Source: Paludibacteraceae bacterium
Lineage (GTDB): Bacteria; Bacteroidota; Bacteroidia; Bacteroidales; Paludibacteraceae
Direction of reading: 5' to 3'
NCBI GenBank assembly: GCA_024400125.1
Contig: JAKSNG010000003.1
Span: 1-64,000, forward strand
Length of the DNA stretch: 64,000 nucleotides
The notes beneath the pieces were generated by a model. That model did not search any database. It was not told where the DNA came from and saw nothing but the letters and a program-made list of their open reading frames with translations. Positions 1-64,000 of this stretch are shown one piece after another. A program made the translations under genes and the position numbers. Positions within the stretch are counted from its first letter, which is position 1; every line of letters starts with the position of its first letter.

Positions 1-86
1 TAAAACCTCTTAACGAATTTAATAAAGATTTGACTATGCAAGAAATAGATAATGCCAAACAGATAAATATTTACAAATCAAAATAA
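1..86 (+). CDS. C-terminal tail of an upstream gene (partial)
   Basis: Frame 3 is open from the window edge to a TAA at 84-86 and encodes 27 residues rich in Lys, Asn and Asp. The next gene starts 9 bp later at 96, so this is probably the end of a gene in the same operon. Too little is present to name it, and chance openness over 27 codons cannot be excluded. Confidence 0.45.
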   Translation, partial: KPLNEFNKDLTMQEIDNAKQINIYKSK

Positions 87-95
87 AATTTACGT

Positions 96-1355
96 ATGAA
101 TTTACTACCATCTTTCCCCCTTCCCAATGGGTATAATACCGCCAATCAGTATCTCATAGACTTGGTTTTAGGCGGTGCGAATCGGTTATATAAAGATACA
201 TTTACACCGGAAGTGACAATACGAATAAAACGTGAACTGGCAATTATTCGCCGGCAGAAAATGGCGGACTATTTCCTTATTTATTGGGATTTGGCTCGTT
301 TTGCAAAAGAAAACAATATTCTGTTTGATTGTAGCGTTGGAAGAGCAATTTGTGGTATCGTGCCATATTGTTTAGGGATTACTACAATAAATCCTATCCA
401 AGCAGGTTTTCTTTCTGAACATTTTCTATATGGTAATGAGGATAAATTACAGATATTTTTCAGTTGTCAAGAGTCTCGTAAAGAAGAAGTTGTAAATTAC
501 TTATTTTCCAAGTTTGGTGAAGATTATGTTAGTTATATGCAAACAAGTTCAAGTGATGGAAAATATCACGGTCTAAGTACTGGGCAAATTCTTATAACAC
601 CTCAACCTCTCAAAAAGTATTTTACCTTGACTGAATTCAAGGGGAAGATTGTGCCCGAAAAAGAAGCGAAAGAAATCAACGAGGCAGGTTTTTCTATTTT
701 TTATGTAGACGGCAAAAGCCAATTAGATAGGTTTGCAAAAATATTAGCATCTATTCCTGACCAATTTGATTTGACACAAATCCCTTTGGATAATCAAGAT
801 GTTTTGGATGAACTATATCATCCTTCTATCAAAAGTACATGGTATATGAGGAAACGTAAGGAAGTTTATTTGCCTGAAATTCAGGAGAAAACTTTTGACA
901 ATTTGGTTGTTATGTATGCGTTGATGAACCAAGATGATGACACTGCTATATACACCTATATTCAATGTACAAACAAACGTTGGAAACCTATTGAAAGGCA
1001 TCCTTTATTGGCACCATTTCTTCAATCCACTTATGGAGTTTGGGTCTATCCGGAGCAAACTTTAGAGATGCTGAAAAATGTTTGTGAATTAAGAGATACT
1101 GAGGCATATCAATTGTATATGTATCACTATCCGACCACCGAGCAGATTAAATCGTACGAACAAAAAGCTCGAGAAAATGCAGAAAAGAAAGGTCTGTCAG
1201 AAGAAGATATAGAAGAGATTTTTAGAGAAAGATGGTCTCATAAATGGAAAGCGTGGAAAAAAGATAGTTATCTTGAATGTTTGAATATCTATCAAGATAC
1301 TTGGTTAAAAGTGCATTATCCTAATGAATATGCCAATGCTATAAACAATTTATAA
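96..1355 (+). CDS. DnaE-like protein, degenerate DNA polymerase III alpha core
   Basis: 419 residues that follow the order of motifs in the catalytic core of bacterial replicative polymerase DnaE, whose full length is about 1150 residues. Residues 57-65 (ADYFLIYWD) match the palm motif YFLIVxD. Residues 81-96 (VGRAICGIVPYCLGIT) match the PGRGSAAGSLVAYALGIT motif. HGLSTGQILITPQPL at 158-172 matches HAAGVVIS-PL. The 224-239 stretch (FDLTQIPLDNQDV) matches IDLDxIPLDD, STYGVWVYPEQ at 311-321 matches TYGVxVYQEQ, and TWLKVHYPNEY at 402-412 matches TAWLKAHYPxEF. The PDIDVDF motif that supplies two catalytic Asp is replaced by LQIFFSC (118-124), so polymerase activity is unlikely. PHP, tau-binding and OB domains are absent. 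It is followed 11 bp later by a small membrane protein. Homology is my reading of motif order; the role is unknown (scaffold, decoy or relic). Confidence 0.75.
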   Translation: MNLLPSFPLPNGYNTANQYLIDLVLGGANRLYKDTFTPEVTIRIKRELAIIRRQKMADYFLIYWDLARFAKENNILFDCSVGRAICGIVPYCLGITTINPIQAGFLSEHFLYGNEDKLQIFFSCQESRKEEVVNYLFSKFGEDYVSYMQTSSSDGKYHGLSTGQILITPQPLKKYFTLTEFKGKIVPEKEAKEINEAGFSIFYVDGKSQLDRFAKILASIPDQFDLTQIPLDNQDVLDELYHPSIKSTWYMRKRKEVYLPEIQEKTFDNLVVMYALMNQDDDTAIYTYIQCTNKRWKPIERHPLLAPFLQSTYGVWVYPEQTLEMLKNVCELRDTEAYQLYMYHYPTTEQIKSYEQKARENAEKKGLSEEDIEEIFRERWSHKWKAWKKDSYLECLNIYQDTWLKVHYPNEYANAINNL

Positions 1356-1366
1356 AACATACATCT

Positions 1367-2017
1367 ATGCAAACTAAAACTAAATTTAAACTTGTTCGCT
1401 ATGCTGTGGGCATTATTGCAGCCATTGTTTGGTATTTATGCAAAGACAAAGGCGGCAACCCTGTTGTTCAAGAAGTTGCCGGAATAATTGCTATCTTGGC
1501 ACTCTTTGGACGCTTGATTTGGAGATTTTTATTTCATTCCACTAAAACAGATGCGCCTGCAAGTTCTTCTACCATAGCAACTATAAGTAACACTTCCGAA
1601 GCGAAAAGGATGTCCCCGAGTAAACCAAATGTCGGTTTAGGTGGCGGAGGACCTACTGGCATGATACCTTTCCCATTTATGGAAAAGAATTTTTATAACA
1701 GATATGGTAAACATATTTTAGTTTTAAAAGGGGATAGTTTCTATTCTATGGATGGTAATCCGTGGGCTTTTATTGCCAAAGATGGAGGCATATACTCCAG
1801 TCAAAGGCAAGAGCAGATTGGTTGGTGGAAGGATAATTGGGTAATAGGTTTGGATGCGTGCTATGCTTTTTATTGTGATGCATCCAAAGGAGGACCCGCT
1901 CAACCTGCGAACCAACCTGTTATGCCACATTCAGCACTAAAAGCTCCCATCCGTTATTTAACACCTGCCACTCCTATTTGTCCGCCGTTGAGCATTTCTT
2001 GGTCGTCTATGCAATAA
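1367..2017 (+). CDS. Two-helix membrane protein of unknown function
   Basis: 216 residues. Two hydrophobic stretches near residues 10-27 and 35-56 should cross the inner membrane, leaving a soluble C-terminal part of about 150 residues. A low-complexity linker (Ser/Thr/Lys, then GLGGGGPTG) joins them to a Trp- and aromatic-rich region containing short strand-like segments (residues 110-175), and the tail is Pro-rich. I do not recognise the family. It starts 11 bp after the DnaE-like gene and probably shares its transcript; the next gene has its own promoter. Confidence 0.6.
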   Translation: MQTKTKFKLVRYAVGIIAAIVWYLCKDKGGNPVVQEVAGIIAILALFGRLIWRFLFHSTKTDAPASSSTIATISNTSEAKRMSPSKPNVGLGGGGPTGMIPFPFMEKNFYNRYGKHILVLKGDSFYSMDGNPWAFIAKDGGIYSSQRQEQIGWWKDNWVIGLDACYAFYCDASKGGPAQPANQPVMPHSALKAPIRYLTPATPICPPLSISWSSMQ

Positions 2018-2022
2018 ATAAA

Positions 2023-2054
2023 TTTGCATATATCAAAATAATTTTGTAATTTTG
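2023..2054 (+). promoter_or_regulatory. Bacteroidetes-type promoter for the 2092 gene
   Basis: TTTG at 2023-2026, a 20-bp spacer and TAATTTTG at 2047-2054 match the TTTG-N19-21-TAnnTTTG consensus of the Bacteroidetes primary sigma factor. The -33 box is extended to TTTGCATATATCAAA, a motif shared with three other promoters here. Confidence 0.75.
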
Positions 2055-2091
2055 CAGAAAATTTTGTTTAACCATATAAAATATTAGTATT

Positions 2092-2925
2092 ATGGCACGC
2101 ATTTTAGGAAACAAACTAGAACAAGAATTGCTAGGCAATGGGAAATATGCAAAGATTTTCCAAACAATCAAGGAAAATCCTGATTTATCAGCAGAAATGC
2201 GTGAATCAGAACTAATTGTCTATTATAAGAAAGGAAAAATACTATCTCTTACTGCAAGTCACCCTTCAATTTTGGCGGATGGCTACTACAAAAAAGAGAA
2301 AGGAGATCAATTTAAAGAGACGCGAAATACTTTATTACGCCGATTAGACACAAGACCATCTTCTTATTTTGAATTGGCAATGCAATTAATGGATTGCCAT
2401 GGTGATAAGAAAGAATTTACTATTCAACAGAATATCGCCAATCAAAACATCAGCAATGATGGGGATTATATCGTTTTAGATATGGAATATCAATATAAAC
2501 AAGGACAAATCAATAAAGAAGAACGAGTTGTTGATAAAACACGCATTGATTTAGTTGCTGTGGAAAAAGAGACAAATGATATTGTTTTGTTTGAGTTAAA
2601 ACAAGGATGTGGCGCATTAGAAGAATCTTCTGGATTAGAAGATCATATCAACAAGACTACTAAATTGATTAACGATGCTAATGCTAATAAAGATTTACAT
2701 GAAGACATTATCAAAATTTGGGAACAAAAATATCGTTTGGGATTAATAAATATACCTGCGCCAACAACTTTAGGCAAGATGAAAATGATGTTCATTTTTG
2801 CTTACTTTGCACAAAGAGAAAAAGAGTTTTACGATAAAATGATTGTAGATTTGGGGAAAAAGATGGATGTTCCTAAAACGATTTATTTTGATTTGACACC
2901 CAAATTCCAATTGGTAAAACCCTAA
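2092..2925 (+). CDS. PD-(D/E)XK nuclease-like protein
   Basis: 277 residues, no signal peptide or membrane segment. The C-terminal half has a restriction-endonuclease-fold signature: D153 in RIDLVAV, a turn, then E168 and K170 in IVLFELK, each on a hydrophobic strand. A Glu in an upstream helix (residues 36-42) could complete the site. The N-terminal half (residues 1-110) is charged and has no motif I know. It has its own promoter and lies 60 bp before a second, unrelated PD-(D/E)XK-like gene. Nuclease fold is likely; the target (invading DNA, repair substrate) is unknown. Confidence 0.6.
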   Translation: MARILGNKLEQELLGNGKYAKIFQTIKENPDLSAEMRESELIVYYKKGKILSLTASHPSILADGYYKKEKGDQFKETRNTLLRRLDTRPSSYFELAMQLMDCHGDKKEFTIQQNIANQNISNDGDYIVLDMEYQYKQGQINKEERVVDKTRIDLVAVEKETNDIVLFELKQGCGALEESSGLEDHINKTTKLINDANANKDLHEDIIKIWEQKYRLGLINIPAPTTLGKMKMMFIFAYFAQREKEFYDKMIVDLGKKMDVPKTIYFDLTPKFQLVKP

Positions 2926-2985
2926 CTCTATGACCATCACCATTTTACAGAGAGAAAAAATAATGTATCAAATTATTGACTAAAT

Positions 2986-4005
2986 ATGAAATTGAAATCA
3001 GTGTCGAAAAAGTTTGCTAATGACGAAAAAGCGAAACAAATTCGTTTGCTAAGTTCTTCTATTTTTGAAGGTGCTAGAAGTGGAGGATATGCGATGCTAC
3101 CAGTCGGGAAGAACAAAGAATTACGACCTGTTTATTTCCCATTCATTCTTGTGCCAGAGGATAGTATCAAAAATCTTTATGCTCCTATTCGACAGGAAGT
3201 TCTTGATTATTTTGAAAGATATGATATTGCTTGGTGGAATCAATCTGTGGATCACTATTTCCCAACAGGTCAATTATTATCATCACAAAATCATTGCTTA
3301 AATCATCTGTTTGCTATCCGAAAGGATTATGATGCCGTGCTTGCAATGATTAATGCGCTCTCTGATAGATATAAATTTGAATGTGTTTTGCCATCTCCTT
3401 TGGATAAAAAGGAGTGGTGTGTTGTTGATTCTAAAAAGTTTGAGCAGCCAAACTACATCACTTTTGAATTTGCTTTAGCAAATAAAACATTATTAGGAGA
3501 ACGAGGAAATTCAAGAGGTGCAAAGTGTACCTCTGTAGATGCATTAATTTATGCTCAAAGTGTGGACGGAAAAAGAATTTTAATTCCTATTGAATGGAAA
3601 TATACTGAAGCATATAAACCTTTACATAGGGCATCGCAAGCAAGTATAAATAGGTATCCACCACTTATAGACGATAATTCTACTTTGCAAGAATGGTTAG
3701 AGATGTATGAGTATGATCCATATTATGAGTTTGCTCGTCAGGAATTGTTTATGGAACAGATTATCAAAAGACATCCACACACTATAGATGAAGCATTAAT
3801 GGCCGATGATTATCTACATATCATTGTTTGCCCTCAGGAGCATAAAGAATTAAGAGATGCCATTTTTGATTTCAAAGGAACACTTAGATTTCCATGGAAA
3901 TTGGAGTGTAAAAGTCAACAAGAATTATTGGCACCCCTAAAAGAAAGTAACGACTCAAAACTAAAAGCATTAATCAATTATTTAGAAGAACGCTATTGGA
4001 ATTAA
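2986..4005 (+). CDS. Putative restriction endonuclease-like protein (PD-(D/E)XK fold)
   Basis: 339 residues, soluble. A clear PD-(D/E)XK signature sits at D185 (SVDALIY) and E203-x-K205 ([12 protein letters not shown]). The IEWKYTEAY segment resembles the family annotated as PGN_0703-type putative restriction endonucleases in Porphyromonas; that match is from memory. No methyltransferase or specificity subunit is adjacent, so it is not a classic type II pair. It is 60 bp downstream of the 2092 gene and may be co-transcribed. An intervening 17-codon frame (2930-2983, ATG to TAA) could be a leader or a leftover. Confidence 0.65.
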
Positions 4006-4018
4006 AAAAATTGCAACT

Positions 4019-4147
4019 ATGATTATCACTACTACACCGACCATTGAAGGTCACACGATTAAAGAGTACAAAGGGCTCGTTTCCGGCGAGGTTATCTTTG
4101 GAATGAACTTTGTCAAGGACTTCTTCGCTTCAATACATGTAAAATGA
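4019..4147 (+). pseudogene. YbjQ/UPF0145 family, truncated N-terminal fragment
   Basis: ATG at 4019 opens a 42-codon frame beginning [11 protein letters not shown] and continuing with [10 protein letters not shown] and FVKDFFASI, the start of YbjQ (UPF0145) heavy-metal-binding-domain proteins of about 105 residues. The frame diverges and stops (TGA 4145-4147) just after FASI, so the C-terminal 60 residues are lost. The sequence beyond belongs to another gene fragment, which points to a deletion junction near 4140-4175. Confidence 0.75.
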
Positions 4148-4171
4148 AAAAGATTAATAATACTCTGAAGA

Positions 4172-4300
4172 AAAACTCTTGCTCTCATTGATTCACGTAT
4201 TCCTTTTGTAATAAATCCTGCACTACAAAAAGCGAATCGGCATGCTGCATCCCTAATGACTATGAATGATTGGGACAAGCAAATGACCTTATTAAAATAA
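4172..4300 (+). pseudogene. Unidentified C-terminal gene fragment
   Basis: An open stretch follows a TGA at 4166-4168 and has no plausible start codon. It encodes about 42 residues including ALIDSRIPFVINPALQKA and HAASLMTMNDWDKQ, ending in TAA at 4298-4300. Composition and codon use look protein-coding. I do not recognise the family. It reads as the 3' end of a gene whose front was deleted and joined to the YbjQ fragment. Confidence 0.45.
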
Positions 4301-4344
4301 GTGGACATCACAAAGATTTTAGACTGCAAAATAACCTATACACC

Positions 4345-4465
4345 GAATTTTATGGTTTGTAAAAATAAGCATTATCAATCGTGCTTATTTTTATTTTCCA
4401 TTATAAATCACTGAAAATCAACTCATTGTGGCGTGAAAATAAGAAGGAGTATATGAGTTTTATCC
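4345..4465 (+). repeat. 121-bp direct repeat, copy 1 (relic of an ATPase gene 3' end)
   Basis: Positions 4345-4465 match 6225-6345 with three mismatches by eye. The repeat starts with GAATTTTATGGTTTGTAA, encoding the last residues EFYGL-stop of the DUF4143 ATPase gene, followed by its terminator and 3' flank. Copy 1 therefore looks like the remaining end of a second ATPase gene whose body was deleted. Confidence 0.85.
4361..4392 (+). terminator. Terminator hairpin in repeat copy 1
   Basis: AAAAATAAGCAT, 8-nt loop, GTGCTTATTTTT forms a 12-bp stem with one G-T pair, with A and T tracts on both sides, so it could act in both directions. It has no intact gene in front of it now. Confidence 0.6.
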
Positions 4466-4594
4466 CAAAAACTGCAATATTTCTGCTAACATAAAAGCAA
4501 TAAATACACCATTATCACCAACTTTATCGCTTTGCGCTATTGACTCATAATACGCCTCCTGATTGGCATACACCATATTCTCAATAGGCAAATC
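4460..4594 (-). pseudogene. Fic/Fido family protein, C-terminal fragment
   Basis: The minus strand encodes about 44 residues from 4594 to a TAA at 4462-4460: DLPIENMVYANQEAYYES followed by SDKVGDNGVFIAFMLAEIL. This matches the C-terminal end of Fic-domain proteins (pattern PIExxIYxxQxxYYxAxxxSDxxGDxTxFIEFML). The HPFxxGNGR catalytic region is absent; upstream of GAT (4594-4592) the frame has a stop (TAA 4597-4595). Its last codons run into the end of the 121-bp repeat. Confidence 0.65.
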
Positions 4595-4728
4595 TTATCC
4601 AATGATGGAACTTGCCTTATCAACTCTACGCGTTAATTGTTGTTGGTGTATGAAAAAATAAAAATAAGACAAGAAAAAACGTTTTTTTTGCTAAAAAGTA
4701 TAATTTATTGAAAATAAGTGGTAAAATA
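4595..4728. other. AT-rich spacer without a recognisable gene
   Basis: Between the Fic fragment and the ATPase promoter I see no open frame with coding character on either strand. It is A/T-rich with short runs such as AAAAATAAGAC. Confidence 0.5.
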
Positions 4729-4760
4729 TTTGCTTATTTCGAAAAAAATATGTAATTTTG
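4729..4760 (+). promoter_or_regulatory. Promoter of the DUF4143 ATPase gene
   Basis: TTTG 4729-4732, 20-bp spacer, TAATTTTG 4753-4760. Transcription would start near 4766, downstream of the in-frame ATG at 4758, which decides for the start codon at 4779. Confidence 0.75.
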
Positions 4761-4778
4761 CAAAAAATTTTTAGTCTT

Positions 4779-6242
4779 ATGGAATATACAGAACTTTTGG
4801 AAAGACAAATTATCGGTCGCTTGCGAGTGGATAACCCTTGGTGGACTGAAGGAGAGATACCTTTTTTCTATAAAGATATGACTCCGCGTTTGTATTTGGA
4901 TATTTTTTACCCTCTGGTGAAGGATACCGACTTGAAGCGTGCTATGATTTTGATGGGTCCTCGCCGTGTAGGTAAAACGGTTATGCTCTATCATACCATT
5001 CAGCGTCTAATTGATGATGGCGTTCCTGCACAGAACATCATATACATCTCGGTGGAGACACCTATATATAATAAGATATATCTAGAGCAGCTTTTCAATC
5101 TTTCCAAACAAACTCTTGGCAAAATAGACGGGGACCAATCTACCTATTATGTTTTCTTTGATGAGATTCAGTACCTTAAGGATTGGGAAGTTAATCTCAA
5201 GTCGTTGGTTGATACATACAAGAATGTGAAGTTCGTGGCATCTGGTTCTGCTGCGGCTGAACTGAAAAAACGTAGTGATGAAAGCGGGGCTGGACGTTTT
5301 ACGGACTTTAGCCTCCCTCCACTGACTTTTTATGAATATATCCATTTGAAAGGGTATGGACAACTCATGATCCCTCAAACCATGTCATGGAGTAACGAAT
5401 CTGTTCCCTATTGGGGAACTGTCGATGTGGAAAAACTTAATTCTTTATTTATTGATTACATTAACTTTGGAGGTTATCCCGAGGTGGTATTTAATGAAAA
5501 AATTCAAGAAAATCCTGGGCAATTTATTCGGCATGATATTATTGACAAGGTACTTCTACGTGACTTACCAAGCTTATATGGCATTCAGGATGTACAAGAG
5601 CTGAACTCTTTATTCACAATGATTGCCTATCATTCTGGGAAGCAGTTTTCGTATGAGAGTATGTCTAAAGAATCTGGAGTGCGTAAGGACTTGCTAAGAA
5701 AATATATTGCCTATTTGGAAGCTGCATTTTTAATCAAGGTGGTGCATCGTACAGATGATACAGCCAAACGTTATCAACGTGAGGTGAGTTTTAAAATCTA
5801 TCTGACTAATCCGTCACTTCGTTGCGCCCTTTTTCAACCTATTCGCGAAACGGATGAGGAGATTGGAGACTTGATAGAAACTGCAGTTTATGCTCAGTGG
5901 ATACCTCGACAAGGAACGGATATCTCTTTTGCAAACTGGCGATTGAATAGTAAAGAACATGGAGAGGTGGATATTGTCGGAATAGATGTAGCAAAGCAAA
6001 AACCTCATTGGGGAGTGGAAATCAAATGGAGTGATCGATATGCTGAATATCCAGGGGAATTAGAGTCGTTGCTATGGTATATTCCACGAAATGGATTGAA
6101 AGAGGCGATAGTTACCACTAAGACATTGACAATAGATAAACAGATGGATTTTGTTCGCTTGCACTTCTTGCCAGTAGCCTGCTATGCATATACTGTAGGT
6201 GAGAATACATTGAAGCAGGCACAAGAATTTTATGGTTTGTAA
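4779..6242 (+). CDS. AAA ATPase with DUF4143 domain
   Basis: 487 residues. The N-terminal ATPase domain has a Walker A motif MGPRRVGKTVML near residues 58-69 and a Walker B motif YVFFDEIQYL near residue 125, followed by an ASGSAA sensor-like segment. The C-terminal half has the DUF4143 pattern with a PD-(D/E)XK-like end: GEVDIVG, then HWGVEIKWSDRY. Such proteins are common, often in several copies, in Bacteroidales genomes; their role is not settled, with links to toxin-antitoxin-like and defence functions proposed. The start at 4779 (MEYTELLERQ) is chosen because the promoter's -7 box overlaps the earlier ATG at 4758. The gene's 3' end and terminator are duplicated upstream at 4345-4465. Confidence 0.85.
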   Translation: MEYTELLERQIIGRLRVDNPWWTEGEIPFFYKDMTPRLYLDIFYPLVKDTDLKRAMILMGPRRVGKTVMLYHTIQRLIDDGVPAQNIIYISVETPIYNKIYLEQLFNLSKQTLGKIDGDQSTYYVFFDEIQYLKDWEVNLKSLVDTYKNVKFVASGSAAAELKKRSDESGAGRFTDFSLPPLTFYEYIHLKGYGQLMIPQTMSWSNESVPYWGTVDVEKLNSLFIDYINFGGYPEVVFNEKIQENPGQFIRHDIIDKVLLRDLPSLYGIQDVQELNSLFTMIAYHSGKQFSYESMSKESGVRKDLLRKYIAYLEAAFLIKVVHRTDDTAKRYQREVSFKIYLTNPSLRCALFQPIRETDEEIGDLIETAVYAQWIPRQGTDISFANWRLNSKEHGEVDIVGIDVAKQKPHWGVEIKWSDRYAEYPGELESLLWYIPRNGLKEAIVTTKTLTIDKQMDFVRLHFLPVACYAYTVGENTLKQAQEFYGL

Positions 6243-6345
6243 AAATAAGCACTATCAATCGTGCTTATTTTTATTTTTCATTGTAAATCACTGAAAATCA
6301 ACTCATTGTGGCGTGAAAATAAGAAGGAGTATATGAGTTTTATCC
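6225..6345 (+). repeat. 121-bp direct repeat, copy 2
   Basis: Partner of 4345-4465, offset 1880 bp. This copy is in its original setting: it covers the last five codons and stop of the ATPase gene, the terminator hairpin and about 70 bp of 3' flank. Confidence 0.85.
6241..6272 (+). terminator. Terminator of the ATPase gene
   Basis: AAAAATAAGCAC, loop TATCAATC, GTGCTTATTTTT: a perfect 12-bp stem ending in a T run, directly after the stop codon. Confidence 0.8.
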
Positions 6346-6438
6346 AAAAATTAGGCTTATTTTACGCTAAAAAACATGTCTGTTTAGATAAAAAAATCTA
6401 TCTTTTTTCCTAAAAAGTGCACTTTTTTTGTACTCCTA

Positions 6439-6470
6439 TTTGCATATATCAAATAAATGTTGTAATTTTG
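6439..6470 (+). promoter_or_regulatory. Promoter of yraN-mnmG
   Basis: TTTG 6439-6442, 20-bp spacer, TAATTTTG 6463-6470, again with the extended TTTGCATATATCAAA form. It places the transcript start near 6476, so yraN must start at 6495 and not further upstream. Confidence 0.75.
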
Positions 6471-6494
6471 TGCGCAAAATTAGTTTGCCGAATT

Positions 6495-6938
6495 ATGCCC
6501 ATACCACAACATATTATTACAGGACGGAGAGGGGAAGAACATGCCGCACAAGTGATGCGCAAAAAAGGATACACCATCATCACTACCAATTGGCGATTAG
6601 GACACCTCGAAATGGATATAATATGCGGAAATAAAAAAGAAATAGTTTTCGTGGAAGTCAAAACACGTACCTCTAACTTCGGAAATAAAACACCCGAAGA
6701 ATATGTGGATAACGTTAAACAACGCAGATTAATAGCAGCCGGTAACGCCTACATTAAATACTACCACGAAGAACGAAGACCTCGATTCGACATCATCGGA
6801 ATAACAATCAAAGACGGTGAAATCGTGGAAACAACACACATAGAAAATGCCTTTCATCCACACGCCAAAACAATCAACAAACAGAGTTTCTCGAGTGAAT
6901 GGAAATGGCAACACCGCAACAAAGTAATAAGCAAATAA
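6495..6938 (+). CDS. yraN: YraN family (UPF0102) endonuclease-like protein
   Basis: 147 residues, close to the usual 115-150 of the family. The predicted Holliday-junction-resolvase-like nuclease fold is visible in GRRGEEHAAQVMRKKGYTI, NWRLGHLEMDIIC and IVFVEVKTRT, with the E-x-D and E-V-K residues in place. Molecular function is not well established; genes of this family often sit near DNA or RNA processing genes. It is followed by mnmG after 3 bp, so the two are almost certainly one transcript. The start at 6495 follows from the promoter position. Confidence 0.9.
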   Translation: MPIPQHIITGRRGEEHAAQVMRKKGYTIITTNWRLGHLEMDIICGNKKEIVFVEVKTRTSNFGNKTPEEYVDNVKQRRLIAAGNAYIKYYHEERRPRFDIIGITIKDGEIVETTHIENAFHPHAKTINKQSFSSEWKWQHRNKVISK

Positions 6939-6941
6939 GAT

Positions 6942-8816
6942 ATGGATTTTAAGTACGATGTGATAGTAGTCGGTGCTGGACACGCAGGATGCGAAGCCGC
7001 CTCCGCCGCTGCACGTATGGGGTGTCATACCCTACTCATCACAATGGACATGAACAAAATCGGACAAATGAGCTGCAACCCCGCCGTAGGCGGAATAGCC
7101 AAAGGACAGATAGTACGCGAAATAGATGCACTCGGAGGACAAATGGCACAAGTAACCGACCGAAGCGCTATCCAGTTCCGTATGCTCAACCGATCCAAGG
7201 GACCCGCTATGTGGAGCCCTCGAAGCCAAAGCGACCGCAAACAGTTCATCAACGAATGGGTGAAGACATTGTCCCAAACCGAACACCTGCAACTATGGCA
7301 AGACATGGTGACAGAACTGATAGTAAAAGACGGTGAAATCGAAGGAATAAAAACATTACTCGGTATCGAAATGCACGCCAAAGCCGTCATACTCACCAAT
7401 GGCACTTTCCTCAACGGACTACTACACTTCGGCAAAGCACAAATAAAAGGCGGACGAACATCCGAACCTGCCAGCTATGGACTCACCGAACAATTAGCAT
7501 CCTTGGGATTCAAAACCGATCGCATGAAAACAGGTACACCCGCGCGCATCGACAAACGCAGTATCGACTTCAGCCAAATGGTCGAACAACCAGGAGACGA
7601 TGACTGGCACCAGTTCTCGTACTTAGACAGTGTGCAACGCGAACTCAAACAAATGAGCTGCTGGATTACCTACACCAATCCCACTACACACGACGAACTA
7701 CGCAAAGGACTACCCGACTCACCACTGTACAACGGACAAATACACTCCATCGGACCACGATATTGCCCCAGCATAGAAACGAAAATAGTCACCTTCGCCG
7801 ACAAAGAAGCCCACCAACTATTCCTCGAACCAGAAGGCGTCGATTCGTACGAATACTACGTGAACGGCTTCAGTTCCAGTCTGCCATGGCAAGTGCAACT
7901 CGCCGCTATGAAAACCGTAGCCGGACTCGAAAACGTGGTGATGTATAGACCTGGGTACGCCATTGAATACGACTTTTTTGACCCAACACAACTCAAACAC
8001 ACATTAGAAACAAAACAGATTAAAAACCTATTCTTTGCTGGTCAAATCAATGGTACCACTGGATACGAAGAAGCCGCAGGACAAGGCATCGTAGCCGGTA
8101 TCAACGCAGCCATCAACGTACACGGAGGAAAAGCATTCGTATTAGGTAGAAACGAAAGTTATATAGGCGTACTCATAGACGACCTCATCAATAAAGGCGT
8201 AGATGAACCCTACCGCATGTTCACCTCCCGCGCCGAATACCGCATACTGCTTCGCCAAGACAATGCAGACGAACGACTAACCGAACGCGGATACCAATTG
8301 GGATTGGCTGACAACTACCGATATAACCTATACCAAACCAAAAAAGACCAACAACATGCACTCACTACCCTGCTGCAAACAACAGGCGTCAAACCAAACG
8401 ACATCAACGCATGGCTCACAGCACAAGATATCAGTCCACTACAACACGGATGCAAACTAAGCGAATTAGTACTTCGTCCACAAATAACAATAGAAAACCT
8501 CGCAACCATCATCCCAACCCTACAGGCACACTTAGAACAATTAGGACAACGACGCGCTGAAATCGTGGAATCAACCGAAATCAACATCAAGTATGAAGGC
8601 TATATCCACCGCGAACAATTAGCAGCTGACAAACTGATACGATTAGAACAAATACACCTACCAGCCGACTTTGACTACAACAGCGTACAATCGCTATCTA
8701 CCGAAGCACGACAAAAACTAAGCCGCATCAAACCCACCACTATAGGCGCCGCCAGCCGCATACCAGGAATAAGCCCAAACGACGTCAGCGTACTATTAGT
8801 GCTGATGGGAAGATAA
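6942..8816 (+). CDS. mnmG: tRNA uridine-5-carboxymethylaminomethyl modification enzyme MnmG (GidA)
   Basis: 624 residues, the normal length. MnmG with MnmE installs the cmnm5 group on wobble U34 of several tRNAs, using FAD, NADH and methylene-THF. The N-terminal FAD-binding motif VVGAGHAGCEAA (residues 9-20) and the SCNPAVGGIAKGQIVREID signature follow in order; the C-terminal MnmE/tRNA-binding helical domain is complete (ends near SRIPGISPNDVSVLL). It lies 3 bp after yraN. The coding strand is visibly C-rich, unlike uvrC downstream. A perfect parS site begins 33 bp after its stop codon. Confidence 0.97.
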   Translation: MDFKYDVIVVGAGHAGCEAASAAARMGCHTLLITMDMNKIGQMSCNPAVGGIAKGQIVREIDALGGQMAQVTDRSAIQFRMLNRSKGPAMWSPRSQSDRKQFINEWVKTLSQTEHLQLWQDMVTELIVKDGEIEGIKTLLGIEMHAKAVILTNGTFLNGLLHFGKAQIKGGRTSEPASYGLTEQLASLGFKTDRMKTGTPARIDKRSIDFSQMVEQPGDDDWHQFSYLDSVQRELKQMSCWITYTNPTTHDELRKGLPDSPLYNGQIHSIGPRYCPSIETKIVTFADKEAHQLFLEPEGVDSYEYYVNGFSSSLPWQVQLAAMKTVAGLENVVMYRPGYAIEYDFFDPTQLKHTLETKQIKNLFFAGQINGTTGYEEAAGQGIVAGINAAINVHGGKAFVLGRNESYIGVLIDDLINKGVDEPYRMFTSRAEYRILLRQDNADERLTERGYQLGLADNYRYNLYQTKKDQQHALTTLLQTTGVKPNDINAWLTAQDISPLQHGCKLSELVLRPQITIENLATIIPTLQAHLEQLGQRRAEIVESTEINIKYEGYIHREQLAADKLIRLEQIHLPADFDYNSVQSLSTEARQKLSRIKPTTIGAASRIPGISPNDVSVLLVLMGR

Positions 8817-8821
8817 AGAAG

Positions 8822-8840
8822 TTGTTTACAAAGTAAACAA
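8822..8840. repeat. 8-bp inverted repeat after mnmG
   Basis: TTGTTTAC, AAA, GTAAACAA: a perfect inverted repeat 6 bp after the mnmG stop and 9 bp before the parS site. Loop of 3 nt and A/T-rich stem make it a weak terminator or a protein-binding site. Confidence 0.5.
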
Positions 8841-8848
8841 AAAATAAT

Positions 8849-8864
8849 TGTTCCACGTGGAACA
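8849..8864. other. parS centromere-like site
   Basis: TGTTCCACGTGGAACA is a perfect 16-bp palindrome and matches the chromosomal parS consensus (TGTTNCACGTGNAACA) bound by ParB in a broad range of bacteria. It lies in the 56-bp gap between mnmG and uvrC, 8 bp before the uvrC start codon. No second full match was seen in the window. parA and parB are not in view. Confidence 0.85.
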
Positions 8865-8872
8865 CTAGAAAA

Positions 8873-10693
8873 ATGAACGCCAAAAACGCACATATACAAG
8901 CGATACTCCATCAGATACCGGAGAAGCCTGGAGTATATCAGTACTTCAATAAGGAAGGAGTGATAATCTATGTGGGTAAGGCGAAGAATCTGAAGAGACG
9001 AGTAACGAGTTACTTCCAAAAAGAGCACCAAAGTTACAAAACCGCTCAATTGGTCAAACATATTGTAGATATCAAGTACATCGTGGTCGATAGTGAACAA
9101 GACGCATTCCTGCTGGAAAACAACCTCATTAAGCAATACCAACCGCGATACAACATACTGCTCAAAGACGGCAAGAGTTATCCGAGTATATGCATCACCA
9201 AGGAGCCCTATCCGCGTATCATCAAGACACGGCAGATCATACCAGGACGAGGAGAATACTATGGACCATATAGTTTTGGAAACACAGTGGATACGGTATT
9301 GGAGTTGATACATCAGCTATTCCCGATACGAACTTGCACGATGCCGATACACGAGCGCGCGATACAAGAGGGGAAATATAAACCGTGCCTCAAATATCAT
9401 CTACACAACTGCTGCGGTATATGTGCAGACGCAGCGATGAAAGCTACTTATACTCAATGGATAGACCAAGCACGAAAAATCATACAAGGTGACGCAGCCA
9501 GTATCAGTAAGCAACTGGAGACAGAAATGTACATGTATGCAGAGAAAATGGAGTATGAACAGGCTGCCAAAGCCAAAGAGCGATATATGCTGTTAGAAAA
9601 GTTCCAAAGTAAGACTATCATCAGCAACACAAATATCGATGAAACCGACGTATTTGGATACACCGAAGAGGGAGACAACGTATATATATCGATGCTACAT
9701 GTACACAACGGCAGCATCACGCGCGGACAAGTGGCAGAATATAGCAAGAAGATGGAGGAGAGTCGCGAAGAGATGTTAGCCTTCGGCATACACGAATTGC
9801 GGGAGCAGTTGAGCAGTGAGAGTAAAGATATAATCGTGCCGTTTATGCCCGATGTAATCGACGAAAATTGGCGATTGCATGTAGCAGTAAGTGGGGGCAA
9901 AAAGAAACTATTAGACCTCGCTATGCAGAATGTAGAGCAGTATAAGCATGACCAAGTGAAGCAGCAAGACAAGCTAAACCCCGAACAGCGTGCAACGCGC
10001 ATATTGAGCGAACTACAAAACCTACTGAAACTGCCAAGTTTGCCCGTATTCATCGACAGTTTTGATAACTCACACATAGCGGGTACGAATGCGGTAGGGG
10101 GGTGCGTAGTATTTAAGAAAGGTAAACCCAGTAAGAGCGATTATAAGCGATTTCAGATTAAGACGGAGGCGGGAGGTGACGATTATGCCTCCATGCGCGA
10201 GGTAGTAAAACGCCGTTATGAGCGATTGATGGAAGAGGGAAAAGAGTTGCCTAATCTAATCATAGCGGACGGTGGAATCGGACAAATGCACGCCATCAGA
10301 GAAGTAGTAGAGGAGCAGTTGGGATTGGATATACCTGTTGTAGGACTGAAGAAAAATGACCAGCACCGCACACAAACGCTGTTATACGGTTGTCCTCCGA
10401 TGGAGGTTAGTATGCCGGTAACCAGTGAAGTATTCCGACTGATGGTACAGATACAAGATGAGGTGCATCGGTTTGCAATCAGTTATCACCAAAAACGCCG
10501 CAGCAAGGTACAAACGAAGAGTCAACTGGATGATATTCAGGGAGTTGGACCACAAACGAAGCAAAAAATACTACTTCATTTTGGTTCGGCAGCGAATGCT
10601 AAAAGGGCGACTAAGGAGGAGTTGCAAAAAATTCTCGGAAATAACAGAGGATCAGTCGTTTACGAGTATTTTCAAGCCGATTTATCGCGCTGA
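8873..10693 (+). CDS. uvrC: Excinuclease ABC subunit C
   Basis: 606 residues, full length. UvrC makes the 3' and 5' incisions around bulky lesions in nucleotide excision repair after UvrAB loading. Seen in order: GIY-YIG nuclease (PGVYQYF, IIYVGKAKNLKRRV, residues about 17-48), a UVR motif around residues 205-235 (MEYEQAAKAKERY), the RNase H-like endonuclease core (FIDSFDNSHIAGTNAVGG, IADGGIGQMHA) and a C-terminal helix-hairpin-helix (LDDIQGVGPQTKQKILLHFG). The parS palindrome overlaps its probable leader. tsaE follows after 22 bp. The coding strand is strongly G-rich, in contrast to mnmG. Confidence 0.97.
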   Translation: MNAKNAHIQAILHQIPEKPGVYQYFNKEGVIIYVGKAKNLKRRVTSYFQKEHQSYKTAQLVKHIVDIKYIVVDSEQDAFLLENNLIKQYQPRYNILLKDGKSYPSICITKEPYPRIIKTRQIIPGRGEYYGPYSFGNTVDTVLELIHQLFPIRTCTMPIHERAIQEGKYKPCLKYHLHNCCGICADAAMKATYTQWIDQARKIIQGDAASISKQLETEMYMYAEKMEYEQAAKAKERYMLLEKFQSKTIISNTNIDETDVFGYTEEGDNVYISMLHVHNGSITRGQVAEYSKKMEESREEMLAFGIHELREQLSSESKDIIVPFMPDVIDENWRLHVAVSGGKKKLLDLAMQNVEQYKHDQVKQQDKLNPEQRATRILSELQNLLKLPSLPVFIDSFDNSHIAGTNAVGGCVVFKKGKPSKSDYKRFQIKTEAGGDDYASMREVVKRRYERLMEEGKELPNLIIADGGIGQMHAIREVVEEQLGLDIPVVGLKKNDQHRTQTLLYGCPPMEVSMPVTSEVFRLMVQIQDEVHRFAISYHQKRRSKVQTKSQLDDIQGVGPQTKQKILLHFGSAANAKRATKEELQKILGNNRGSVVYEYFQADLSR

Positions 10694-10715
10694 GAATTGA
10701 ATATAAATCACGAAT

Positions 10716-11165
10716 ATGAATAAATACACGATTAAAAAGGACACTCAAGGGTCACTTCACCTCCTTGATGAAGCCAATAAAGAGGTGGCATTGACAGACG
10801 TGCTGGCACATTATCCGAATGCGCGCGTCTATGCATTCGATGCACCAATGGGTACGGGTAAAACTACTTTCATCAGTGAACTATGTCAAGCAATGGGTAC
10901 GACCGATGTTGCCAATAGTCCGACGTTTGCCATAGTGAACGTGTATGAACTACAAGAGGGTGAGATTTACCACTTTGACTGCTACCGACTCAAGGATATT
11001 CAAGAGGCAGTCGATTTTGGAGCAGAAGATTATTTATATAGCGGCAACTATTGTTTTATTGAGTGGTACGAGATTTTAGAGCCGCTACTCCCAGACGATA
11101 CGGTATATGTACGTATGCGCGTATTAGAGAATGGTGACCGACAAATAGTAATAGAGGACAAATAA
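10716..11165 (+). CDS. tsaE: tRNA threonylcarbamoyladenosine biosynthesis ATPase TsaE
   Basis: 149 residues. TsaE is the ATPase that resets the TsaBD complex during synthesis of t6A37 in ANN-decoding tRNAs. A Walker A motif APMGTGKTT (residues 43-51) and the family segment [11 protein letters not shown], then YHFDCYRL and FIEWYE, are present. tsaB is elsewhere in the window (36078). It sits between uvrC and an ABC ATPase gene (8 bp away), probably one operon. Confidence 0.93.
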
Positions 11166-11173
11166 CAGCAATT

Positions 11174-11824
11174 ATGATTAAGATAAGTAACATACATAAG
11201 TCATTTGGCGACTTACATGTGCTGCGAGGCATTGATTTAGAAATCAAGAAAGGTGAGATTGTAGCTATCATCGGTAAGAGTGGTGCAGGTAAGACTACCC
11301 TACTCCAGATAATGGGCACATTAGACCGTCCGGATGCAGGACAAGTGATGATGGATGGTGTAGATGTATTCCGATTAGCAGAAAAAGAGTTAGCACAGTT
11401 CCGCAACCGACATATCGGATTCATCTTCCAGTTTCATCAGTTACTGCCTGAGTTCACGGCATTGGAGAACGTGATGATACCTGCACTCATAAGTGGTGAA
11501 AAAAATGAATCGGCACGTGAACGTGCAGAGCGGTTGCTGCGGGAATTAGGATTAGAAGACCGCATGACACACAAACCCAACGCATTATCAGGAGGCGAAA
11601 AACAGCGTGTAGCAGCGGCACGCGCTATGATGATGAACCCCGACGTTATTTTAGCAGATGAGCCAAGCGGTAGTTTGGATGAAGCTAATAAAAACGAACT
11701 TAACACATTGCTATTAGAACTGCGTGAGCGGTACCAACAGACGATAGTGATTGTGACACACGACAAAGAATTAGCCGCCATCAGCGACCGTATCATCACT
11801 ATGAAAGATGGACAAATAGTATGA
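11174..11824 (+). CDS. lolD: ABC transporter ATP-binding protein, LolD type
   Basis: 216 residues: Walker [10 protein letters not shown] (residues 34-42), Q-loop, signature [14 protein letters not shown], Walker [13 protein letters not shown] and H-switch VTHDKEL. Length and the short, single-domain form fit the MacB/LolD family; in LolCDE it powers release of lipoproteins from the inner membrane. No permease gene is adjacent, so the LolD assignment rests on sequence type only. The gldB lipoprotein gene overlaps its stop by ATGA, which would suit a lipoprotein-sorting role but is weak evidence. Confidence 0.85.
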
Positions 11825-12825
11825 AGAAAAGTATTGTAATAGTTGTTTTGACGACATTGTTAGTCGGCTGTAGTTCTCGCTCCCCATATTTCCCTAAGCA
11901 GATGGAGGAGCAGGTGATTGAGTTGGTACGATTTGACAACGATTTGATGAATGTGCAAGCCGCAACGGCAAAGGAAGATATTGCGATTTTGTACGAGCAA
12001 TACCCCTCTTTTATGCCAACCTACGTGGAAGATATATTAGGTATATCGCGATACGACACCACCTATTTAGCAGAAGCATTGCCCGCATTTCTAAACGACA
12101 CCATCTACGGATTCAAGCAAACGAATGCGTATGAGAAAATTATATTTGCAGACGTGACTGGAATAGAACAAGAACTCAACAACGCCTTCACGCGCATACA
12201 TTATCTATATCCGGAATGGGAAATACCAACGGTATATCTATTTGTATCCGGATTCAATGCCAGTCTACTATTTGTAGAGGATGGCATAGCGGTAGGAGCA
12301 GATATGTATTTAGGTTCAGACTACGAATACTACAATCGCGTGGTCTATGAATACCAAAAACAAACGATGCGCAAAGAGTGCATAGCAGCCGATGTGGTGA
12401 GTGCGTATCTATTCCGACACATTGCGTACACGAGCACGAAAAGTCGATTGTTAGATAATATGATTTATCGAGGTAAAGTGTTATTCATACTGTCACAGAT
12501 TTTTGATTACCTACCCAATTACGAAGTGATGGGGTATAGTGAAGCCCAGTGGAAATGGTGTGAAAAACACGAACGAGATATATGGAATTTGATGATGGAC
12601 AAGCGAGATTTATTCAAGACCGAGACATTGGTTTTAACTTCCTATCTAAACGATGGTCCATTCACGGCAGAGATTTCGCAAGAGTCACCTGGTCGATTAG
12701 GTACATGGGTAGGCTGGCAAATTGTAGCGAGTTATATGCGCCATCATCCGGAAGTTAGTTTACAGCAATTAGCTGCAGAAGCAGATGCAGAACAGATATT
12801 ACAAATGAGTTATTATAAGCCATGA
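11821..12825 (+). CDS. gldB: GldB family lipoprotein
   Basis: 334 residues with a lipoprotein signal peptide (lipobox VGCSS, Cys17). The body matches the gliding-motility lipoprotein GldB family, including the C-terminal [20 protein letters not shown]. GldB was found as a gliding gene in Flavobacterium but is widespread in non-gliding Bacteroidota, where its role is not known. Start codon overlaps lolD and stop codon overlaps sufS (ATGA in both cases), so translation is coupled along lolD-gldB-sufS. Confidence 0.85.
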
Positions 12826-14042
12826 GAAGAAGTGATTTTCCGATATTAAACGAACAAGTGTATAGTCGTCCGTTGGTGTATTTAGACAACGCCGCTACGA
12901 CTCAAAAACCGCAAGAAGTATTGGATGCGCTCACGTATGCGTACACGCATTTCAATGCTAATATTCATCGTGGAGTACATCGATTGAGTCAGATAGCGAC
13001 CGAGCAGCATGAAGCGGCGCGTGCGCGTGTAGCCACGTTCCTGCATGCGGCATCAGCTAAAGAAATCATCTTCACTAAAGGAACTACAGATAGCATCAAT
13101 ATGTTAGCCTTCAGTTTTGGTGAAGCATACGTACATGAAGGGGACGAGATTATTGTATCTCAAATGGAGCATCACTCCAATATTGTTCCATGGCAGATGC
13201 TTTGTGAACGCAAGAAAGCGAAGTTACGTGTTATACCGCTGAAAGACGATTTGACATTGGACTTAGCAGCATTACAAACCATGTTAAATAACCATACGCG
13301 TATTATTTCGGTGGCACATGTAAGTAATGTATTGGGAATAAGAAATGATGTGGAAAAAGTGATTGAGTTAGCACATAAACAGCATATTCCAGTCTGTGTA
13401 GATGGTGCACAATCAGCGCCACACTTACCTATAGATGTGCAAGCGATGGACTGCGATTTCTATGTATGTTCAGCGCATAAGATGTACGGTCCAACAGGAC
13501 TTGGAATACTCTATGGCAAAGAACAATGGCTCAATCAACTACCACCAGCAGAGGGTGGGGGAGAAATGATTGAGCACGTACGATTTGAGCACACTACGTA
13601 CAATACCTTACCTTATAAATTTGAAGCAGGTACACCAGATTTTATAGGCACTTACGGACTAAGTGCGGCATTGGATTATATGTCATCCATTGGGGTGGAG
13701 CAGATTATGCAGCACGAGTTGCAACTCACTCAATATGCCGAACAACAATTGAGAACTATACCCAATGTAATTGTTTATGCACCCAATCAGCCCAAATATG
13801 GTGCGATATCATTTAATGTACACGCGGCAGATAAAGAACATATTATTCATCCGTTCGATATAGGCACTTTATTAGATCATCAGGGAGTAGCCGTACGCAC
13901 AGGACACCATTGTGCGGAACCGCTGATTGATTATTTGCTTGTTTCGGGGACAGTACGGGTGTCATTTGGATTATATAACGAGAAAGAAGATGTAGATGCA
14001 ATGATAGCAGCGCTCAAAAAAGCGCTGATGATGTTAGCATGA
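12822..14042 (+). CDS. sufS: Cysteine desulfurase SufS
   Basis: 406 residues, PLP-dependent class V aminotransferase fold. It removes sulfur from cysteine for Fe-S cluster assembly. The PLP lysine is in DFYVCSAHKMYGPTG, the pyridoxal-contacting aspartate in VCVDGAQSAPH, and the active-site cysteine in VRTGHHCAEPL, the short-loop form typical of group II SufS enzymes. Other suf genes are not adjacent. ATGA overlaps on both sides link it to gldB and to the next gene. Confidence 0.95.
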   Translation: MRRSDFPILNEQVYSRPLVYLDNAATTQKPQEVLDALTYAYTHFNANIHRGVHRLSQIATEQHEAARARVATFLHAASAKEIIFTKGTTDSINMLAFSFGEAYVHEGDEIIVSQMEHHSNIVPWQMLCERKKAKLRVIPLKDDLTLDLAALQTMLNNHTRIISVAHVSNVLGIRNDVEKVIELAHKQHIPVCVDGAQSAPHLPIDVQAMDCDFYVCSAHKMYGPTGLGILYGKEQWLNQLPPAEGGGEMIEHVRFEHTTYNTLPYKFEAGTPDFIGTYGLSAALDYMSSIGVEQIMQHELQLTQYAEQQLRTIPNVIVYAPNQPKYGAISFNVHAADKEHIIHPFDIGTLLDHQGVAVRTGHHCAEPLIDYLLVSGTVRVSFGLYNEKEDVDAMIAALKKALMMLA

Positions 14043-14956
14043 AGCGGGTAGGGTATATATTGATAGGTTTATTGATAGTGATGAAATGTTATGGACAAGT
14101 CATCATGTCCTACAACGTGGAAAATCTTTTTCATCCTGCACACGACACGCTCAAACAAGATTATGAATATACACCGGACGGTATTAAATATTGGAATAAT
14201 TATCGATATTATAATAAGCTGCATCAGATAGCTAAAGTAATAGCAAACATCAATGACAACAGATATTTAACTATCATTGGATTGCAAGAAATAGAGAATG
14301 AGCAATGTCTAATAGATTTATGTCGTCGAATGCCTCATTATCCATATAAGTATCTGCATTATGAAAGTAGAGACGAACGCGGAATAGATGTGGCAATGCT
14401 ATATGACTCAGTCAAAGTAAAGATTATACATAGTGAACCACTGAGCATACAATTAGATAGTATGGATTATACGCGCGATATATTGTACGCGTGCGCGCAG
14501 GTAGAGAAAGATACGTTGCATATATTGGTTTGTCATCTTCCATCACAATTAGGAGGCGCAAAAGAAAGCGAATGGAAAAGAGAAAAAGCTAAAGCTATAA
14601 TTCAACATCAAGTCAATGCTATTATAACTAATAATGAGAAAGCTAAAATCATTGTTATGGGCGATTTTAATTCCGCGCCTAAGGAAGATATAACGCACTT
14701 ATATAATCAGATGCTTCATTGGAATAAGATAGGTCGAGGAACCCATAAATACAAAGGTCAATGGACATGTTTAGACCAATTCTATGTATCGGAAAGTTTA
14801 TTAGATGTGAAAACACGCATTTATAATGCTTCATTTCTGTTAGAAAGAGATAAACGCTATTTAGACTATCAACCCAAACGAACATATAAAGGATATAGAT
14901 ATAATAGAGATGGCTATTCAGATCACTTGCCTATTTTATTATATATAAATGAATAA
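14039..14956 (+). CDS. Secreted endonuclease/exonuclease/phosphatase family protein
   Basis: 305 residues with an N-terminal signal peptide (MKRVGYILIGLLIVMKCYGQ). The metal-dependent DNase I-like fold is shown by MSYNVENLFHP, IIGLQEIENEQ, IVMGDFNSAP and the terminal YSDHLPILLYI, which carry the catalytic Asn, Glu, Asp-Asn and Asp-His residues. Substrate (nucleic acid, phospholipid or inositol phosphate) cannot be told; export suggests nutrient scavenging. Last gene of the plus-strand run; start overlaps the sufS stop. Confidence 0.88.
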   Translation: MKRVGYILIGLLIVMKCYGQVIMSYNVENLFHPAHDTLKQDYEYTPDGIKYWNNYRYYNKLHQIAKVIANINDNRYLTIIGLQEIENEQCLIDLCRRMPHYPYKYLHYESRDERGIDVAMLYDSVKVKIIHSEPLSIQLDSMDYTRDILYACAQVEKDTLHILVCHLPSQLGGAKESEWKREKAKAIIQHQVNAIITNNEKAKIIVMGDFNSAPKEDITHLYNQMLHWNKIGRGTHKYKGQWTCLDQFYVSESLLDVKTRIYNASFLLERDKRYLDYQPKRTYKGYRYNRDGYSDHLPILLYINE

Positions 14957-15158
14957 TTTTTATAAAATCTATACTATAACTATATGTTGTTAATTTGTTA
15001 AAAATAGGTATAAGTGATTGAAAATAAAGTAAATATAATTAACAATTACTATTTATAAGTGTAGAAATTTTTGATAACATCGTTATTATAAACATTATGA
15101 ACATTGGATTAACAGTATAAAAATATAAATTGTTGAAAACTTGTTAAAAACTGATATT
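14957..15158. other. AT-rich intergenic block with TTGTT(A/G)AAAA repeats
   Basis: About 200 bp, over 80 percent A+T by eye. TTGTTAAAAA occurs at 14995-15004 and 15141-15150, TTGTTGAAAA at 15130-15139, and TTTTTGATAACA at 15069-15080. I see no clear TAnnTTTG promoter for the downstream CotH gene. Degenerate DnaA boxes and unwinding elements can look like this; so can an ordinary AT-rich leader. Confidence 0.5.
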
Positions 15159-16892
15159 ATGAAACATTTATTATTGATTTTGGCTTTAGTATTAGGTATT
15201 AGTGTAGAAGCAGTTACTATTCCTAAGGGAAATCTTTATTTTGACAACTCGCGTACGAACTACACACATGTACAGTTTGTATATGGATATGATAATCAGA
15301 ATTTATCGTATGTGCGTACGATGAAGTATGATGGAGAAAAATGGGTAGTAGATATACCAGAGTCAGTAAATAATATCTATCGTTATACATTTTCTAACAC
15401 CACATTAGAGGAAGGTGAGCATGCACAGCGTTTTACGGATTTAAAGGAATATATTAGCAAAACTATTAACTGTAATCGTACGGCTACCAGAGAAGATTAT
15501 ATCACAAGTGGATATATTTTTGTACCTGAGTCAGGTGATAATTGGGCACAAGGAACATGGATGAATTTGGAAGATTGGCGTTTTACTCCACCTACTCCTA
15601 CCTCTCAACCAAGCGGGACTTTGCCGATATTGTTTATCAATACTGAAAATAATAAGGAAATAACATCCAAGGATGAATATTTAACAGCAACTTATTATTT
15701 ATTGGACACGATAACGGGTATGTCGATAGGTTCAGTAGATGAACCCAAAGAGTTATCCATTAAGGGTAGAGGTAATTATACATGGACAGGATTTGATAAA
15801 AAACCCTATCGAATAAAGTTGGTTTCTGGAGAAAAGATATTAGGTATGAATAAGTCTAAACATTGGGCGTTGATGGCACATGCTGACGATAATTTAGGTT
15901 TCTTACGTAATACGACAGGATATATGCTTAGCGATATATTGGGATTACAGTGGTCGCCTTCTCAGCGTCCAATAGAGTTGGTGTTGAATGGTAAATATTG
16001 GGGTTTATATTTTTTGACAGAGATTATTCGAATTGATAAGGATAGAGTTAATATCACGCAGCAAGAAGAGAACTGCACCCATCCTGATTCGATTACAGGC
16101 GGCTGGTTAGTAGAAATAGATAATTATGAAGAAGAAGGCAATATATCCTTTGATGAGGGAAATGGTCAACATATAATGGTTACTATCAAAGATCCAGAGA
16201 TAATGTCCTGGCAACAACGTAATTATATCACTAATCAATTGAATGAACTCAATACGGCTTTTTATGAATCCAGTTCTACACATTGGGAGAAAATACTCAA
16301 TTTAGAGGAAGCTGTCAAGTACTATATTGTGCAAGAGATAATGGAAGATTGCGAGTCGTATCACGGCAGTTGCTATTTATACAAGGATATGGATAAGGAT
16401 GGTAAAGTAAGTCAATGGTTTTTTGGCCCGGTATGGGATTTTGGTAATGCTTATAACCGCCATCAGAATAAGTTCATATACGATGACCCTATTTGGCCAC
16501 AATATTGGATAGGACAAATAGCTTCTTTTCCCTCTTTTCAACAAAAAGTAAAAGAGGTATGGCGTACATTCTATAATCAGTCTTATGCCATCGCTCAAGA
16601 TAGTATTCGTTCAATGGGAAATGCTATTCGTTATGCAGCTGCCAATGATGCTATTCGTTGGAAAAATCATGGTAATGTATGCACAAATGCCGATATGACA
16701 AAAGCAGTAGCTTCAATGCTTAATAATTTCAATTGGCGCGTGGCTTGGTTACAATCGCAATGGGGAAATAAGACAGATATAGAGTCTATCTATTCAACTC
16801 CACACTCTGCCCAAAAATATATTCAAGACGGAAATTTGTTTATCCTTCGAGACGGCAAGATTTATGACGCACATGGTGTACGTGTGCAATAG
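15159..16892 (+). CDS. Secreted CotH kinase family protein
   Basis: 577 residues with a signal peptide (MKHLLLILALVLGISVEA). A short N-terminal domain of about 140 residues precedes the CotH region: LSIKGRGNYTWTGFDKKPYR, KHWALMAHADD, LVLNGKYWGLYFLTEIIRID and WFFGPVWDFGNAY. CotH proteins are atypical protein kinases in spore coats, and many secreted bacterial members have no known substrate. The last 30 residues (FILRDGKIYDAHGVRVQ) resemble the degenerate C-terminal tail found on many exported Bacteroidales proteins. The start at 15159 is preferred to an in-frame TTG at 15141 because it opens the signal peptide. Confidence 0.88.
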   Translation: MKHLLLILALVLGISVEAVTIPKGNLYFDNSRTNYTHVQFVYGYDNQNLSYVRTMKYDGEKWVVDIPESVNNIYRYTFSNTTLEEGEHAQRFTDLKEYISKTINCNRTATREDYITSGYIFVPESGDNWAQGTWMNLEDWRFTPPTPTSQPSGTLPILFINTENNKEITSKDEYLTATYYLLDTITGMSIGSVDEPKELSIKGRGNYTWTGFDKKPYRIKLVSGEKILGMNKSKHWALMAHADDNLGFLRNTTGYMLSDILGLQWSPSQRPIELVLNGKYWGLYFLTEIIRIDKDRVNITQQEENCTHPDSITGGWLVEIDNYEEEGNISFDEGNGQHIMVTIKDPEIMSWQQRNYITNQLNELNTAFYESSSTHWEKILNLEEAVKYYIVQEIMEDCESYHGSCYLYKDMDKDGKVSQWFFGPVWDFGNAYNRHQNKFIYDDPIWPQYWIGQIASFPSFQQKVKEVWRTFYNQSYAIAQDSIRSMGNAIRYAAANDAIRWKNHGNVCTNADMTKAVASMLNNFNWRVAWLQSQWGNKTDIESIYSTPHSAQKYIQDGNLFILRDGKIYDAHGVRVQ

Positions 16893-16898
16893 TATTTG

Positions 16899-18326
16899 TT
16901 ACTGCCACCAATGATGAAAATGGGCAACGGCACCAAAACCGTTGCCCATTTGGTATTTAGCACCGGCAACGATAGCGGCATTGATATAGTCTTTAGCAGC
17001 TTTGGCGGCATCTGGAAGTGCGTATCCTTTGGCTAAAAAAGAAGCCAAAGCGGAAGATAATGTGCACCCTGTTCCATGCGTATTGCGCGTATGTACGCGC
17101 ATGGACGGCAATTGATATGTCTGCTCTGTAGTGATATCGTATAGTATATCCACTAATTGCTCCTCCGTCAGATGCCCCGCTTTGAGTAATACAGACACAC
17201 CATATCGATGTGCCAATTCACGGGCTGCGGCTACTAAGTCATGTTGTTTAGTCAATGATTGTCCATCTAACAGGATTTCTGCTTCAGGTATATTGGGTGT
17301 AATCACTCGTGCCAAAGGAAGCAGTTCTTGTTTTAAGGAAGTAATAGCAGATTCCTCTATAAGACGATGTCCAGATGTGGAAACCATCACAGGATCGAGA
17401 ACGATGTTCGTGATAGCATATTCCTTCAATAATCGGCTGACGACACGTACTACTTCTTCTGAATGTAACATACCAATCTTAACAGCATCTGTGCCAATAT
17501 CGTCTAAGACAGCGCGTATCTGTTGCTCTAAAACAGGAATAGGTATAGCAGCAATCGCTTGTACGCCTAAGGTGTTTTGAGCGGTCACAGCCGTGATGGC
17601 TGATGTCGCAAAACAACCGCAAGCTGAGATAGTCTTGATATCTGCTTGGATACCAGCTCCTCCACCTGAGTCGCTACCAGCGATAGTGAGTACTCGGTGA
17701 TAACGGAAAGGGGGTAGGTAGTTGACGAGAGCACGTGTAGCAACCTCAGGATTATCTGCAGACATAACCTCAGATACTACTGCCACAGCATTTAATCCTG
17801 TTGCCATAACATCTGCAATATTATGCAAATGAATACCTCCAATACCGATAGTTGGATGTAAACTGAGTGCTACGGCTTGGCGGGTTCCATCTAATCCAAA
17901 CGGTTGTGCTGTATCGGTTTTAGTAGGAGTAGATAAAATAGGAGAAATACCGATGTAATCAATAGGAAGGGTATTGGCTTGCTGAACTTGTTCAAGGTTT
18001 TCGACAGAGAGACCAATAATCTTATCTTTTCCCAACAACATACGCGCGATGTGCACGTCCATATCAGATTGTCCTAAATGAACACCATCTGCATCTACAG
18101 CTAAAGCAATATCTACTCGGTCATTGATGATAAGTGGAATATGGGTGCCATTCAGCATGTGTTTAAGTTGTTGTGCTTGTTCAAGCATTGCGCACGTATC
18201 CATATTCTTAGCGCGTAATTGTACCATAGAACAGCCTCCTTGAATGGCTGCGGCTATGATGGATGTTAATGGGCGTTTGGATTCCGCTGTTACAACGCAT
18301 AATCCGTGTATAGTAAAGTTGGTCAT
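16899..18326 (-). CDS. thiED: Fused thiamine phosphate synthase / HMP-P kinase (ThiE-ThiD)
   Basis: 475 residues. Residues 1 to about 205 are ThiE ([38 protein letters not shown]), which joins HMP-PP and THZ-P to thiamine phosphate. Residues about 215-475 are ThiD ([43 protein letters not shown]), which phosphorylates HMP and HMP-P. The fusion puts consecutive steps in one chain. The start at 18326 overlaps the thiM stop (ATGA), and a more upstream reading would run through thiM. Controlled with thiM by the TPP riboswitch. A 13-bp inverted repeat lies inside its last codons. Confidence 0.95.
16918..16951. terminator. 13-bp inverted repeat inside the end of thiED
   Basis: AAATGGGCAACGG, 8-nt loop, CCGTTGCCCATTT is a perfect stem located within the last codons of thiED ([13 protein letters not shown]). 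CotH ends 26 bp away on the other strand, so the hairpin could end both convergent transcripts. On the minus strand it is followed by TTTTCATC, a weak T run. Confidence 0.5.
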
Positions 18327-19093
18327 TTTGTTAGTCCTAATAAATATAATTTGTCTATAAAAGCAGCGGCTAAGGTGCCTGGTCCTTGTGTACGCTCTTG
18401 TGCGCGTTCGGCGGCTAAACTCATTACTTGCATAGCATCCACACACGCGCGCATTGGGTCAGGTTGGATAGCTGCGAATGCGGCTGTTATGGCAGTTGCT
18501 GTACATCCCATTGCAGTGATTCGGGTTTGTAATACTGTGCCTCCAGTTACTACTTCTGTAATGTGACCATCGGTGATATAATCGCTTTGTCCACTGATGA
18601 CTACGATGGCATTGGTTTGTAGAGATAATGTCTTGGCACTTTCTACTGCATCTGATGATGAGATAGTGGCATCAACACCATGTGAGCTACATGAAGAAGG
18701 ATTAACCAAAGAACTTATCTCGTTCGCATTTCCACGAATAATAGTGGGATGACATGTGCGAATAAGTTCTTGCGCAGCGTCTGTGCGATAGGTAGTGGCA
18801 CCCGCCCCAACAGGGTCTAAAATGATAGGTCGTTTCAGAGTGTGCATACGTTGACCAGCATAGCGCATAAGGTGCAATTGATTGTCATCCAATGTTCCGA
18901 TATTAAGAACTAAGGACGCAGAAGCATCACATAGTTCATCGGCTTCTTTGATAGCATTAGACATGATAGGAGACGCGCCTAACGCTAGTAACGCATTGGC
19001 AGTAAAGGAAGCAGCCACGGTGTTAGTCAAGTTATACACCAAAGGCGACTGTGACCGCAAGACCAAAAGGTCAGAAAAAAAAGATGATTGCAT
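18323..19093 (-). CDS. thiM: Hydroxyethylthiazole kinase ThiM
   Basis: 256 residues, the usual length. ThiM phosphorylates salvaged 5-hydroxyethyl-4-methylthiazole. Family segments LVYNLTNTVAASFTANALLA, LVLNIGTL, PIILDPVGAGAT, IIRGNANEI and the C-terminal ITAMGCTATAITAAFAA are all present. Together with ThiE and ThiD it gives thiazole and pyrimidine salvage; no thiC, thiG or thiH is in view. Its start codon is only a few bases after the TPP aptamer. Confidence 0.95.
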   Translation of the reverse strand: MQSSFFSDLLVLRSQSPLVYNLTNTVAASFTANALLALGASPIMSNAIKEADELCDASASLVLNIGTLDDNQLHLMRYAGQRMHTLKRPIILDPVGAGATTYRTDAAQELIRTCHPTIIRGNANEISSLVNPSSCSSHGVDATISSSDAVESAKTLSLQTNAIVVISGQSDYITDGHITEVVTGGTVLQTRITAMGCTATAITAAFAAIQPDPMRACVDAMQVMSLAAERAQERTQGPGTLAAAFIDKLYLLGLTK

Positions 19094-19098
19094 ACTAC

Positions 19099-19167
19099 TT
19101 CTTTGGCAGCATTACCTGCCCAAGTTCAAAGGGTCTTTTCTCAGCCTCTTACGAAGCACCCCTACGT
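19099..19167 (-). promoter_or_regulatory. TPP riboswitch (THI element)
   Basis: Read on the minus strand, GGGGTGC, GAGGCTGAGAAAAGACCCTT, TGAACTTGGGCAGGTAATG match in order the conserved TPP aptamer (GGGGTGC, CTGAGA, ACCCTTTGAACCTGA, GGxTAATxCC). It lies directly before thiM, whose ATG is at 19093. No T-rich terminator separates it from the start codon, so TPP binding most likely blocks translation initiation of thiM-thiED. Confidence 0.93.
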
Positions 19168-19177
19168 TAATTGTTAA

Positions 19178-19948
19178 TTATAATCGAATGGCAAAGGCTA
19201 CAAACCAAGACCATTCATTCATTTTTTGTTCAGACAAGATAGGTGACTTAACAAGGTTATTCAGTCCAAAGTCATATCCTGCTTGCAATCGATATTTATC
19301 CCATTCGAAGCCACCACCTAATACCCATTGTGCATTGAAACGGTGAAGTTCGTTTGCTGTATATCGATCGTATTCATCTAAATGATAACCATTCTTTTCA
19401 ATCCACTCTTCTTGTACCCTCGGACTAAGATTATTATGTATAAAATCGTGTTCAATCAGTCCGATGGACATATCTAAACCGGTAAAGAAGAATAAGTTCA
19501 ACTGTTTCCATAAAGGAATAGTGTAATAACAATGTATAGGAACGATAGCCGTCCATTCTAAAACGCGGTGCTGCTGATATTCCTCCATCGAAGAAGCAGC
19601 ATCCATGGAACGAGAATGCTGTTCATTAGTGCCATAAGCCACATTAAAAAGTAAGCCAGTTTGTAATGAGAAGTGGGCTGGCAAGATGAAATCAAACGTA
19701 CCTCCAACACGTACGCCATGTAAGAACATATTGGGGAAAGAAAGATTAGGAGTACGTTGATTATTTTGTACGTAACCTATTTCCAAGCGATAATTGACAG
19801 CAAAGTGATAGGACTCTTTCTCCTGCTTATCTATGTGAGTAGGATCAAAAAAAGCATTGTCTGCCGTCTGTAAATCTGGCATATTCGTTTGCGCATACAT
19901 AACCAGCGTTGCGCATAAAAAAGGTAGTATAAGAAGTGTACGTTTCAT
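19178..19948 (-). CDS. Outer-membrane beta-barrel protein
   Basis: 256 residues with a cleavable signal peptide (MKRTLLILPFLCATLVMYAQ). Alternating polar-hydrophobic strands run through the protein (YRLEIGYVQ, VRVGGTFDF, FSLQTGLLFNVAYG, LNLFFFTGLDMSIG, KYRLQAGYDFGLNNL) and the chain ends in a phenylalanine-containing strand (WFVAFAIRL), as in the small porin-like barrels common in Bacteroidales. Function unknown. It has its own promoter and stops 11 bp before the riboswitch region, but I see no terminator between them. Confidence 0.8.
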   Translation of the reverse strand: MKRTLLILPFLCATLVMYAQTNMPDLQTADNAFFDPTHIDKQEKESYHFAVNYRLEIGYVQNNQRTPNLSFPNMFLHGVRVGGTFDFILPAHFSLQTGLLFNVAYGTNEQHSRSMDAASSMEEYQQHRVLEWTAIVPIHCYYTIPLWKQLNLFFFTGLDMSIGLIEHDFIHNNLSPRVQEEWIEKNGYHLDEYDRYTANELHRFNAQWVLGGGFEWDKYRLQAGYDFGLNNLVKSPILSEQKMNEWSWFVAFAIRL

Positions 19949-19971
19949 CCAATTTTGCTACATTGAGGGTG

Positions 19972-20001
19972 CAAAGATACAAAAAAAATGCCAAATACAA
20001 A
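19972..20001 (-). promoter_or_regulatory. Promoter of the barrel protein gene
   Basis: On the minus strand, TTTG (20001-19998), an 18-bp spacer and TATCTTTG (19979-19972). The -7 box is perfect; the spacer is slightly short. Confidence 0.55.
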
Positions 20002-20039
20002 AAAAAATAGCAAAAAAAGCACTTTTTTTCGTTAAAAAT

Positions 20040-20070
20040 TTTGGTAATTCAAAAAAAAGTAGTACTTTTG
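20040..20070 (+). promoter_or_regulatory. Promoter of tRNA-Glu
   Basis: TTTG 20040-20043, 19-bp spacer, TACTTTTG 20063-20070. It also probably drives rpsT, which lies 58 bp after the tRNA. Confidence 0.7.
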
Positions 20071-20111
20071 CAGCCGCTTTTCGTGAAAAAGCGCGTGATA
20101 AGCTCCGCGAT

Positions 20112-20183
20112 GGCCTATTCGTCTATCGGCTAGGACGACAGATTTTCATTCTGTAAAGAGCAGTTCGACTCTGCTATAGGCTA
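20112..20183 (+). tRNA. tRNA-Glu (anticodon TTC)
   Basis: Acceptor GGCCTAT pairs with ATAGGCT (one G-T pair), discriminator A. The anticodon loop reads ATTTTCATT inside stem ACAG/CTGT, giving TTC. T loop TTCGACT is intact. CCA is not encoded (CACC follows). Confidence 0.93.
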
Positions 20184-20241
20184 CACCGACCTTCCTCAAA
20201 GGTAAATCATTTGTTAAATTAAAAAACAAAACAACTACAAG

Positions 20242-20496
20242 ATGGCAAATCACAAATCATCTTTGAAGCGTATTCGCCAAACGATCGCTCGCAAGGCTCA
20301 CAATCATTATTACGCTAAAACTGCACGCAACGCTGTGCGTGACTTACGCGCTACTTCGGACAAGGCTGCTGCTGCACAAGCACTGCCAAAAGTAACTTCT
20401 TTGTTGGACAAACTTGCAAAACGCAACATTATCCATCGTAACAAAGCTGCTAACTTGAAATCCAAATTAGCTATTTACGTAAATAAATTGGCTTAA
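20242..20496 (+). CDS. rpsT: 30S ribosomal protein S20
   Basis: 84 residues, highly basic, starting [20 protein letters not shown] with the expected [11 protein letters not shown] and [20 protein letters not shown] helices. S20 binds 16S rRNA early in 30S assembly. It follows tRNA-Glu with no separate promoter seen and ends in a strong terminator. Confidence 0.97.
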
Positions 20497-20514
20497 TCAA
20501 TTTCTAATGTTGAT

Positions 20515-20546
20515 ACAAAGGGGTTACCGGTGGTAGCCCCTTTTGT
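20515..20546 (+). terminator. Terminator of rpsT
   Basis: ACAAAGGGGTTACC, short loop, GGTAGCCCCTTTTGT forms a long stem with one G-T pair, with the 3' arm ending in T's, 18 bp after the rpsT stop. Confidence 0.8.
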
Positions 20547-20561
20547 AGTTAAAATCACACT

Positions 20562-22169
20562 ATGAAACATTCACTCCTATCTATCTTATTACTATGCGCA
20601 GTAGGCGCATGCGCGCAAAACATGAGTTTTGAAGAATACAAAAAGCAAGCACGTGCTGAGTATTCCAGTTTCAAATCTGCTCGTCAAGCTGAGTTTGATG
20701 CTTTTCGTAAGCAAGTCAATGCTGAATATGCTGAGTTTATGAAAAAGCAATGGACTTTAGTAGAAGAACAACCTGCTGAAAAACCGATAGAGGAAAAGAA
20801 GATTAAGCCGCAAGTGTTTGTAGAAGAGCCGCTGCCACAACCCGAACCACAACCACAGACTGAGCCTGAGGTTCAAACTCAACCGAAACAAGATACGATA
20901 AAGACTGAACCTCAAGAAGAAAAACGTGAGGCATTACAGCCTGCTGATTCGTTGAATACTCCTAAGTTAACGTTTCAACCTAAAGTTATAGCTATACAGC
21001 CTGTTGTGACAGTTATTCCTATTCCTACACCCACACCAGAACCAATTGCACCGGTTGTTCCCGAGGAGCAAAAACCATCAAAAACCGTAGCTGTTTCGTT
21101 CTATGGGACAATGGTATCTATAGGTTTTCCAGAGCCAGATCCATTCTCAATCACGACCTTGAATGAAAACGCGTTGGCTGATGCATGGAATCAGTTGTCT
21201 GATGAGAAATACGATGTGACTGTCAGCAATATGTTGGATGCTCGTAAAAATCTCAAATTATGCGATTGGGGATACTTGGAATTAGTCAAAGCAATCACAG
21301 AGAAACATTATGGCAAGAACAATACGGCTGTTTATATGCAAGTCTATTTATTGACGCAATCGGGATATAGAGTGCGTATGGCATTCTCTAAAAAACAAAG
21401 TAGGTTGTTCTTACTGGTTGCTAGTCAATATGATATTTTCAACATGACTTATTATCGTTGTGATGGACAAAAGTTCTATGCGATTGATGGTAAAGCTGAT
21501 GATATGCACATTTGTCCAGCTGCTGTTAAAAATGAAAAATCACTTTCATTGCAGATTGCACAGGAACAAAAATTAGACAAAGAATCAACACCTAAACGTT
21601 CTCTTAATTCTAAAAAAGGTTTATCTACGACCGTTTCTGTTAATAAGAACGCTATCAATTTCTTTAATGATTATCCACGTGCCTACCTCAATGGTGATCC
21701 TACAACATGCTGGGCTGCGTATGCGAATACACCATTGGATAAAAGTGTGAAGAATACACTTTATCCACAACTAAAAGCTAAATTAGAGGGATTAAGTGAA
21801 AAAGAAGCAGTAGGTCAAATATTAAATTGGGTACAGACGGCTTTTGAATACGAATATGATGATAAAGTATGGGGTGGTGATCGTGTTTTCTTTGCATTAG
21901 AAACACTCTATTATCCATACTGCGACTGTGAGGATAGGGCTATTCTCTTCTCTCGCTTAGTGCGTGACTTAGTAGGGGCAAAAGTAGCATTGTTATACTA
22001 CCCTGGACATTTAGCTGCTGCGGTGCAATTCAAAGATCAAGTGAATGGTGATTACATCCTATATCAAAACAAGAAGTATGTGGTTTGTGATCCAACGTAT
22101 ATTGGTGCGCCAGTGGGGAGAACAATGAAAGGAATGGATAATCAAAAAGCTAAACTGATTATACTATGA
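20562..22169 (+). CDS. Secreted transglutaminase-like protein
   Basis: 535 residues with a signal peptide (LLCAVGACAQ). Three parts are visible: a charged helical region with repeated EF/EY-containing segments (residues 20-65); a Pro/Glu/Gln-rich linker (about 70-180); and a C-terminal transglutaminase-like cysteine-protease fold with Cys in YCDCEDRAILFSRL, His in YYPGHLAAAV and Asp in YVVCDPTY. These match the Cys-His-Asp triad. It may cross-link or cleave cell-envelope peptides; substrate unknown. The next gene overlaps its stop (ATGA at 22166). Confidence 0.75.
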   Translation: MKHSLLSILLLCAVGACAQNMSFEEYKKQARAEYSSFKSARQAEFDAFRKQVNAEYAEFMKKQWTLVEEQPAEKPIEEKKIKPQVFVEEPLPQPEPQPQTEPEVQTQPKQDTIKTEPQEEKREALQPADSLNTPKLTFQPKVIAIQPVVTVIPIPTPTPEPIAPVVPEEQKPSKTVAVSFYGTMVSIGFPEPDPFSITTLNENALADAWNQLSDEKYDVTVSNMLDARKNLKLCDWGYLELVKAITEKHYGKNNTAVYMQVYLLTQSGYRVRMAFSKKQSRLFLLVASQYDIFNMTYYRCDGQKFYAIDGKADDMHICPAAVKNEKSLSLQIAQEQKLDKESTPKRSLNSKKGLSTTVSVNKNAINFFNDYPRAYLNGDPTTCWAAYANTPLDKSVKNTLYPQLKAKLEGLSEKEAVGQILNWVQTAFEYEYDDKVWGGDRVFFALETLYYPYCDCEDRAILFSRLVRDLVGAKVALLYYPGHLAAAVQFKDQVNGDYILYQNKKYVVCDPTYIGAPVGRTMKGMDNQKAKLIIL

Positions 22170-22750
22170 AACGTGCAGGATTAGTTGTTAGTATTATACT
22201 ATTAGTAGTAGCATTTGTTGGAGCCGCATACTATTACTATGTAGTTATGCCTTCTCATATAGCGCAGGAAGCAGAAGTGGTTTCAACTGATGTAACACCT
22301 GAACAGGAGGTGGAAACCCCTGTCGTCTCTCAACCTGAAGCAGATGTACAAGAAGGTACAACTATTGCTGAACCTGGTGTAGAGACAAATAAAATTTCCC
22401 TTTTCTGTGAGGACGAGGAGGAAGAAATCAATCCATTAATATATGGAAAATGGCAATCAACAACTAATCCACAGTGGTACAAAGTGTACACAGACGAATA
22501 CTCTGGTAATGGTTATTATTGGGGAAAAGAATGGGATGAAACGGAAGATATCACAGAGGACGATTTGATTGATTATGGAAACGGATGGTATGAGTGGAAA
22601 ATGAATAAGAATGAGTTGATTGAATTAGCCACGACCGATATGAATTCTACACGTATCCCTGTGGAATATAAAATCAAAGTGACGGAACAATCATTAGAGA
22701 TGGTTTCCGTCACCAATAAAAAAACAATCACATTTATCCGTGTTCAATAG
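22166..22750 (+). CDS. Single-pass membrane protein of unknown function
   Basis: 194 residues. One hydrophobic helix (residues 6-27) followed by an acidic Pro/Glu/Val linker and a C-terminal domain of about 80 residues with a Trp/Tyr-rich, lipocalin-like appearance (YGKWQSTTNPQWYKVYTDEY, EYKIKVTEQSLEMVS, KTITFIRVQ). Not recognised. It is coupled by an ATGA overlap to the transglutaminase-like gene and should share its envelope location. Confidence 0.65.
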   Translation: MKRAGLVVSIILLVVAFVGAAYYYYVVMPSHIAQEAEVVSTDVTPEQEVETPVVSQPEADVQEGTTIAEPGVETNKISLFCEDEEEEINPLIYGKWQSTTNPQWYKVYTDEYSGNGYYWGKEWDETEDITEDDLIDYGNGWYEWKMNKNELIELATTDMNSTRIPVEYKIKVTEQSLEMVSVTNKKTITFIRVQ

Positions 22751-22751
22751 G

Positions 22752-23426
22752 TCACTCTAATAAGTCTGGCCGACGTTCTTGTGTATGAGCTAAGTTTTGC
22801 TCATGCTGCCATTCTTCTACTTTGGCTTGGTTACCAGATATCAGTATATCTGGCACGCGCCATCCTTTATATTCGGCAGGTCGTGTATATACCCCGGCTT
22901 CTAATAACCCGTCTTGGAAAGAGTCGCATAATGCGGAAGTTTCGTCTCCTAATGCACCAGGCAAGAGACGAACGATAGCATCTGTGATAATAGCGGCAGG
23001 CATTTCACCTCCAGTCAGCACAAAATCGCCAATTGTATATTCCTTTGTAATGAAATGGTCACGAACACGCTGATCTACTCCTTTATAATGACCACAAAGG
23101 ATGATGATGTTCTCCTTCATGGATAAGGTATTGGCCTCTTTCTGCGTGAAACGTTCGCCATCTGGTGCCGTAAAGATAATCTCATCATAGTGACGCTCTG
23201 CTGTCAAAGCAGAGATACAGCGATCAATAGGCTCAATCTGTAGTACCATGCCAGCTCCAAAACCAAAGGCATAGTCATCTACTTTACGATGTTTGTCTAA
23301 AGTATAATCCCTTAGATTATGCACGTAAATCTCTGCCAATCCCTTGTCTTTAGCTCGCTGAATAATGGAGTGATTAAGAGGGGATTCTAATAACTCTGGA
23401 CAACAGGTAATAATATCAATACGCAT
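22752..23426 (-). CDS. trmD: tRNA (guanine37-N1)-methyltransferase TrmD
   Basis: 224 residues. TrmD methylates G37 next to the anticodon with AdoMet and prevents frameshifting. The SPOUT knot motifs [13 protein letters not shown] and [13 protein letters not shown] and the catalytic D in LGDETSA are present. It is convergent with the 22166 gene, with one base between the stop codons. Last gene of the long minus-strand string, 24 bp after yidD. Confidence 0.97.
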
Positions 23427-23450
23427 ACTTAATTAATTATCTTTTATCTA

Positions 23451-23660
23451 TTAGGGTACTGGATCATAACCGCTTCCGCCCCAAGGGTTACATCTTGCAA
23501 TTCGTTTAAGTCCTAACCATCCACCTTTAATAATACCATACTTCATTACTGCTTCCACCATATACTGACTGCACGTCGGTGTGTATCGACATGATGGAGG
23601 TGTCAATGGCGAGATACAATATCGATAAAAATAGATGGGCATAAGAAACACCTTACGCAT
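23451..23660 (-). CDS. yidD: Membrane protein insertion efficiency factor YidD
   Basis: 69 residues: [20 protein letters not shown], the three-cysteine motif [15 protein letters not shown] and [17 protein letters not shown]. YidD sits under the inner membrane and assists YidC-dependent insertion. The ATG at 23660 lies inside the end of rnpA (GATGCGTAA) and is preferred to an earlier in-frame ATG at 23702, which would add 14 residues not typical of the family. The rnpA-yidD order is conserved in bacteria. Confidence 0.93.
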
Positions 23661-24000
23661 CGCTGTTCTTATTGATTTTTTGGATGGCTTTGAGCATACC
23701 ATGGGCTATGGTTTTATAGTCTAACATTTGCTTATCCATATAGTTGAAGGCGATTTGCCAATTCCCAACTAATAGGTGTTGATTAAGTCGCCAAGCTTCC
23801 CGCATCTGCCGTCGCAAACGATTTCTGTCAACAGCATGCTTGAAGAGCGATTTGGGTGCCCAAATCAGTACTTGAGTATCTGTAGCAGGGCGGTACGTTA
23901 CTCGAATTGGAAAACAAGTCATTCGTTTACCCTCTTTATATAAGGATGCAATACGAATTTGACCGCACAGTTTGGCCGATTTAGGAAAAGTTGCGTTCAC
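23653..24000 (-). CDS. rnpA: Ribonuclease P protein component
   Basis: 115 residues, basic, with FPKSAKL near the N-terminus and the RNA-binding signature [18 protein letters not shown]. RnpA supports the catalytic RNA in 5' maturation of tRNAs. I place the start at GTG 24000, which overlaps the hemD stop as GTGA and gives the normal N-terminus; an ATG at 24054 would add 18 residues inside hemD. Confidence 0.92.
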
Positions 24001-24749
24001 GATTGTTGATGGGATTCCAAATATTGATCGATGGCAATAGTGATGGATGGACAACCTTCTGCGGGTGCTTTTATATCAACACGGAATCCTAATTCTTCCG
24101 CTACATTGCATGTGTTTTGACCAAAGCATGCTAGCAATGTCTTTTCTTGCTTCCAATCAGGGAAGTTCTTACGTAATGACTGTAACCCAGAAGAAGTGAA
24201 AATGACGAGCATATCGTAATCAAAAGGTTTATCTTGTGGCCACTCGGATGCAACAGTTCGGTACATCACAGCTGGCTGAATAATGATTTTGTGCTCTGCC
24301 ATACGCTTCACCAAATCATCATTATGCACATCAGATGACACTAATAAATATTTCTCATTAGGACGACGATTCATTGTCGGAAGCAAATCTTCAAAGCGAT
24401 TGTTTTCACTGAAGAATACTCTACGTTTTCGGAATTGTATGTATTTCTGTAAATAATTAGCAATAGCTTCCGAAATACAGTAGTAATGCATGGACTCAGG
24501 CACGTTAATACGTAACTCCTCACACATACGGAAATAGTGATCTGCTGCACTCTTGGAGTTCAGTAAAACCGCAGTATAATCTAATGGGTTGATACGTTGT
24601 TGCCGGAATTCATGGGCATCTAATCCTTCTAAATGAATAAGTGGAATAAAATCAAAGTTCACTCCGTGACGTTCACTCATATCCGCATAAGGATTATGCT
24701 CCGAAATAGGGCGCGGCTGGGAAACCAAAATCTTCTTAATCTCTTCCAT
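23997..24749 (-). CDS. hemD: Uroporphyrinogen-III synthase family protein
   Basis: 250 residues with the two-lobed HemD pattern: ILVSQPRP at the start, DYTAVLLNSKSAADHYF, YYCISEAIANYLQ, YLLVSSDVHNDDL and the late LVIFTSSGLQSLRKNFP, ACFGQNTCNVAEELGF. HemD closes and inverts ring D of the tetrapyrrole. Sequence conservation in this family is low. The DUF4271-hemD-rnpA-yidD order is typical of Bacteroidota. No other haem gene is in view. Confidence 0.87.
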   Translation of the reverse strand: MEEIKKILVSQPRPISEHNPYADMSERHGVNFDFIPLIHLEGLDAHEFRQQRINPLDYTAVLLNSKSAADHYFRMCEELRINVPESMHYYCISEAIANYLQKYIQFRKRRVFFSENNRFEDLLPTMNRRPNEKYLLVSSDVHNDDLVKRMAEHKIIIQPAVMYRTVASEWPQDKPFDYDMLVIFTSSGLQSLRKNFPDWKQEKTLLACFGQNTCNVAEELGFRVDIKAPAEGCPSITIAIDQYLESHQQS

Positions 24750-24752
24750 ATA

Positions 24753-25397
24753 CTAACAAATATGAAATCCACTCCAGATAATTCCACCGATGGGCAATAT
24801 CTCAAGTGTCAAAATATACAATATAACAAATATGGTGGATTGTATACCATCACAAAACGTTCGTACAGTTTTGGTGACGTATAGTAATATATATATACCT
24901 ACTAACAATAGGATGATGACGCTAAATATCGTGGTGTTAGCAACGTTTGTCATCACAATGGCTATGGGAAATAGTAGTGCACACAAGGCCAATTCCATGG
25001 ACGAATAGTAATGCTCATTAATACGATATGATTGAGATAACTCAAACGTGTAATTGACCATATGATAACCAATAAATCGTATAACAAAAAAAGCTAATAC
25101 CACTATCAATAATCGTCCGTACACGAGCCATGTTTCTTGTGCTGTGTGGACTTTGCATAAACATAGTACATACGCTAATGTCATTACTTTAAAAGCAAAA
25201 AGACATATTTTGCTAATGAATCGTGCTGATCGATCGCCAAACACACGCTCGCTGCGTGTAATAAGTGCCTTAAAACAGTCCTGAACGAAATGAGGTTGCA
25301 ATATTTCGCACACCAAGAATAGCACGAATATCAGCAGTAATATCCATGGATAACTGCTATTGGTTATGCTTGTTGCTATGTGAGGTACAAAATTCAT
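24753..25397 (-). CDS. DUF4271 membrane protein
   Basis: 214 residues with six or so hydrophobic helices (for example YPWILLLIFVLFLVCEI, LLIVVLAFFVIRFIGYH, LCALLFPIAIVMTNVA, FSVIILLLVGIYILLYV). DUF4271 proteins lie next to hemD in many Bacteroidota and have no assigned function. The start overlaps the U32 peptidase stop (ATGA); hemD follows after 3 bp. Confidence 0.85.
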   Translation of the reverse strand: MNFVPHIATSITNSSYPWILLLIFVLFLVCEILQPHFVQDCFKALITRSERVFGDRSARFISKICLFAFKVMTLAYVLCLCKVHTAQETWLVYGRLLIVVLAFFVIRFIGYHMVNYTFELSQSYRINEHYYSSMELALCALLFPIAIVMTNVANTTIFSVIILLLVGIYILLYVTKTVRTFCDGIQSTIFVILYILTLEILPIGGIIWSGFHIC

Positions 25398-26653
25398 GCT
25401 GTCGGTATTAATACAAATAGTTTATCGCCGCGACGTATAATCTTATCGGTTTTGAGCGCAAATAGTTCTCCTTGATTAACAACGGATGTTTCTTCCCCAG
25501 CATCATTATGAATGGCCTTGGCAACCATTTCGTATGCACCAGTTGTTTCACCAGTAATCAGTAATTCGTCTCCTTCTTTAAGAGCTTTGATGGCTTCCAA
25601 CTTGAACTCTGCGACCAGAATGTTCTTGAAGAAATTGGTGCATGTTCCAGCAAATACTTTCTTTCGCGTGGCTTGGCTACCATACTCATGATTCCATTCA
25701 CCTAATCGCTGGCCTTGATAATAACCATCCCAAAAACCTCGATTAAATACGCGTGCTAAACGGGTATTCCAATCGGCAATCTTGGACTCAATGGCTGACG
25801 TGGAATATTCTCCTGCTTGCCAGGCATCAACCGCCTCTTTGTAGCAAGAGACAACAGTCTTAACATATTCAGCACCACGTGCACGTCCTTCAATCTTGAG
25901 AACTCGTACACCAGCATCCAGCATCTTATTGAGAAAATGAATCGTCTTTAAATCTTTTGGGGACATAATATACTGATTGTCCACTTCTAATTCCAAATCA
26001 GATTCTTTATCCTTCACAATGTAGCCACGGCGGCATACTTGCATACATGCACCACGATTAGCACTGGCACCTAAGTTATTCAAACTCAAGTAACATTTAC
26101 CACTAACTGCCATACACAGTGCACCATGACAAAACATTTCTATTTGGATTCGTTCACCTTTGCGACCGCGTATGTCTTGCGCAATGATATCTTGATGAAT
26201 AGCGGCTACTTGGCTCATGTTGAGTTCACGCGCCAGAACCACCACGTCTGCAAATTGAGCATAAAATCGCAATGCTTCCGTATTAGCGATATTCAGTTGT
26301 GTAGATAGGTGAACTTCTACGCCCACTTCGTTAGCATATTGCATGACAGCGATATCACTGGCAATAATAGCATCCACTCCCGCTAATTTCGCATGATCCA
26401 CAATAGTACGCATCAAAGCTAAGTCTTCGGGATACATCACAGTGTTTAATGTGAGATAAGTCTTAACTCCTGCTTCGCGACAGATGGATACAATCTTATG
26501 CATATCATCGGTAGTAAAATTTGCCGATGAACGAGCACGCATATTAAGGTGTTCAATACCAAAATATACACTATTGGCGCCAGCTTCGATAGCCGCTGCC
26601 AAACTCTCCCAGCACCCTACAGGTGCCATAATATTGATGGGATAGTCTTCCAT
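25394..26653 (-). CDS. Peptidase U32 family protein
   Basis: 419 residues: IMAPVGCWESLAAAIEAGAN at the start, VDAIIASDIAVMQ, VHLSTQLNIAN, the cysteine-containing MFCHGALCMAVSGKCYLS and GACMQVCRRGY, and MSPKDLKTI with LKIEGRARGAEYV. Members such as RlhA and TrhP hydroxylate RNA and need an Fe-S cluster, for which the four clustered cysteines are suitable; true peptidase activity is doubtful. The start at 26653 (MEDYPINIM) is preferred because asd ends at 26665. Confidence 0.9.
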   Translation of the reverse strand: MEDYPINIMAPVGCWESLAAAIEAGANSVYFGIEHLNMRARSSANFTTDDMHKIVSICREAGVKTYLTLNTVMYPEDLALMRTIVDHAKLAGVDAIIASDIAVMQYANEVGVEVHLSTQLNIANTEALRFYAQFADVVVLARELNMSQVAAIHQDIIAQDIRGRKGERIQIEMFCHGALCMAVSGKCYLSLNNLGASANRGACMQVCRRGYIVKDKESDLELEVDNQYIMSPKDLKTIHFLNKMLDAGVRVLKIEGRARGAEYVKTVVSCYKEAVDAWQAGEYSTSAIESKIADWNTRLARVFNRGFWDGYYQGQRLGEWNHEYGSQATRKKVFAGTCTNFFKNILVAEFKLEAIKALKEGDELLITGETTGAYEMVAKAIHNDAGEETSVVNQGELFALKTDKIIRRGDKLFVLIPTA

Positions 26654-26664
26654 GTGCTTTTTCT

Positions 26665-27663
26665 TTATTGACGAATAACCCATTCGGCTATTTGTACGGC
26701 ATTTAGGGCTGCTCCCTTGCGAATCTGGTCACTTACGCACCAGAAAGTGAGCCCATTGGGATTAGCGATATCTTGTCTAACGCGTCCAACAAATACGTCA
26801 TCTTGACCACTTAGATACAGAGGCATCGGATACACGTTGTTCATCGGTTCATCCATTAAGACGCAACCTGGTTCTTTAGCAAAGGCTTGCTTGGCTTCTT
26901 CTATGGATATAGGATGTTCTGTTTCAACCCATACTGCTTCAGAGTGGCATCGTAGTGACGGAACACGCACACATGTTGCACTGACTGACATATCGCTATG
27001 GAAAATCTTACGCGTCTCATGATGCATTTTCATTTCCTCACGTGTGTAGTCATTATCCAAGAATACGTCGATATGTGGAATCACGTTGTATGCCAATTGA
27101 TGAGCAAACTTCTTCACGGTTACCGTTTCGTTATTCAGCACTTCACGGTATTGTTGTTCGAGTTCAGCCATCGCTTGTGCACCAGCTCCACTTGCAGCTT
27201 GATAAGTTGCTACGTGGATACGACGAATGGGACTAATCTGTGCAATAGCATGTAATGGTAATGCCATCACAATCGTACTGCAATTAGGGTTTGCAATAAT
27301 ACCACGTGGGCGATTGCCAGCATCTACTATATTAACCTCTGGTACAACTAATGGTACATCTTCATCCATACGAAACGCGGATGAGTTGTCAATCATAACA
27401 GCACCATAACGCGTAATGTCCTTCGCATATTCTTTAGACACGCTACCACCAGCAGATACAAAGGCAATATCCACTCCCTTGAACAGGTCTCCGTGTTGCA
27501 GTTCTTGAACTACATACTTATGACCTTGAAAATCATACGAACTGCCAGCACTACGAGACGAACCAAATAATCTCAGTTCATCAACAGGAAAAGCGCGTTC
27601 ATTCAGTACCTTCATTAATTCCTGTCCAACAGCTCCAGATGCTCCTACAATAGCTACGACCAT
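26665..27663 (-). CDS. asd: Aspartate-semialdehyde dehydrogenase
   Basis: 332 residues. Asd reduces aspartyl phosphate on the way to lysine/DAP, threonine and methionine. NADP-binding [27 protein letters not shown], catalytic Cys in [20 protein letters not shown] and catalytic His in [12 protein letters not shown] are seen. The ATG at 27663 overlaps the last codons of fabF by 10 bp, a tight operon junction. Confidence 0.96.
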
Positions 27664-28910
27664 TTTTTGAAGACTAAGCAAACGTTATGACCACCAAAAG
27701 CAAAGTTATTGGATATTGCATATTGTATATCACGACGCTGAGCTTTATTAAAGGTGAAGTTCAATTTATAATCAATGTTCTCATCATCGTCTCCTTCTTC
27801 GTGGTTAATGGTGGGAGGAACAATACCATCCTTCAATGCCATGGCACAAGCTACGGCTTCTACGGCGCCAGTTGCCCCCACTAAATGTCCTGTCATAGAC
27901 TTAGTGGAGTCGATATTCAGTTTATACGCATGTTCTCCAAAAACCTGCTTAATGGCGTTCAACTCAGCAATATCACCAAGAGATGTTGATGTTCCGTGTG
28001 TGTTGATATAATCAACATCTTCTGGTTTAATATGTGCATCTGCCAATGCATCTTCCATCACGCGTGCAGCTCCCTCGCCTTCAGGATTAGGAGCGGTCAT
28101 GTGATAGGCATCAGATGTCATACCACAACCTACTACTTCTGCATAGATTTTTGCACCACGTGATTTGGCGTGTTCATATTCTTCCAAAATCAAACATGCT
28201 GCTCCTTCTGCCAATACAAACCCATCACGAGATTTAGAGAAAGGACGACTGGCTGTTTCGGGCGAGTCATTACGTGTGGAAATAGCATGCATCGAATTGA
28301 ATCCACCTATGCCAGAATAGGTTATATCTGCATCAGCGCCACCAGTAACAATAATCTCCGAACGACCTAAACGAATCGCATCAAATGCTTGACCAATAGC
28401 ATGAGCAGAACTGGAACAAGCGGATGTTACAGCAAAACTGATACCCTTGAGACCAAACACCATAGATATATGCCCAGCACCCATGCTATGCAACGATTTT
28501 GGAATATAGAAAGGGCTAAAACGCGGAGTCCCGTCTCCTGCACCATACGCCATACTATCCTCTTCAAAACTATGTAATCCTCCCATACCGCTACCCCAAA
28601 TAACACCAATGCGGTTGCGGTTCTCGTGCTCTAAATCCAAACCAGAATCTTCTAAAGCCTCCTTGGCTACCCATACAGAGAACTGCGCGTAACGGTCTAA
28701 TTTCCGGGATTCTTTGCGATCTAAAAGAGAAGAAATATCAAATTCTTTCACTTCTCCTGCAAAATGAGTCTTGTATAAAGTGGTGTCAAACTGTGTAATC
28801 TCAGCAATGCCACTTTTACCTTCAATCATGGATTTCCACGTGCTTTGAAGGTCATTTCCAATAGGAGTCAATGCCCCCATTCCTGTAATTACTACTCGTT
28901 TTAATTCCAT
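27654..28910 (-). CDS. fabF: 3-oxoacyl-ACP synthase II
   Basis: 418 residues. FabF extends acyl-ACP by two carbons in type II fatty acid synthesis. The start [18 protein letters not shown] is typical; the Cys-His-His triad is in [24 protein letters not shown] and [12 protein letters not shown]. acpP lies 72 bp upstream, the usual pair. It continues into asd without a gap. Confidence 0.97.
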
Positions 28911-28982
28911 ATTATTTAGTAACAAGTTACGAGTTCACAGTCACCTGCAAACTCGTAAAATACATAAATTTTCTACGCTCCG

Positions 28983-29219
28983 TTATGCAAGCGCTTTTTC
29001 AATGTAAGCAACAACGTCACCTACTGTTTTAATCTTCTGAGTCTCTTCGTCTGGGATAGTTACATTGAACTCTTTCTCTAACTCCATAATTAACTCCACT
29101 GTATCCAGTGAGTCAGCGTTCAAATCCGCAGCAAAACTTGCGTCCATTGTTACTTGAGCTTCATTCGCACCCAGTTTGTCAACTACGATTGCTTTTACTT
29201 TTTCTTCAATTTCTGACAT
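28983..29219 (-). CDS. acpP: Acyl carrier protein
   Basis: 78 residues, very acidic, with the phosphopantetheine serine in [16 protein letters not shown]. It carries acyl chains for FabF and other enzymes. A perfect promoter lies just upstream, so acpP opens the minus-strand run toward trmD. Confidence 0.98.
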
Positions 29220-29283
29220 AGTCGTAAGTATTAAAATGTTAATATTTTCTAACTCGAATTTTCCCTATTTGCAAAAAACGCTG

Positions 29284-29315
29284 CAAAGGTACTGCTTTTT
29301 TTTGAATTATGCAAA
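29284..29315 (-). promoter_or_regulatory. Promoter of acpP
   Basis: Minus strand: TTTG (29315-29312), 20-bp spacer, TACCTTTG (29291-29284). A complete Bacteroidetes consensus, as expected for a highly expressed gene. Confidence 0.85.
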
Positions 29316-29324
29316 TCTTTGGCA

Positions 29325-29342
29325 AAAAAATGCGCATTTTTT
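29325..29342. terminator. 18-bp palindrome at the end of mutL
   Basis: AAAAAATGCGCATTTTTT is a perfect palindrome that overlaps the mutL stop codon (29341-29343). It may be a weak terminator for mutL or a protein-binding site upstream of the acpP promoter. Confidence 0.4.
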
Positions 29343-31131
29343 AGAATCTGCTGTCTAATTCTTCAACCTTCCATTCGCAAACAATCACTTTCCCATCTGG
29401 TAAAACGCGATAATTGGATAGTGCAAATAACCGTTCAATTAAATCATGTGCCTCCTCATCGGTTAGTTTCTTTCCGTATGGGATAGCGGTGTCCTCAGCT
29501 AAAGATAATGCTATTTGCTCTTCCCATTGTTGCTGAGCAGAAATACCCGTTTCCCGTACACAATGGATAATCTTATTCAATGTGGCCACGGCATGATCTA
29601 CACTCAACAAAGCAGGGATGCCAACAATATTATAACTATTTTTACTAAACTGCTCCAACTCAAAACCTACATATCGCAAATCAGACAATAGTGTGTCCAC
29701 GAGTTTCATATCTTCCGTATTGAGTTCTAATAACTCTGGAAACAAGAGTTGTTGAGATACACCTTTTTGATCCCTAATCTGATGTTGATACTGTTCGTAC
29801 AACACGCGAATATGTGCGCGGTGATGATTGACAATAAATAATCCAGCGCGGTAAGGAACGAATATGTACTTGCCTCGATACGTATAAGGTTGTACTTCGC
29901 TTAGTGAGGTCTCAAACAAATCTTCTTTTTGTTGCTCGTAAGTGGGTTTCGTTGGGATATTTGACCCCGACGGATAAAGTGTTTCCCACCCCTTATAATT
30001 ATCGCGTGCGCGCGCGCTCGTAGGGTGAAATGGATTATAATTGGGATCAAAGACTACTTTCGGTATATCTGCCACTTGTTTCGTAGATGTAGGCATCTCT
30101 ATTTCTCCTGCCCGATCAAAATCAAGTGAAGGTGCGATATTAAACTTACCCAATGCTTCGCGTACGGTCGCTAACACAATTTGAAAAATTGTCTGCTCGT
30201 CTTGGAACTTAATTTCCGTCTTAGTCGGATGGATGTTAACGTCTATCCACTGTGGATTGATATCAAAATAGATAAAATACGATGGATTATAATCGCCAGG
30301 CACCATTCCACTATAAGCCGTCATCACTGCTTTATGAAAATAAGCATGACGCATGTAACGTCCGTTCACAAAGAAATATTGTTGCGCATTCTTACTGGCA
30401 GCTTCTGGCTTTCCTACAAATCCACGAATAGACACTAATTCTGTGTCGCTTTTAATATCCACTAAATTACCTGTATAAGCTTTATTGCCTTTCCCGAAAA
30501 CGGCTTCAATGCGTTGTTTTTCGGTTCCTGCTGGCAATTCCATCAGCACTTCATCATTGCTCACGAACGTGAACTGCACGTGTGGATACACCAACACGAT
30601 ATGATAAAATTCCGTCAGCAGATTACGTAACTCTGTTTGGTCTGTTTTGAGAAATTTGCGCCGAACAGGAACATTAAAAAAGAGGTTTTTAACTTTAAAA
30701 TTAGTTCCAACTGGACACAGACAAGCTTCTTGTCGTATGACATCACTCCCTGCAATTTCTAAAAAAGTGCCAATCTCATCTTCTTTTCTACGTGTCTGAA
30801 CTTCCACTTGCGCAACAGCGCATATACTGGCCAATGCTTCACCACGGAAACCCATAGTGCGGAGTGAGAATAAGTCTTGCGCACTTTGAATCTTACTCGT
30901 TGCATGACGCTCAAAAGCCATACGGGCATCTGTTTCACTCATTCCTGAACCATCATCTATTACTTGCAACATGGTGCGACCTGCATCATATACAATAACC
31001 TGGATGCGACTTGCTCCTGCATCCAGACTATTCTCTACCAATTCTTTCAAGCATGAAGCTGGTCGTTGAATGACCTCGCCTGCTGCTATCTGATTGGCGA
31101 CGCTATCGGGTAATAAATGTATGATATCCAT
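29341..31131 (-). CDS. mutL: DNA mismatch repair protein MutL
   Basis: 596 residues. The GHKL ATPase motifs are LPDSVANQIAAGEVIQRPAS, ELVENSLDAGAS, DDGSGM, RHATSKI and TMGFRGEAL. The C-terminal dimerisation domain includes a metal-binding-like end (AEDTAIPYGKKLTDEEAHDLIERL), but the DQHAAHERI endonuclease motif appears as VNHHRAHIRVLYEQY, so the DQHA Asp and Gln are changed. Endonuclease activity is therefore uncertain, which matters because most non-E. coli MutL proteins nick DNA. Third gene after the TPR lipoprotein and a small membrane protein. Confidence 0.95.
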   Translation of the reverse strand: MDIIHLLPDSVANQIAAGEVIQRPASCLKELVENSLDAGASRIQVIVYDAGRTMLQVIDDGSGMSETDARMAFERHATSKIQSAQDLFSLRTMGFRGEALASICAVAQVEVQTRRKEDEIGTFLEIAGSDVIRQEACLCPVGTNFKVKNLFFNVPVRRKFLKTDQTELRNLLTEFYHIVLVYPHVQFTFVSNDEVLMELPAGTEKQRIEAVFGKGNKAYTGNLVDIKSDTELVSIRGFVGKPEAASKNAQQYFFVNGRYMRHAYFHKAVMTAYSGMVPGDYNPSYFIYFDINPQWIDVNIHPTKTEIKFQDEQTIFQIVLATVREALGKFNIAPSLDFDRAGEIEMPTSTKQVADIPKVVFDPNYNPFHPTSARARDNYKGWETLYPSGSNIPTKPTYEQQKEDLFETSLSEVQPYTYRGKYIFVPYRAGLFIVNHHRAHIRVLYEQYQHQIRDQKGVSQQLLFPELLELNTEDMKLVDTLLSDLRYVGFELEQFSKNSYNIVGIPALLSVDHAVATLNKIIHCVRETGISAQQQWEEQIALSLAEDTAIPYGKKLTDEEAHDLIERLFALSNYRVLPDGKVIVCEWKVEELDSRF

Positions 31132-31165
31132 GAGTAATTATTAACAAGGGTCAACGAAGGGTAGG

Positions 31166-31399
31166 TCAGCGCAAGAAAAAGTAGAATAGTAATCCCAAAC
31201 CTAATAATGCCACCCAGAAAATCAACTTCGATTTTTGACGTGCACGTTGAGTGGATAGATACTGCTCATGTTGCTCACGAAAACTACCGTGATGAAGACG
31301 CGCAAGTTTTTCCTTGCGCGCCTCCTTTTCCTTATCGTAATAAATGGGGCGATAGTCCCATTCACGGGGTTTATTTACTTTTGGGAATAAAACCGACAT
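31166..31399 (-). CDS. Small tail-anchored membrane protein
   Basis: 77 residues: a basic, soluble N-terminal part (FPKVNKPREWDYRPIYYD) and one C-terminal hydrophobic helix (LIFWVALLGLGLLFYFFL). Similar short proteins next to mutL occur in Bacteroidales; function unknown. Its start shares one base with the upstream stop (TAATG), and mutL begins 34 bp after its end. Confidence 0.75.
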   Translation of the reverse strand: MSVLFPKVNKPREWDYRPIYYDKEKEARKEKLARLHHGSFREQHEQYLSTQRARQKSKLIFWVALLGLGLLFYFFLR

Positions 31400-33084
31400 T
31401 ATTTAACAATTGCCAAAAAGTCAGCATCCTCTGCAAACTTAGCAAACTCAATGTCATTAGCAGCTTTTGCTTTCATGTCAGCATCGCGTGCTACAGCTAC
31501 TTTCAAGTTTGCATAAACAGCTTCACGGTCATTCGTGCGTGCTCCAACTACTGCCAACAGATATGCGGTGGTAGCATTAGGCTCTTGTACGCTGTTGAGC
31601 GTTTGACGTGCTGCTGCATAGTCCTCATCCAAAATTTGTTGAACAGCGGCATTGTTTGTTGCGCTCTTGCCGTATGCGTTCTTAGCTGCAGCATAGTCAC
31701 CCTTCATAGTGTACAGCGTTCCGAGAGCGGCATTTAAGTCTCCTTGTGTACCAGCTGCTTTACCTAAGTGCTCCTCAGCTTTTGCTAAATCATGGTCAGC
31801 CATTGCTGCAATACCTGCATTGTAGTTAACATCAGCATTGTTGGGCTCAATTTCCAAAGCTTTGCCGTAAGAACGACGAGCGTCTGCGATGTTGCCTTGT
31901 TTGAATTGAATCATACCCATGTTGTTGTATGCGCGGTAATCACCAAATTGGTTAGCTACTTGTTGGTAAATAGCCAATTTTTCTGCATCATCATTGGCCA
32001 GAGTCGCTGCATATAACATTTCTTCAACGTTGAGTTGAGCAGGATCATTCTTCATCAAGTTAGCAATCTCTTCATCAGATTTACCAATCAGGTCAATCGT
32101 CAAAATCATACGACTACGACGGAGTGCAGGAAGAATCTCGTCAGCGATGGTTTTGTAAACAGCGCTCAAGTTCTTGATTTGAGTCTCACGCTCTTCGGGG
32201 TCAGTGTACATGCTCAACACGCGCAGAACTAAGTCTTTGTCTTGGATATTGCTGTTCTCAACAGCTGCTTGGAAACCTTCCCAGTCCTCTGCTGTGATAT
32301 TGTTCTCAATAGCTGCTTCTACTTTGTCTTTCTTCATTTGCTTAGCCAAGAACTTTTGAGCATTTGCTTGACGAGCTTCAGCCAACTTAGTATTCAAGTC
32401 CATGCCACCATCAGGACTAGCATAACCGCTAACTTCCAATTTATTGATGGCTTTTCTTTCAGCCGTATCAGCATCCAAGATAGCTACTTGCAAATCCTTT
32501 ACAGCAGCACTCTTGGTCTCTGAGTTGCGCAGGTTAGATTGTTGAATCAAGAACTTAATGTCAGCTTCTTGAGTCTCTTGGATAATGCGTTGGAACTTGT
32601 CAGAAGTAACCATGCTCTTATTATCTTCAGCGGTAGCTAACTTAGCGGTTGCAACTACACCATCAGCAATCTTCAGGTCTGGCACTTCAATCACTTTCTT
32701 ACCAACTTTGGCCTCAAAACGGAGATAAAGTTCAGACTTTGCCATCTCTGGTACATAATCATAACTGCAAGATTGTGTGTATTTACCACCTTCTTTGTAA
32801 GACACCATTTTGCCATTCTCTTTAACTTTCTCACCGATGTAAGTTACTGGAGTTCCAAGAACTTCTTGACCAGCAAATTTCAACACAGGAGTAACAGTTA
32901 AAACGCCTTTCTTGTTGAATTGCTTAACGGGGAACGTGCCGGTAATATCGGCATTAACTTTGTCACCTACTACTACCAATGGACTTGGATTTACGGTGAC
33001 TTGCTCGGGTTGTGGCAATGTTTTGCCGCAGGATGTCAGCATTGCAGCGGCAATCACTGACACAAAAAATAAACTTTTTTTCAT
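31399..33084 (-). CDS. Lipoprotein with OmpA-like segment and TPR repeats
   Basis: 561 residues, lipobox MLTSCG (Cys19). Residues about 25-190 form a beta-rich N-terminal region. Around 215-255 the sequence LEVSGYASPDGGMDL and NTKLAEARQANAQKFL is OmpA-like, the peptidoglycan-associated fold. The C-terminal third has TPR-type helices (NNMGMIQFKQGNIADARRSY, EPNNADVNYNAGIAAMADHD). It is likely a periplasm-facing outer-membrane lipoprotein, perhaps linking the envelope to peptidoglycan. The start at 33084 opens the signal peptide; an earlier ATG at 33156 would put 24 extra residues before it. Confidence 0.8.
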   Translation of the reverse strand: MKKSLFFVSVIAAAMLTSCGKTLPQPEQVTVNPSPLVVVGDKVNADITGTFPVKQFNKKGVLTVTPVLKFAGQEVLGTPVTYIGEKVKENGKMVSYKEGGKYTQSCSYDYVPEMAKSELYLRFEAKVGKKVIEVPDLKIADGVVATAKLATAEDNKSMVTSDKFQRIIQETQEADIKFLIQQSNLRNSETKSAAVKDLQVAILDADTAERKAINKLEVSGYASPDGGMDLNTKLAEARQANAQKFLAKQMKKDKVEAAIENNITAEDWEGFQAAVENSNIQDKDLVLRVLSMYTDPEERETQIKNLSAVYKTIADEILPALRRSRMILTIDLIGKSDEEIANLMKNDPAQLNVEEMLYAATLANDDAEKLAIYQQVANQFGDYRAYNNMGMIQFKQGNIADARRSYGKALEIEPNNADVNYNAGIAAMADHDLAKAEEHLGKAAGTQGDLNAALGTLYTMKGDYAAAKNAYGKSATNNAAVQQILDEDYAAARQTLNSVQEPNATTAYLLAVVGARTNDREAVYANLKVAVARDADMKAKAANDIEFAKFAEDADFLAIVK

Positions 33085-33185
33085 AATTACAAAAACAGAT
33101 AAAATAGTTAATGTATATTTTTTAGTTAGTAGCGTCTTAGTGCATTTGAAATGCATTTTTTAGCGCAAATTTTCATTACAGGCCG

Positions 33186-33217
33186 CAAAATTACATAAAA
33201 AAAACGAAACGTGCAAC
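33186..33217 (-). promoter_or_regulatory. Promoter of the TPR lipoprotein gene
   Basis: Minus strand: -7 box TAATTTTG (33193-33186) with a GTTG (33217-33214) at the -33 position after 20 bp. It leaves a leader of about 100 nt before the start codon. Confidence 0.55.
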
Positions 33218-33233
33218 TTTTTTGCGATTTTTT

Positions 33234-33264
33234 TTCGTTTTTTTGCAAAAAAAGTGTATCTTTG
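33234..33264 (+). promoter_or_regulatory. Promoter of the 33288 lipoprotein gene
   Basis: TATCTTTG 33257-33264 is a perfect -7 box; the -33 region is TTCG at 33234-33237, one mismatch. The two promoters are divergent, with their -7 boxes about 64 bp apart. Confidence 0.6.
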
Positions 33265-33287
33265 CACCCTGATTTGAAAAAATAGGT

Positions 33288-33995
33288 ATGAAAACACGAA
33301 AAATAATCATTTTTTTAAGCTGCATCATAGGTGGCATAGTTTGTTCATGCACCTCACCCCACCCCTCTGTAGCAGAACTGCGTGCGTCGAAACGGGCAAA
33401 AGACAGTATAGCGCTGTTCCAACAAGAGCGCACACTCGCTTATACAGATTCGCTATTGCAAGTCACGCTCCCACAAATAGACCCGTTATTGAAGACGTTC
33501 GTGTATGAGAAGAATGACCGCTATCAAGATCATGGTTATTACGTGCACCGCCTGCTGCGCACTACTGCACATATTCAACATAATTACTTGCAGGCACAGG
33601 TGTGTGATGACCGTCAATTGGTACTCAAAAGTCATTACTATGGTTCATCTGCCATTGCTCACACCACCATCTCGCTCTCTGTGGACGATAATACCAACCA
33701 TTGGTCTGGCTCACTACATTCGTTTCAGAATGAAGGACATTACGAAATCCTAACTCTCTCGCACGATGATGCCATGGAGGCATTGCGCTTTATTGACGCT
33801 TTTGCTGCATCACGCATTCGAGTCACTCTTTCCGGAAAAAGACAATATAACTACTATCTTCCCGATGTCGAGAAACAAGCATTGGTGCAAACGTTACAGT
33901 TGGCAGTTTTGATGAATGATATACATCAACTCGAGACACAATTGCGTCAAACGTCCATTCAGGTCGAAAAATATAAAAAAAGATTGGAAAAATAA
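33288..33995 (+). CDS. Lipoprotein of unknown function
   Basis: 235 residues with lipobox IVCSC (Cys21 region). The body is mixed alpha/beta with a predicted coiled coil at the end (LETQLRQTSIQVEKYKKRLEK). I do not recognise the family. It has its own promoter and lies 63 bp before an SRPBCC gene that also has its own promoter. Confidence 0.7.
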   Translation: MKTRKIIIFLSCIIGGIVCSCTSPHPSVAELRASKRAKDSIALFQQERTLAYTDSLLQVTLPQIDPLLKTFVYEKNDRYQDHGYYVHRLLRTTAHIQHNYLQAQVCDDRQLVLKSHYYGSSAIAHTTISLSVDDNTNHWSGSLHSFQNEGHYEILTLSHDDAMEALRFIDAFAASRIRVTLSGKRQYNYYLPDVEKQALVQTLQLAVLMNDIHQLETQLRQTSIQVEKYKKRLEK

Positions 33996-34002
33996 CGAAA
34001 TA

Positions 34003-34034
34003 TTTGCAAGTTTCAAAAAAAAGTTGTATCTTTG
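34003..34034 (+). promoter_or_regulatory. Promoter of the SRPBCC-psd pair
   Basis: TTTG 34003-34006, 20-bp spacer, TATCTTTG 34027-34034. It places the start of the next gene at 34059 rather than at an earlier in-frame ATG at 34032. Confidence 0.75.
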
Positions 34035-34058
34035 CGCCCAAATTGTGATAATAGGCTT

Positions 34059-34490
34059 ATGGCAGAACAAAAATACGAAAGTCATATTGAATCGATAACC
34101 GCCCCGGTGTCGCATGTATATGCGGTGCTGAGTAATCTGCAGAACTTGGAGCGTGTGCGCGATCTTATTCCGCAAGATAAGGTGCAGGAAATGGAAATAT
34201 CTACGGATTGTGTCCGTATTAAAGTAGATGGATTAGGGCAAAAAATAACCTTGCGTATTGTCGAAAGTGTCGAAAATGATACAATTAAGTTCGGCATCGA
34301 TAATTTGCCCATGCAGATGAACTTTTGGATTCAAATGAAATCGGTTGCTCCTTCTGATACACGTATCAAATTGACTCTGAAAGCCGATATTCCTATAATG
34401 TTCCGCATGATGCTGGATAAAAAGATTCAACAGGGCATTAACGACGCCGCGGTGATGCTCTCTCAATTCCCTTATTCTCAATGGCAATGA
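34059..34490 (+). CDS. SRPBCC/START-like domain protein
   Basis: 143 residues starting MAEQKYESHIESITAP. The order of segments (VSHVYAVLSNLQNLERVRD, VRIKVDGLGQKITLRIVE, RIKLTLKADIPIMFRMML, terminal helix DKKIQQGINDAAVMLSQFP) fits the helix-grip fold of SRPBCC proteins, which bind hydrophobic ligands. It overlaps psd by ATGA, suggesting a link to lipid handling, which is inference. Confidence 0.75.
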   Translation: MAEQKYESHIESITAPVSHVYAVLSNLQNLERVRDLIPQDKVQEMEISTDCVRIKVDGLGQKITLRIVESVENDTIKFGIDNLPMQMNFWIQMKSVAPSDTRIKLTLKADIPIMFRMMLDKKIQQGINDAAVMLSQFPYSQWQ

Positions 34491-35173
34491 AAAGACCACA
34501 CATTCATCGTGAAGGGCGCAACGCCATTATCGGTTTAACCCTTCTTATTTTCGCCATCAATGTGACGGTGTATCTGCTCTTTGTTCGTCATAATAACGAG
34601 CATAGCTGGATATTAGCCCTCTCGTTGGTTGTTGCAGCCATTTTATTAGTCTTCGTTACGTATTTCTTTCGCAACCCTGTGCGCGTGATTGACGTGGATG
34701 ATCCCAATTTTATTATTGCGCCAGCAGACGGTCGCGTCGTGGTGGTTGAGCCAACGGATGAAAACGAGTACTTCCATGAACGTAAACTGCAAGTCAGTAT
34801 CTTCATGTCTCCGTTTAATGTGCATGCTAATTGGTATCCCATAGAAGGGGATATTATCGTTTCCGAACATCAAAAAGGTCACCATAAAGGTGCTTGGTTA
34901 CCCAAATCGTCAACGGAGAACGAACGCTCACTCGTCGTCATAGAAACACCAAACAAAGTGCGTATCGCTATTCGTCAAATCGCTGGCGCAATGGCGCGGC
35001 GCATCGTCACTTATGCCAAAGTGGGCAAACAGTCGCATCGTAATACTCACCTCGGATTCATCAAACTCGGCTCACGAGTAGATATGTATCTACCACTCGA
35101 TACCGAGATGTTTGTGCAGGTTGGTGAATCGGTTCGTGGTAATGAGACTATTATTGGACGCCTCGCAGAATAA
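34487..35173 (+). CDS. psd: Phosphatidylserine decarboxylase proenzyme
   Basis: 228 residues, the short archaeal/Bacteroidota type. Psd makes phosphatidylethanolamine. Two N-terminal helices (AIIGLTLLIFAINVTVYLL, ILALSLVVAAILLVF) anchor it; PADGRVVVVEP, FMSPFNVHANWYPIEG and the self-cleavage GS of KLGSRVDMYLP, which yields the pyruvoyl group, are present. The start at 34487 overlaps the previous stop (ATGA). pssA does not follow as it often does; deoC does. Confidence 0.95.
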   Translation: MKRPHIHREGRNAIIGLTLLIFAINVTVYLLFVRHNNEHSWILALSLVVAAILLVFVTYFFRNPVRVIDVDDPNFIIAPADGRVVVVEPTDENEYFHERKLQVSIFMSPFNVHANWYPIEGDIIVSEHQKGHHKGAWLPKSSTENERSLVVIETPNKVRIAIRQIAGAMARRIVTYAKVGKQSHRNTHLGFIKLGSRVDMYLPLDTEMFVQVGESVRGNETIIGRLAE

Positions 35174-35199
35174 TTATTAACCCTAAAAATATTACAATC

Positions 35200-36078
35200 A
35201 TGGACAAATTTGAACAACTCTTCAACGAGTACCCATTTATGCTCACCGATGAGCAAGTAAAAGCGAACACCGCCGAAATCATCAAGAAACACTTTGATGA
35301 AAACAATAATCGTGATGTATGGATGGAGTGTCTCCATCAAATCGACCTCACTACCTTGAACGGAGAAGATACCGTCGCTAAGGTAGAGGGTATGGCTAAG
35401 AAAGTGTCGGAGTTTGAAAAACATTATCCAGGTGTACCCAATGTAGCTGCTATGTGTGTATATCCCGCATTGGCTTCTGTGGCACGTAAGAATCTTCCTG
35501 AAGGCATCGGCGTAGCTTGTGTATCTGCAGGTTTCCCCGCTTCACAAACTTTCATCGAAGTGAAAGTGGCAGAGACCGCTATGGCTTTGAAAGAAGGCGC
35601 AACTGAAATCGACATCGTTATCTCTGTTGGTAAGTTCCTCGAAGGACGTTACCAAGAGGTATTTGACGAAATCAGCGAACTGAAAGCTGCTTGTGGTAAC
35701 CATCATCTTAAAGTTATTCTTGAGACTGGCGCCCTCAAGACTGCTGAAAACATCTGGAAAGCTTCCATCATCGCTATGGCTGCTGGTGCTGACTTCATCA
35801 AGACTTCTACTGGTAAGATTGCCGTTAATGCTACGCCTGAAGCAACATACGTTATGTGTCAAGCTATCAAGGCATGGAAAGAGAAAACGGGTGTGAAAGT
35901 TTGCTACAAACCTGCCGGAGGTGTTTCTACTACCGACGAAGCTGTTCAACACTTCACTCTTGTTAAAGAGATTCTTGGTCAAGACTGGCTGAATAACCAA
36001 TCTTTCCGCTTTGGTGCAAGTCGCTTGGCAAATAATCTGTTGTCCTCTATCGTAGGAGCAGAGACCAAATACTTCTAA
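35200..36078 (+). CDS. deoC: Deoxyribose-phosphate aldolase
   Basis: 292 residues. DeoC cleaves 2-deoxyribose-5-phosphate to glyceraldehyde-3-phosphate and acetaldehyde in nucleoside catabolism. The Schiff-base lysine is in ADFIKTSTGK; also seen are EIDIVISVGKFLEG, KVILETGAL and VCYKPAGGVST. The N-terminus is longer than in E. coli, as in other Bacteroidota. tsaB overlaps the stop by one base. Confidence 0.95.
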   Translation: MDKFEQLFNEYPFMLTDEQVKANTAEIIKKHFDENNNRDVWMECLHQIDLTTLNGEDTVAKVEGMAKKVSEFEKHYPGVPNVAAMCVYPALASVARKNLPEGIGVACVSAGFPASQTFIEVKVAETAMALKEGATEIDIVISVGKFLEGRYQEVFDEISELKAACGNHHLKVILETGALKTAENIWKASIIAMAAGADFIKTSTGKIAVNATPEATYVMCQAIKAWKEKTGVKVCYKPAGGVSTTDEAVQHFTLVKEILGQDWLNNQSFRFGASRLANNLLSSIVGAETKYF

Positions 36079-36773
36079 TGACTATCCTTTGTATTGAAAC
36101 CAGTACGCAGGTTTGTTCTGCAGCCATCTGTGTAGATGGTCAATCGATTACCTCCCGCATCAATCGTGTGGGGGGTAATCATGCTAAACTGTTGCCAGTG
36201 TTTATAGATGAACTCCTTACTGAGTTGCGTCAACGTCATGCCACATTAGATGCGGTGGCTTTGTCTGATGGACCAGGCAGTTATACAGGACTGCGTATAG
36301 GAGCTTCTACTGCGAAAGGCATTTCTTATGGCTTGAACATCCCACTCATTCCAATCCGAACAACGGAGGTGCTATGTGCCACATTCTTGCAACAATCGCA
36401 GGCTGCAGATACTAATCAAACCATCCTCTGCCCAATGATTGACGCACGTCGCATGGAGGTTTATACGGCTTGTTACAATGCCGATATTCAGGAGTTAACA
36501 CCCATAATAGCGCAAGTCATAGATGCCTCAACACACCTCGCTCCTCATTCGCTGTACTTCGGCGACGGAGCGGCTAAATGTCAGCCGTTCTTAGAGACGG
36601 ACGAGGTACATTTGATTCCCGAAATCATACCTGATGCAGCATGCATGGGTGCATTAGCAGAGAAGAAATATCATGCACAACAAATGGTAGTCGGAAAAGA
36701 CTTAGCGTATTACGAACCATTCTATCTTAAACAGTTTGTGGCAGCACAATCCCATGTCAAAGGGCTTCAATAA
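36078..36773 (+). CDS. tsaB: tRNA threonylcarbamoyladenosine biosynthesis protein TsaB
   Basis: 231 residues of the ASKHA fold: ILCIETSTQVCSAAI, LSDGPGSYTGLRIGASTAKG and CPMIDARRMEVYTA. TsaB partners TsaD and TsaE in t6A synthesis. The sprE gene starts inside its 3' end (20-bp overlap). Confidence 0.95.
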   Translation: MTILCIETSTQVCSAAICVDGQSITSRINRVGGNHAKLLPVFIDELLTELRQRHATLDAVALSDGPGSYTGLRIGASTAKGISYGLNIPLIPIRTTEVLCATFLQQSQAADTNQTILCPMIDARRMEVYTACYNADIQELTPIIAQVIDASTHLAPHSLYFGDGAAKCQPFLETDEVHLIPEIIPDAACMGALAEKKYHAQQMVVGKDLAYYEPFYLKQFVAAQSHVKGLQ

Positions 36774-39480
36774 TTATATTGTCCTACTCATCCTCATAAC
36801 TACCATGGGGCTCGTGTCGTGTTCTACACAAAAGAACACAGCTGCTTCACGCTCTTTTCATCAAACTAAAGTTAAGTACAACATCTTTTTCAATGGAAAC
36901 ATTGCTTTCGAGGAAGGGTTGCAAGCTACTATCCAAGCCAACGAGGACGACTTCACACATATCTTGCCTCTTTACCCCGTCAGCAACCATACCGCTGCCG
37001 AAGCTGCGGCTTCCCAGATGGACAAGACCATCGAGAAATGTCGCAAGTGCATAAAACTGCATTCCATCAAAGCCAAACCTCAAATCAACCCCAACAAACG
37101 CAACGACCCAGAATACAAACGATGGTTGCAATCAGAGGAGTTTAACAACCAGATGGGGAATGTGTGGATTCGATTGGGTGAAGCCGAGTTTAGTAAAGGC
37201 GATTTCTTAGGCTCAATAGGTACGTTCAATTATGTCATCCGTCATTACGAGAATGACCCCGATATCGTTGCACGTTGCCAGTTGTGGGTAGCTCGTGCTT
37301 ATGGTGAGTTAGGATGGCAGTACGAAGCAGAAGATGCCCTTAACAAGGTGCAAATAGATGCTCTTGCACCTAAACATGCAGTCCTTTATTCGGCAACGAA
37401 AGCCGATATATTACTCAAAGGCAAACAATATCACGAAGCGATTCCATTTATCAAACTCGCTATCCCGAATGAGAAACGCAAGGTTTTTAGACCACGTTTC
37501 TACTATGTGCTCGCCCAGTTATTAGAGCGCGAACATAAAAATCAAGAAGCCATTGACGCATATACCAAGTGTATTCGTCTGGCTCCCGAACCAGAAATGG
37601 ACTTTAATGCACGCATCAATCGTGCTATTATTGAAGGTACCAACTCAGTCAAGTCGTTGCTTAAAATGACCAAACTGTCCAAGAATAAGGACAAGTTAGA
37701 CGCCATCTATGGTGCCGTTGGAAACATCTATTTGGCTGCAGGAGACACAGCAAAGGCGCTGGAGAACTACCAACTGGCTATCGAAAAAAGCACAACCGCT
37801 GGTATGGCAAAAGCGGCTATTCTTATTACAGCCGGAGACCTTTATTTTGATGATAGACACTATGTCGAAGCACAGCCGTGTTATCAAGAAGCAGTTTCCA
37901 TCATCTCGAACGAACATGAGCAATATGCACGACTGATGAAACGTTCGGAGATTTTAGACGAACTCATTGTGGAGTACAACACCGTCGTCCTGCAAGACTC
38001 ACTCCAACATCTATCTACATTGCCCGAAGAAGAGCAGCGTAAGATTGTTGATAAAATCATCGAAGAACTCATTGCCGCAGAAGAGAAAGCCGCAGAAGAA
38101 GAACTCATCGCACAACGCGAAAGCGAAGACGAAGGACTATTAGGTGTCGATACACGTAATATGTTAGGTGGCGGATTTGGAGGCGACGCAGATTGGTATT
38201 TCTACAACCAAGCCCTTATCAAAGGAGGAGCACAAGACTTCAAAAAGAAATGGGGTAATCGCCCACTCGAAGACAACTGGCGTCGTCTGTCTAAGACTAT
38301 TTCTATGCCTGTGATGGGTGACAACGAGACAGGAAACGAGTTGGACAATGACTCTATTCCCAATGACTCAACCCAACTATCTGTCAGTAACCCCGAAACA
38401 GATACGCATAAACCAGAATATTATCTTCAGCAGATTCCTAAAACCCCAGCAGATTTAGCGCTCTCTGACTCCCTTCTCGCGTGCGCGCTATATAACCTTA
38501 TATATATATATGACGAAAAATTGGAAGATCACGACCTCGCTAAGGAGACCTATGATGAGTTTATTCGTCGTTTCCCGAATGACCCACGTCGGTTAGACTT
38601 GTACTACTATTTCTACTTGCAAGCATTGCGCAACGACGATGCGGCGAAGATGGCACTTTTCCGCGAACAGTTATTAGACCAGTTCCCTAACTCCCAACAA
38701 GCATATATCGTTTCTCAGCCCGACTATTTCGACCGTCTCCGTCGTATGGCACAGGAACAAGACTCGCTCTATGATGACACGTATAACGCTTTCCGTGACA
38801 ATCAGTTTGAACGCGTGAAGACCAATAAACATTATGCGGAACAAAATTATCCACTTTGTCCGTTAATGCCGCGATTCTTGTTCTTGAACGCGGTTTCCGT
38901 GGCACGCTCAGAGGGACAGGAGCCATTCATTACTGAACTGAGAGACTTAGTCACTCGCTATCCCGAATCAGAACTGTCAGCCATGGCTAAAGACTTTTTG
39001 GCGATGATGGGGCAGGGTATGGAGAGTCAAACGGGCTCCTTGGATAGTCATTTGGATGAGTTGCGTGGACAAGGCAACGAAGAACTGGAAAACGAAGAGA
39101 CATCGTCTGCTAACGAACTGTCCAAAGAACGACAAGAACAGTCCCTCGTGCTCTTACTCTTACCTACAGCAGACGAATCCATACTCAACCAACTGCTCTA
39201 CCAGGTTGCACTCTTTAACTTCGCACAATTCATGATTCGTGACTTTGACTTGCAGAAGTTACCCGTTTATTTGGATGGTTGTGCTTTGCGTGTATCTGGC
39301 TTTGAAAGTCTGGACGAAGCAGACTGGTGGTTAGGTCTGGTTGCTAATAATGCAGACTTGCAATCGTTCTTCAAATCACAACAAGTACAAGCTATATCTA
39401 TCACAGAGACAAACAATAAACTCGTTCCTACTCGCTTCTCTTTAGAGGAGTATCGTAGCTTTATTGCAAAGAAAAAGTAA
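36754..39480 (+). CDS. sprE: Type IX secretion lipoprotein SprE/PorW
   Basis: 908 residues with lipobox GLVSCST (Cys24 region). The N-terminal segment TAASRSFHQTKVKYNIFFNG and many TPR units (residues about 130-420) match SprE of Flavobacterium and PorW of Porphyromonas, an outer-membrane lipoprotein required for type IX secretion that links the PorKLMN motor to the Sov translocon. A charged Glu-rich stretch (about 420-470) separates the TPRs from the C-terminal half. The start at 36754 gives the signal peptide; it overlaps tsaB. Other T9SS genes are not adjacent. Confidence 0.88.
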   Translation: MSKGFNNYIVLLILITTMGLVSCSTQKNTAASRSFHQTKVKYNIFFNGNIAFEEGLQATIQANEDDFTHILPLYPVSNHTAAEAAASQMDKTIEKCRKCIKLHSIKAKPQINPNKRNDPEYKRWLQSEEFNNQMGNVWIRLGEAEFSKGDFLGSIGTFNYVIRHYENDPDIVARCQLWVARAYGELGWQYEAEDALNKVQIDALAPKHAVLYSATKADILLKGKQYHEAIPFIKLAIPNEKRKVFRPRFYYVLAQLLEREHKNQEAIDAYTKCIRLAPEPEMDFNARINRAIIEGTNSVKSLLKMTKLSKNKDKLDAIYGAVGNIYLAAGDTAKALENYQLAIEKSTTAGMAKAAILITAGDLYFDDRHYVEAQPCYQEAVSIISNEHEQYARLMKRSEILDELIVEYNTVVLQDSLQHLSTLPEEEQRKIVDKIIEELIAAEEKAAEEELIAQRESEDEGLLGVDTRNMLGGGFGGDADWYFYNQALIKGGAQDFKKKWGNRPLEDNWRRLSKTISMPVMGDNETGNELDNDSIPNDSTQLSVSNPETDTHKPEYYLQQIPKTPADLALSDSLLACALYNLIYIYDEKLEDHDLAKETYDEFIRRFPNDPRRLDLYYYFYLQALRNDDAAKMALFREQLLDQFPNSQQAYIVSQPDYFDRLRRMAQEQDSLYDDTYNAFRDNQFERVKTNKHYAEQNYPLCPLMPRFLFLNAVSVARSEGQEPFITELRDLVTRYPESELSAMAKDFLAMMGQGMESQTGSLDSHLDELRGQGNEELENEETSSANELSKERQEQSLVLLLLPTADESILNQLLYQVALFNFAQFMIRDFDLQKLPVYLDGCALRVSGFESLDEADWWLGLVANNADLQSFFKSQQVQAISITETNNKLVPTRFSLEEYRSFIAKKK

Positions 39481-39496
39481 CAATTTTACTAAAAAA

Positions 39497-39528
39497 TTTG
39501 GTACTTTCAAAAAAAAGTAGTACCTTTG
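39497..39528 (+). promoter_or_regulatory. Promoter of tRNA-Pro
   Basis: TTTG 39497-39500, 20-bp spacer, TACCTTTG 39521-39528. Confidence 0.8.
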
Positions 39529-39552
39529 CAGCCGATTTCAATGAAAATCAAA

Positions 39553-39626
39553 CGGGATGTGGCGCAGTCCGGTAGCGCAACGGTCTGGGGGACCGGAGGT
39601 CGCAAGTTCAAATCTTGTCATCCCGA
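39553..39626 (+). tRNA. tRNA-Pro (anticodon GGG)
   Basis: Acceptor CGGGATG pairs with CATCCCG, discriminator A. The anticodon loop CTGGGGG in stem GGT/ACC gives GGG. T arm is CAAG TTCAAAT CTTG. CCA is not encoded. Confidence 0.92.
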
Positions 39627-39703
39627 CAACGCATAAGTTTTGCAAATACCATACAACAAAAACGAAAAAAATGACACTTTTTGTGCATTTTTTTTGCGAA
39701 AAA

Positions 39704-39735
39704 TTTGTGGGTTTCAAAATTTTGTAGTACTTTTG
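39704..39735 (+). promoter_or_regulatory. Promoter of tRNA-fMet
   Basis: TTTG 39704-39707, 20-bp spacer, TACTTTTG 39728-39735. Each of the first two tRNAs thus has its own promoter. Confidence 0.8.
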
Positions 39736-39765
39736 CGGTCGATTTCGTAGAAACGAGATCTGTGG

Positions 39766-39837
<72 letters not shown>

Positions 39838-39842
39838 CAAAG

Positions 39843-39863
39843 ACCCCCCTCGTGGGGTTTTTT
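39843..39863 (+). terminator. Terminator between tRNA-fMet and tRNA-Ser
   Basis: C-rich arm, TCGT-containing loop, GGGG and then TTTTTT: a compact intrinsic terminator 5 bp after tRNA-fMet. Read-through would still be needed for tRNA-Ser unless it has an unseen promoter. Confidence 0.7.
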
Positions 39864-39867
39864 AATC

Positions 39868-39952
39868 GGAGAGATGGCGGAGTGGTCGATCGCGGCGGTC
39901 TTGAAAACCGTTGTACTGAGAGGTACCGGGGGTTCGAATCCCTCTCTCTCCG
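39868..39952 (+). tRNA. tRNA-Ser (anticodon TGA)
   Basis: Acceptor GGAGAGA pairs with TCTCTCC, discriminator G. The anticodon loop CTTGAAA gives TGA, and a long variable arm (TGTACTGAGAGGTAC) is present as in class II tRNAs. Confidence 0.93.
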
Positions 39953-40015
39953 CAAGACAAAAGAGAAGGCACGATGCAAGCTTGCTTGTAATCTGCCTTT
40001 TTTCTTTTGTCTTGC
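39952..40015 (+). terminator. Long hairpin after tRNA-Ser
   Basis: GCAAGACAAAAGA (from 39952) pairs with TCTTTTGTCTTGC (to 40015), and inside it AAGGCA pairs with TGCCTT, giving a stem of about 19 bp with a small internal bulge and a loop of about 22 nt. It directly abuts the tRNA 3' end and likely terminates or shapes processing of the transcript. Confidence 0.65.
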
Positions 40016-40284
40016 AAGGATGCTTACAGACAGACTTGGGGCATTGGGGGAAATTGCTGCAAGCAAGGCGAAGTCCCAATCCCTCTCTCCCTTTTTTATC
40101 TTTCAATCATTTTTACTTTTTTCAGCCATACACTCCTCTACGCCCCCTTTATTTATTGGTCTTCGCGCCGTCAGTACCGGACGATTACCGATTGATTACC
40201 GGAATATTACCAGTATATTGCTATAATTTTGCCCTACCAAAACGCAACAAAATTTATATTTTTTTGCATTTTTTTGCAGAAATA
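40016..40284. other. Intergenic stretch before the gyrB promoter
   Basis: I see no gene here. It is pyrimidine-rich on the plus strand in its first half (for example CCCTCTCTCCCTTTTTTATC) and AT-rich toward the gyrB promoter. Confidence 0.5.
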
Positions 40285-40316
40285 TTTGCAGATTCAAAAA
40301 AAAAATTGTACCTTTG
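40285..40316 (+). promoter_or_regulatory. Promoter of gyrB
   Basis: TTTG 40285-40288, 20-bp spacer, TACCTTTG 40309-40316. The transcript would begin near 40322, giving a leader of about 100 nt that contains the GC-alternating tract. Confidence 0.8.
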
Positions 40317-40326
40317 CGGCGTTTTT

Positions 40327-40361
40327 CATGTGCGCGCGAGAAATGCGCGCGCGTGCGTGCA
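40327..40361. repeat. Alternating purine-pyrimidine tracts in the gyrB leader
   Basis: CATGTGCGCGCG (40327-40338) and ATGCGCGCGCGTGCGTGCA (40343-40361) alternate pyrimidine and purine without interruption and are separated by AGAA. Such tracts favour Z-DNA under negative supercoiling. The GCGCGC arms can also pair with each other in RNA. Confidence 0.65.
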
Positions 40362-40377
40362 AAAATGCGCGAAGTAG

Positions 40378-40405
40378 AAAGTCGAAAGACAAATGATAGT
40401 AGCAG
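40378..40405 (+). repeat. 28-bp repeat, copy 1, in the gyrB leader
   Basis: Matches 42474-42501 with one mismatch. In this copy an ATG at 40393 opens a six-codon frame (MIVADK, stop TAA at 40411), copying the first codons of the LOG gene. Confidence 0.7.
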
Positions 40406-40425
40406 ATAAATAAATTACATAATAA

Positions 40426-42459
<2,034 letters not shown>

Positions 42460-42473
42460 AAAGACAAAAGTCG

Positions 42474-42501
42474 AAAGTCGAAAGTCAAATGATAGTAGCA
42501 G
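42474..42501 (+). repeat. 28-bp repeat, copy 2, at the start of the LOG gene
   Basis: Partner of 40378-40405. The first half is made of AAAGTCG units that recur three times between gyrB and this gene; the second half is the start codon region of the LOG gene (ATG at 42489). Confidence 0.7.
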
Positions 42502-43064
42502 TATATTGTAGCGCGAATGATTGCATCTCTGAACGGTATAAGAAGTTGGGAGATTGCGTAGGGAAATGGTTAGCCAATAACGGTTTCTCTATGCTCTACG
42601 GTGGTGCTACAGGAGGACTGATGACTCGTGTAAGCGACGCCTATCGTCACGCATTAGATATACTGCCTCATCCTACAACTGAACAACGACTCATTGGCGT
42701 GGTTCCGCAACGAATCATTGACAATGGACGTTTGGCAACGAACTGCGACGAATTACATACTGTGCCCACGATGAGCGCTCGCAAACAGATGATGCGAGAC
42801 ATAGCAGATGTCTTTGTTTGTTTGCCTGGCAGTTATGGAACATTGGACGAGATGTACGACGTGATAGCAAGCGGTACCGTTGGTGAACATCATAAACCTA
42901 TCTATATTCTCAACTACGAAGGTTTTTATGACTACTTACGCGAAGAAGCTGCGCTGATGAAACGGCATAACTTCCTGCCAAAAGAAGAAAAATATATACC
43001 TAATTTTATAAATACCTTGGAGGAACTATTTGACATCCTCCAATCTAAAAACCAATCACTATGA
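42489..43064 (+). CDS. LOG family nucleoside monophosphate phosphoribohydrolase
   Basis: 191 residues of the TIGR00730/LOG family, which in plants and some bacteria release the free base from cytokinin or AMP-type nucleotides. GGATGGLMTRVSDA and ARKQMMRDIADVFVCLPG are seen; the usual PGGxGTxxE motif reads PGSYGTLDE. Function in this organism is unknown. It starts 29 bp after gyrB and overlaps the next gene by ATGA, so it heads a string reaching folE. Confidence 0.9.
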   Translation: MIVAVYCSANDCISERYKKLGDCVGKWLANNGFSMLYGGATGGLMTRVSDAYRHALDILPHPTTEQRLIGVVPQRIIDNGRLATNCDELHTVPTMSARKQMMRDIADVFVCLPGSYGTLDEMYDVIASGTVGEHHKPIYILNYEGFYDYLREEAALMKRHNFLPKEEKYIPNFINTLEELFDILQSKNQSL

Positions 43065-44401
43065 ACCAATTTATTAAAGGTCTCTTCACCGGTACTTTGA
43101 AAAGAACCGAAGATTTTGAGAAACTAATCAACGCCGTTCCTGAAAAAGTGAAACGTTACCACGATGTGGAGCAGTCTGACGAGTACAAAGAGTACTGCGA
43201 GTTGGATGCTTTGGTAAATTCTAAAGAGTTCAAAGAACTCAAAAAGAAATACCAACAGACCGAGTACAAAAATACGGAAGAGGGTAAGACAATGACGCGA
43301 TACAAGAGAGCTGCTGAATCCATTAACGTTCGCCGATACAAGGCCGTGGAAGAAAGCGACCTCTTCAAAGAGTACTTTGAGTTCAAAGCTGATCCATTGC
43401 GCTATGCACAACTCAAGGATGCTGAAGCTGTTAAAGGGTCCGCGTTCCTACGCAAAATGAAGTTTATAGACAACTCATTAACTATGCGTAGCCACCGCGC
43501 AGACGCCTCTTCACACGCTATGAAGGATTATGAGCAACTGAAGGAAGTGGTCGCAAATCCAGATTTCCAGGAGCGCGAGGCTTTCTGGAAAAATAGCAAA
43601 CGTTGGGAGACTACCGAAGAAGCCAAGAAAGAAGCACGCTATAATGAACTCAAACAACATGAAGATATACGTTTCATTCTCAAAACTACAAAAGCTGAGA
43701 TTGAACGCTATGAACGTGTACAACGCGTGTACTTCGATGACTTTGATTGGATAAATCTCAAGGACTCCGATTGGACACCTGGGGCTAAATATCCATCAAA
43801 AGACTTCCAATCTGTACACTCATACACCAATGAAGTACAAGCATTCAACAACGGAAATAACACAGAAACGAAAGACGGCGCTCTCGTTATCACTACTCGC
43901 AAAGAACGTGTAACCGCTCCAGCATGGGATGCGCAACGTGGCATGGTAATGCAGGACTTTGACTATACATCTGACATGCTCAACAATGCCGACAAACTAA
44001 CCGTTGAAGAAGGTATGGCTGTGAGCGTCAAAGTGCGTTGCTCGGGTATATTAGATCACGGAATTTATCTGCGTAGCGATAAACATATTCCATTCATCTC
44101 TATTTTTGACTTCTCAGGATTACGTCTGCATTGCGGTCTAAAAAGCGATATCAAAGACGACTCTGGTAAAGTCACACTGGACCGCTGCTTCCCATTCACA
44201 TACATGATCTTCACAGTCGTTTGGGGTAAGGATGAAATCATCTGGTATATCAACAACATGGAAGTGCATCGTTGTAAGAACGAAATACCTAAAGGGTCTA
44301 AATTGTATCTGCATCTATACTCCTTCGCTTTCCGCTCTAACACACGAATGACAGAAGGAAAAATGGAAGTAGATTGGGTTTCTGCCTATAAATTCAAATA
44401 A
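43061..44401 (+). CDS. Helical-repeat protein with GH16-like lectin domain
   Basis: 446 residues, no signal peptide. The first 230 residues are helical and charged with recurring units of the type DEYKEYCELDALVNSKEF, SDLFKEYFEFKADP and YEQLKEVVANPDFQEREAF, each Tyr/Phe-Glu-x-Leu followed by a short Pro/Asn segment. The last 200 residues look like a concanavalin-type beta-sandwich close to GH16 (YIRSDKH-like strand, FTVVWGKDEIIWYINNMEVH, MEVDWVSAYKF), but the ExDxxE catalytic motif is absent. A binding role, perhaps for a surface glycan precursor, is possible; kdsA follows after 8 bp. Confidence 0.7.
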   Translation: MNQFIKGLFTGTLKRTEDFEKLINAVPEKVKRYHDVEQSDEYKEYCELDALVNSKEFKELKKKYQQTEYKNTEEGKTMTRYKRAAESINVRRYKAVEESDLFKEYFEFKADPLRYAQLKDAEAVKGSAFLRKMKFIDNSLTMRSHRADASSHAMKDYEQLKEVVANPDFQEREAFWKNSKRWETTEEAKKEARYNELKQHEDIRFILKTTKAEIERYERVQRVYFDDFDWINLKDSDWTPGAKYPSKDFQSVHSYTNEVQAFNNGNNTETKDGALVITTRKERVTAPAWDAQRGMVMQDFDYTSDMLNNADKLTVEEGMAVSVKVRCSGILDHGIYLRSDKHIPFISIFDFSGLRLHCGLKSDIKDDSGKVTLDRCFPFTYMIFTVVWGKDEIIWYINNMEVHRCKNEIPKGSKLYLHLYSFAFRSNTRMTEGKMEVDWVSAYKFK

Positions 44402-44409
44402 ACTCCGCC

Positions 44410-45192
44410 ATGTTCTTAATTGCAGGTAATTGCGCCATAGAAAATCGCGATACAGTCTTCGAAACTGCCGAACATCTCAAACGAGTGTGCGAGAAATTGA
44501 GTATTCCACTCTATTTCAAGGCTTCCTATGACAAAGCGAATCGCACATCAAACAGCGCTCGCGGCGTTGGAATGGATGAAGGACTGCGTATCCTACAAGA
44601 AGTGAAAACGCAATTCCAATTACCCATCTTGACCGACGTACACGAGAGTTGGCAATGCCAACCCGTAGCCGAAGTGGCAGATGTGCTACAGATTCCTGCA
44701 TTCCTTAGTCGTCAAACAGACTTACTACAAGCTGCGGCTCGAACAGGACGCATAGTAAATGTCAAAAAAGGTCAATTTATGGCACCTTGGGACATGAAAG
44801 GTGCTGTAGATAAAATCCAAAATGCGTGCAACAACAAAAACGCGATTTGGTTGACTGAAAGAGGTAGCAGCTTTGGCTATGGTCGATTAGTAGTTGATAT
44901 GACGGGATTGGTAGAAATGCGGAAATTTGGTTGCCCAGTGGTGTTTGATGCCACACATAGTGTGCAACAGCCATCCAATAACACAGGTGTAACTGGCGGA
45001 AACAGAGATCTGGTGCCATACCTGATGCGCGCTGCATTGGCAGTAGGTGTAGATGGTATCTTCCTTGAAGTACATCCGCATCCCGAACAAGCAATATCTG
45101 ATGCCGCTAATCAAGTAAGATTGAGCGACATCGAACACATATTAACACAAGCAACAAACTACGATTTTATACAAAATAATAAGGTCAAATAA
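44410..45192 (+). CDS. kdsA: 3-deoxy-8-phosphooctulonate synthase, metal-dependent type
   Basis: 260 residues. KdsA condenses arabinose-5-phosphate with PEP to Kdo-8-phosphate for lipopolysaccharide. FKASYDKANRTS, ILTDVHESWQ, VKKGQFMAPWDMKG and DATHSVQQP are present. Cys8 in AGNCAIEN occupies the place of the Asn in E. coli KdsA; together with the His of EVHPHPE and the Asp of ISDAAN this marks the metal-dependent class (as in Aquifex). Part of the LOG-folE string. Confidence 0.95.
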   Translation: MFLIAGNCAIENRDTVFETAEHLKRVCEKLSIPLYFKASYDKANRTSNSARGVGMDEGLRILQEVKTQFQLPILTDVHESWQCQPVAEVADVLQIPAFLSRQTDLLQAAARTGRIVNVKKGQFMAPWDMKGAVDKIQNACNNKNAIWLTERGSSFGYGRLVVDMTGLVEMRKFGCPVVFDATHSVQQPSNNTGVTGGNRDLVPYLMRAALAVGVDGIFLEVHPHPEQAISDAANQVRLSDIEHILTQATNYDFIQNNKVK

Positions 45193-45215
45193 GGTTAAAA
45201 CGATAAGTTATACGT

Positions 45216-46886
45216 ATGAGTACAGTAGCCCTTTATTGCAAGAATAACAAACAGTTCTACGACGTTGAACGCGGAACATCCGTGCTGGATTTTTATAAGA
45301 AAACTGGAGTACAATTACAATATCCCGTAATTGCTGCTCGAGTCAATTACAAAGTGCAAGATTTGAGATACGTCATCTACAAACCCAAAGATGTGGAGTT
45401 TATAGATATGACTTGTTCCGACGGCATGCGCGTGTATGTTCGCACATTGTGTATGGTCATGGCATGTGCTGTCAATGAACTCTATCCGCAATGGGACTTG
45501 CGCATTGAGTTCCCTATCTCAAAAGGCTATTTCTGTACACTACGCGACCATAAAGGAGCTAAAATTGAGGTGCAACCTGAAATGATTGCTGCCATCAAAG
45601 CACGAATGCAACGTATCATTGACGAAAATCGTCCTGTCGAAGTGGAAGAGAAACAAACTAAAGTGGTGATGCAACTATTCCGCGAACACCATGACAATGA
45701 ATCCACGCTATTGGAGACATTAGGCAATCCTTACTGTCGCTTCTTCCGTATTGGCGATTTCATCGACTATTACAACGGCGTGCTCATGCCTTCTACAGGC
45801 TATCTAAATATCTTTGATTTGGTATCACTATACGACAACATGCTACTGCAGATTCCTTGCCGTCAAGCACCAGGAAGATTGGAAGACTTCGTAGAGCAAG
45901 ACAAGATGTTTGGTATCTTCAAAGAGTTCATCGGTTGGAACAAATTGCTCAAAATACACAACGTAGGCGAGTTCAATAAAGCGTGCAAGAACAACCGCTC
46001 ATTCGAAATGATTAAACTATCAGAGGCTTTGCACGAGAAAAAAGTGGCACAAATAGCCGATATGGTAGCTGCCCGTGAACCAAGACCTCGTTTCATCCTC
46101 ATTTCTGGTCCATCATCATCGGGTAAAACCACGTTCTCAAAACGTCTGTCTATTCAGCTGATGGTTAATGGAATCCGCCCAGTAGCTCTGTCTTTGGACA
46201 ACTATTTCGTGAATCGTGATGATACCCCTCGGGACGAAAATGGCGATTGGGATTTTGAACACCTGCATGCCATTGATATACCATTGCTGCAAGAACATCT
46301 GAAGCAGTTATTGAACGGCGAAACAATTAAAGTTCCAACCTACAACTTCGAGACAGGTAAACGTGAGTATCGTGGTGAGACTTTACAGCTAGAACCAGAT
46401 ACCATCGTGGTATTGGAAGGTTTACACGCACTCAACCCAGAATTGCTACCCGACATCCCTGAATCGGCTACGTTTAAGATCTTTGTCAGTCCGATGACAA
46501 CCATCAATTTGGATAACCATAACTGGATACCAACAGCAGATATTCGTCTGATTCGTCGTATCGTTCGTGACTATCGCTATCGTGGTTATTCAGCACGCGA
46601 TACAATCGCTCGTTGCCCAAGCGTTCGTCGCGGCGAAGAAAAATGGATTTATCCATTCCAAGAAAATGCAGACACAATGTTTAACTCTGCCTTGATTTTC
46701 GAATTAGCCGTGCTCAAACGCCACGCTGAGCCGATGTTGCAAGAAGTTCCAAAGTATTGTGACGAATACGGCGAAGCACATCGCTTATTGAACTTCCTAA
46801 GTTATTTCGAATCCATTCCAGAAAAAGAAATTCCACCTACTTCATTCCTGCGTGAGTTTGTCGGTGGTAGCTCGTTTAGATATTAG
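45216..46886 (+). CDS. Nucleoside kinase with TGS-like N-terminus
   Basis: 556 residues. The N-terminal 60 residues look like a TGS/ubiquitin-like domain, then a region resembling threonyl-tRNA synthetase editing-domain remnants, then a uridine kinase/phosphoribulokinase P-loop domain with ISGPSSSGKTTFSKRL (residues about 294-309), SLDNYFVNRDDTP and VVLEGLHALNP. This architecture is common in Bacteroidota and Firmicutes and is annotated as nucleoside (uridine) kinase; substrate is not certain. Confidence 0.9.
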   Translation: MSTVALYCKNNKQFYDVERGTSVLDFYKKTGVQLQYPVIAARVNYKVQDLRYVIYKPKDVEFIDMTCSDGMRVYVRTLCMVMACAVNELYPQWDLRIEFPISKGYFCTLRDHKGAKIEVQPEMIAAIKARMQRIIDENRPVEVEEKQTKVVMQLFREHHDNESTLLETLGNPYCRFFRIGDFIDYYNGVLMPSTGYLNIFDLVSLYDNMLLQIPCRQAPGRLEDFVEQDKMFGIFKEFIGWNKLLKIHNVGEFNKACKNNRSFEMIKLSEALHEKKVAQIADMVAAREPRPRFILISGPSSSGKTTFSKRLSIQLMVNGIRPVALSLDNYFVNRDDTPRDENGDWDFEHLHAIDIPLLQEHLKQLLNGETIKVPTYNFETGKREYRGETLQLEPDTIVVLEGLHALNPELLPDIPESATFKIFVSPMTTINLDNHNWIPTADIRLIRRIVRDYRYRGYSARDTIARCPSVRRGEEKWIYPFQENADTMFNSALIFELAVLKRHAEPMLQEVPKYCDEYGEAHRLLNFLSYFESIPEKEIPPTSFLREFVGGSSFRY

Positions 46887-46891
46887 TAATT

Positions 46892-47419
46892 ATGTGCAAG
46901 AAGATATCCCTATTATTAATCATTTCACTATCTTGCTGTTATATGTTGGCAGAAGATAGTATAGCTATTCCCGTGGAGAGTATCTACACAGATACTTTGC
47001 AAGCAGATATGCTGCAAATAGACACCTTAGAAGCAGACACGATACCACCCGTGGTATTGATTACTGATTCAATGCCTAATGTGGTTGTGTATCAAGATTC
47101 TACAATCGCACAACTGCTATACTATAAGTCAGCAGGTTTCATGCACGAAAAAGAAGTAAGCGGATATCGTGTACAAATATTTTCCTCTAATCGGCAACAG
47201 ATTGCTAAGAACGAAGCCATCTTGTTGGAAAAAGAAATTGCTCCACAAGTAGATGTTGCCATCTATGTTACCTATACACCACCATTCTGGAAAGTACGTC
47301 TGGGTGATTTCTTGACGTACGAAGAAGCCAGTGAATTTAAGCGTATATTTATTCAAGACCACCCTTCTTTAATAGGGGATACATACGTGGTTCGTGACCA
47401 AATCAAAGTTAGACAATGA
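46892..47419 (+). CDS. Secreted SPOR-domain protein
   Basis: 175 residues with a signal peptide ([16 protein letters not shown]). A Thr/Asp-rich linker is followed by a SPOR-like repeat of about 75 residues ([40 protein letters not shown]), the fold that binds denuded peptidoglycan strands at division sites. It is 5 bp after the nucleoside kinase gene and overlaps folE by ATGA. Confidence 0.82.
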
Positions 47420-48000
47420 ATCTACAAGATTTCACATCAGACCCATCGAAGACTCAGGAAGTAGCATCTCATGTGCGCTCAATAATAGAGGCAATAGGCG
47501 AAGATGGTTCTCGCTCTGGTCTCGCACGTACACCAGAACGAATTGGGGAAGCGCTTCAATTCTTGACCAAAGGCTATCATGAAGACCCTGAAGCCATCTT
47601 ACGCTCCGCGCTATTCGAAGAAGATTATCGTCAAATGGTGGTGGTTAAAGATATTGATTTCTATTCCTTATGCGAACATCACATGTTGCCATTCTTCGGG
47701 AAAGTACATATCGCTTATATCCCCAATGGCAAAGTGACCGGACTAAGTAAAATCGCGCGTGTGGTGGATGTGTTTGCGCGTCGGTTGCAGATACAAGAAC
47801 GTATGACTACACAAATAAAAGACTGTATCCAAAACACCCTACATCCATTGGGAGTCATGGTGGTCGTGGAAGCGGAACATCTATGTATGCAAATGCGTGG
47901 CGTACAGAAGCAACATGCTGTCACCACAACTTCTGATTTTACAGGTGCCTTTACACGTAAAGAGACAAGAGAAGAATTTCTCCGTCTAATCTCTGAATAG
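47416..48000 (+). CDS. folE: GTP cyclohydrolase I
   Basis: 194 residues. FolE converts GTP to 7,8-dihydroneopterin triphosphate, first step to folate. The zinc ligands appear in [16 protein letters not shown] and [23 protein letters not shown] and [20 protein letters not shown] are also present. folB lies elsewhere in the window (61104). Convergent with the porZ-like gene. Confidence 0.96.
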
Positions 48001-48006
48001 GCAATT

Positions 48007-51000
48007 CTACAATACTAAAATCTTGACTACATGGTGATTCTCACCATCTACTGTATTGCATAAAACAGTATAGATTCCTGCTGCAGCACGGTGACCTCGC
48101 TGGTCTTTTCCATCCCATACAGCGGTTCCGCCATTGGAGCGCGTCTTGCAAACTAAATGGCCAGCCGCATCAATGATGTTTACCACCGAGTTTTCCATTA
48201 ATCCTGTAATGGCAATTGTGCCTATATAATTAGGACGAACAGGATTAGGATAAGCGTATGCTTCTGAATAGTCGTCTTGTCCTTGAGAAGCATCACCATG
48301 ATATGAAATAAGTCCTTTACTTGTGCCAATGAAGACTTCACCAGTGCGGTCTAAGATAGCAATAGAAGTGATTTCATTAGATAATAATGGTGAGTTCTCT
48401 GCGGTGAAATGGGATATTTCTTCTAAACCATCTTCCGATACTAAATAAATACCAGACGAAGATGTCCCAATCCATTTACGATTAACACCATCAATAGCGA
48501 TACATTGTACTTGCTCTGTTCCTAACAAGTAATCTGCTAACCCCGTGCCATCTTCACGTGGAATAATCACACGTTGACATTGCTCTGAAGAGAAGAAGTC
48601 ATAGGAGGCTGGAATAATAAACAAGCCTTCATCATAACCCACCCATAAGTCTCCATTATGATCTTGCGCCAATGAGTAAATATAATTAGGAGTAATAGCT
48701 TTCCCATTTTGGTCAATAAAACTCCTTCGTTTGATAGTTCGATCATCGTATGAATGATATGGAGTGCCACCATCATCGAATAAGATAAGTCCCGTACTAC
48801 CTCGGTGTTCTAAAAACCACTTACGTGCTGGATGTTTGTTATCTTGAATAAGATAAGACGGAGTGTTCAATTCTATTGCTTGTCCGTTGCTTCGTAATGG
48901 GAGCCCATACCAATGTCCATCAGGACTCATAACATTGAGCGGATAAGCATAACCACCTGTATTCAGTACCCATAGATTTCTCGCAGAATCCAAATAGACA
49001 CCATCTGTACGTACATAGTTGGCTAAATTTGGATCTGATGGACCTAAAGCAGAACGCAAAGTAGAGTTATTATGTGAGTAATTCTTAATCGCTTTTCCGT
49101 TTTGATATTCAATAACTCCCTTGCCATACGATGAAGCATAGAAGTGTCCAGGGTCATTAGGATCAACAGCATAATATAGTAAATCGTTCACATTGACATC
49201 TATCTGACTCTTTGTTTGACTTTTGGTAATAACACTCCAAGTATGATTGGAAGTATTTAGCCAAATAGCATCGCCAGAACGTCCTTCTTGTGACGCCCAT
49301 CGTCCACCTTGCGACATCATCAATTGGTCTCCGAATGTCTGTACTCGGAATGCTGTGTTAGAATAAGGACCACTCGGTAAAAACCTCTGGTAATTTCCAC
49401 TCAGACAACGCACAATTCCGGAACCATTGGTAGCAACCCAATATGCTTGAGTAGATGAATCAAATGTGGCATCATAAGGCCAATAACGACCTTCTGCTAT
49501 ATCCCATTGATTATCGTGCCATGTCATCAAACCTACATCGGAAACTGCTGCAACTAATCGATTATTAGTGTTCTGCATCCATATGTACTGCTTGGTATCG
49601 TCTAAAATTTGCCAAGCGCCATTGAGATAGATGTAAATCTTATTTTTTTGAAGTATGTAGAGTTCATGATTACAACCTACTATTTGCTGGATTTTTTCAT
49701 TTATTTGAGGCTTAATAATCCGTTTCCAATTGGCAAAATCCATCATATTACTATGTGTAGAGGTGTAATAAATGGTGTCTGCGGATGCCGCATAAAGTGT
49801 ATCTCCGACCATAGCCAAAGAGGATATATTCACAGATGAAGCATTAGCTCCAATATAATATGTATTCTCTACTTCGCGCTTGCGAATATCAATAGACATA
49901 ACGCCGAAAGACAAACCTAAATAGACCTTGCCTTCATTCATCAAAACAGTATTAACTTGGAAAGGTAAGGTGAAAGATTTGAGATATAAATCAGACATAA
50001 GATAGGTCTCGCCTTTTCGATTTAATAAATCAATGAGATTGTCTTCATAAATGATCATTAATTGGCGCGTTTGTTCATCGTATGCAATATGCTTGACCGA
50101 AGACCCATTCAATCCGTTTCCTTTGGCATAAGTGGTGATTTCCTCAGAAACTTTATCTACAGAAAATAGTGCGCCATTCGCTAAACCAAACACCTTTCTA
50201 TCTGCATTTTCAACCTGAGAAACTCGACCATAGGAAAAGTAATTTGTCCAATTGAGCATGGACCCCATATTATCTTGTTGCTCTTGATCGAACTCGGTGT
50301 TATTATCCGTAATGTCTGTGGAATGGTCGGAATATGAGAATAAACCATCTGCAGAACCGATATACATACAATCTAACGGCTCACAATAAGCTAACGAAAA
50401 GATATTATTTGTGGATAAAATGGAATTGGTAACCGTTATATGGTTGAGTAGTGTGCCATCCGATTGAAGAATATAAATACCAGCATTAGTTGCTACCCAA
50501 AGATTCCCTTCTTTATCTTCTGTAATATCATTAATGGTCTCTTCTTTGCCAATCACAACACCATTCTCGTTGGTTGTCATCAGTTGTTGGCATTGATTGG
50601 AGGTAAAAAAATCTGTTGTATTCGTGATGCAAAGCAGTCCTGTATTTTCTCCACCAAACCAGATGTTACCTTTTTTATCTTGATACAACGCGAGGATGCT
50701 TACGGGCGTGATGTTTTCTCCATGTTGGTTTTGCCATGTGTCACGGAAAATAGCACGATCATCCGATGCGTCATCCAAAGTGTTATAATCATCCACTAAC
50801 AATATTCCTACTCCAGAACGAAACGTAGCAATCCATTTATATCGTTCTTGTTGATTATCTATGAGTAGGGTTAATGGACAATTACAGATATGAGGAGAAC
50901 CGTCCACAATAGGATATAAACCTCCCCATTCTCCATTACTTTTCTTGAATACTAAGGGGGCTCCTTCCCCTCCTGCTGACACTGCCCATAATGTACCATT

Positions 51001-52116
51001 AGAATCTATCTGTGCTCCTACGCAACGGGTGTAGTTCTTGGGATATAATGGCGCTGCGGTTGTTAGAGTACTATTATCAGGCATAAAGTGATTAATCACA
51101 TTATCGCCTCGCATTTCGAATAGTCCTGTTCCATAAGTGGTGACAAAATAATGGTCAGCATCTTGTGGATCTTGCACCACATTCATACAATCTAAGAAAG
51201 GGTCATTCGCAATTTGTTTTTTGACTTGTTCGTTGGTAATATTATGCCACTTGCCATTTTGCAATATCATGATACATCCAGGACGCTTATATTGTGTAGC
51301 CCATGCACCACCATTGACTATATATAATTTATCACCAAAGCATGCCATTCTATATATTGTATTATTCAATGGACCATTGGGTAAATATGTAAAATCTTCC
51401 CCTGTGATAGAATGTCTCAATACTCCCTTTTCACCTCCCGCTTTCCACAAGTCTCCATGTATATCAATACCCTCTGTTTGTTTCTTTGCGTCGCGTTGCA
51501 CACGTCCGTTGTTAGCAGTCTTATGCCAATAACGATAGTCAAGTAGATTATCTTTTAGGTATGCTACATATAGGTTCTTTTGAGAAAAGGCATAGACACT
51601 ATCTTGATATACCACTACATCTTCTACATTCACTTCTGATGCTTCATCACCAATGTAACAACATTGAACAAAGGTGTGGTCTGTCATACTAAAAGTTAAC
51701 ACACCGAATGGTTCTGCCATATAAACCACTCCATTGTGGAACGTTATATTATTTGTGGTTTTGGTTGCAGTAATATCTTTGGTATAGAAGTCTGATATAT
51801 ATTGCACTCTGCCATCCTTGTCGATAATATCCATTTTTCCCGTTTCATATACAACAAGCAGTTGTTGTGAAGTTGGATCATAACCGATATTATGAATATT
51901 CGTGCTATGTAACCCAGTTCCAGAACCATGCAATGTGATTCGCTCCGTTATGATATTTACAGAAAATAATGAGCCATCACTCAATGCATATACTTCGGTT
52001 GGGGAAATAGCAATACTCGTCACGTTGTTATAGGCTAAATGACTTTGCCAAGAAACCGCCATCCCACTTGTTGACAACAAGAAGAGTAGAATGCTTAGTA
52101 TATATATCTTTTTCAT
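48007..52116 (-). CDS. PorZ-like beta-propeller protein, internally duplicated
   Basis: 1369 residues with a signal peptide (MKKIYILSILLFLLSTSGMA). The first about 610 residues (WQSHLAYNNVTSIAISPTEV, LFSVNIITERITL, KWIATFRSGVGILLVDDY, FFTSNQCQQ) are repeated from about residue 615 (WTNYFSYGRVSQVENADRKV, LFSVDKVSEEITTY, KWFLEHRGSTGLILFDDG, FFSSEQCQR). Each half carries two regulator-propeller-type seven-blade units, the layout of PorZ, a type IX secretion surface protein of about 780 residues. The last 85 residues (YAYPNPVRP to HHVVKILVL) are a T9SS sorting domain. Third gene of aspA-rdgB-porZ, 9 bp after rdgB. Confidence 0.85.
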   Translation of the reverse strand: MKKIYILSILLFLLSTSGMAVSWQSHLAYNNVTSIAISPTEVYALSDGSLFSVNIITERITLHGSGTGLHSTNIHNIGYDPTSQQLLVVYETGKMDIIDKDGRVQYISDFYTKDITATKTTNNITFHNGVVYMAEPFGVLTFSMTDHTFVQCCYIGDEASEVNVEDVVVYQDSVYAFSQKNLYVAYLKDNLLDYRYWHKTANNGRVQRDAKKQTEGIDIHGDLWKAGGEKGVLRHSITGEDFTYLPNGPLNNTIYRMACFGDKLYIVNGGAWATQYKRPGCIMILQNGKWHNITNEQVKKQIANDPFLDCMNVVQDPQDADHYFVTTYGTGLFEMRGDNVINHFMPDNSTLTTAAPLYPKNYTRCVGAQIDSNGTLWAVSAGGEGAPLVFKKSNGEWGGLYPIVDGSPHICNCPLTLLIDNQQERYKWIATFRSGVGILLVDDYNTLDDASDDRAIFRDTWQNQHGENITPVSILALYQDKKGNIWFGGENTGLLCITNTTDFFTSNQCQQLMTTNENGVVIGKEETINDITEDKEGNLWVATNAGIYILQSDGTLLNHITVTNSILSTNNIFSLAYCEPLDCMYIGSADGLFSYSDHSTDITDNNTEFDQEQQDNMGSMLNWTNYFSYGRVSQVENADRKVFGLANGALFSVDKVSEEITTYAKGNGLNGSSVKHIAYDEQTRQLMIIYEDNLIDLLNRKGETYLMSDLYLKSFTLPFQVNTVLMNEGKVYLGLSFGVMSIDIRKREVENTYYIGANASSVNISSLAMVGDTLYAASADTIYYTSTHSNMMDFANWKRIIKPQINEKIQQIVGCNHELYILQKNKIYIYLNGAWQILDDTKQYIWMQNTNNRLVAAVSDVGLMTWHDNQWDIAEGRYWPYDATFDSSTQAYWVATNGSGIVRCLSGNYQRFLPSGPYSNTAFRVQTFGDQLMMSQGGRWASQEGRSGDAIWLNTSNHTWSVITKSQTKSQIDVNVNDLLYYAVDPNDPGHFYASSYGKGVIEYQNGKAIKNYSHNNSTLRSALGPSDPNLANYVRTDGVYLDSARNLWVLNTGGYAYPLNVMSPDGHWYGLPLRSNGQAIELNTPSYLIQDNKHPARKWFLEHRGSTGLILFDDGGTPYHSYDDRTIKRRSFIDQNGKAITPNYIYSLAQDHNGDLWVGYDEGLFIIPASYDFFSSEQCQRVIIPREDGTGLADYLLGTEQVQCIAIDGVNRKWIGTSSSGIYLVSEDGLEEISHFTAENSPLLSNEITSIAILDRTGEVFIGTSKGLISYHGDASQGQDDYSEAYAYPNPVRPNYIGTIAITGLMENSVVNIIDAAGHLVCKTRSNGGTAVWDGKDQRGHRAAAGIYTVLCNTVDGENHHVVKILVL

Positions 52117-52125
52117 TGTTGTAAA

Positions 52126-52704
52126 TTACAATATTTGTTTCAATGCCGCCATAGCACGCGCACGATGACTAATGGAGTTTTTGATTTCAGCAGGTAATTG
52201 CGCAAACGTTTGTTCGTGCCCTGTTGGAATAAATATGGGATCATAGCCAAACCCTCCTTCACCATGTTCTTCGAAAGCAATGGAGCCATTGACAATGCCT
52301 TCTACTTGTGTAACCTCACCTTCTTTAATGAGTGTGATGACGGTTCTAAAACGAGCCGTACGATTGGTCTTTCCTGCTAATTCTACTAGTGCTTTGTGAC
52401 GATTATTCGCAGGATTGCTCGGTTCCCCTGCCCAACGTGCAGTATATACCCCAGGCTTACCACCTAAAGCGGATATTTCTAGACCTGTATCATCTGCGAA
52501 GACCCAAAATTGGAGATTGTGCTGCTGCAACCAAGTGGACACAGTCTGCGCCTTAATAAGCGAATTAGCCTCTAATGTTTCTCCTGTTTCCTCAATCTCT
52601 TGTTCAAAACCGACATCGTGTAAACTTAAAACTTCGTGGTCAGACAGAATAGCACGAACTTCAGCCAACTTATGAGCATTATTACTGGCAAATATAAGTT
52701 TCAT
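52126..52704 (-). CDS. rdgB: XTP/dITP pyrophosphatase
   Basis: 192 residues. It hydrolyses non-canonical purine triphosphates to keep them out of DNA. LIFASNNAHKLAEVRAIL at the start, FADDTGLEISALGGKPGVYT, FGYDPIFIPTGHEQTFAQL and SHRARA match the Ham1 family. It overlaps the aspA stop (ATGA). Confidence 0.96.
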   Translation of the reverse strand: MKLIFASNNAHKLAEVRAILSDHEVLSLHDVGFEQEIEETGETLEANSLIKAQTVSTWLQQHNLQFWVFADDTGLEISALGGKPGVYTARWAGEPSNPANNRHKALVELAGKTNRTARFRTVITLIKEGEVTQVEGIVNGSIAFEEHGEGGFGYDPIFIPTGHEQTFAQLPAEIKNSISHRARAMAALKQIL

Positions 52705-54134
52705 CGGCGTGGTTTGATATCCAATTTAACAGGACGAATCATGTTTTCTGGACTAAGAATTGTATCTAACTCTTCTTTCGTAAGAATACCATGTTCAAGT
52801 ACTAATTCATAAACACCACGACCTGTAGCAAGGGCTTCTTTTGCTATTTTAGTGGAGTTCTTATACCCAATGATTGGATTTAAAGCCGTCACAATACCGA
52901 TGCTACCTTTGATATAGTTTTCGCAGCGTGTTTTGTCTGCTTTAATGCCTTCTATACAGAACTTACGCAATACATCAAAACCATTCATCATGATTTCCGC
53001 AGACTCGAAGCAGCACTGTGCCATCGTTGGTTCTGCCATATTCAGTTCCATTTGCGCAGCTTCATTGCACATTGCTACACAGAGGTCGTTGCCAATCACT
53101 TTGTAACTGATCTGGTTCATTACTTCAGGAATAACAGGATTTACTTTACCTGGCATAATCGAACTACCAGGTTGACGAGCAGGTAGCTCCAATTCATGCA
53201 GTCCACATTTAGGACCTGATCCCAAAAGACGTAAATCATTACATATTTTGTTCATTTTAGTGGCTATGCGTCGGAGAACGCTGGAATATCCCACCATGCA
53301 ACTGGTATCGCTTGTAGCTGCTACTAAGTCCGCAGCTAATACTACATTCCATCCTGTCGCTTGAGCTATGGCAGCGGTGCATTTTTCTGCATAACCTGGT
53401 TGTGCACAAATACCAGTGCCAATAGCTGTTGCCCCCATGTTAATGGTTAGGAACTCTTCAGCGGCATCATTCAAGTGTTTAACTTCATCTCTTAGAATAG
53501 AAGCAAACGCACCAAAAGTTTGACCCAATGTCATTGGTACTGCATCTTCAAGTTGAGTACGACCCATTTTGAGAACATCCTTAAACTCAATAGCCTTGGC
53601 CTCAAATGCCGCAATCAGTTGTTCAAAATGTTTGACAAACTCTTTATTGGTTGCATACAATCCTAAATGAATAGCTGTTGGGTAAGCATCATTGGTTGAT
53701 TGTGCGCAATTGACATGGTCATTGGGAGAGCAGTATTGGTATTCGCCAGGCTGATGCCCCATAATTTGCAACGCACGATTAGCAATAACTTCATTAGCAT
53801 TCATGTTGGTGGTCGTTCCTGCACCACCTTGAATCATATCTACAGGGAACATCTCATGGTGTTGACCAGCAAGCAACTCCTCACATGCCTTACGAATGCC
53901 TGTATATTGCTCGTCTGTGAGAAGACCTAACGAATGATTTGCCTCTGCCGCTCCAAGTTTGGTGTATGCCAAACCATGAATGAATGTAGGATAATCACTT
54001 AACTTGAATTTAGAAATTGGGAAGTTCTCAATACCGCGTTGCGTTTGAACACCATAAAGAGCTTCAATTGGAATTTGCAATTCGCCTATCAGATCACTTT
54101 CTGTGCGAGTTTTACCACTAAAATGAATAGCCAT
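52701..54134 (-). CDS. aspA: Aspartate ammonia-lyase
   Basis: 477 residues. It converts aspartate to fumarate and ammonia, feeding fumarate respiration common in gut Bacteroidales. The superfamily signature GSSIMPGKVNPVIPE, the GGAGTTTNMNANEVIANRAL stretch and the catalytic-site segment MGRTQLEDAVPMTLGQ are present; these fit AspA better than FumC. The start at 54134 is fixed by the promoter at 54161-54192, since an upstream in-frame ATG at 54215 would lie before the transcript start. Confidence 0.93.
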   Translation of the reverse strand: MAIHFSGKTRTESDLIGELQIPIEALYGVQTQRGIENFPISKFKLSDYPTFIHGLAYTKLGAAEANHSLGLLTDEQYTGIRKACEELLAGQHHEMFPVDMIQGGAGTTTNMNANEVIANRALQIMGHQPGEYQYCSPNDHVNCAQSTNDAYPTAIHLGLYATNKEFVKHFEQLIAAFEAKAIEFKDVLKMGRTQLEDAVPMTLGQTFGAFASILRDEVKHLNDAAEEFLTINMGATAIGTGICAQPGYAEKCTAAIAQATGWNVVLAADLVAATSDTSCMVGYSSVLRRIATKMNKICNDLRLLGSGPKCGLHELELPARQPGSSIMPGKVNPVIPEVMNQISYKVIGNDLCVAMCNEAAQMELNMAEPTMAQCCFESAEIMMNGFDVLRKFCIEGIKADKTRCENYIKGSIGIVTALNPIIGYKNSTKIAKEALATGRGVYELVLEHGILTKEELDTILSPENMIRPVKLDIKPRR

Positions 54135-54160
54135 AATACAAAATTTATTTAAATTGCCCA

Positions 54161-54192
54161 CAAAATTACAACAATATTTGCATATATGCAAA
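54161..54192 (-). promoter_or_regulatory. Promoter of aspA-rdgB-porZ
   Basis: Minus strand: TTTG (54192-54189), 20-bp spacer, TAATTTTG (54168-54161). The -33 box is the right end of the palindrome TTTGCATATATGCAAA. Confidence 0.85.
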
Positions 54193-54208
54193 TTTTTGAG
54201 TACTTTTG
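54177..54208 (+). promoter_or_regulatory. Promoter of the DUF2147-panD-tgt operon
   Basis: TTTG 54177-54180, 20-bp spacer, TACTTTTG 54201-54208. The -33 box is the left end of the same palindrome that holds the aspA -33 box, so the two promoters overlap back to back. Confidence 0.85.
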
Positions 54209-54230
54209 CGCGCAATTTTGTGAAATTAAT

Positions 54231-54659
54231 ATGAAAAAGATGGTATTTTTAGCCTTTGTGGGGCTATTTTGTATGTGCGCGTATGGTCAAGTAGATCAAA
54301 TCGTGGGCGATTGGAAAACTGTGGATGACAAGACGGGAGATAGTTTCTCGATTGTTTCTATCTATGCAGGAAATAATGGTTTGTATTATGGCAAGATTAG
54401 TAAAATGCTTGTTGGACAAGATCTAGTATGTGACTTATGTGAGGGTGCTGATCATAATCGACCATTGGAAGGTTTGGTGATCATTCGTGACATGAAAGCC
54501 ATCGATGGCGAATTGCGTGAAGGAAAAGTGTTAGACCCAGAATCGGGCAAGTTTTACTATGGTAAGATTTATCTTAAGGATGGTAAGTTAGTACTGCGTG
54601 GTAGCCTTGATAAACGCGGTTTCTTAGGACGTAACCAAACATGGGTTCCTGCCAACTAA
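54231..54659 (+). CDS. DUF2147 secreted protein
   Basis: 142 residues with a signal peptide (MVFLAFVGLFCMCAYGQ). VGDWKTVDDKTGDSFSIVSI, YYGKISKML, a CDLC pair and GSLDKRGFLGRNQTWVP match DUF2147, a small beta-barrel family of unknown function in Bacteroidota and Proteobacteria. The start at 54231 follows from the promoter; panD is 12 bp downstream. Confidence 0.88.
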   Translation: MKKMVFLAFVGLFCMCAYGQVDQIVGDWKTVDDKTGDSFSIVSIYAGNNGLYYGKISKMLVGQDLVCDLCEGADHNRPLEGLVIIRDMKAIDGELREGKVLDPESGKFYYGKIYLKDGKLVLRGSLDKRGFLGRNQTWVPAN

Positions 54660-54671
54660 TTATAAAATTCT

Positions 54672-55013
54672 ATGTTACTCAATATACTCAAATCAAAAAT
54701 TCACCGCGTGACGGTGACGGAGGCCAATTTGGATTACGTAGGAAGCATCACTATAGATGAGGCCTTGATGGAAGCTGCAAACATATTGTCTGGTGAACGT
54801 GTGCAAGTGGTTGACAATACGAATGGTGCACGGCTAGAAACGTATGTTATCCCTGGAAAAAGAAATAGTGGATGTATCTGTATGAACGGCGCAGCAGCCC
54901 ATTTGATGCAAGTCGGTGATACGGTTATTATCATGGCATACGCATTGATGACTCCAGAAGAAGCCAAGAACTTTAAACCACATATTGTTTTTCCGAACAA
55001 CAATAAACTCTAA
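54672..55013 (+). CDS. panD: Aspartate 1-decarboxylase proenzyme
   Basis: 113 residues. PanD makes beta-alanine for pantothenate and coenzyme A. The self-processing Gly-Ser is in [33 protein letters not shown] and CMNGAAAHL follow. It competes with AspA for aspartate and lies in the operon divergent from it. Its stop overlaps the tgt start by one base (TAATG). Confidence 0.95.
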
Positions 55014-56143
55014 TGTTTTTTGAATTAAAGAACACAGACTCCTCTTCCGCGGCGCGTGCGGGTGTTTTACATACGGATCATGGTGATATCATGACCCCGA
55101 TTTTTATGCCTGTAGGTACGGTGGGAACTGTTAAAGGTGTCCAACGCCGAGAGTTAGAAGAAGACATTCATGCTCAAATCATATTAGGTAATACCTATCA
55201 TTTATTCCTGCGCCCTGGAACGCAAATCTTACGTCAAGCTGGCGGGTTGCATCGTTTCGAAGGATGGACTCGTCCTATTTTGACGGATTCTGGCGGTTAT
55301 CAGGTGTTTTCATTAACAGACATCCGTAAGATGACGGAAGAAGGAGTACAATTCTCGTCTCATATTGATGGTCGTAAATTAATGTTTACTCCTGAATCGG
55401 TGATGGATATTGAACGAGAAATAGGTGCCGATATTATGATGGCATTTGACGAGTGTTGTCCAGGAACGGCAGACAAAACCTATGCGCGTCAGTCTATGGA
55501 AAGGACACATCGCTGGCTAAACCGTTGTATAGAGCGATTCGATAGTACAGATGATTTGTATGGCTACAAACAACATCTTTTTCCCATTGTACAAGGATGT
55601 ACATATCCAGACCTCCGTCAAGAGGCCGCTAAGCGCTTAAGAGATTTGGATCGTGATGGCTATGCCATAGGAGGACTTGCGGTAGGTGAACCAACAGAAG
55701 TAATGTACGAGATGATTGATGTGGTTAATGATATCCTGCCGACAAATAAACCACGTTATTTAATGGGAGTTGGAACGCCTTGGAATATTTTAGAAGGTAT
55801 TGCTCGTGGTGTGGATATGTTCGACTGCGTGATGCCTACTCGTAATGGACGTAATGGACAGATTTTTACTTGGCAAGGTGTAATGAATATGCGCAATAAG
55901 AAGTGGGAAGATGATTTTACAGAACTGGACCCAACTGGAACTTCATTTGTTGACCATTCGTACACGCGCGCGTACGTTCATCATTTAATACACGCGCAAG
56001 AAATGTTAGGATTGGAAATCTTATCTATTCACAACTTAGCATTCTATCTCGAGTTAGTGCGTACAGCACGTGAGCATATTGTGTTAGGTGATTATGGTAA
56101 TTGGGCGCATGCGATTTTACCCCAAATCATGCATAGATGTTAA
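55013..56143 (+). CDS. tgt: Queuine tRNA-ribosyltransferase
   Basis: 376 residues. Tgt exchanges G34 of GUN tRNAs for preQ1. Substrate and catalytic Asp appear in ILTDSGGYQVFSL and VMPTRNGRNGQIFT; GGLAVGEP is also present. The usual zinc site CxCxxC is not seen: the matching region reads DPTGTSFVDHSYTRAYVHHL, so three Cys are replaced. That is known for some Tgt sequences in Bacteroidota as far as I recall, but should be checked. The stop overlaps the lptG/F start by 7 bp. Confidence 0.95.
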   Translation: MFFELKNTDSSSAARAGVLHTDHGDIMTPIFMPVGTVGTVKGVQRRELEEDIHAQIILGNTYHLFLRPGTQILRQAGGLHRFEGWTRPILTDSGGYQVFSLTDIRKMTEEGVQFSSHIDGRKLMFTPESVMDIEREIGADIMMAFDECCPGTADKTYARQSMERTHRWLNRCIERFDSTDDLYGYKQHLFPIVQGCTYPDLRQEAAKRLRDLDRDGYAIGGLAVGEPTEVMYEMIDVVNDILPTNKPRYLMGVGTPWNILEGIARGVDMFDCVMPTRNGRNGQIFTWQGVMNMRNKKWEDDFTELDPTGTSFVDHSYTRAYVHHLIHAQEMLGLEILSIHNLAFYLELVRTAREHIVLGDYGNWAHAILPQIMHRC

Positions 56144-57213
56144 AACGTATAGATCGATATATTGTTGGTAAGTTCTTAGGCACATTCTTTCTTTCGATTG
56201 TGCTTATCTTGAGTATCGCTATTGTTTTTGACTTGACTGAAAAATTGGATGACTTCTATGAAGAACAATTGACAGCTAAAGAAATAATCTTTGGTTATTA
56301 CATCCATTTTATTCCGTACTATGCGAATATGTTTAGTTCGCTGTTCATTTTCCTATCTGTTATCTTCTTTACCTCTAAATTAGCAGGGAATAGTGAGATT
56401 ATTGCCATCTTAGCATCTGGTGTCAGTTATGAACGTTTTTTAATGCCGTATTTTCTATCTGCTTTTCTGCTCTTTGGATTGCAAGTGTGGTTATCAGGTT
56501 TCGTTATTCCTCCTGCTTCAGAGAAATTACTTACATTTACAGATAAACATGTGGAAGCATTTTCGTCAGAGAATGCACGAAATGTACAACTCAAAATAGA
56601 TGAGCATACTATTCTCTATATGGAGTCATTCCAAAGTCGTACGCGTATCGGTTACCGTGCTTCATTAGAGACGTTTGAAGGTAAAACTTTACGCTCACGT
56701 ATTGTAGCGGACCGTGTTCGCTGTGACTCTAACTACCATTGGCATTTTGAAAATTACACTCACCGTAAGTTTGAGGGAATGAAAGAAGAACTAATTCGCG
56801 GCTATCGTTTAGATACTATTCTAAATTTGGAGCCACAGGATATTTTTATGACAGCGGAGAATGCTCAAATGATGACCAATCCTGAATTGCGTGCGTATAT
56901 GCGTAGACAACAGGAACGCGGTAGTGGAAACTTGAATGCATTTAAGACAGAGTATCACAAACGTTGGGCAGGAACTATTGGCGCGTTCATTATGACCTTG
57001 CTTGGAGTAACAATGAGTAGTAAAAAAGTTAGAGGAGGTATGGGCAAAAACCTGGGTGTGGGTATTCTGTTGACTGCATTATATATTCTATTTTCTACGG
57101 TAAGTACCACTTTCTCCGTATCTGGAGTAATGACTCCATTCATAGCAGCATGGTTACCCAATTTTGTTTTCTTAGGTATAGGTGTATATCTCTATTTCCA
57201 AGTTCGTAAGTGA
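56137..57213 (+). CDS. LptF/LptG family lipopolysaccharide export permease
   Basis: 358 residues: three N-terminal helices (FLGTFFLSIVLILSIAIVF, MFSSLFIFLSVIFFTSKL, FLMPYFLSAFLLFGLQVWL), a periplasmic beta-jellyroll of about 140 residues, then three C-terminal helices. LptF and LptG pass LPS from LptB2FG to LptC. Which of the two it is cannot be told. It lies between tgt and a GtrA gene. Confidence 0.9.
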   Translation: MLKRIDRYIVGKFLGTFFLSIVLILSIAIVFDLTEKLDDFYEEQLTAKEIIFGYYIHFIPYYANMFSSLFIFLSVIFFTSKLAGNSEIIAILASGVSYERFLMPYFLSAFLLFGLQVWLSGFVIPPASEKLLTFTDKHVEAFSSENARNVQLKIDEHTILYMESFQSRTRIGYRASLETFEGKTLRSRIVADRVRCDSNYHWHFENYTHRKFEGMKEELIRGYRLDTILNLEPQDIFMTAENAQMMTNPELRAYMRRQQERGSGNLNAFKTEYHKRWAGTIGAFIMTLLGVTMSSKKVRGGMGKNLGVGILLTALYILFSTVSTTFSVSGVMTPFIAAWLPNFVFLGIGVYLYFQVRK

Positions 57214-57217
57214 TTCT

Positions 57218-57703
57218 ATGATTAGCATTCAATCGTTCATTATTAGAGTTATCGACTGGTTCTATCGCCCATTTAAAAGTTGGATGAGTATAGAATTATT
57301 CCGCTATGCCGCTTGTGGCGGCGGAAACCTGGTGTTGGATTGGGTACTCTATTTTATTACATACAATTTCATTATCGGGCATGATTTGATTTACTTATCG
57401 TTCCCGTTTACCATCTGCCTTACACCACATATTGCTTCTCTGTGCATCGTGTTCCCTATTACTTTATTGACGGGTTTTTGGTTGCAACGTAATATTACTT
57501 TCACGCAGTCTAGTTTGCATAGTGTACGACAACTGCTGCGTTATGTCTCTGTGGTTGCACTTAATTTAGCGATTAACTATTGGGGCTTAAAACTGTGTGT
57601 TGAAGTGTGGGCTTGGTATCCAACTCCCAGTAAAATTACTATCACACTCTTGACTGTAATAGTGTCCTTCTTTGGACAAAAATACTTCTCATTTAGAAAA
57701 TAA
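57218..57703 (+). CDS. GtrA family membrane protein
   Basis: 161 residues with four hydrophobic helices, FRYAACGGGNLVLDWVLYFI at the first and FGQKYFSFRK at the end, as in the GtrA/DPMS3 family, often involved in flipping polyprenyl-linked sugars. The ATG at 57218 is 4 bp after the previous stop and is preferred to an ATG at 57182 inside it. Confidence 0.85.
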   Translation: MISIQSFIIRVIDWFYRPFKSWMSIELFRYAACGGGNLVLDWVLYFITYNFIIGHDLIYLSFPFTICLTPHIASLCIVFPITLLTGFWLQRNITFTQSSLHSVRQLLRYVSVVALNLAINYWGLKLCVEVWAWYPTPSKITITLLTVIVSFFGQKYFSFRK

Positions 57704-57708
57704 AGCAC

Positions 57709-58413
57709 TTATTGTGCATGGGCAGTTGCCTGCTCTTGTTCCCGTTGTGCTTGCACTTCCTGCTGATGCTGTTGTTGCCGTTCCAACTCTGCGCGACGCA
57801 ATCTCTCTGCTTCTTCTTTTGGCAGTGGCTCTGTATTCATCAAATCTTGATAGATAAGCAGTGTCGCCCACGCATCTGTGGAAGCATAACGTGCTTGCTC
57901 TGGTGTAAGATGCGAATTTTCCCAATTGGTCAGTTGTTGTGCCTTAGAAATCTTTTTGCCAAAACAAATAGCAAAAATTTTCTGTAAACCTAAATCTAAT
58001 ATGCCATACTGCCCAACAAGCGACTGTATATCTACACAATTGGCAGGCTTAAAATTACGACGACGTCGAAGCCCATTCAAATCATCTTTAAATGCTAATC
58101 CTACTTTGCGAATTGTTTCATCTGCAAAAATATCTGCTAACTCTTGAGGTAAGCCAACATGCGTCAAACGAAATAAAAAACATTTCTCTTCTGTCGCAAT
58201 CTGTACTAATGCGGTTGGATAATGTATTCCACGCGTGAAAGATGGGCGTGCTTCGGTATCTACGCCAAGCACTTTTTGTGTTCGCAAGTAGCCGATGGAA
58301 TCAGCGATTTTTGATGGTTCATCCACAATAATCACTTCACCCTCGAATTGGGCGACTGGCATCCATTGGATGAGCTCTTTGGAAATCTTATGTAGATACT
58401 GATTCGGCTTCAT
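57709..58413 (-). CDS. RNase D/WRN-like 3'-5' exonuclease
   Basis: 234 residues. DEDDy motifs: VLGVDTEARPSF (Exo I, Asp-x-Glu), VGLAFKDDLNGL (Exo II) and YASTDAWATLLIY (Exo III, Tyr and Asp). No HRDC or helicase domain. The last 35 residues are a Gln/Arg/Glu-rich tail (ELERQQQHQQEVQAQREQEQ). It may trim structured RNA or DNA ends. The start at 58413 (MKPNQYLHK) is set by the promoter at 58424-58455. Convergent with the GtrA gene. Confidence 0.88.
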   Translation of the reverse strand: MKPNQYLHKISKELIQWMPVAQFEGEVIIVDEPSKIADSIGYLRTQKVLGVDTEARPSFTRGIHYPTALVQIATEEKCFLFRLTHVGLPQELADIFADETIRKVGLAFKDDLNGLRRRRNFKPANCVDIQSLVGQYGILDLGLQKIFAICFGKKISKAQQLTNWENSHLTPEQARYASTDAWATLLIYQDLMNTEPLPKEEAERLRRAELERQQQHQQEVQAQREQEQATAHAQ

Positions 58414-58423
58414 AAAAATCGTG

Positions 58424-58455
58424 CAAAGATAGATTTTTTTTTGCATGCGCGCAAA
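58424..58455 (-). promoter_or_regulatory. Promoter of the exonuclease gene
   Basis: Minus strand: TTTG (58455-58452), 20-bp spacer, TATCTTTG (58431-58424). Confidence 0.8.
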
Positions 58456-58520
58456 GAAAAATTAGGAAAGTATTCTAAAAATTGAAAAAGTTCTAAATAC
58501 GGATGTTTTTTGGCAAAATA

Positions 58521-58552
58521 TTTGCATATATGCAAATTTTTTTGTACTTTTG
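58521..58552 (+). promoter_or_regulatory. Promoter of the LytTR regulator gene
   Basis: TTTG 58521-58524, 20-bp spacer, TACTTTTG 58545-58552. The -33 box begins the palindrome TTTGCATATATGCAAA (58521-58536), the same as at aspA. Confidence 0.8.
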
Positions 58553-58579
58553 CGCGCTGAATTTAATAAATAGTTCGAA

Positions 58580-59158
58580 ATGAAGAGTACTCCAACCTTT
58601 TTTAAGTCCAAACAGAACGTGATTCTTTTGGTTTTGGTGACGGCTTTATTGACCGAATTATTTGTCATCTATATCCTTCCATTTGAGTCTAAAAAACTGC
58701 AGGTCATTACGTTCCTGCTACTATTAGTTCCATATATTATCGCTATGTTGTGGATTATCTTTAGGAATGATTCCTCCACTGACACAGATGAGCGTAAAGA
58801 GACGGAAATAGTACAAATGTTCCATTTCTACGATGAAAAAGGTGACTTAAAACTCAGTATCCGTTCGGATATGGTGTATTTGGTAGAGGCTGCGGATAAT
58901 TATGTTACCATCTTTTATCTCGTTAATGATAAATTGGAGAAAATGATGATTCGCAACTCTCTCCGTAATATGGAATGGCGATTTGCTGATTACGGATTAA
59001 TTCGATGCCACCGTTCGTATATGGTGAATATTAAGCGTATCCAAATGGTTCGTTGCCAAGACGGCGAGGTCATGCTTGATTTTGGGGATGCACGTATTCC
59101 AAATATCCCTGTATCCAAGGGGTATGCAGAGAAAGTTATGGGTGTAATTACGAAATAA
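58580..59158 (+). CDS. Membrane-bound LytTR transcription regulator
   Basis: 192 residues: two N-terminal membrane helices (NVILLVLVTALLTELFVIYI, LQVITFLLLLVPYIIAMLWI), a linker and a C-terminal LytTR DNA-binding domain (DMVYLVEAADNYVTIFYL, RCHRSYMVNIKRI, GDARIPNIPVSKGYAEKV). There is no receiver domain. Such membrane LytTR proteins act without a classical response regulator. upp follows after 15 bp; its own promoter carries the shared palindrome, so autoregulation is possible. Confidence 0.88.
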   Translation: MKSTPTFFKSKQNVILLVLVTALLTELFVIYILPFESKKLQVITFLLLLVPYIIAMLWIIFRNDSSTDTDERKETEIVQMFHFYDEKGDLKLSIRSDMVYLVEAADNYVTIFYLVNDKLEKMMIRNSLRNMEWRFADYGLIRCHRSYMVNIKRIQMVRCQDGEVMLDFGDARIPNIPVSKGYAEKVMGVITK

Positions 59159-59173
59159 TTTTGAACGAAGTAT

Positions 59174-59824
59174 ATGATTGTTAGAAATTTGTCATTAGAG
59201 AACTCGTTGCTCAATCAGTATCTTAAAGAGATACGCAGTATTGGTATTCAGAAAGATAGTATGCGTTTTCGCCGAAATATTGAACGAATCGGTGAATTGA
59301 TGGCATACGAAGTTAGCAAAGAACTTCACTATGCTCCTGAACAGGTTCAAACACCTTTGGACATGGCGACTGTGAACACTATTCAAGATAATGTGGTATT
59401 AGCCACAGTCTTGCGCGCAGGATTGCCTTTTCATCAGGGATTCCTAAATATGTTTGACCATGCAGAGAATGCGTTCTTGAGTGCCTATCGCAAAATTAAT
59501 GACCAAGGAGAACTTGAAATTGTGTCAGAATATTTGGCGGCTCCTAATCTCGAAGGTAAAACGCTTATTGTCGTTGACCCAATGTTAGCAACAGGAATGT
59601 CTATGGATGCTGCTTATCAATCACTTCTCACTCATGGTTGTCCTGCTCATGTACATCTGTGTTGTGTGATAGGAACAAATCAGGCAGTTGAATATTTGCA
59701 AAGCGTGGCATCTGATGATGTGACACTTTGGTGTGCTGCTATTGACCCTGTTCTCAATGAACATAAATATATCGTTCCTGGTTTGGGCGATGCCGGAGAC
59801 TTGTGTTTTGGCGATAAATTATAA
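59174..59824 (+). CDS. upp: Uracil phosphoribosyltransferase
   Basis: 216 residues. Upp salvages uracil to UMP with PRPP. The PRPP-binding loop VDPMLATGMSMDAAY, VLATVLRAGLPFHQGFLNMF and the C-terminal YIVPGLGDAGDLCFG are present. The start MIVRNLSLENS is reasonable; dprA follows after 5 bp. Confidence 0.95.
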   Translation: MIVRNLSLENSLLNQYLKEIRSIGIQKDSMRFRRNIERIGELMAYEVSKELHYAPEQVQTPLDMATVNTIQDNVVLATVLRAGLPFHQGFLNMFDHAENAFLSAYRKINDQGELEIVSEYLAAPNLEGKTLIVVDPMLATGMSMDAAYQSLLTHGCPAHVHLCCVIGTNQAVEYLQSVASDDVTLWCAAIDPVLNEHKYIVPGLGDAGDLCFGDKL

Positions 59825-59829
59825 TTGTA

Positions 59830-60897
59830 GTGGAAAACGAAGAGTTGACATATCTTATGGCTTTATGCGCTTTGCATATGAATAGTGTGCGGCGTATACA
59901 TCTCTTATTAGACCATTATGGAAGCGCTCGAGAAGCGTGGAAGCATGAGGGGGAGGGAGCTAACGCGGCTCTTCAAAAAGCCTATAAGGAGTTGGACTTT
60001 ATTCATCAACATCAAATAGCAATCTTTGACTATACACATAGCGATTATCCTGACCGATTGAGACAGTGCCCGGATGCTCCTCTTATCCTGTATGGAAAAG
60101 GGAATATACATCCTAATCAAGGTAAGTTTATCTCTATCGTAGGCACTCGTGCCGCATCTGAAAGGGGCAAGGAATTTACGCGGCAACTTGTGTTGGATTT
60201 GGCACAAAAAATGTCCAATGTTACCATCGTCAGTGGCTTGGCTTTTGGGGTGGATGTTGCAGCACATCGCGCAGCATTGGAAGCAGGTATTTCAACGATT
60301 ATTGTTCCTGCACATGGTTTAGATCGTATCTATCCGCCACTTCATCGACAAGTAGCTGTGGATGCGTTGGAGAATGGGGGAATACTGACAGAATATATGT
60401 CGGGAACAGAGCCCGAGCGCTTTAATTTCGTAGCACGCAATCGTATCATTGCGGGAATGGCAGATGCTATTGTGGTGGTTGAATCTAGGGCTAAAGGTGG
60501 ATCGCTAATAACTGCACAGATGGCGTGTGACTATGACCGCAGTTTATTTGCCGTTCCTGGACGTCCTAACGATTTAAATTCGCGTGGCTGTAACGAACTA
60601 ATCCGTAACCAAAAAGCTGCTTTGATTGAGTCAGCAGACGATCTTGTTTTGCAAATGCAATGGGAGGAAGAATCGGTTCCTGTCCAAACTAAAATGGCGG
60701 ATTTATTGGTTGATCTTAATGAAGACGAAAAACGACTATTACAAATACTTCGTACCGCCGAAGATGGTGTACACATCAATAGTTTGGTGATGGAGGCTGG
60801 ATTAGACTATGCCTCAACAGCATCTTCTTTAATGATGATGGAGATGAACGGACTCGTCAAGTCTCTGCCAGGAGGAATGTATCGAAGCGTGGGCTAA
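59830..60897 (+). CDS. dprA: DNA processing protein DprA
   Basis: 355 residues, GTG start. DprA binds incoming single-stranded DNA and loads RecA in transformation; it is widespread in non-competent species too. The Rossmann-like domain shows ISIVGTRAASERGKEFTRQL, IVSGLAFGVDVAAHRAAL and VVVESRAKGGSLITAQMA, then the FAVPGRPNDLNSRGCNELI signature; the C-terminal winged helix follows a linker. Confidence 0.95.
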   Translation: MENEELTYLMALCALHMNSVRRIHLLLDHYGSAREAWKHEGEGANAALQKAYKELDFIHQHQIAIFDYTHSDYPDRLRQCPDAPLILYGKGNIHPNQGKFISIVGTRAASERGKEFTRQLVLDLAQKMSNVTIVSGLAFGVDVAAHRAALEAGISTIIVPAHGLDRIYPPLHRQVAVDALENGGILTEYMSGTEPERFNFVARNRIIAGMADAIVVVESRAKGGSLITAQMACDYDRSLFAVPGRPNDLNSRGCNELIRNQKAALIESADDLVLQMQWEEESVPVQTKMADLLVDLNEDEKRLLQILRTAEDGVHINSLVMEAGLDYASTASSLMMMEMNGLVKSLPGGMYRSVG

Positions 60898-60932
60898 AAT
60901 ATCACAATTAGAAACTATAAAAAAATAATAAT

Positions 60933-61103
60933 ATGGAAGATTTAGCAAAAAAGAATGTAGGTATTATCTTAGTTTTGTTAGGTGTGTTATGCTTGTTGAT
61001 TTATTTCTTGGCTGTACCATCTAATGCTTTGTTGGTGGTTGCTTTGGTGTTAGAAGTAGTTGGTATAGGTGCCTATATCTACCTTAATAAGCATATTGAG
61101 TAA
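60933..61103 (+). CDS. 56-residue membrane protein
   Basis: ATG at 60933 to TAA at 61101-61103. A short charged N-terminus (MEDLAKK) is followed by two hydrophobic helices (GIILVLLGVLCLLIYFLA and LLVVALVLEVVGIGAYIYL) with a proline-containing turn, ending NKHIE. No family recognised. An A-rich leader precedes the start, and folB begins immediately after the stop, so it is very likely translated in the dprA-folB transcript. Confidence 0.75.
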   Translation: MEDLAKKNVGIILVLLGVLCLLIYFLAVPSNALLVVALVLEVVGIGAYIYLNKHIE

Positions 61104-61451
61104 GTGACGATAAGTCTTACTCATATCATACTTCGTGCTAACCATGGAGTTTTCCCTAATGAGCGGGAACGAGGAAACAACTTTCGGGTGAGTGTACAAG
61201 TTTCTCTCCCCGATGTGCCTGCCATCACAACCGACCAACTCCCTGATACAATCAATTATCAGGTTATATATGACACAGTTGTGCACGAAATGGCTATCCC
61301 ATCCAACCTCTTGGAACATGTGGCAGGCCGCATAGCAAATGCAATTTTGCGTGTGATACCATGTGCCCAGCACGTTGTGGTAACTATAGAAAAACAAAAC
61401 CCACCTCTCGGCGGAATCGTCGAATGGGCTGGAGTAACAATTGAGATTTGA
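61104..61451 (+). CDS. folB: Dihydroneopterin aldolase
   Basis: 115 residues starting at GTG 61104, directly after the previous stop. FolB cleaves dihydroneopterin to hydroxymethyl-dihydropterin in folate synthesis, downstream of FolE. LRANHGVFPNERERGNNFRV, INYQVIYDTV, NLLEHVAGRIA and VTIEKQNPPL match the family, with the active-site Glu and Lys. Confidence 0.93.
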   Translation: MTISLTHIILRANHGVFPNERERGNNFRVSVQVSLPDVPAITTDQLPDTINYQVIYDTVVHEMAIPSNLLEHVAGRIANAILRVIPCAQHVVVTIEKQNPPLGGIVEWAGVTIEI

Positions 61452-61471
61452 GCAGTTAGAGAATAAAAGTA

Positions 61472-64000
61472 ATGGCGGAGTTTAACGATTCAATTAAATA
61501 TCACTTGACTGGCATGTACCAAGACTGGTTCTTGGACTATGCCTCGTATGTTATCTTGGAACGTGCTGTCCCAGCTATAGAGGACGGCCTTAAACCAGTA
61601 CAACGCCGTATCCTTCATGCAATGAAGGGCGTGGATGATGGCAAGTACAATAAAGTGGCCAATATAGTTGGACAAACGATGCAGTATCACCCACATGGTG
61701 ATGCTTCTATTGGCGATGCTCTCGTGCAATTGGGGCAGAAAGATCTTCTTATTGATTGTCAAGGAAACTGGGGTAACATACTCACAGGTGATGGGGCAGC
61801 TGCTCCTCGTTACATTGAAGCACGACTAAGTAAGTTCGCCCTCGAAGCCGTCTTCAATCCCAAAACAACCCATTGGATGGCTTCATACGATGGACGAAAA
61901 AAAGAGCCTATTCATCTGCCTATCAAGTTCCCTCTCTTATTAGCACAAGGCGTGGAAGGTATTGCTGTCGGATTGAACTCTAAGATTTTACCACATAACT
62001 TCAACGAGTTATGTGAAGCTTCTCTCGCCTACTTGCGAGGTGAAGAATTCCAACTATTCCCAGACTTCCCAACTGGTGGTGAGATTGATGTCAGCAAATA
62101 TAATGATGGTGAACGCGGTGGAATAGTCAAGATACGATCTAAAATTACCAAAACAGATGACAATAAGACTCTAATCATCTCACAAGTTCCTTTCGGTACC
62201 ACTACATCAAAAATCATTGAGACCATCCTCAAAGCACAAGAGAAAGGAAAGATAAAAATCCGTAAAGTGGACGATTTTACCGCGGAAGAGGCCAAAATCG
62301 TTGTGCAACTGGCACCAGGTGCATCTTCGGATAAAACCATTGATGCACTATATGCCTTCACCGATTGCGAAGTGAGCATTTCACCTAACTGCTGTGTCAT
62401 TGAAAACAAGAAACCTATCTTCACCAATGTGAGCAACCTGCTTAAAATGTCTTGTGACAATACCAAGGCTTTGCTCAAATGGGAACTCGAAATACAAAAA
62501 GCAGAATTGGAAGAACAATACTTCTTCACATCTTTAGAACGGATTTTTATTGAAAACCGTATCTATAAGGAAGAAGGGTATGAGACCGCTCCTGACAAGG
62601 AAAAACTGATTGCTTTCGTGGATAAAGCATTGGAGCCTTGGAAAGCTCAACTAATCCGTGAAGTACGTACAGAAGATATTGAGAAACTGTTTGATATCCG
62701 TATGATTCGTATTACTAAATTCGACTCCAAAAAAGCAGACGAATTGATGAAAGACTTGGATAAGAAAATCAAAGAAACCGTCAAACACCTCAATCACCTC
62801 AATGACTATACCATTGCTTGGTTTGAAATGCTCAAGCAGAAATATGGAGCTAAGTATCCTCGCAAAACAGAGGTGCGCAACTTTGGTAATATCAATGTCA
62901 AAACGATTGTTGAGCAAAACGAAAAATTGTACATCAATCGCGAAGAAGGCTTTATCGGAACAGGTCTCAAAAAGGATGAGTTTTTATGCAACTGCTCCGA
63001 TTTGGATGATATTATCGTCTTCCATAAAGATGGTAAATATAAGATTATCAAGGTGTCGGATAAGTCCTTCATCGGCACGGATATTCTTCACGTAGATATT
63101 TTCAAGAAGAACGACACACGCACTATCTACAATGTGGTCTATCGAGATGGAAAGAAGGGTGTGTATTATATGAAACGTTTCAATGTCACAGGTATCACTC
63201 GTGACAAGGAATATGATTTAACCACAGGCAAAGCAGGAAGTAAAATTATGTACTTTACCGCTAATCCGAATGGAGAAGCTGAGGTGATTAAAGTCGCTCT
63301 CAAACCCGCATTGCATCTAAAGAAATTAGAAGTACTCAAAGACCTTTCTGAATTGGCGGTCAAGAGTCGCAGCGCACGAGGAAACTTGCTGACCAAATAT
63401 GAAATCAAGGCAATTACATTAAAGACCAAAGGTCGCTCAACATTAGGCGGCAGAAAAGTGTGGTTTGACCCAGATATCCTACGCATCAATTATGACGCAC
63501 AAGGTATGTATTTGGGCGAATTCTTAGACGATGACCGTGTACTCGTCATTATGCAGAATGGTGACTATTTCCTCAATACATTTGAAGAAACAGCGCACTT
63601 TGAACAAGGTTGGATACGTGTAGAGAAATATAACCCAGACAAGATATGGTCTATTGCACAGTGGAATGCCGAGTTGGGCTACTTCTATGCGAAGCGATTC
63701 CAATTCGATGCAACCGCCAAGGTGCAGAATTTCTTAGGAGATGACAAAGACTCCAAACTTACTGTCATTAGTGATCGTGAGGAGGCTACTTTCCGCGTGA
63801 CTTATGCAGACGAAAATCGTGAGCCACTTGACCTCATTATGGCAGAATTCATCGAAGCTAAATCTCCAAAAGCCAAAGGTAAACGTATCTCTACTTTGGA
63901 CATAGCCTCCATTGTGGATATTACCCCAGAACCGGAAATAATTGAGACACCTCAAGAGGAGGATGCAAATGAAGAAGATGTTATAGATGAAAAACCTTCC
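61472..64000 (+). CDS. parC: DNA topoisomerase IV subunit A (3' end beyond the window)
   Basis: 843 codons, open to the window edge. ParC cuts and religates both strands and decatenates sister chromosomes. The start MAEFNDSIKYHLTGMYQDWF lies 20 bp after folB. DYASYVILERAVPAIEDGLK, QRRILHAM, the QYHPHGDASIGDALVQLG stretch and the catalytic Tyr in GDGAAAPRYIEARLSKFA are present. The beta-pinwheel C-terminal domain lacks a GyrA box (QRGGKG), which favours ParC over GyrA. The end of the visible part is acidic (EEDANEEDVIDE). parE is not adjacent on the visible side. Confidence 0.93.
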   Translation, partial: MAEFNDSIKYHLTGMYQDWFLDYASYVILERAVPAIEDGLKPVQRRILHAMKGVDDGKYNKVANIVGQTMQYHPHGDASIGDALVQLGQKDLLIDCQGNWGNILTGDGAAAPRYIEARLSKFALEAVFNPKTTHWMASYDGRKKEPIHLPIKFPLLLAQGVEGIAVGLNSKILPHNFNELCEASLAYLRGEEFQLFPDFPTGGEIDVSKYNDGERGGIVKIRSKITKTDDNKTLIISQVPFGTTTSKIIETILKAQEKGKIKIRKVDDFTAEEAKIVVQLAPGASSDKTIDALYAFTDCEVSISPNCCVIENKKPIFTNVSNLLKMSCDNTKALLKWELEIQKAELEEQYFFTSLERIFIENRIYKEEGYETAPDKEKLIAFVDKALEPWKAQLIREVRTEDIEKLFDIRMIRITKFDSKKADELMKDLDKKIKETVKHLNHLNDYTIAWFEMLKQKYGAKYPRKTEVRNFGNINVKTIVEQNEKLYINREEGFIGTGLKKDEFLCNCSDLDDIIVFHKDGKYKIIKVSDKSFIGTDILHVDIFKKNDTRTIYNVVYRDGKKGVYYMKRFNVTGITRDKEYDLTTGKAGSKIMYFTANPNGEAEVIKVALKPALHLKKLEVLKDLSELAVKSRSARGNLLTKYEIKAITLKTKGRSTLGGRKVWFDPDILRINYDAQGMYLGEFLDDDRVLVIMQNGDYFLNTFEETAHFEQGWIRVEKYNPDKIWSIAQWNAELGYFYAKRFQFDATAKVQNFLGDDKDSKLTVISDREEATFRVTYADENREPLDLIMAEFIEAKSPKAKGKRISTLDIASIVDITPEPEIIETPQEEDANEEDVIDEKPS

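Follow-up and report, generated by a model that had tools for sequence, protein, structure and literature searches.

PorZ of P. gingivalis (PDB 5m11, Q9S3Q8) is a single double-propeller unit of 776 residues, in which two consecutive β-propellers, the first with seven blades, are closed by an N-terminal strand and followed by a C-terminal sorting domain (CTD); a calcium-type site in the second propeller, D520-D530, has been described (PMC5121618). The protein is tethered by PorQ (PMC5562754); its ligand is the phosphomannan of A-LPS, which it presents to the sortase PorU (PMC8545088). PorZ from T. forsythia, on the other hand, fails to bind the A-LPS of P. gingivalis (PMC8545088). PorZ is monomeric in solution (PMC5121618), and a later paper gives the attachment complex as 1:1:1:1 (PMC12704123).

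The window analysed here, a stretch of 64,000 nucleotides, comes from a gut/rumen-type Bacteroidales genome of 1.6 Mb (G000) and contains one intact, uninterrupted open reading frame with an ATG start (48007..52116, minus strand) that encodes not one such unit but two, in 1369 residues. An initial annotation had called this protein PorZ-like and doubled by internal tandem duplication, which is borne out by the NCBIfam equivalog T9SS_PorZ (NF052228; 974 bits against a cut-off of 260, over three stretches), by two collinear halves and by a conserved rdgB-porZ locus. Each half resembles the P. gingivalis protein in having two consecutive propellers closed by an N-terminal strand, with a calcium-type loop in the second; a sorting domain follows once, at the C-terminus. 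The features of the locus are:

52126..52704, minus strand: rdgB/HAM1 NTP pyrophosphatase, the conserved neighbour upstream of porZ
52060..52116, minus strand: signal peptide, residues 1 to ~19 (MKKIYILSILLFLLSTSGM), read from the sequence, with a putative cleavage site
51385..52023, minus strand: N-half first propeller, residues 32-244, 20 strands and thus 5 blades in the AF2 model
51445..51522, minus strand: N-half deletion junction, residues 199-224, with a gap of ~77 residues relative to the PorZ first propeller
50329..51351, minus strand: N-half second propeller, residues 256-596, from AF2 and the fold match to 5m11
50758..50790, minus strand: N-half calcium-type loop, residues 443-453 (DYNTLDDASDD), matching D520-D530 of P. 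gingivalis PorZ
50254..50328, minus strand: inter-half linker, residues ~597-621, AF2 pLDDT below 50
49381..50196, minus strand: C-half first propeller, residues 641-912, ~7 predicted blades (~28 strands, AF2)
48301..49350, minus strand: C-half second propeller, residues 923-1272, from AF2 and the fold match to 5m11
48742..48774, minus strand: C-half calcium-type loop, residues 1115-1125 (DGGTPYHSYDD)
48472..48558, minus strand: motif RxDG..LADYLL..DGxNRKW, residues 1187-1215, a conserved feature of C-halves and of single PorZ
48010..48255, minus strand: C-terminal type IX sorting domain, residues ~1288-1369, single copy, from the 5m11 and NF052228 alignments

Self-alignment, structure prediction and a search for a single-length porZ elsewhere in the genome had been proposed as checks, and all three agree with a doubled PorZ. 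In a BLASTP self-alignment, residues 18-608 match residues 618-1285 in two collinear blocks (29% identity over 182 residues, E 2e-31; 34% over 397 residues, E 1e-61), and the best Smith-Waterman score between the halves is 778, whereas 200 shuffles gave no score above 70. PF21544 (PorZ_N) matches two stretches (224 bits vs 27). AF2 models of both halves have 5m11 as their best PDB fold match (N-half, E 1.3e-37 and TM 0.76; C-half, E 2.6e-46). No separate single-length porZ was found in the genome, all NF052228 stretches above the cut-off lying within this one frame; the frame is the genome's only PorZ, and PorZ proper. The suggestion that the attachment complex might have gained a further member in this protein finds no support, as the doubled form replaces porZ rather than adding to it. 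The DNA repeats between the two halves are short and diverged, so that the duplication is old and not an artefact of assembly; the doubled frame moreover recurs in at least 93 genomes.

The annotation had named closer similarity to ordinary two-component regulator propellers as the observation that would speak against PorZ, and a Pfam scan does match Reg_prop repeats (PF07494) in the doubled protein; the same scan finds no kinase domain. BT4663-type sensors (4a2l, 4a2m, 3v9f) are sensor kinases without a T9SS CTD, and they match much more weakly in both sequence and fold: the best two-component protein reaches 9.9e-18 by sequence, compared to 1.7e-73 for 5m11, and in the fold search such proteins reach 1e-16 for the N-half and 1e-22 for the C-half. 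Together with the equivalog score and the synteny of the porZ locus, this makes a two-component regulator propeller identity practically negligible, and we rejected it.

The two halves are not equivalent. The AF2 models (N-half, pLDDT 80 and pTM 0.80; C-half, pLDDT 73 and pTM 0.67, with the sorting domain poorly modelled at confidence below 50) were built on alignments of 8 sequences, and the blade counts are accordingly predictions, while the 77-residue gap in the first propeller of the N-half is plain in the sequence alone. The earlier claim that the halves align over their whole length is thus right as to collinearity but not as to completeness, since the first half lacks this segment; similarly, the four expected propellers are all predicted, but they are unequal, with five blades instead of seven in the first. 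The usual two seven-bladed propellers per molecule are matched, in the AF2 prediction, by the C-half alone, and the whole protein departs from them. The single sorting domain, as annotated, is C-terminal and absent from the N-half; it aligns with 5m11 as far as residue 1353 and with NF052228 to position 755 of 757, while Pfam yields only weak CHU_C/FlgD_ig matches and PF18962 does not detect it. The C-half is a canonical PorZ with its sorting domain.

Across the genus, the first-propeller segment is absent from most N-halves and also from two C-halves (L103 and L104). In another family, the only PorZ of G363 (C1:2661513-2663612) and of G424 (C1:126981-129008), a single protein of 697-715 residues (L067, L068, L079, L080), lacks the same segment through an independent loss. 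These alignments indicate that part of the PorZ first propeller has been lost repeatedly.

PorZ is present in 166 of 178 genomes of the same genus. Frame lengths were tallied in 151 genomes of the genus: 93 frames are doubled (at least 1200 residues), 55 are single (no longer than 900 residues) and 3 are intermediate. Single porZ genes of the genus (e.g. in G011, G023 and G014) likewise lie beside rdgB and have the same CTD; they are ~35-45% identical to the C-half described here and differ in lacking the N-half. Beyond the genus, PorZ was found in 341 of 393 genomes sampled from the order Bacteroidales (206 genera), and no fused double was seen among the matches listed, in a search that a very weak first half might escape. 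Out-of-genus genomes with two strong PorZ matches were considered as candidates and discarded, being contig splits, separate genes, a second copy elsewhere or a gapped single gene. One genome, G206, has a second, more diverged porZ (L074; 436 bits) on a separate contig (C91:857-3064) in addition to an ordinary one. The doubling is therefore a trait of the genus, found in most of its species. It is new here, and a literature search on duplicated or rumen PorZ returned no relevant paper.

The adjacency of rdgB and porZ is kept within the genus, and it extends to further genera of the family and to other families. The partner genes PorU (1026 bits), PorQ (295 bits) and SprA/Sov (2672 bits) are single-copy in G000; a second, weaker match to the PorQ profile adjoins PorU and is probably PorV. 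Neither PorU nor PorQ was seen to be duplicated along with porZ.

This bears on whether the fusion could be a covalent pseudo-dimer, i.e. whether the complex holds two PorZ molecules, with the fusion supplying both modules and one CTD sufficing for export. Single-copy partner genes would fit such an arrangement, as would the porZ pair of G038, from another family, where the gene has also been duplicated in tandem beside rdgB (C20:212649-217296; L002 and L073); these are two separate full-length genes, each with its own CTD, and they are sisters in the tree. Given that PorZ is a monomer in solution, that the complex is reported as 1:1:1:1, and that the halves are unequal, with blades and the CTD-side motif lost from the N-half, we consider a pseudo-dimer unlikely.

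The history of the halves was followed in two trees. In the larger one (93 rows), all 27 N-halves form one clade (support 99) nested within the genus, where several single genes branch off before it, while the C-halves are intermixed with other single genes. In the smaller one (41 rows), the N-halves again form one clade (100/100), and a clade of C-halves is rejected (AU p 8e-77, for a group picked after the first tree had been seen). Non-monophyly of the C-halves is what one would expect if some single genes descend from doubled ancestors. N-half and C-half distances are strongly correlated (Mantel r 0.865, exceeded in 0 of 5000 permutations). Trees and distances together indicate a single tandem duplication, after which the two halves were inherited together; one event of this kind would explain both the monophyly of the N-halves and the congruence of the distances.

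Three groups of single genes nest among the doubled C-halves with strong support in the 93-row tree (L027; L014, L082, L096, L097 and L100; L083, L091, L098 and L099). These nested genes keep the inter-half linker directly after the signal peptide, as a scar: ...ANTHIDTSEDNWTYGNMHQW in the single L096 can be compared with the junction DTSEDNWTYG/NMYQW of the doubled L110, and GDIDYGSMQQW in the single L098 with EEIDYG/SMLNW in the doubled L092. A relocated N-half was not found in 10 genomes of reverted species. Because the linker sits behind the signal peptide and no other N-half was found in those 10 genomes, the N-half was excised in frame, most likely on at least three occasions, a count that leaves out 12 further singles (L008 to L094) and L024. 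Some single genes of the genus, with a signal peptide followed by PxGxW, probably never had an N-half. Taken alone, this anatomy and history seem to us close to certain: the doubled PorZ is genuine, a variant architecture of a known component that is confined to one clade.

Conservation is also uneven along the N-half. Of the columns that singles and C-halves conserve, 43 are retained and 1 is lost in the N-half before residue 1182 (43 of 49 conserved positions), against 13 retained and 19 lost between 1182 and 1276, so that its losses are concentrated in this region (Fisher p 1.4e-8). The motif RxDG..LADYLL..DGxNRKW is among them, with a 4-residue deletion common to nearly all N-halves shown. 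Since motif and CTD are both missing from the N-half, this surface would, on the simplest reading, serve the CTD or a partner bound nearby. The calcium-type loop, by contrast, is kept in both halves, N-halves included. Separately, L033 and L034, single PorZ proteins from uncultured Bacteroidales, have lost the second-propeller calcium-type loop by deletion.

Purifying selection acts on both halves, with pairwise dN/dS of 0.07-0.19 for the N-half and 0.04-0.13 for the C-half (rough values, as synonymous sites are near saturation). The N-half evolves somewhat faster, and mean identity among N-halves is 40%. One might regard it as a near-neutral relic left by a chance in-frame tandem duplication, tolerated, slowly eroded and sometimes deleted, with little function of its own; the eroded blades and motif, and the three or more reversions with linker scars, are what such a relic would leave. 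That the frame has been kept open in 93 of 151 genomes across so deep a divergence, with dN/dS well below 1 and most conserved positions before residue 1182 retained, makes this distinctly improbable in our view.

Alternatively, the N-half may have acquired a different binding partner, be it PorU, PorV, cargo or a surface polymer, in a role unrelated to LPS delivery. Residues conserved specifically in N-halves, including E58, Y244 and T363, and the altered number of blades point in this direction, but most of the conservation in the N-half, including the calcium-type loop, is shared with ordinary PorZ, and we find a new partner doubtful.

We tentatively suggest, at a probability of roughly 40%, that the doubled protein is a canonical PorZ to which a second double propeller that binds glycan is tethered as a capture arm. 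The C-half would presumably do the ordinary work of PorZ, being exported by the T9SS, tethered by PorQ and supplying the PorU sortase with an LPS-type glycolipid. The N-half, a second copy without a CTD that is joined through some 25-40 residues of flexible linker, would most likely act as an extra glycan-capture arm, binding a second repeat unit or a second glycolipid beside the sortase; it would then be located at the surface, and its binding of glycan may raise avidity or change glycan specificity. The identity and fold of PorZ, a sole copy at the rdgB-porZ locus with single-copy PorU, PorQ and SprA, the monophyly of the N-halves and their congruence with the C-halves, purifying selection and the positions kept before residue 1182 are all in line with such a capture arm, as is the precedent of P. 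gingivalis PorZ, which binds and presents A-LPS (PMC8545088). Counting against it are the faster evolution of the N-half, the blades lost in most lineages, the deletion in at least three lineages and the T. forsythia PorZ mentioned above, together with our finding no mapping of the glycan-binding residues of PorZ in the literature. In reverted lineages, the N-half cannot be essential to the T9SS, since it has been deleted outright. A broader form of the idea, that one chain with two unequal glycan-binding modules offers PorU two LPS anchors or two surface glycans throughout the genus, with some lineages having returned to a monovalent state, we regard as rather unlikely.

A natural fusion bears on which PorZ propeller holds the glycan, which surface faces PorU or PorQ and how many PorZ molecules the complex contains. 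With one module freed from the CTD, it amounts to a built-in experiment on the constraints acting on PorZ: comparing positions kept in both halves with those kept only in the C-half separates the constraints of fold and ligand from those of export and partners, and singles out RxDG..LADYLL..DGxNRKW as a candidate for the surface on the CTD side or for partner docking. Anchoring can also be compared directly, as one genus includes species of the single, doubled and reverted kind.

As PF18962 detected nothing as a counter of cargo in G000, CTD cargo was counted with TIGR04183. No clear link between doubling and cargo number emerged (3-26 matches in doubled genomes, 5-41 in single ones). Within the genus, counts range from 3 (G000) to about 40 (G011 and G028), the two highest belonging to early-branching singles, and the genomes retain PorU and PorQ, as well as SprA in those checked, across this variation. 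A doubled form may change the handling of cargo, as the annotation had suggested, but any such effect is not essential in all species, several of which have dropped the extra half again.

Near porZ, a fumarase/aspartase-like gene (52701-54215) has a TTG-started frame that overlaps a divergent frame at 54186-54659; its true start is probably a downstream ATG (MAIHFSGKTRTES).

Follow-up and report, generated by a model that had tools for sequence, protein, structure and literature searches.

The locus studied here is an intergenic region in the genome of a Paludibacteraceae bacterium, within a stretch of 64,000 nucleotides that was analysed as a whole (hereafter the window). Two groups of genes face away from each other across this region, and the genes and promoter elements were placed as follows.

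52126..52704, minus strand: rdgB/HAM1 family NTP pyrophosphatase, which overlaps the aspA stop and is likely in the same operon (family searches)
52701..54134, minus strand: aspA, aspartate ammonia-lyase, 477 aa, ATG start 54134 (NF008909 over its cut-off; TIGR00839 below its cut-off)
54161..54168, minus strand: -7 box TAATTTTG of the aspA promoter, predicted start ~54156 (box from the sequence)
54177..54192, no strand: 16-bp perfect palindrome TTTGCATATATGCAAA with both -33 boxes inside (window sequence; genome copies)
54177..54180, plus strand: -33 box TTTG of the DUF2147 promoter (window sequence; genome count of TTTG-N20-TAnnTTTG)
54189..54192, minus strand: -33 box TTTG of the aspA promoter (window sequence)
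54201..54208, plus strand: -7 box TACTTTTG of the DUF2147 promoter, predicted start ~54213 (box from the sequence)
54231..54659, plus strand: DUF2147 protein, 142 aa, ATG start 54231 (PF09917)
54672..55013, plus strand: panD, aspartate 1-decarboxylase (family searches)
55013..56143, plus strand: tgt, tRNA-guanine transglycosylase (family searches)
58521..58536, plus strand: second exact copy of the palindrome, serving as the -33 region of a one-sided promoter, with TACTTTTG downstream (sequence match)

An LptF/LptG permease was also among the family-search matches in the window. Between the two gene groups, positions 54161–54208 read CAAAATTA-CAACAATA-TTTGCATATATGCAAA-TTTTTGAG-TACTTTTG. On the plus strand, TTTG at 54177–54180 is followed after 20 bp by TACTTTTG at 54201–54208, and on the minus strand TTTG at 54192–54189 is followed after 20 bp by TAATTTTG at 54168–54161; both -7 boxes are perfect matches to TAnnTTTG, and 32 bp lie between them. 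The initial annotation had given these coordinates and the two 20-bp spacers exactly, as re-reading of the sequence confirmed, and its description of two facing-away promoters with overlapping -33 elements in a 16-bp palindrome is borne out by the boxes and their spacing. In terms of the Bacteroidota sigma-A promoter, the -7 element TAnnTTTG is present on both strands and a -33 TTTG lies at a suitable distance. According to the available text of one study, the -7 box occupies -12 to -5 relative to the transcript start (PMC9723704), a placement that predicts starts at ~54156 (aspA) and ~54213 (DUF2147) and thus leaders of ~22 and ~18 nt. Translation likely begins at ATG 54134 (AspA) and ATG 54231 (DUF2147); longer mechanical ORFs of both proteins begin before the predicted transcript starts, in one case within the palindrome. 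The predicted starts of the two transcripts would lie ~57 bp apart. At this distance, two RNA polymerase footprints on the module would overlap by some 50 bp. Mutual exclusion is therefore likely, and judging from geometry and footprint size it is very unlikely that both sides are bound by polymerase at once.

Within the window, three sites matched the 16-mer with at most two mismatches, compared with 0.05 expected from shuffles. A second divergent pair at 58430–58544 has the palindrome at 58521 on one side, and its -7 to -7 distance of 113 bp is near the phased series described below. The exact 16-mer occurred 20 times in the 1,617,845-base source genome (reversed control 0) and 59 times with at most two mismatches (control 2). 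A perfect -7 box lay beside all 20 exact copies, on both sides in 5 and on one side only in 15. The genes downstream of these copies and of the near matches were unrelated and of mixed housekeeping types, as read from their translations rather than by family search; at the 20 exact copies no shared target function was found in this reading, and a specialised regulon was rejected. The two-sided form, CAAAnnTA-N32-TAnnTTTG, was found 26 times in the source genome (control 0), 39 times in a congener (G017) and 3 to 39 times across 25 genomes of the genus, while 16 genomes outside the genus held 0 to 9, some with controls of similar size. Similarly, the exact 16-mer ranged from 0 to 25 copies per genome across 25 genus genomes; outside the genus it reached at most one copy, in 4 of 293 genomes, all of other families, and among 295 genomes sampled from the order several copies were present in the source genome and one congener only. 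A scan of ~85,000 species genomes for the two-sided form returned at least 119 stretches, and all 80 loci among the matches listed came from records titled Paludibacteraceae, Bacteroidales, Bacteroidia or Candidatus Colicola. The flanks measured 8 bp on both sides in 79 of these 80 listed loci (the search pattern allowed 6 to 9), and 73 two-sided pairs comprised 39 distinct gene pairs, two of which were found in 8 loci each. Judging from these counts, the putative palindromic shared promoter appears largely restricted to one gut Bacteroidales genus, where it serves unrelated genes, and is not special to aspA/panD.

We then considered the promoters of this lineage more generally. A logo anchored only on TAnnTTTG, drawn from 90 intergenic promoters in 435 kb of the source genome, showed TTTGCATATnTCAAAA ~8 bp before the -7 box; of the source-genome stretches, one sampled set was by chance without an exact palindrome and another set contained exact palindromes. 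The same logo was obtained from G017. G016, a congener without the palindrome, had a weaker -33 region and no spacer block, and the logos of G065 and G175, which belong to other genera of the family, gave little. Counts of TTTG-N20-TAnnTTTG reached 314 in the source genome (control 11) and 407 in G017. Promoters with a mid-spacer CAAA numbered 202 in the source genome (control 0), by a pattern that, unlike the N20 count of 314, also admits spacers of 19 and 21 bp; there were 230 in G017, 13 in G016 and 0 to 21 in 16 genomes of other families. In source-genome samples the spacer was strict, with 148 N20 cases against 5–23 at spacers of 18, 19, 21 and 22 bp, and CAAA fell into two registers (69 at -13 and 28 at -12, at most 5 elsewhere). 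A change of sigma factor was rejected as the cause of the dyad: the RpoD region 4.2 helix LTRERVRQIKEKA is equal in dyad-rich and dyad-poor genomes, a comparison based on one match each in 17 of 18 genus genomes (G010 gave none, and the copy in G013 ends early). Relative to N20 promoters, CAAA-bearing ones ranged from ~0.09 to 0.64 across 25 congeneric genomes, the RpoD recognition helix being constant in the comparison above.

Two-sidedness varied with the register of the spacer element. In the source genome a second, opposite -7 box accompanied 10 of 28 promoters in the symmetric 8-bp register, 8 of 69 in the 7-bp register and none of the 73 that lack CAAA; the corresponding numbers in G017 were 15 of 22, 5 of 39 and 2 of 69. 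Exact palindromes were one-sided in 11 of 15 cases in the source-genome sample and 4 of 12 in G017, and among divergent gene pairs with both boxes the shared form made up 7 of 36 in the source genome and 13 of 24 in G017. A perfect palindrome thus tends to accompany sharing without being confined to it; with one-sided use at 15 of the 20 exact copies, sharing alone does not explain it. Most one-sided promoters, too, carry the CAAA half-site with no general trace of an opposite -7 box, a pattern for which sharing does not account. A vestigial opposite promoter was accordingly rejected as the general cause of one-sided dyads, as opposite -7 scores were near background; the exceptions were 5 near-perfect opposite boxes among 60 source-genome 7-gap promoters, at one offset (1.55 expected), and a raised opposite -7 mean at one offset in 7 G017 8-gap sites. 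Matches of the d=24 class (29, each strict on one side or both) were not counted as promoters, because they most likely arise by composition, the common C at -32 and the A and TA after it matching CAAAnnTA.

The distances between facing-away promoters were not continuous. Measured from -7 to -7 box, they were quantised at 32, 53, 63, 73, 84, 94, 104, 115, 125 and 136 bp, that is, 32 + 10.4k bp; the value 42 is missing because two -33 boxes cannot fit there, as TTG and CAA would overlap. For distances of 45–160 bp, with nTTG-N20-TAnnTTTG required on both sides and uniform draws as control, the best period in the source genome was 10.4 bp (n=31, R=0.84), a value reached by 0 of 4000 draws at any period. 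Phasing was also strong in G017 (n=14, R(10.4)=0.74, 0/4000) and not significant in G002 (n=9, R=0.54 at 10.4, 260/4000). It persisted in the pooled pairs when a gene was verified on both sides (n=42, R=0.77, 0/4000; 12 of 54 pairs dropped) and when one pair was kept per flank-similarity cluster (n=49, R=0.76, 0/2000). Four further species pooled gave n=151, R=0.83 and 0/4000, these pairs coming from the first places among the matches listed for 4 of the 61 genomes examined. Individually, and again among the matches listed, they gave R=0.88 in G345 (n=49, 0/4000), R=0.80 at a best period of 10.1 and 0.77 at 10.4 in G330 (n=51, 0/4000), R=0.91 in G350 (n=40, 0/4000) and, from a partial list, a weakly significant R(10.4)=0.60 in G320 (n=11, 71/4000). 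Some of the compared species are close relatives, with G345 and G017 sharing a near-identical site. Pairs with and without CAAA were about equally phased (without CAAA, n=20, R(10.4)=0.71).

A similar periodicity was present in promoters without a partner. Their AT content peaked near -28, -38, -48, -58 and -68 relative to the -7 box, the peaks being separated by GC-rich breaks, a ladder that 0 of 1000 random rotations matched in each of three species; it was also strong in G016, and weak in the other-genus genomes G065 and G175. If the ladders of two facing-away promoters are made to coincide, distances of 31.6, 52.4, 62.8, 73.2, 83.6 and 94.0 bp are predicted in the source genome (T=10.4, no fitted offset) and 31.8 to 94.2 bp in G002; in G017 the predicted distances are about 1 bp larger, and the prediction misses by about that much. 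The observed series is thus predicted to within about 1 bp. Because the ladder of partnerless promoters predicts these distances without a fitted offset, we read the shared palindrome as the shortest in-register arrangement of two promoters.

Taking the boxes, their spacing and recurrence, the phasing and the ladder together, we consider it probable that the module is a back-to-back sigma-A promoter with a shared core, one copy of a lineage-specific promoter grammar in which facing-away promoters are placed in ladder register. Two housekeeping promoters would face away from each other, with their -33 boxes forming the two arms of one palindrome, and RNA polymerase could load in either direction, almost certainly never in both at once. 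The grammar comprises a strict 20-bp spacer, often a mid-spacer CAAA (a reverse -33 box) and upstream AT tracts at every helical turn, and promoters facing away would be placed with their AT ladders in register, at 32 + 10.4k bp between the -7 boxes. The module would then set gene layout and basal expression and would not act as an aspartate switch.

The perfect dyad, and its mostly one-sided use (15 of 20 exact copies), could also mean that the palindrome serves a dimeric global DNA-binding protein as an operator that overlaps the -33 region, and that two-sided promoters are a by-product of its symmetry. The two sharp registers of CAAA (69 at -13, 28 at -12) and the lack of a general vestigial opposite -7 box fit such an operator, as does the RpoD recognition helix, which is unchanged between dyad-rich and dyad-poor genomes, so that the dyad is not attributable to the sigma factor. 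We regard this as rather unlikely, however, as 202 CAAA-bearing promoters against 314 N20 promoters (the former count admitting the neighbouring spacers) with very mixed genes do not resemble a regulon, and the phasing is about as strong in the 20 pairs that lack CAAA. Contacts across the two promoters, either between RNA polymerases or through a bridging protein, might instead of shared AT tracts produce the phasing, which holds to about 136 bp and is independent of CAAA. This is unlikely in our view: the partnerless AT ladder predicts the phase with no free parameter in the source genome and G002, and the simpler cause suffices. Ladder sharing, and not protein contacts across the pair, would then be the probable cause of the phasing. 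A bolder version of the ladder-register reading, which we put forward tentatively and as somewhat less than an even bet, is a helical-phase rule: both polymerase sites would lie on one helical face and share a single bent AT ladder, which either a dedicated architectural protein or the wrapping of polymerase would hold, the palindrome would be the zero-turn state, and divergent pairs would act as single promoter-architecture units.

The initial annotation had proposed that, through the shared promoter, AspA and PanD may be coupled in opposite directions, the one breaking aspartate down and the other using it for beta-alanine. Both enzymes do use aspartate, and the geometry implies competition. 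Such a selected link nevertheless found no support in the comparisons and now seems highly improbable: the same module stands at dozens of unrelated gene pairs (39 distinct among the 73 above), and the neighbourhood is not conserved. AspA at least 78% identical to the protein of the window is present in 12 of 41 genus genomes, the source included, and is divergent from DUF2147 in 2 of these 12, the source genome and G332; several of the other orthologues have different genes upstream. The DUF2147 gene was matched in 46 of 61 genomes, and among the best 30 of these 46 loci (with ~1,500 bp of downstream sequence for most and 85 bp for L352) panD and tgt follow it in one, that of the source genome. 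A conserved aspA-panD unit was thus not found among the 12 AspA orthologues and 30 DUF2147 loci. In six other genus loci it is rdgB that is divergent from DUF2147, and the alignment shows the 32-bp two-sided promoter at each of the six, though its inner bases vary. In the source genome and G332, aspA lies between the shared promoter and rdgB, and in G332 the distance is 31 bp instead of 32 and the palindrome is broken. What is conserved, by these comparisons, is the putative promoter architecture and the rdgB/DUF2147 neighbourhood rather than aspA-panD. Moreover, basal activity was too low for competition at all five bidirectional promoters tested in E. coli, according to the available text of that study (PMC12825309), which likewise argues against the coupling; exclusion is likely here, yet competition need not matter. 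The weakest alternative, that AT-rich intergenic DNA and nothing more placed a chance palindrome between two ordinary promoters, is practically excluded and already refuted by 20 copies against 0 in the reversed control and 26 two-sided spacings against 0. Two further observations concern these genes. The AspA proteins of the genus form two groups, ~78–89% and ~58–60% identical to that of the window, with different neighbours. Across L328–L349, DUF2147 and rdgB, where not divergent, are often consecutive on one strand and keep company either way.

Several components of this arrangement are already known, namely the Bacteroidota sigma-A boxes, bidirectional promoters and phased A-tracts. Phased A-tracts and UP-like elements upstream of promoters place AT tracts every 10–11 bp. 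Both boxes of the Bacteroidota sigma-A (sigma-ABfr) promoter, -33 TTTG and -7 TAnnTTTG, are present at this locus, the -7 box in its expected place. The spacer of B. thetaiotaomicron is AT-rich and of variable length in the available text on that species (PMC7366714), whereas the promoters studied here keep it at 20 bp, with a CAAA block in its middle. Prokaryotic bidirectional promoters, as far as described in the available text of Warman et al. 2026 (PMC12825309), comprise pseudo-symmetric DNA and two exclusive polymerase orientations, a likeness that geometry predicts for our module. In that text, however, it is the -10 element that both directions share, and the starts mostly lie 18, 10 or 23 bp apart; our module shares the -33 region, its starts are predicted ~57 bp apart, and in place of a shared symmetric -10 it has two separate -7 boxes 32 bp apart. 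Curved DNA with such AT tracts upstream of promoters (see also PMC3940949 and PMC4132750) is similar to the ladder, except that here two facing-away promoters hold their ladders in a common register. Operators of the MerR type, placed between the -35 and -10 elements (PMC12825309), also lie between promoter boxes, though here the site occurs in most promoters and not in a regulon. Our searches of the open-licence literature turned up neither the -33-sharing geometry, nor the fixed 20-bp spacer with mid-spacer CAAA, nor, above all, any report of helically phased divergent promoters in Bacteroidota.

Overall, the shared design with its apparent phasing appears to be a general gene-layout rule across the genus rather than an aspartate-metabolism switch. 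If so, promoter pairs in an uncultured gut genus would obey a geometric rule readable from sequence alone, and annotators could place promoters precisely in metagenome genomes of the genus. It would also offer a direct way of testing whether divergent transcription is controlled by DNA bending or by helical face, for which the usual approach is a few engineered promoters, and it would advise caution in assigning metabolic meaning to shared promoters that are local house style.

Upstream of several one-sided palindromic promoters (L010, L011, L013, L017, L020 and L021) we observed arrays of ACTTTTT-type units with a 9-bp repeat (16 of 24 spacings), and similar units are present in G350. Repeats were rejected as the source of the phasing, because CTTTT arrays with this 9-bp spacing have no 10.4-bp period. 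Unlike the source genome, G017 has TGGCAA...TTGCCA-like inverted repeats before one-sided palindromic promoters at L283, L285 and L292, and these end beside the palindrome.
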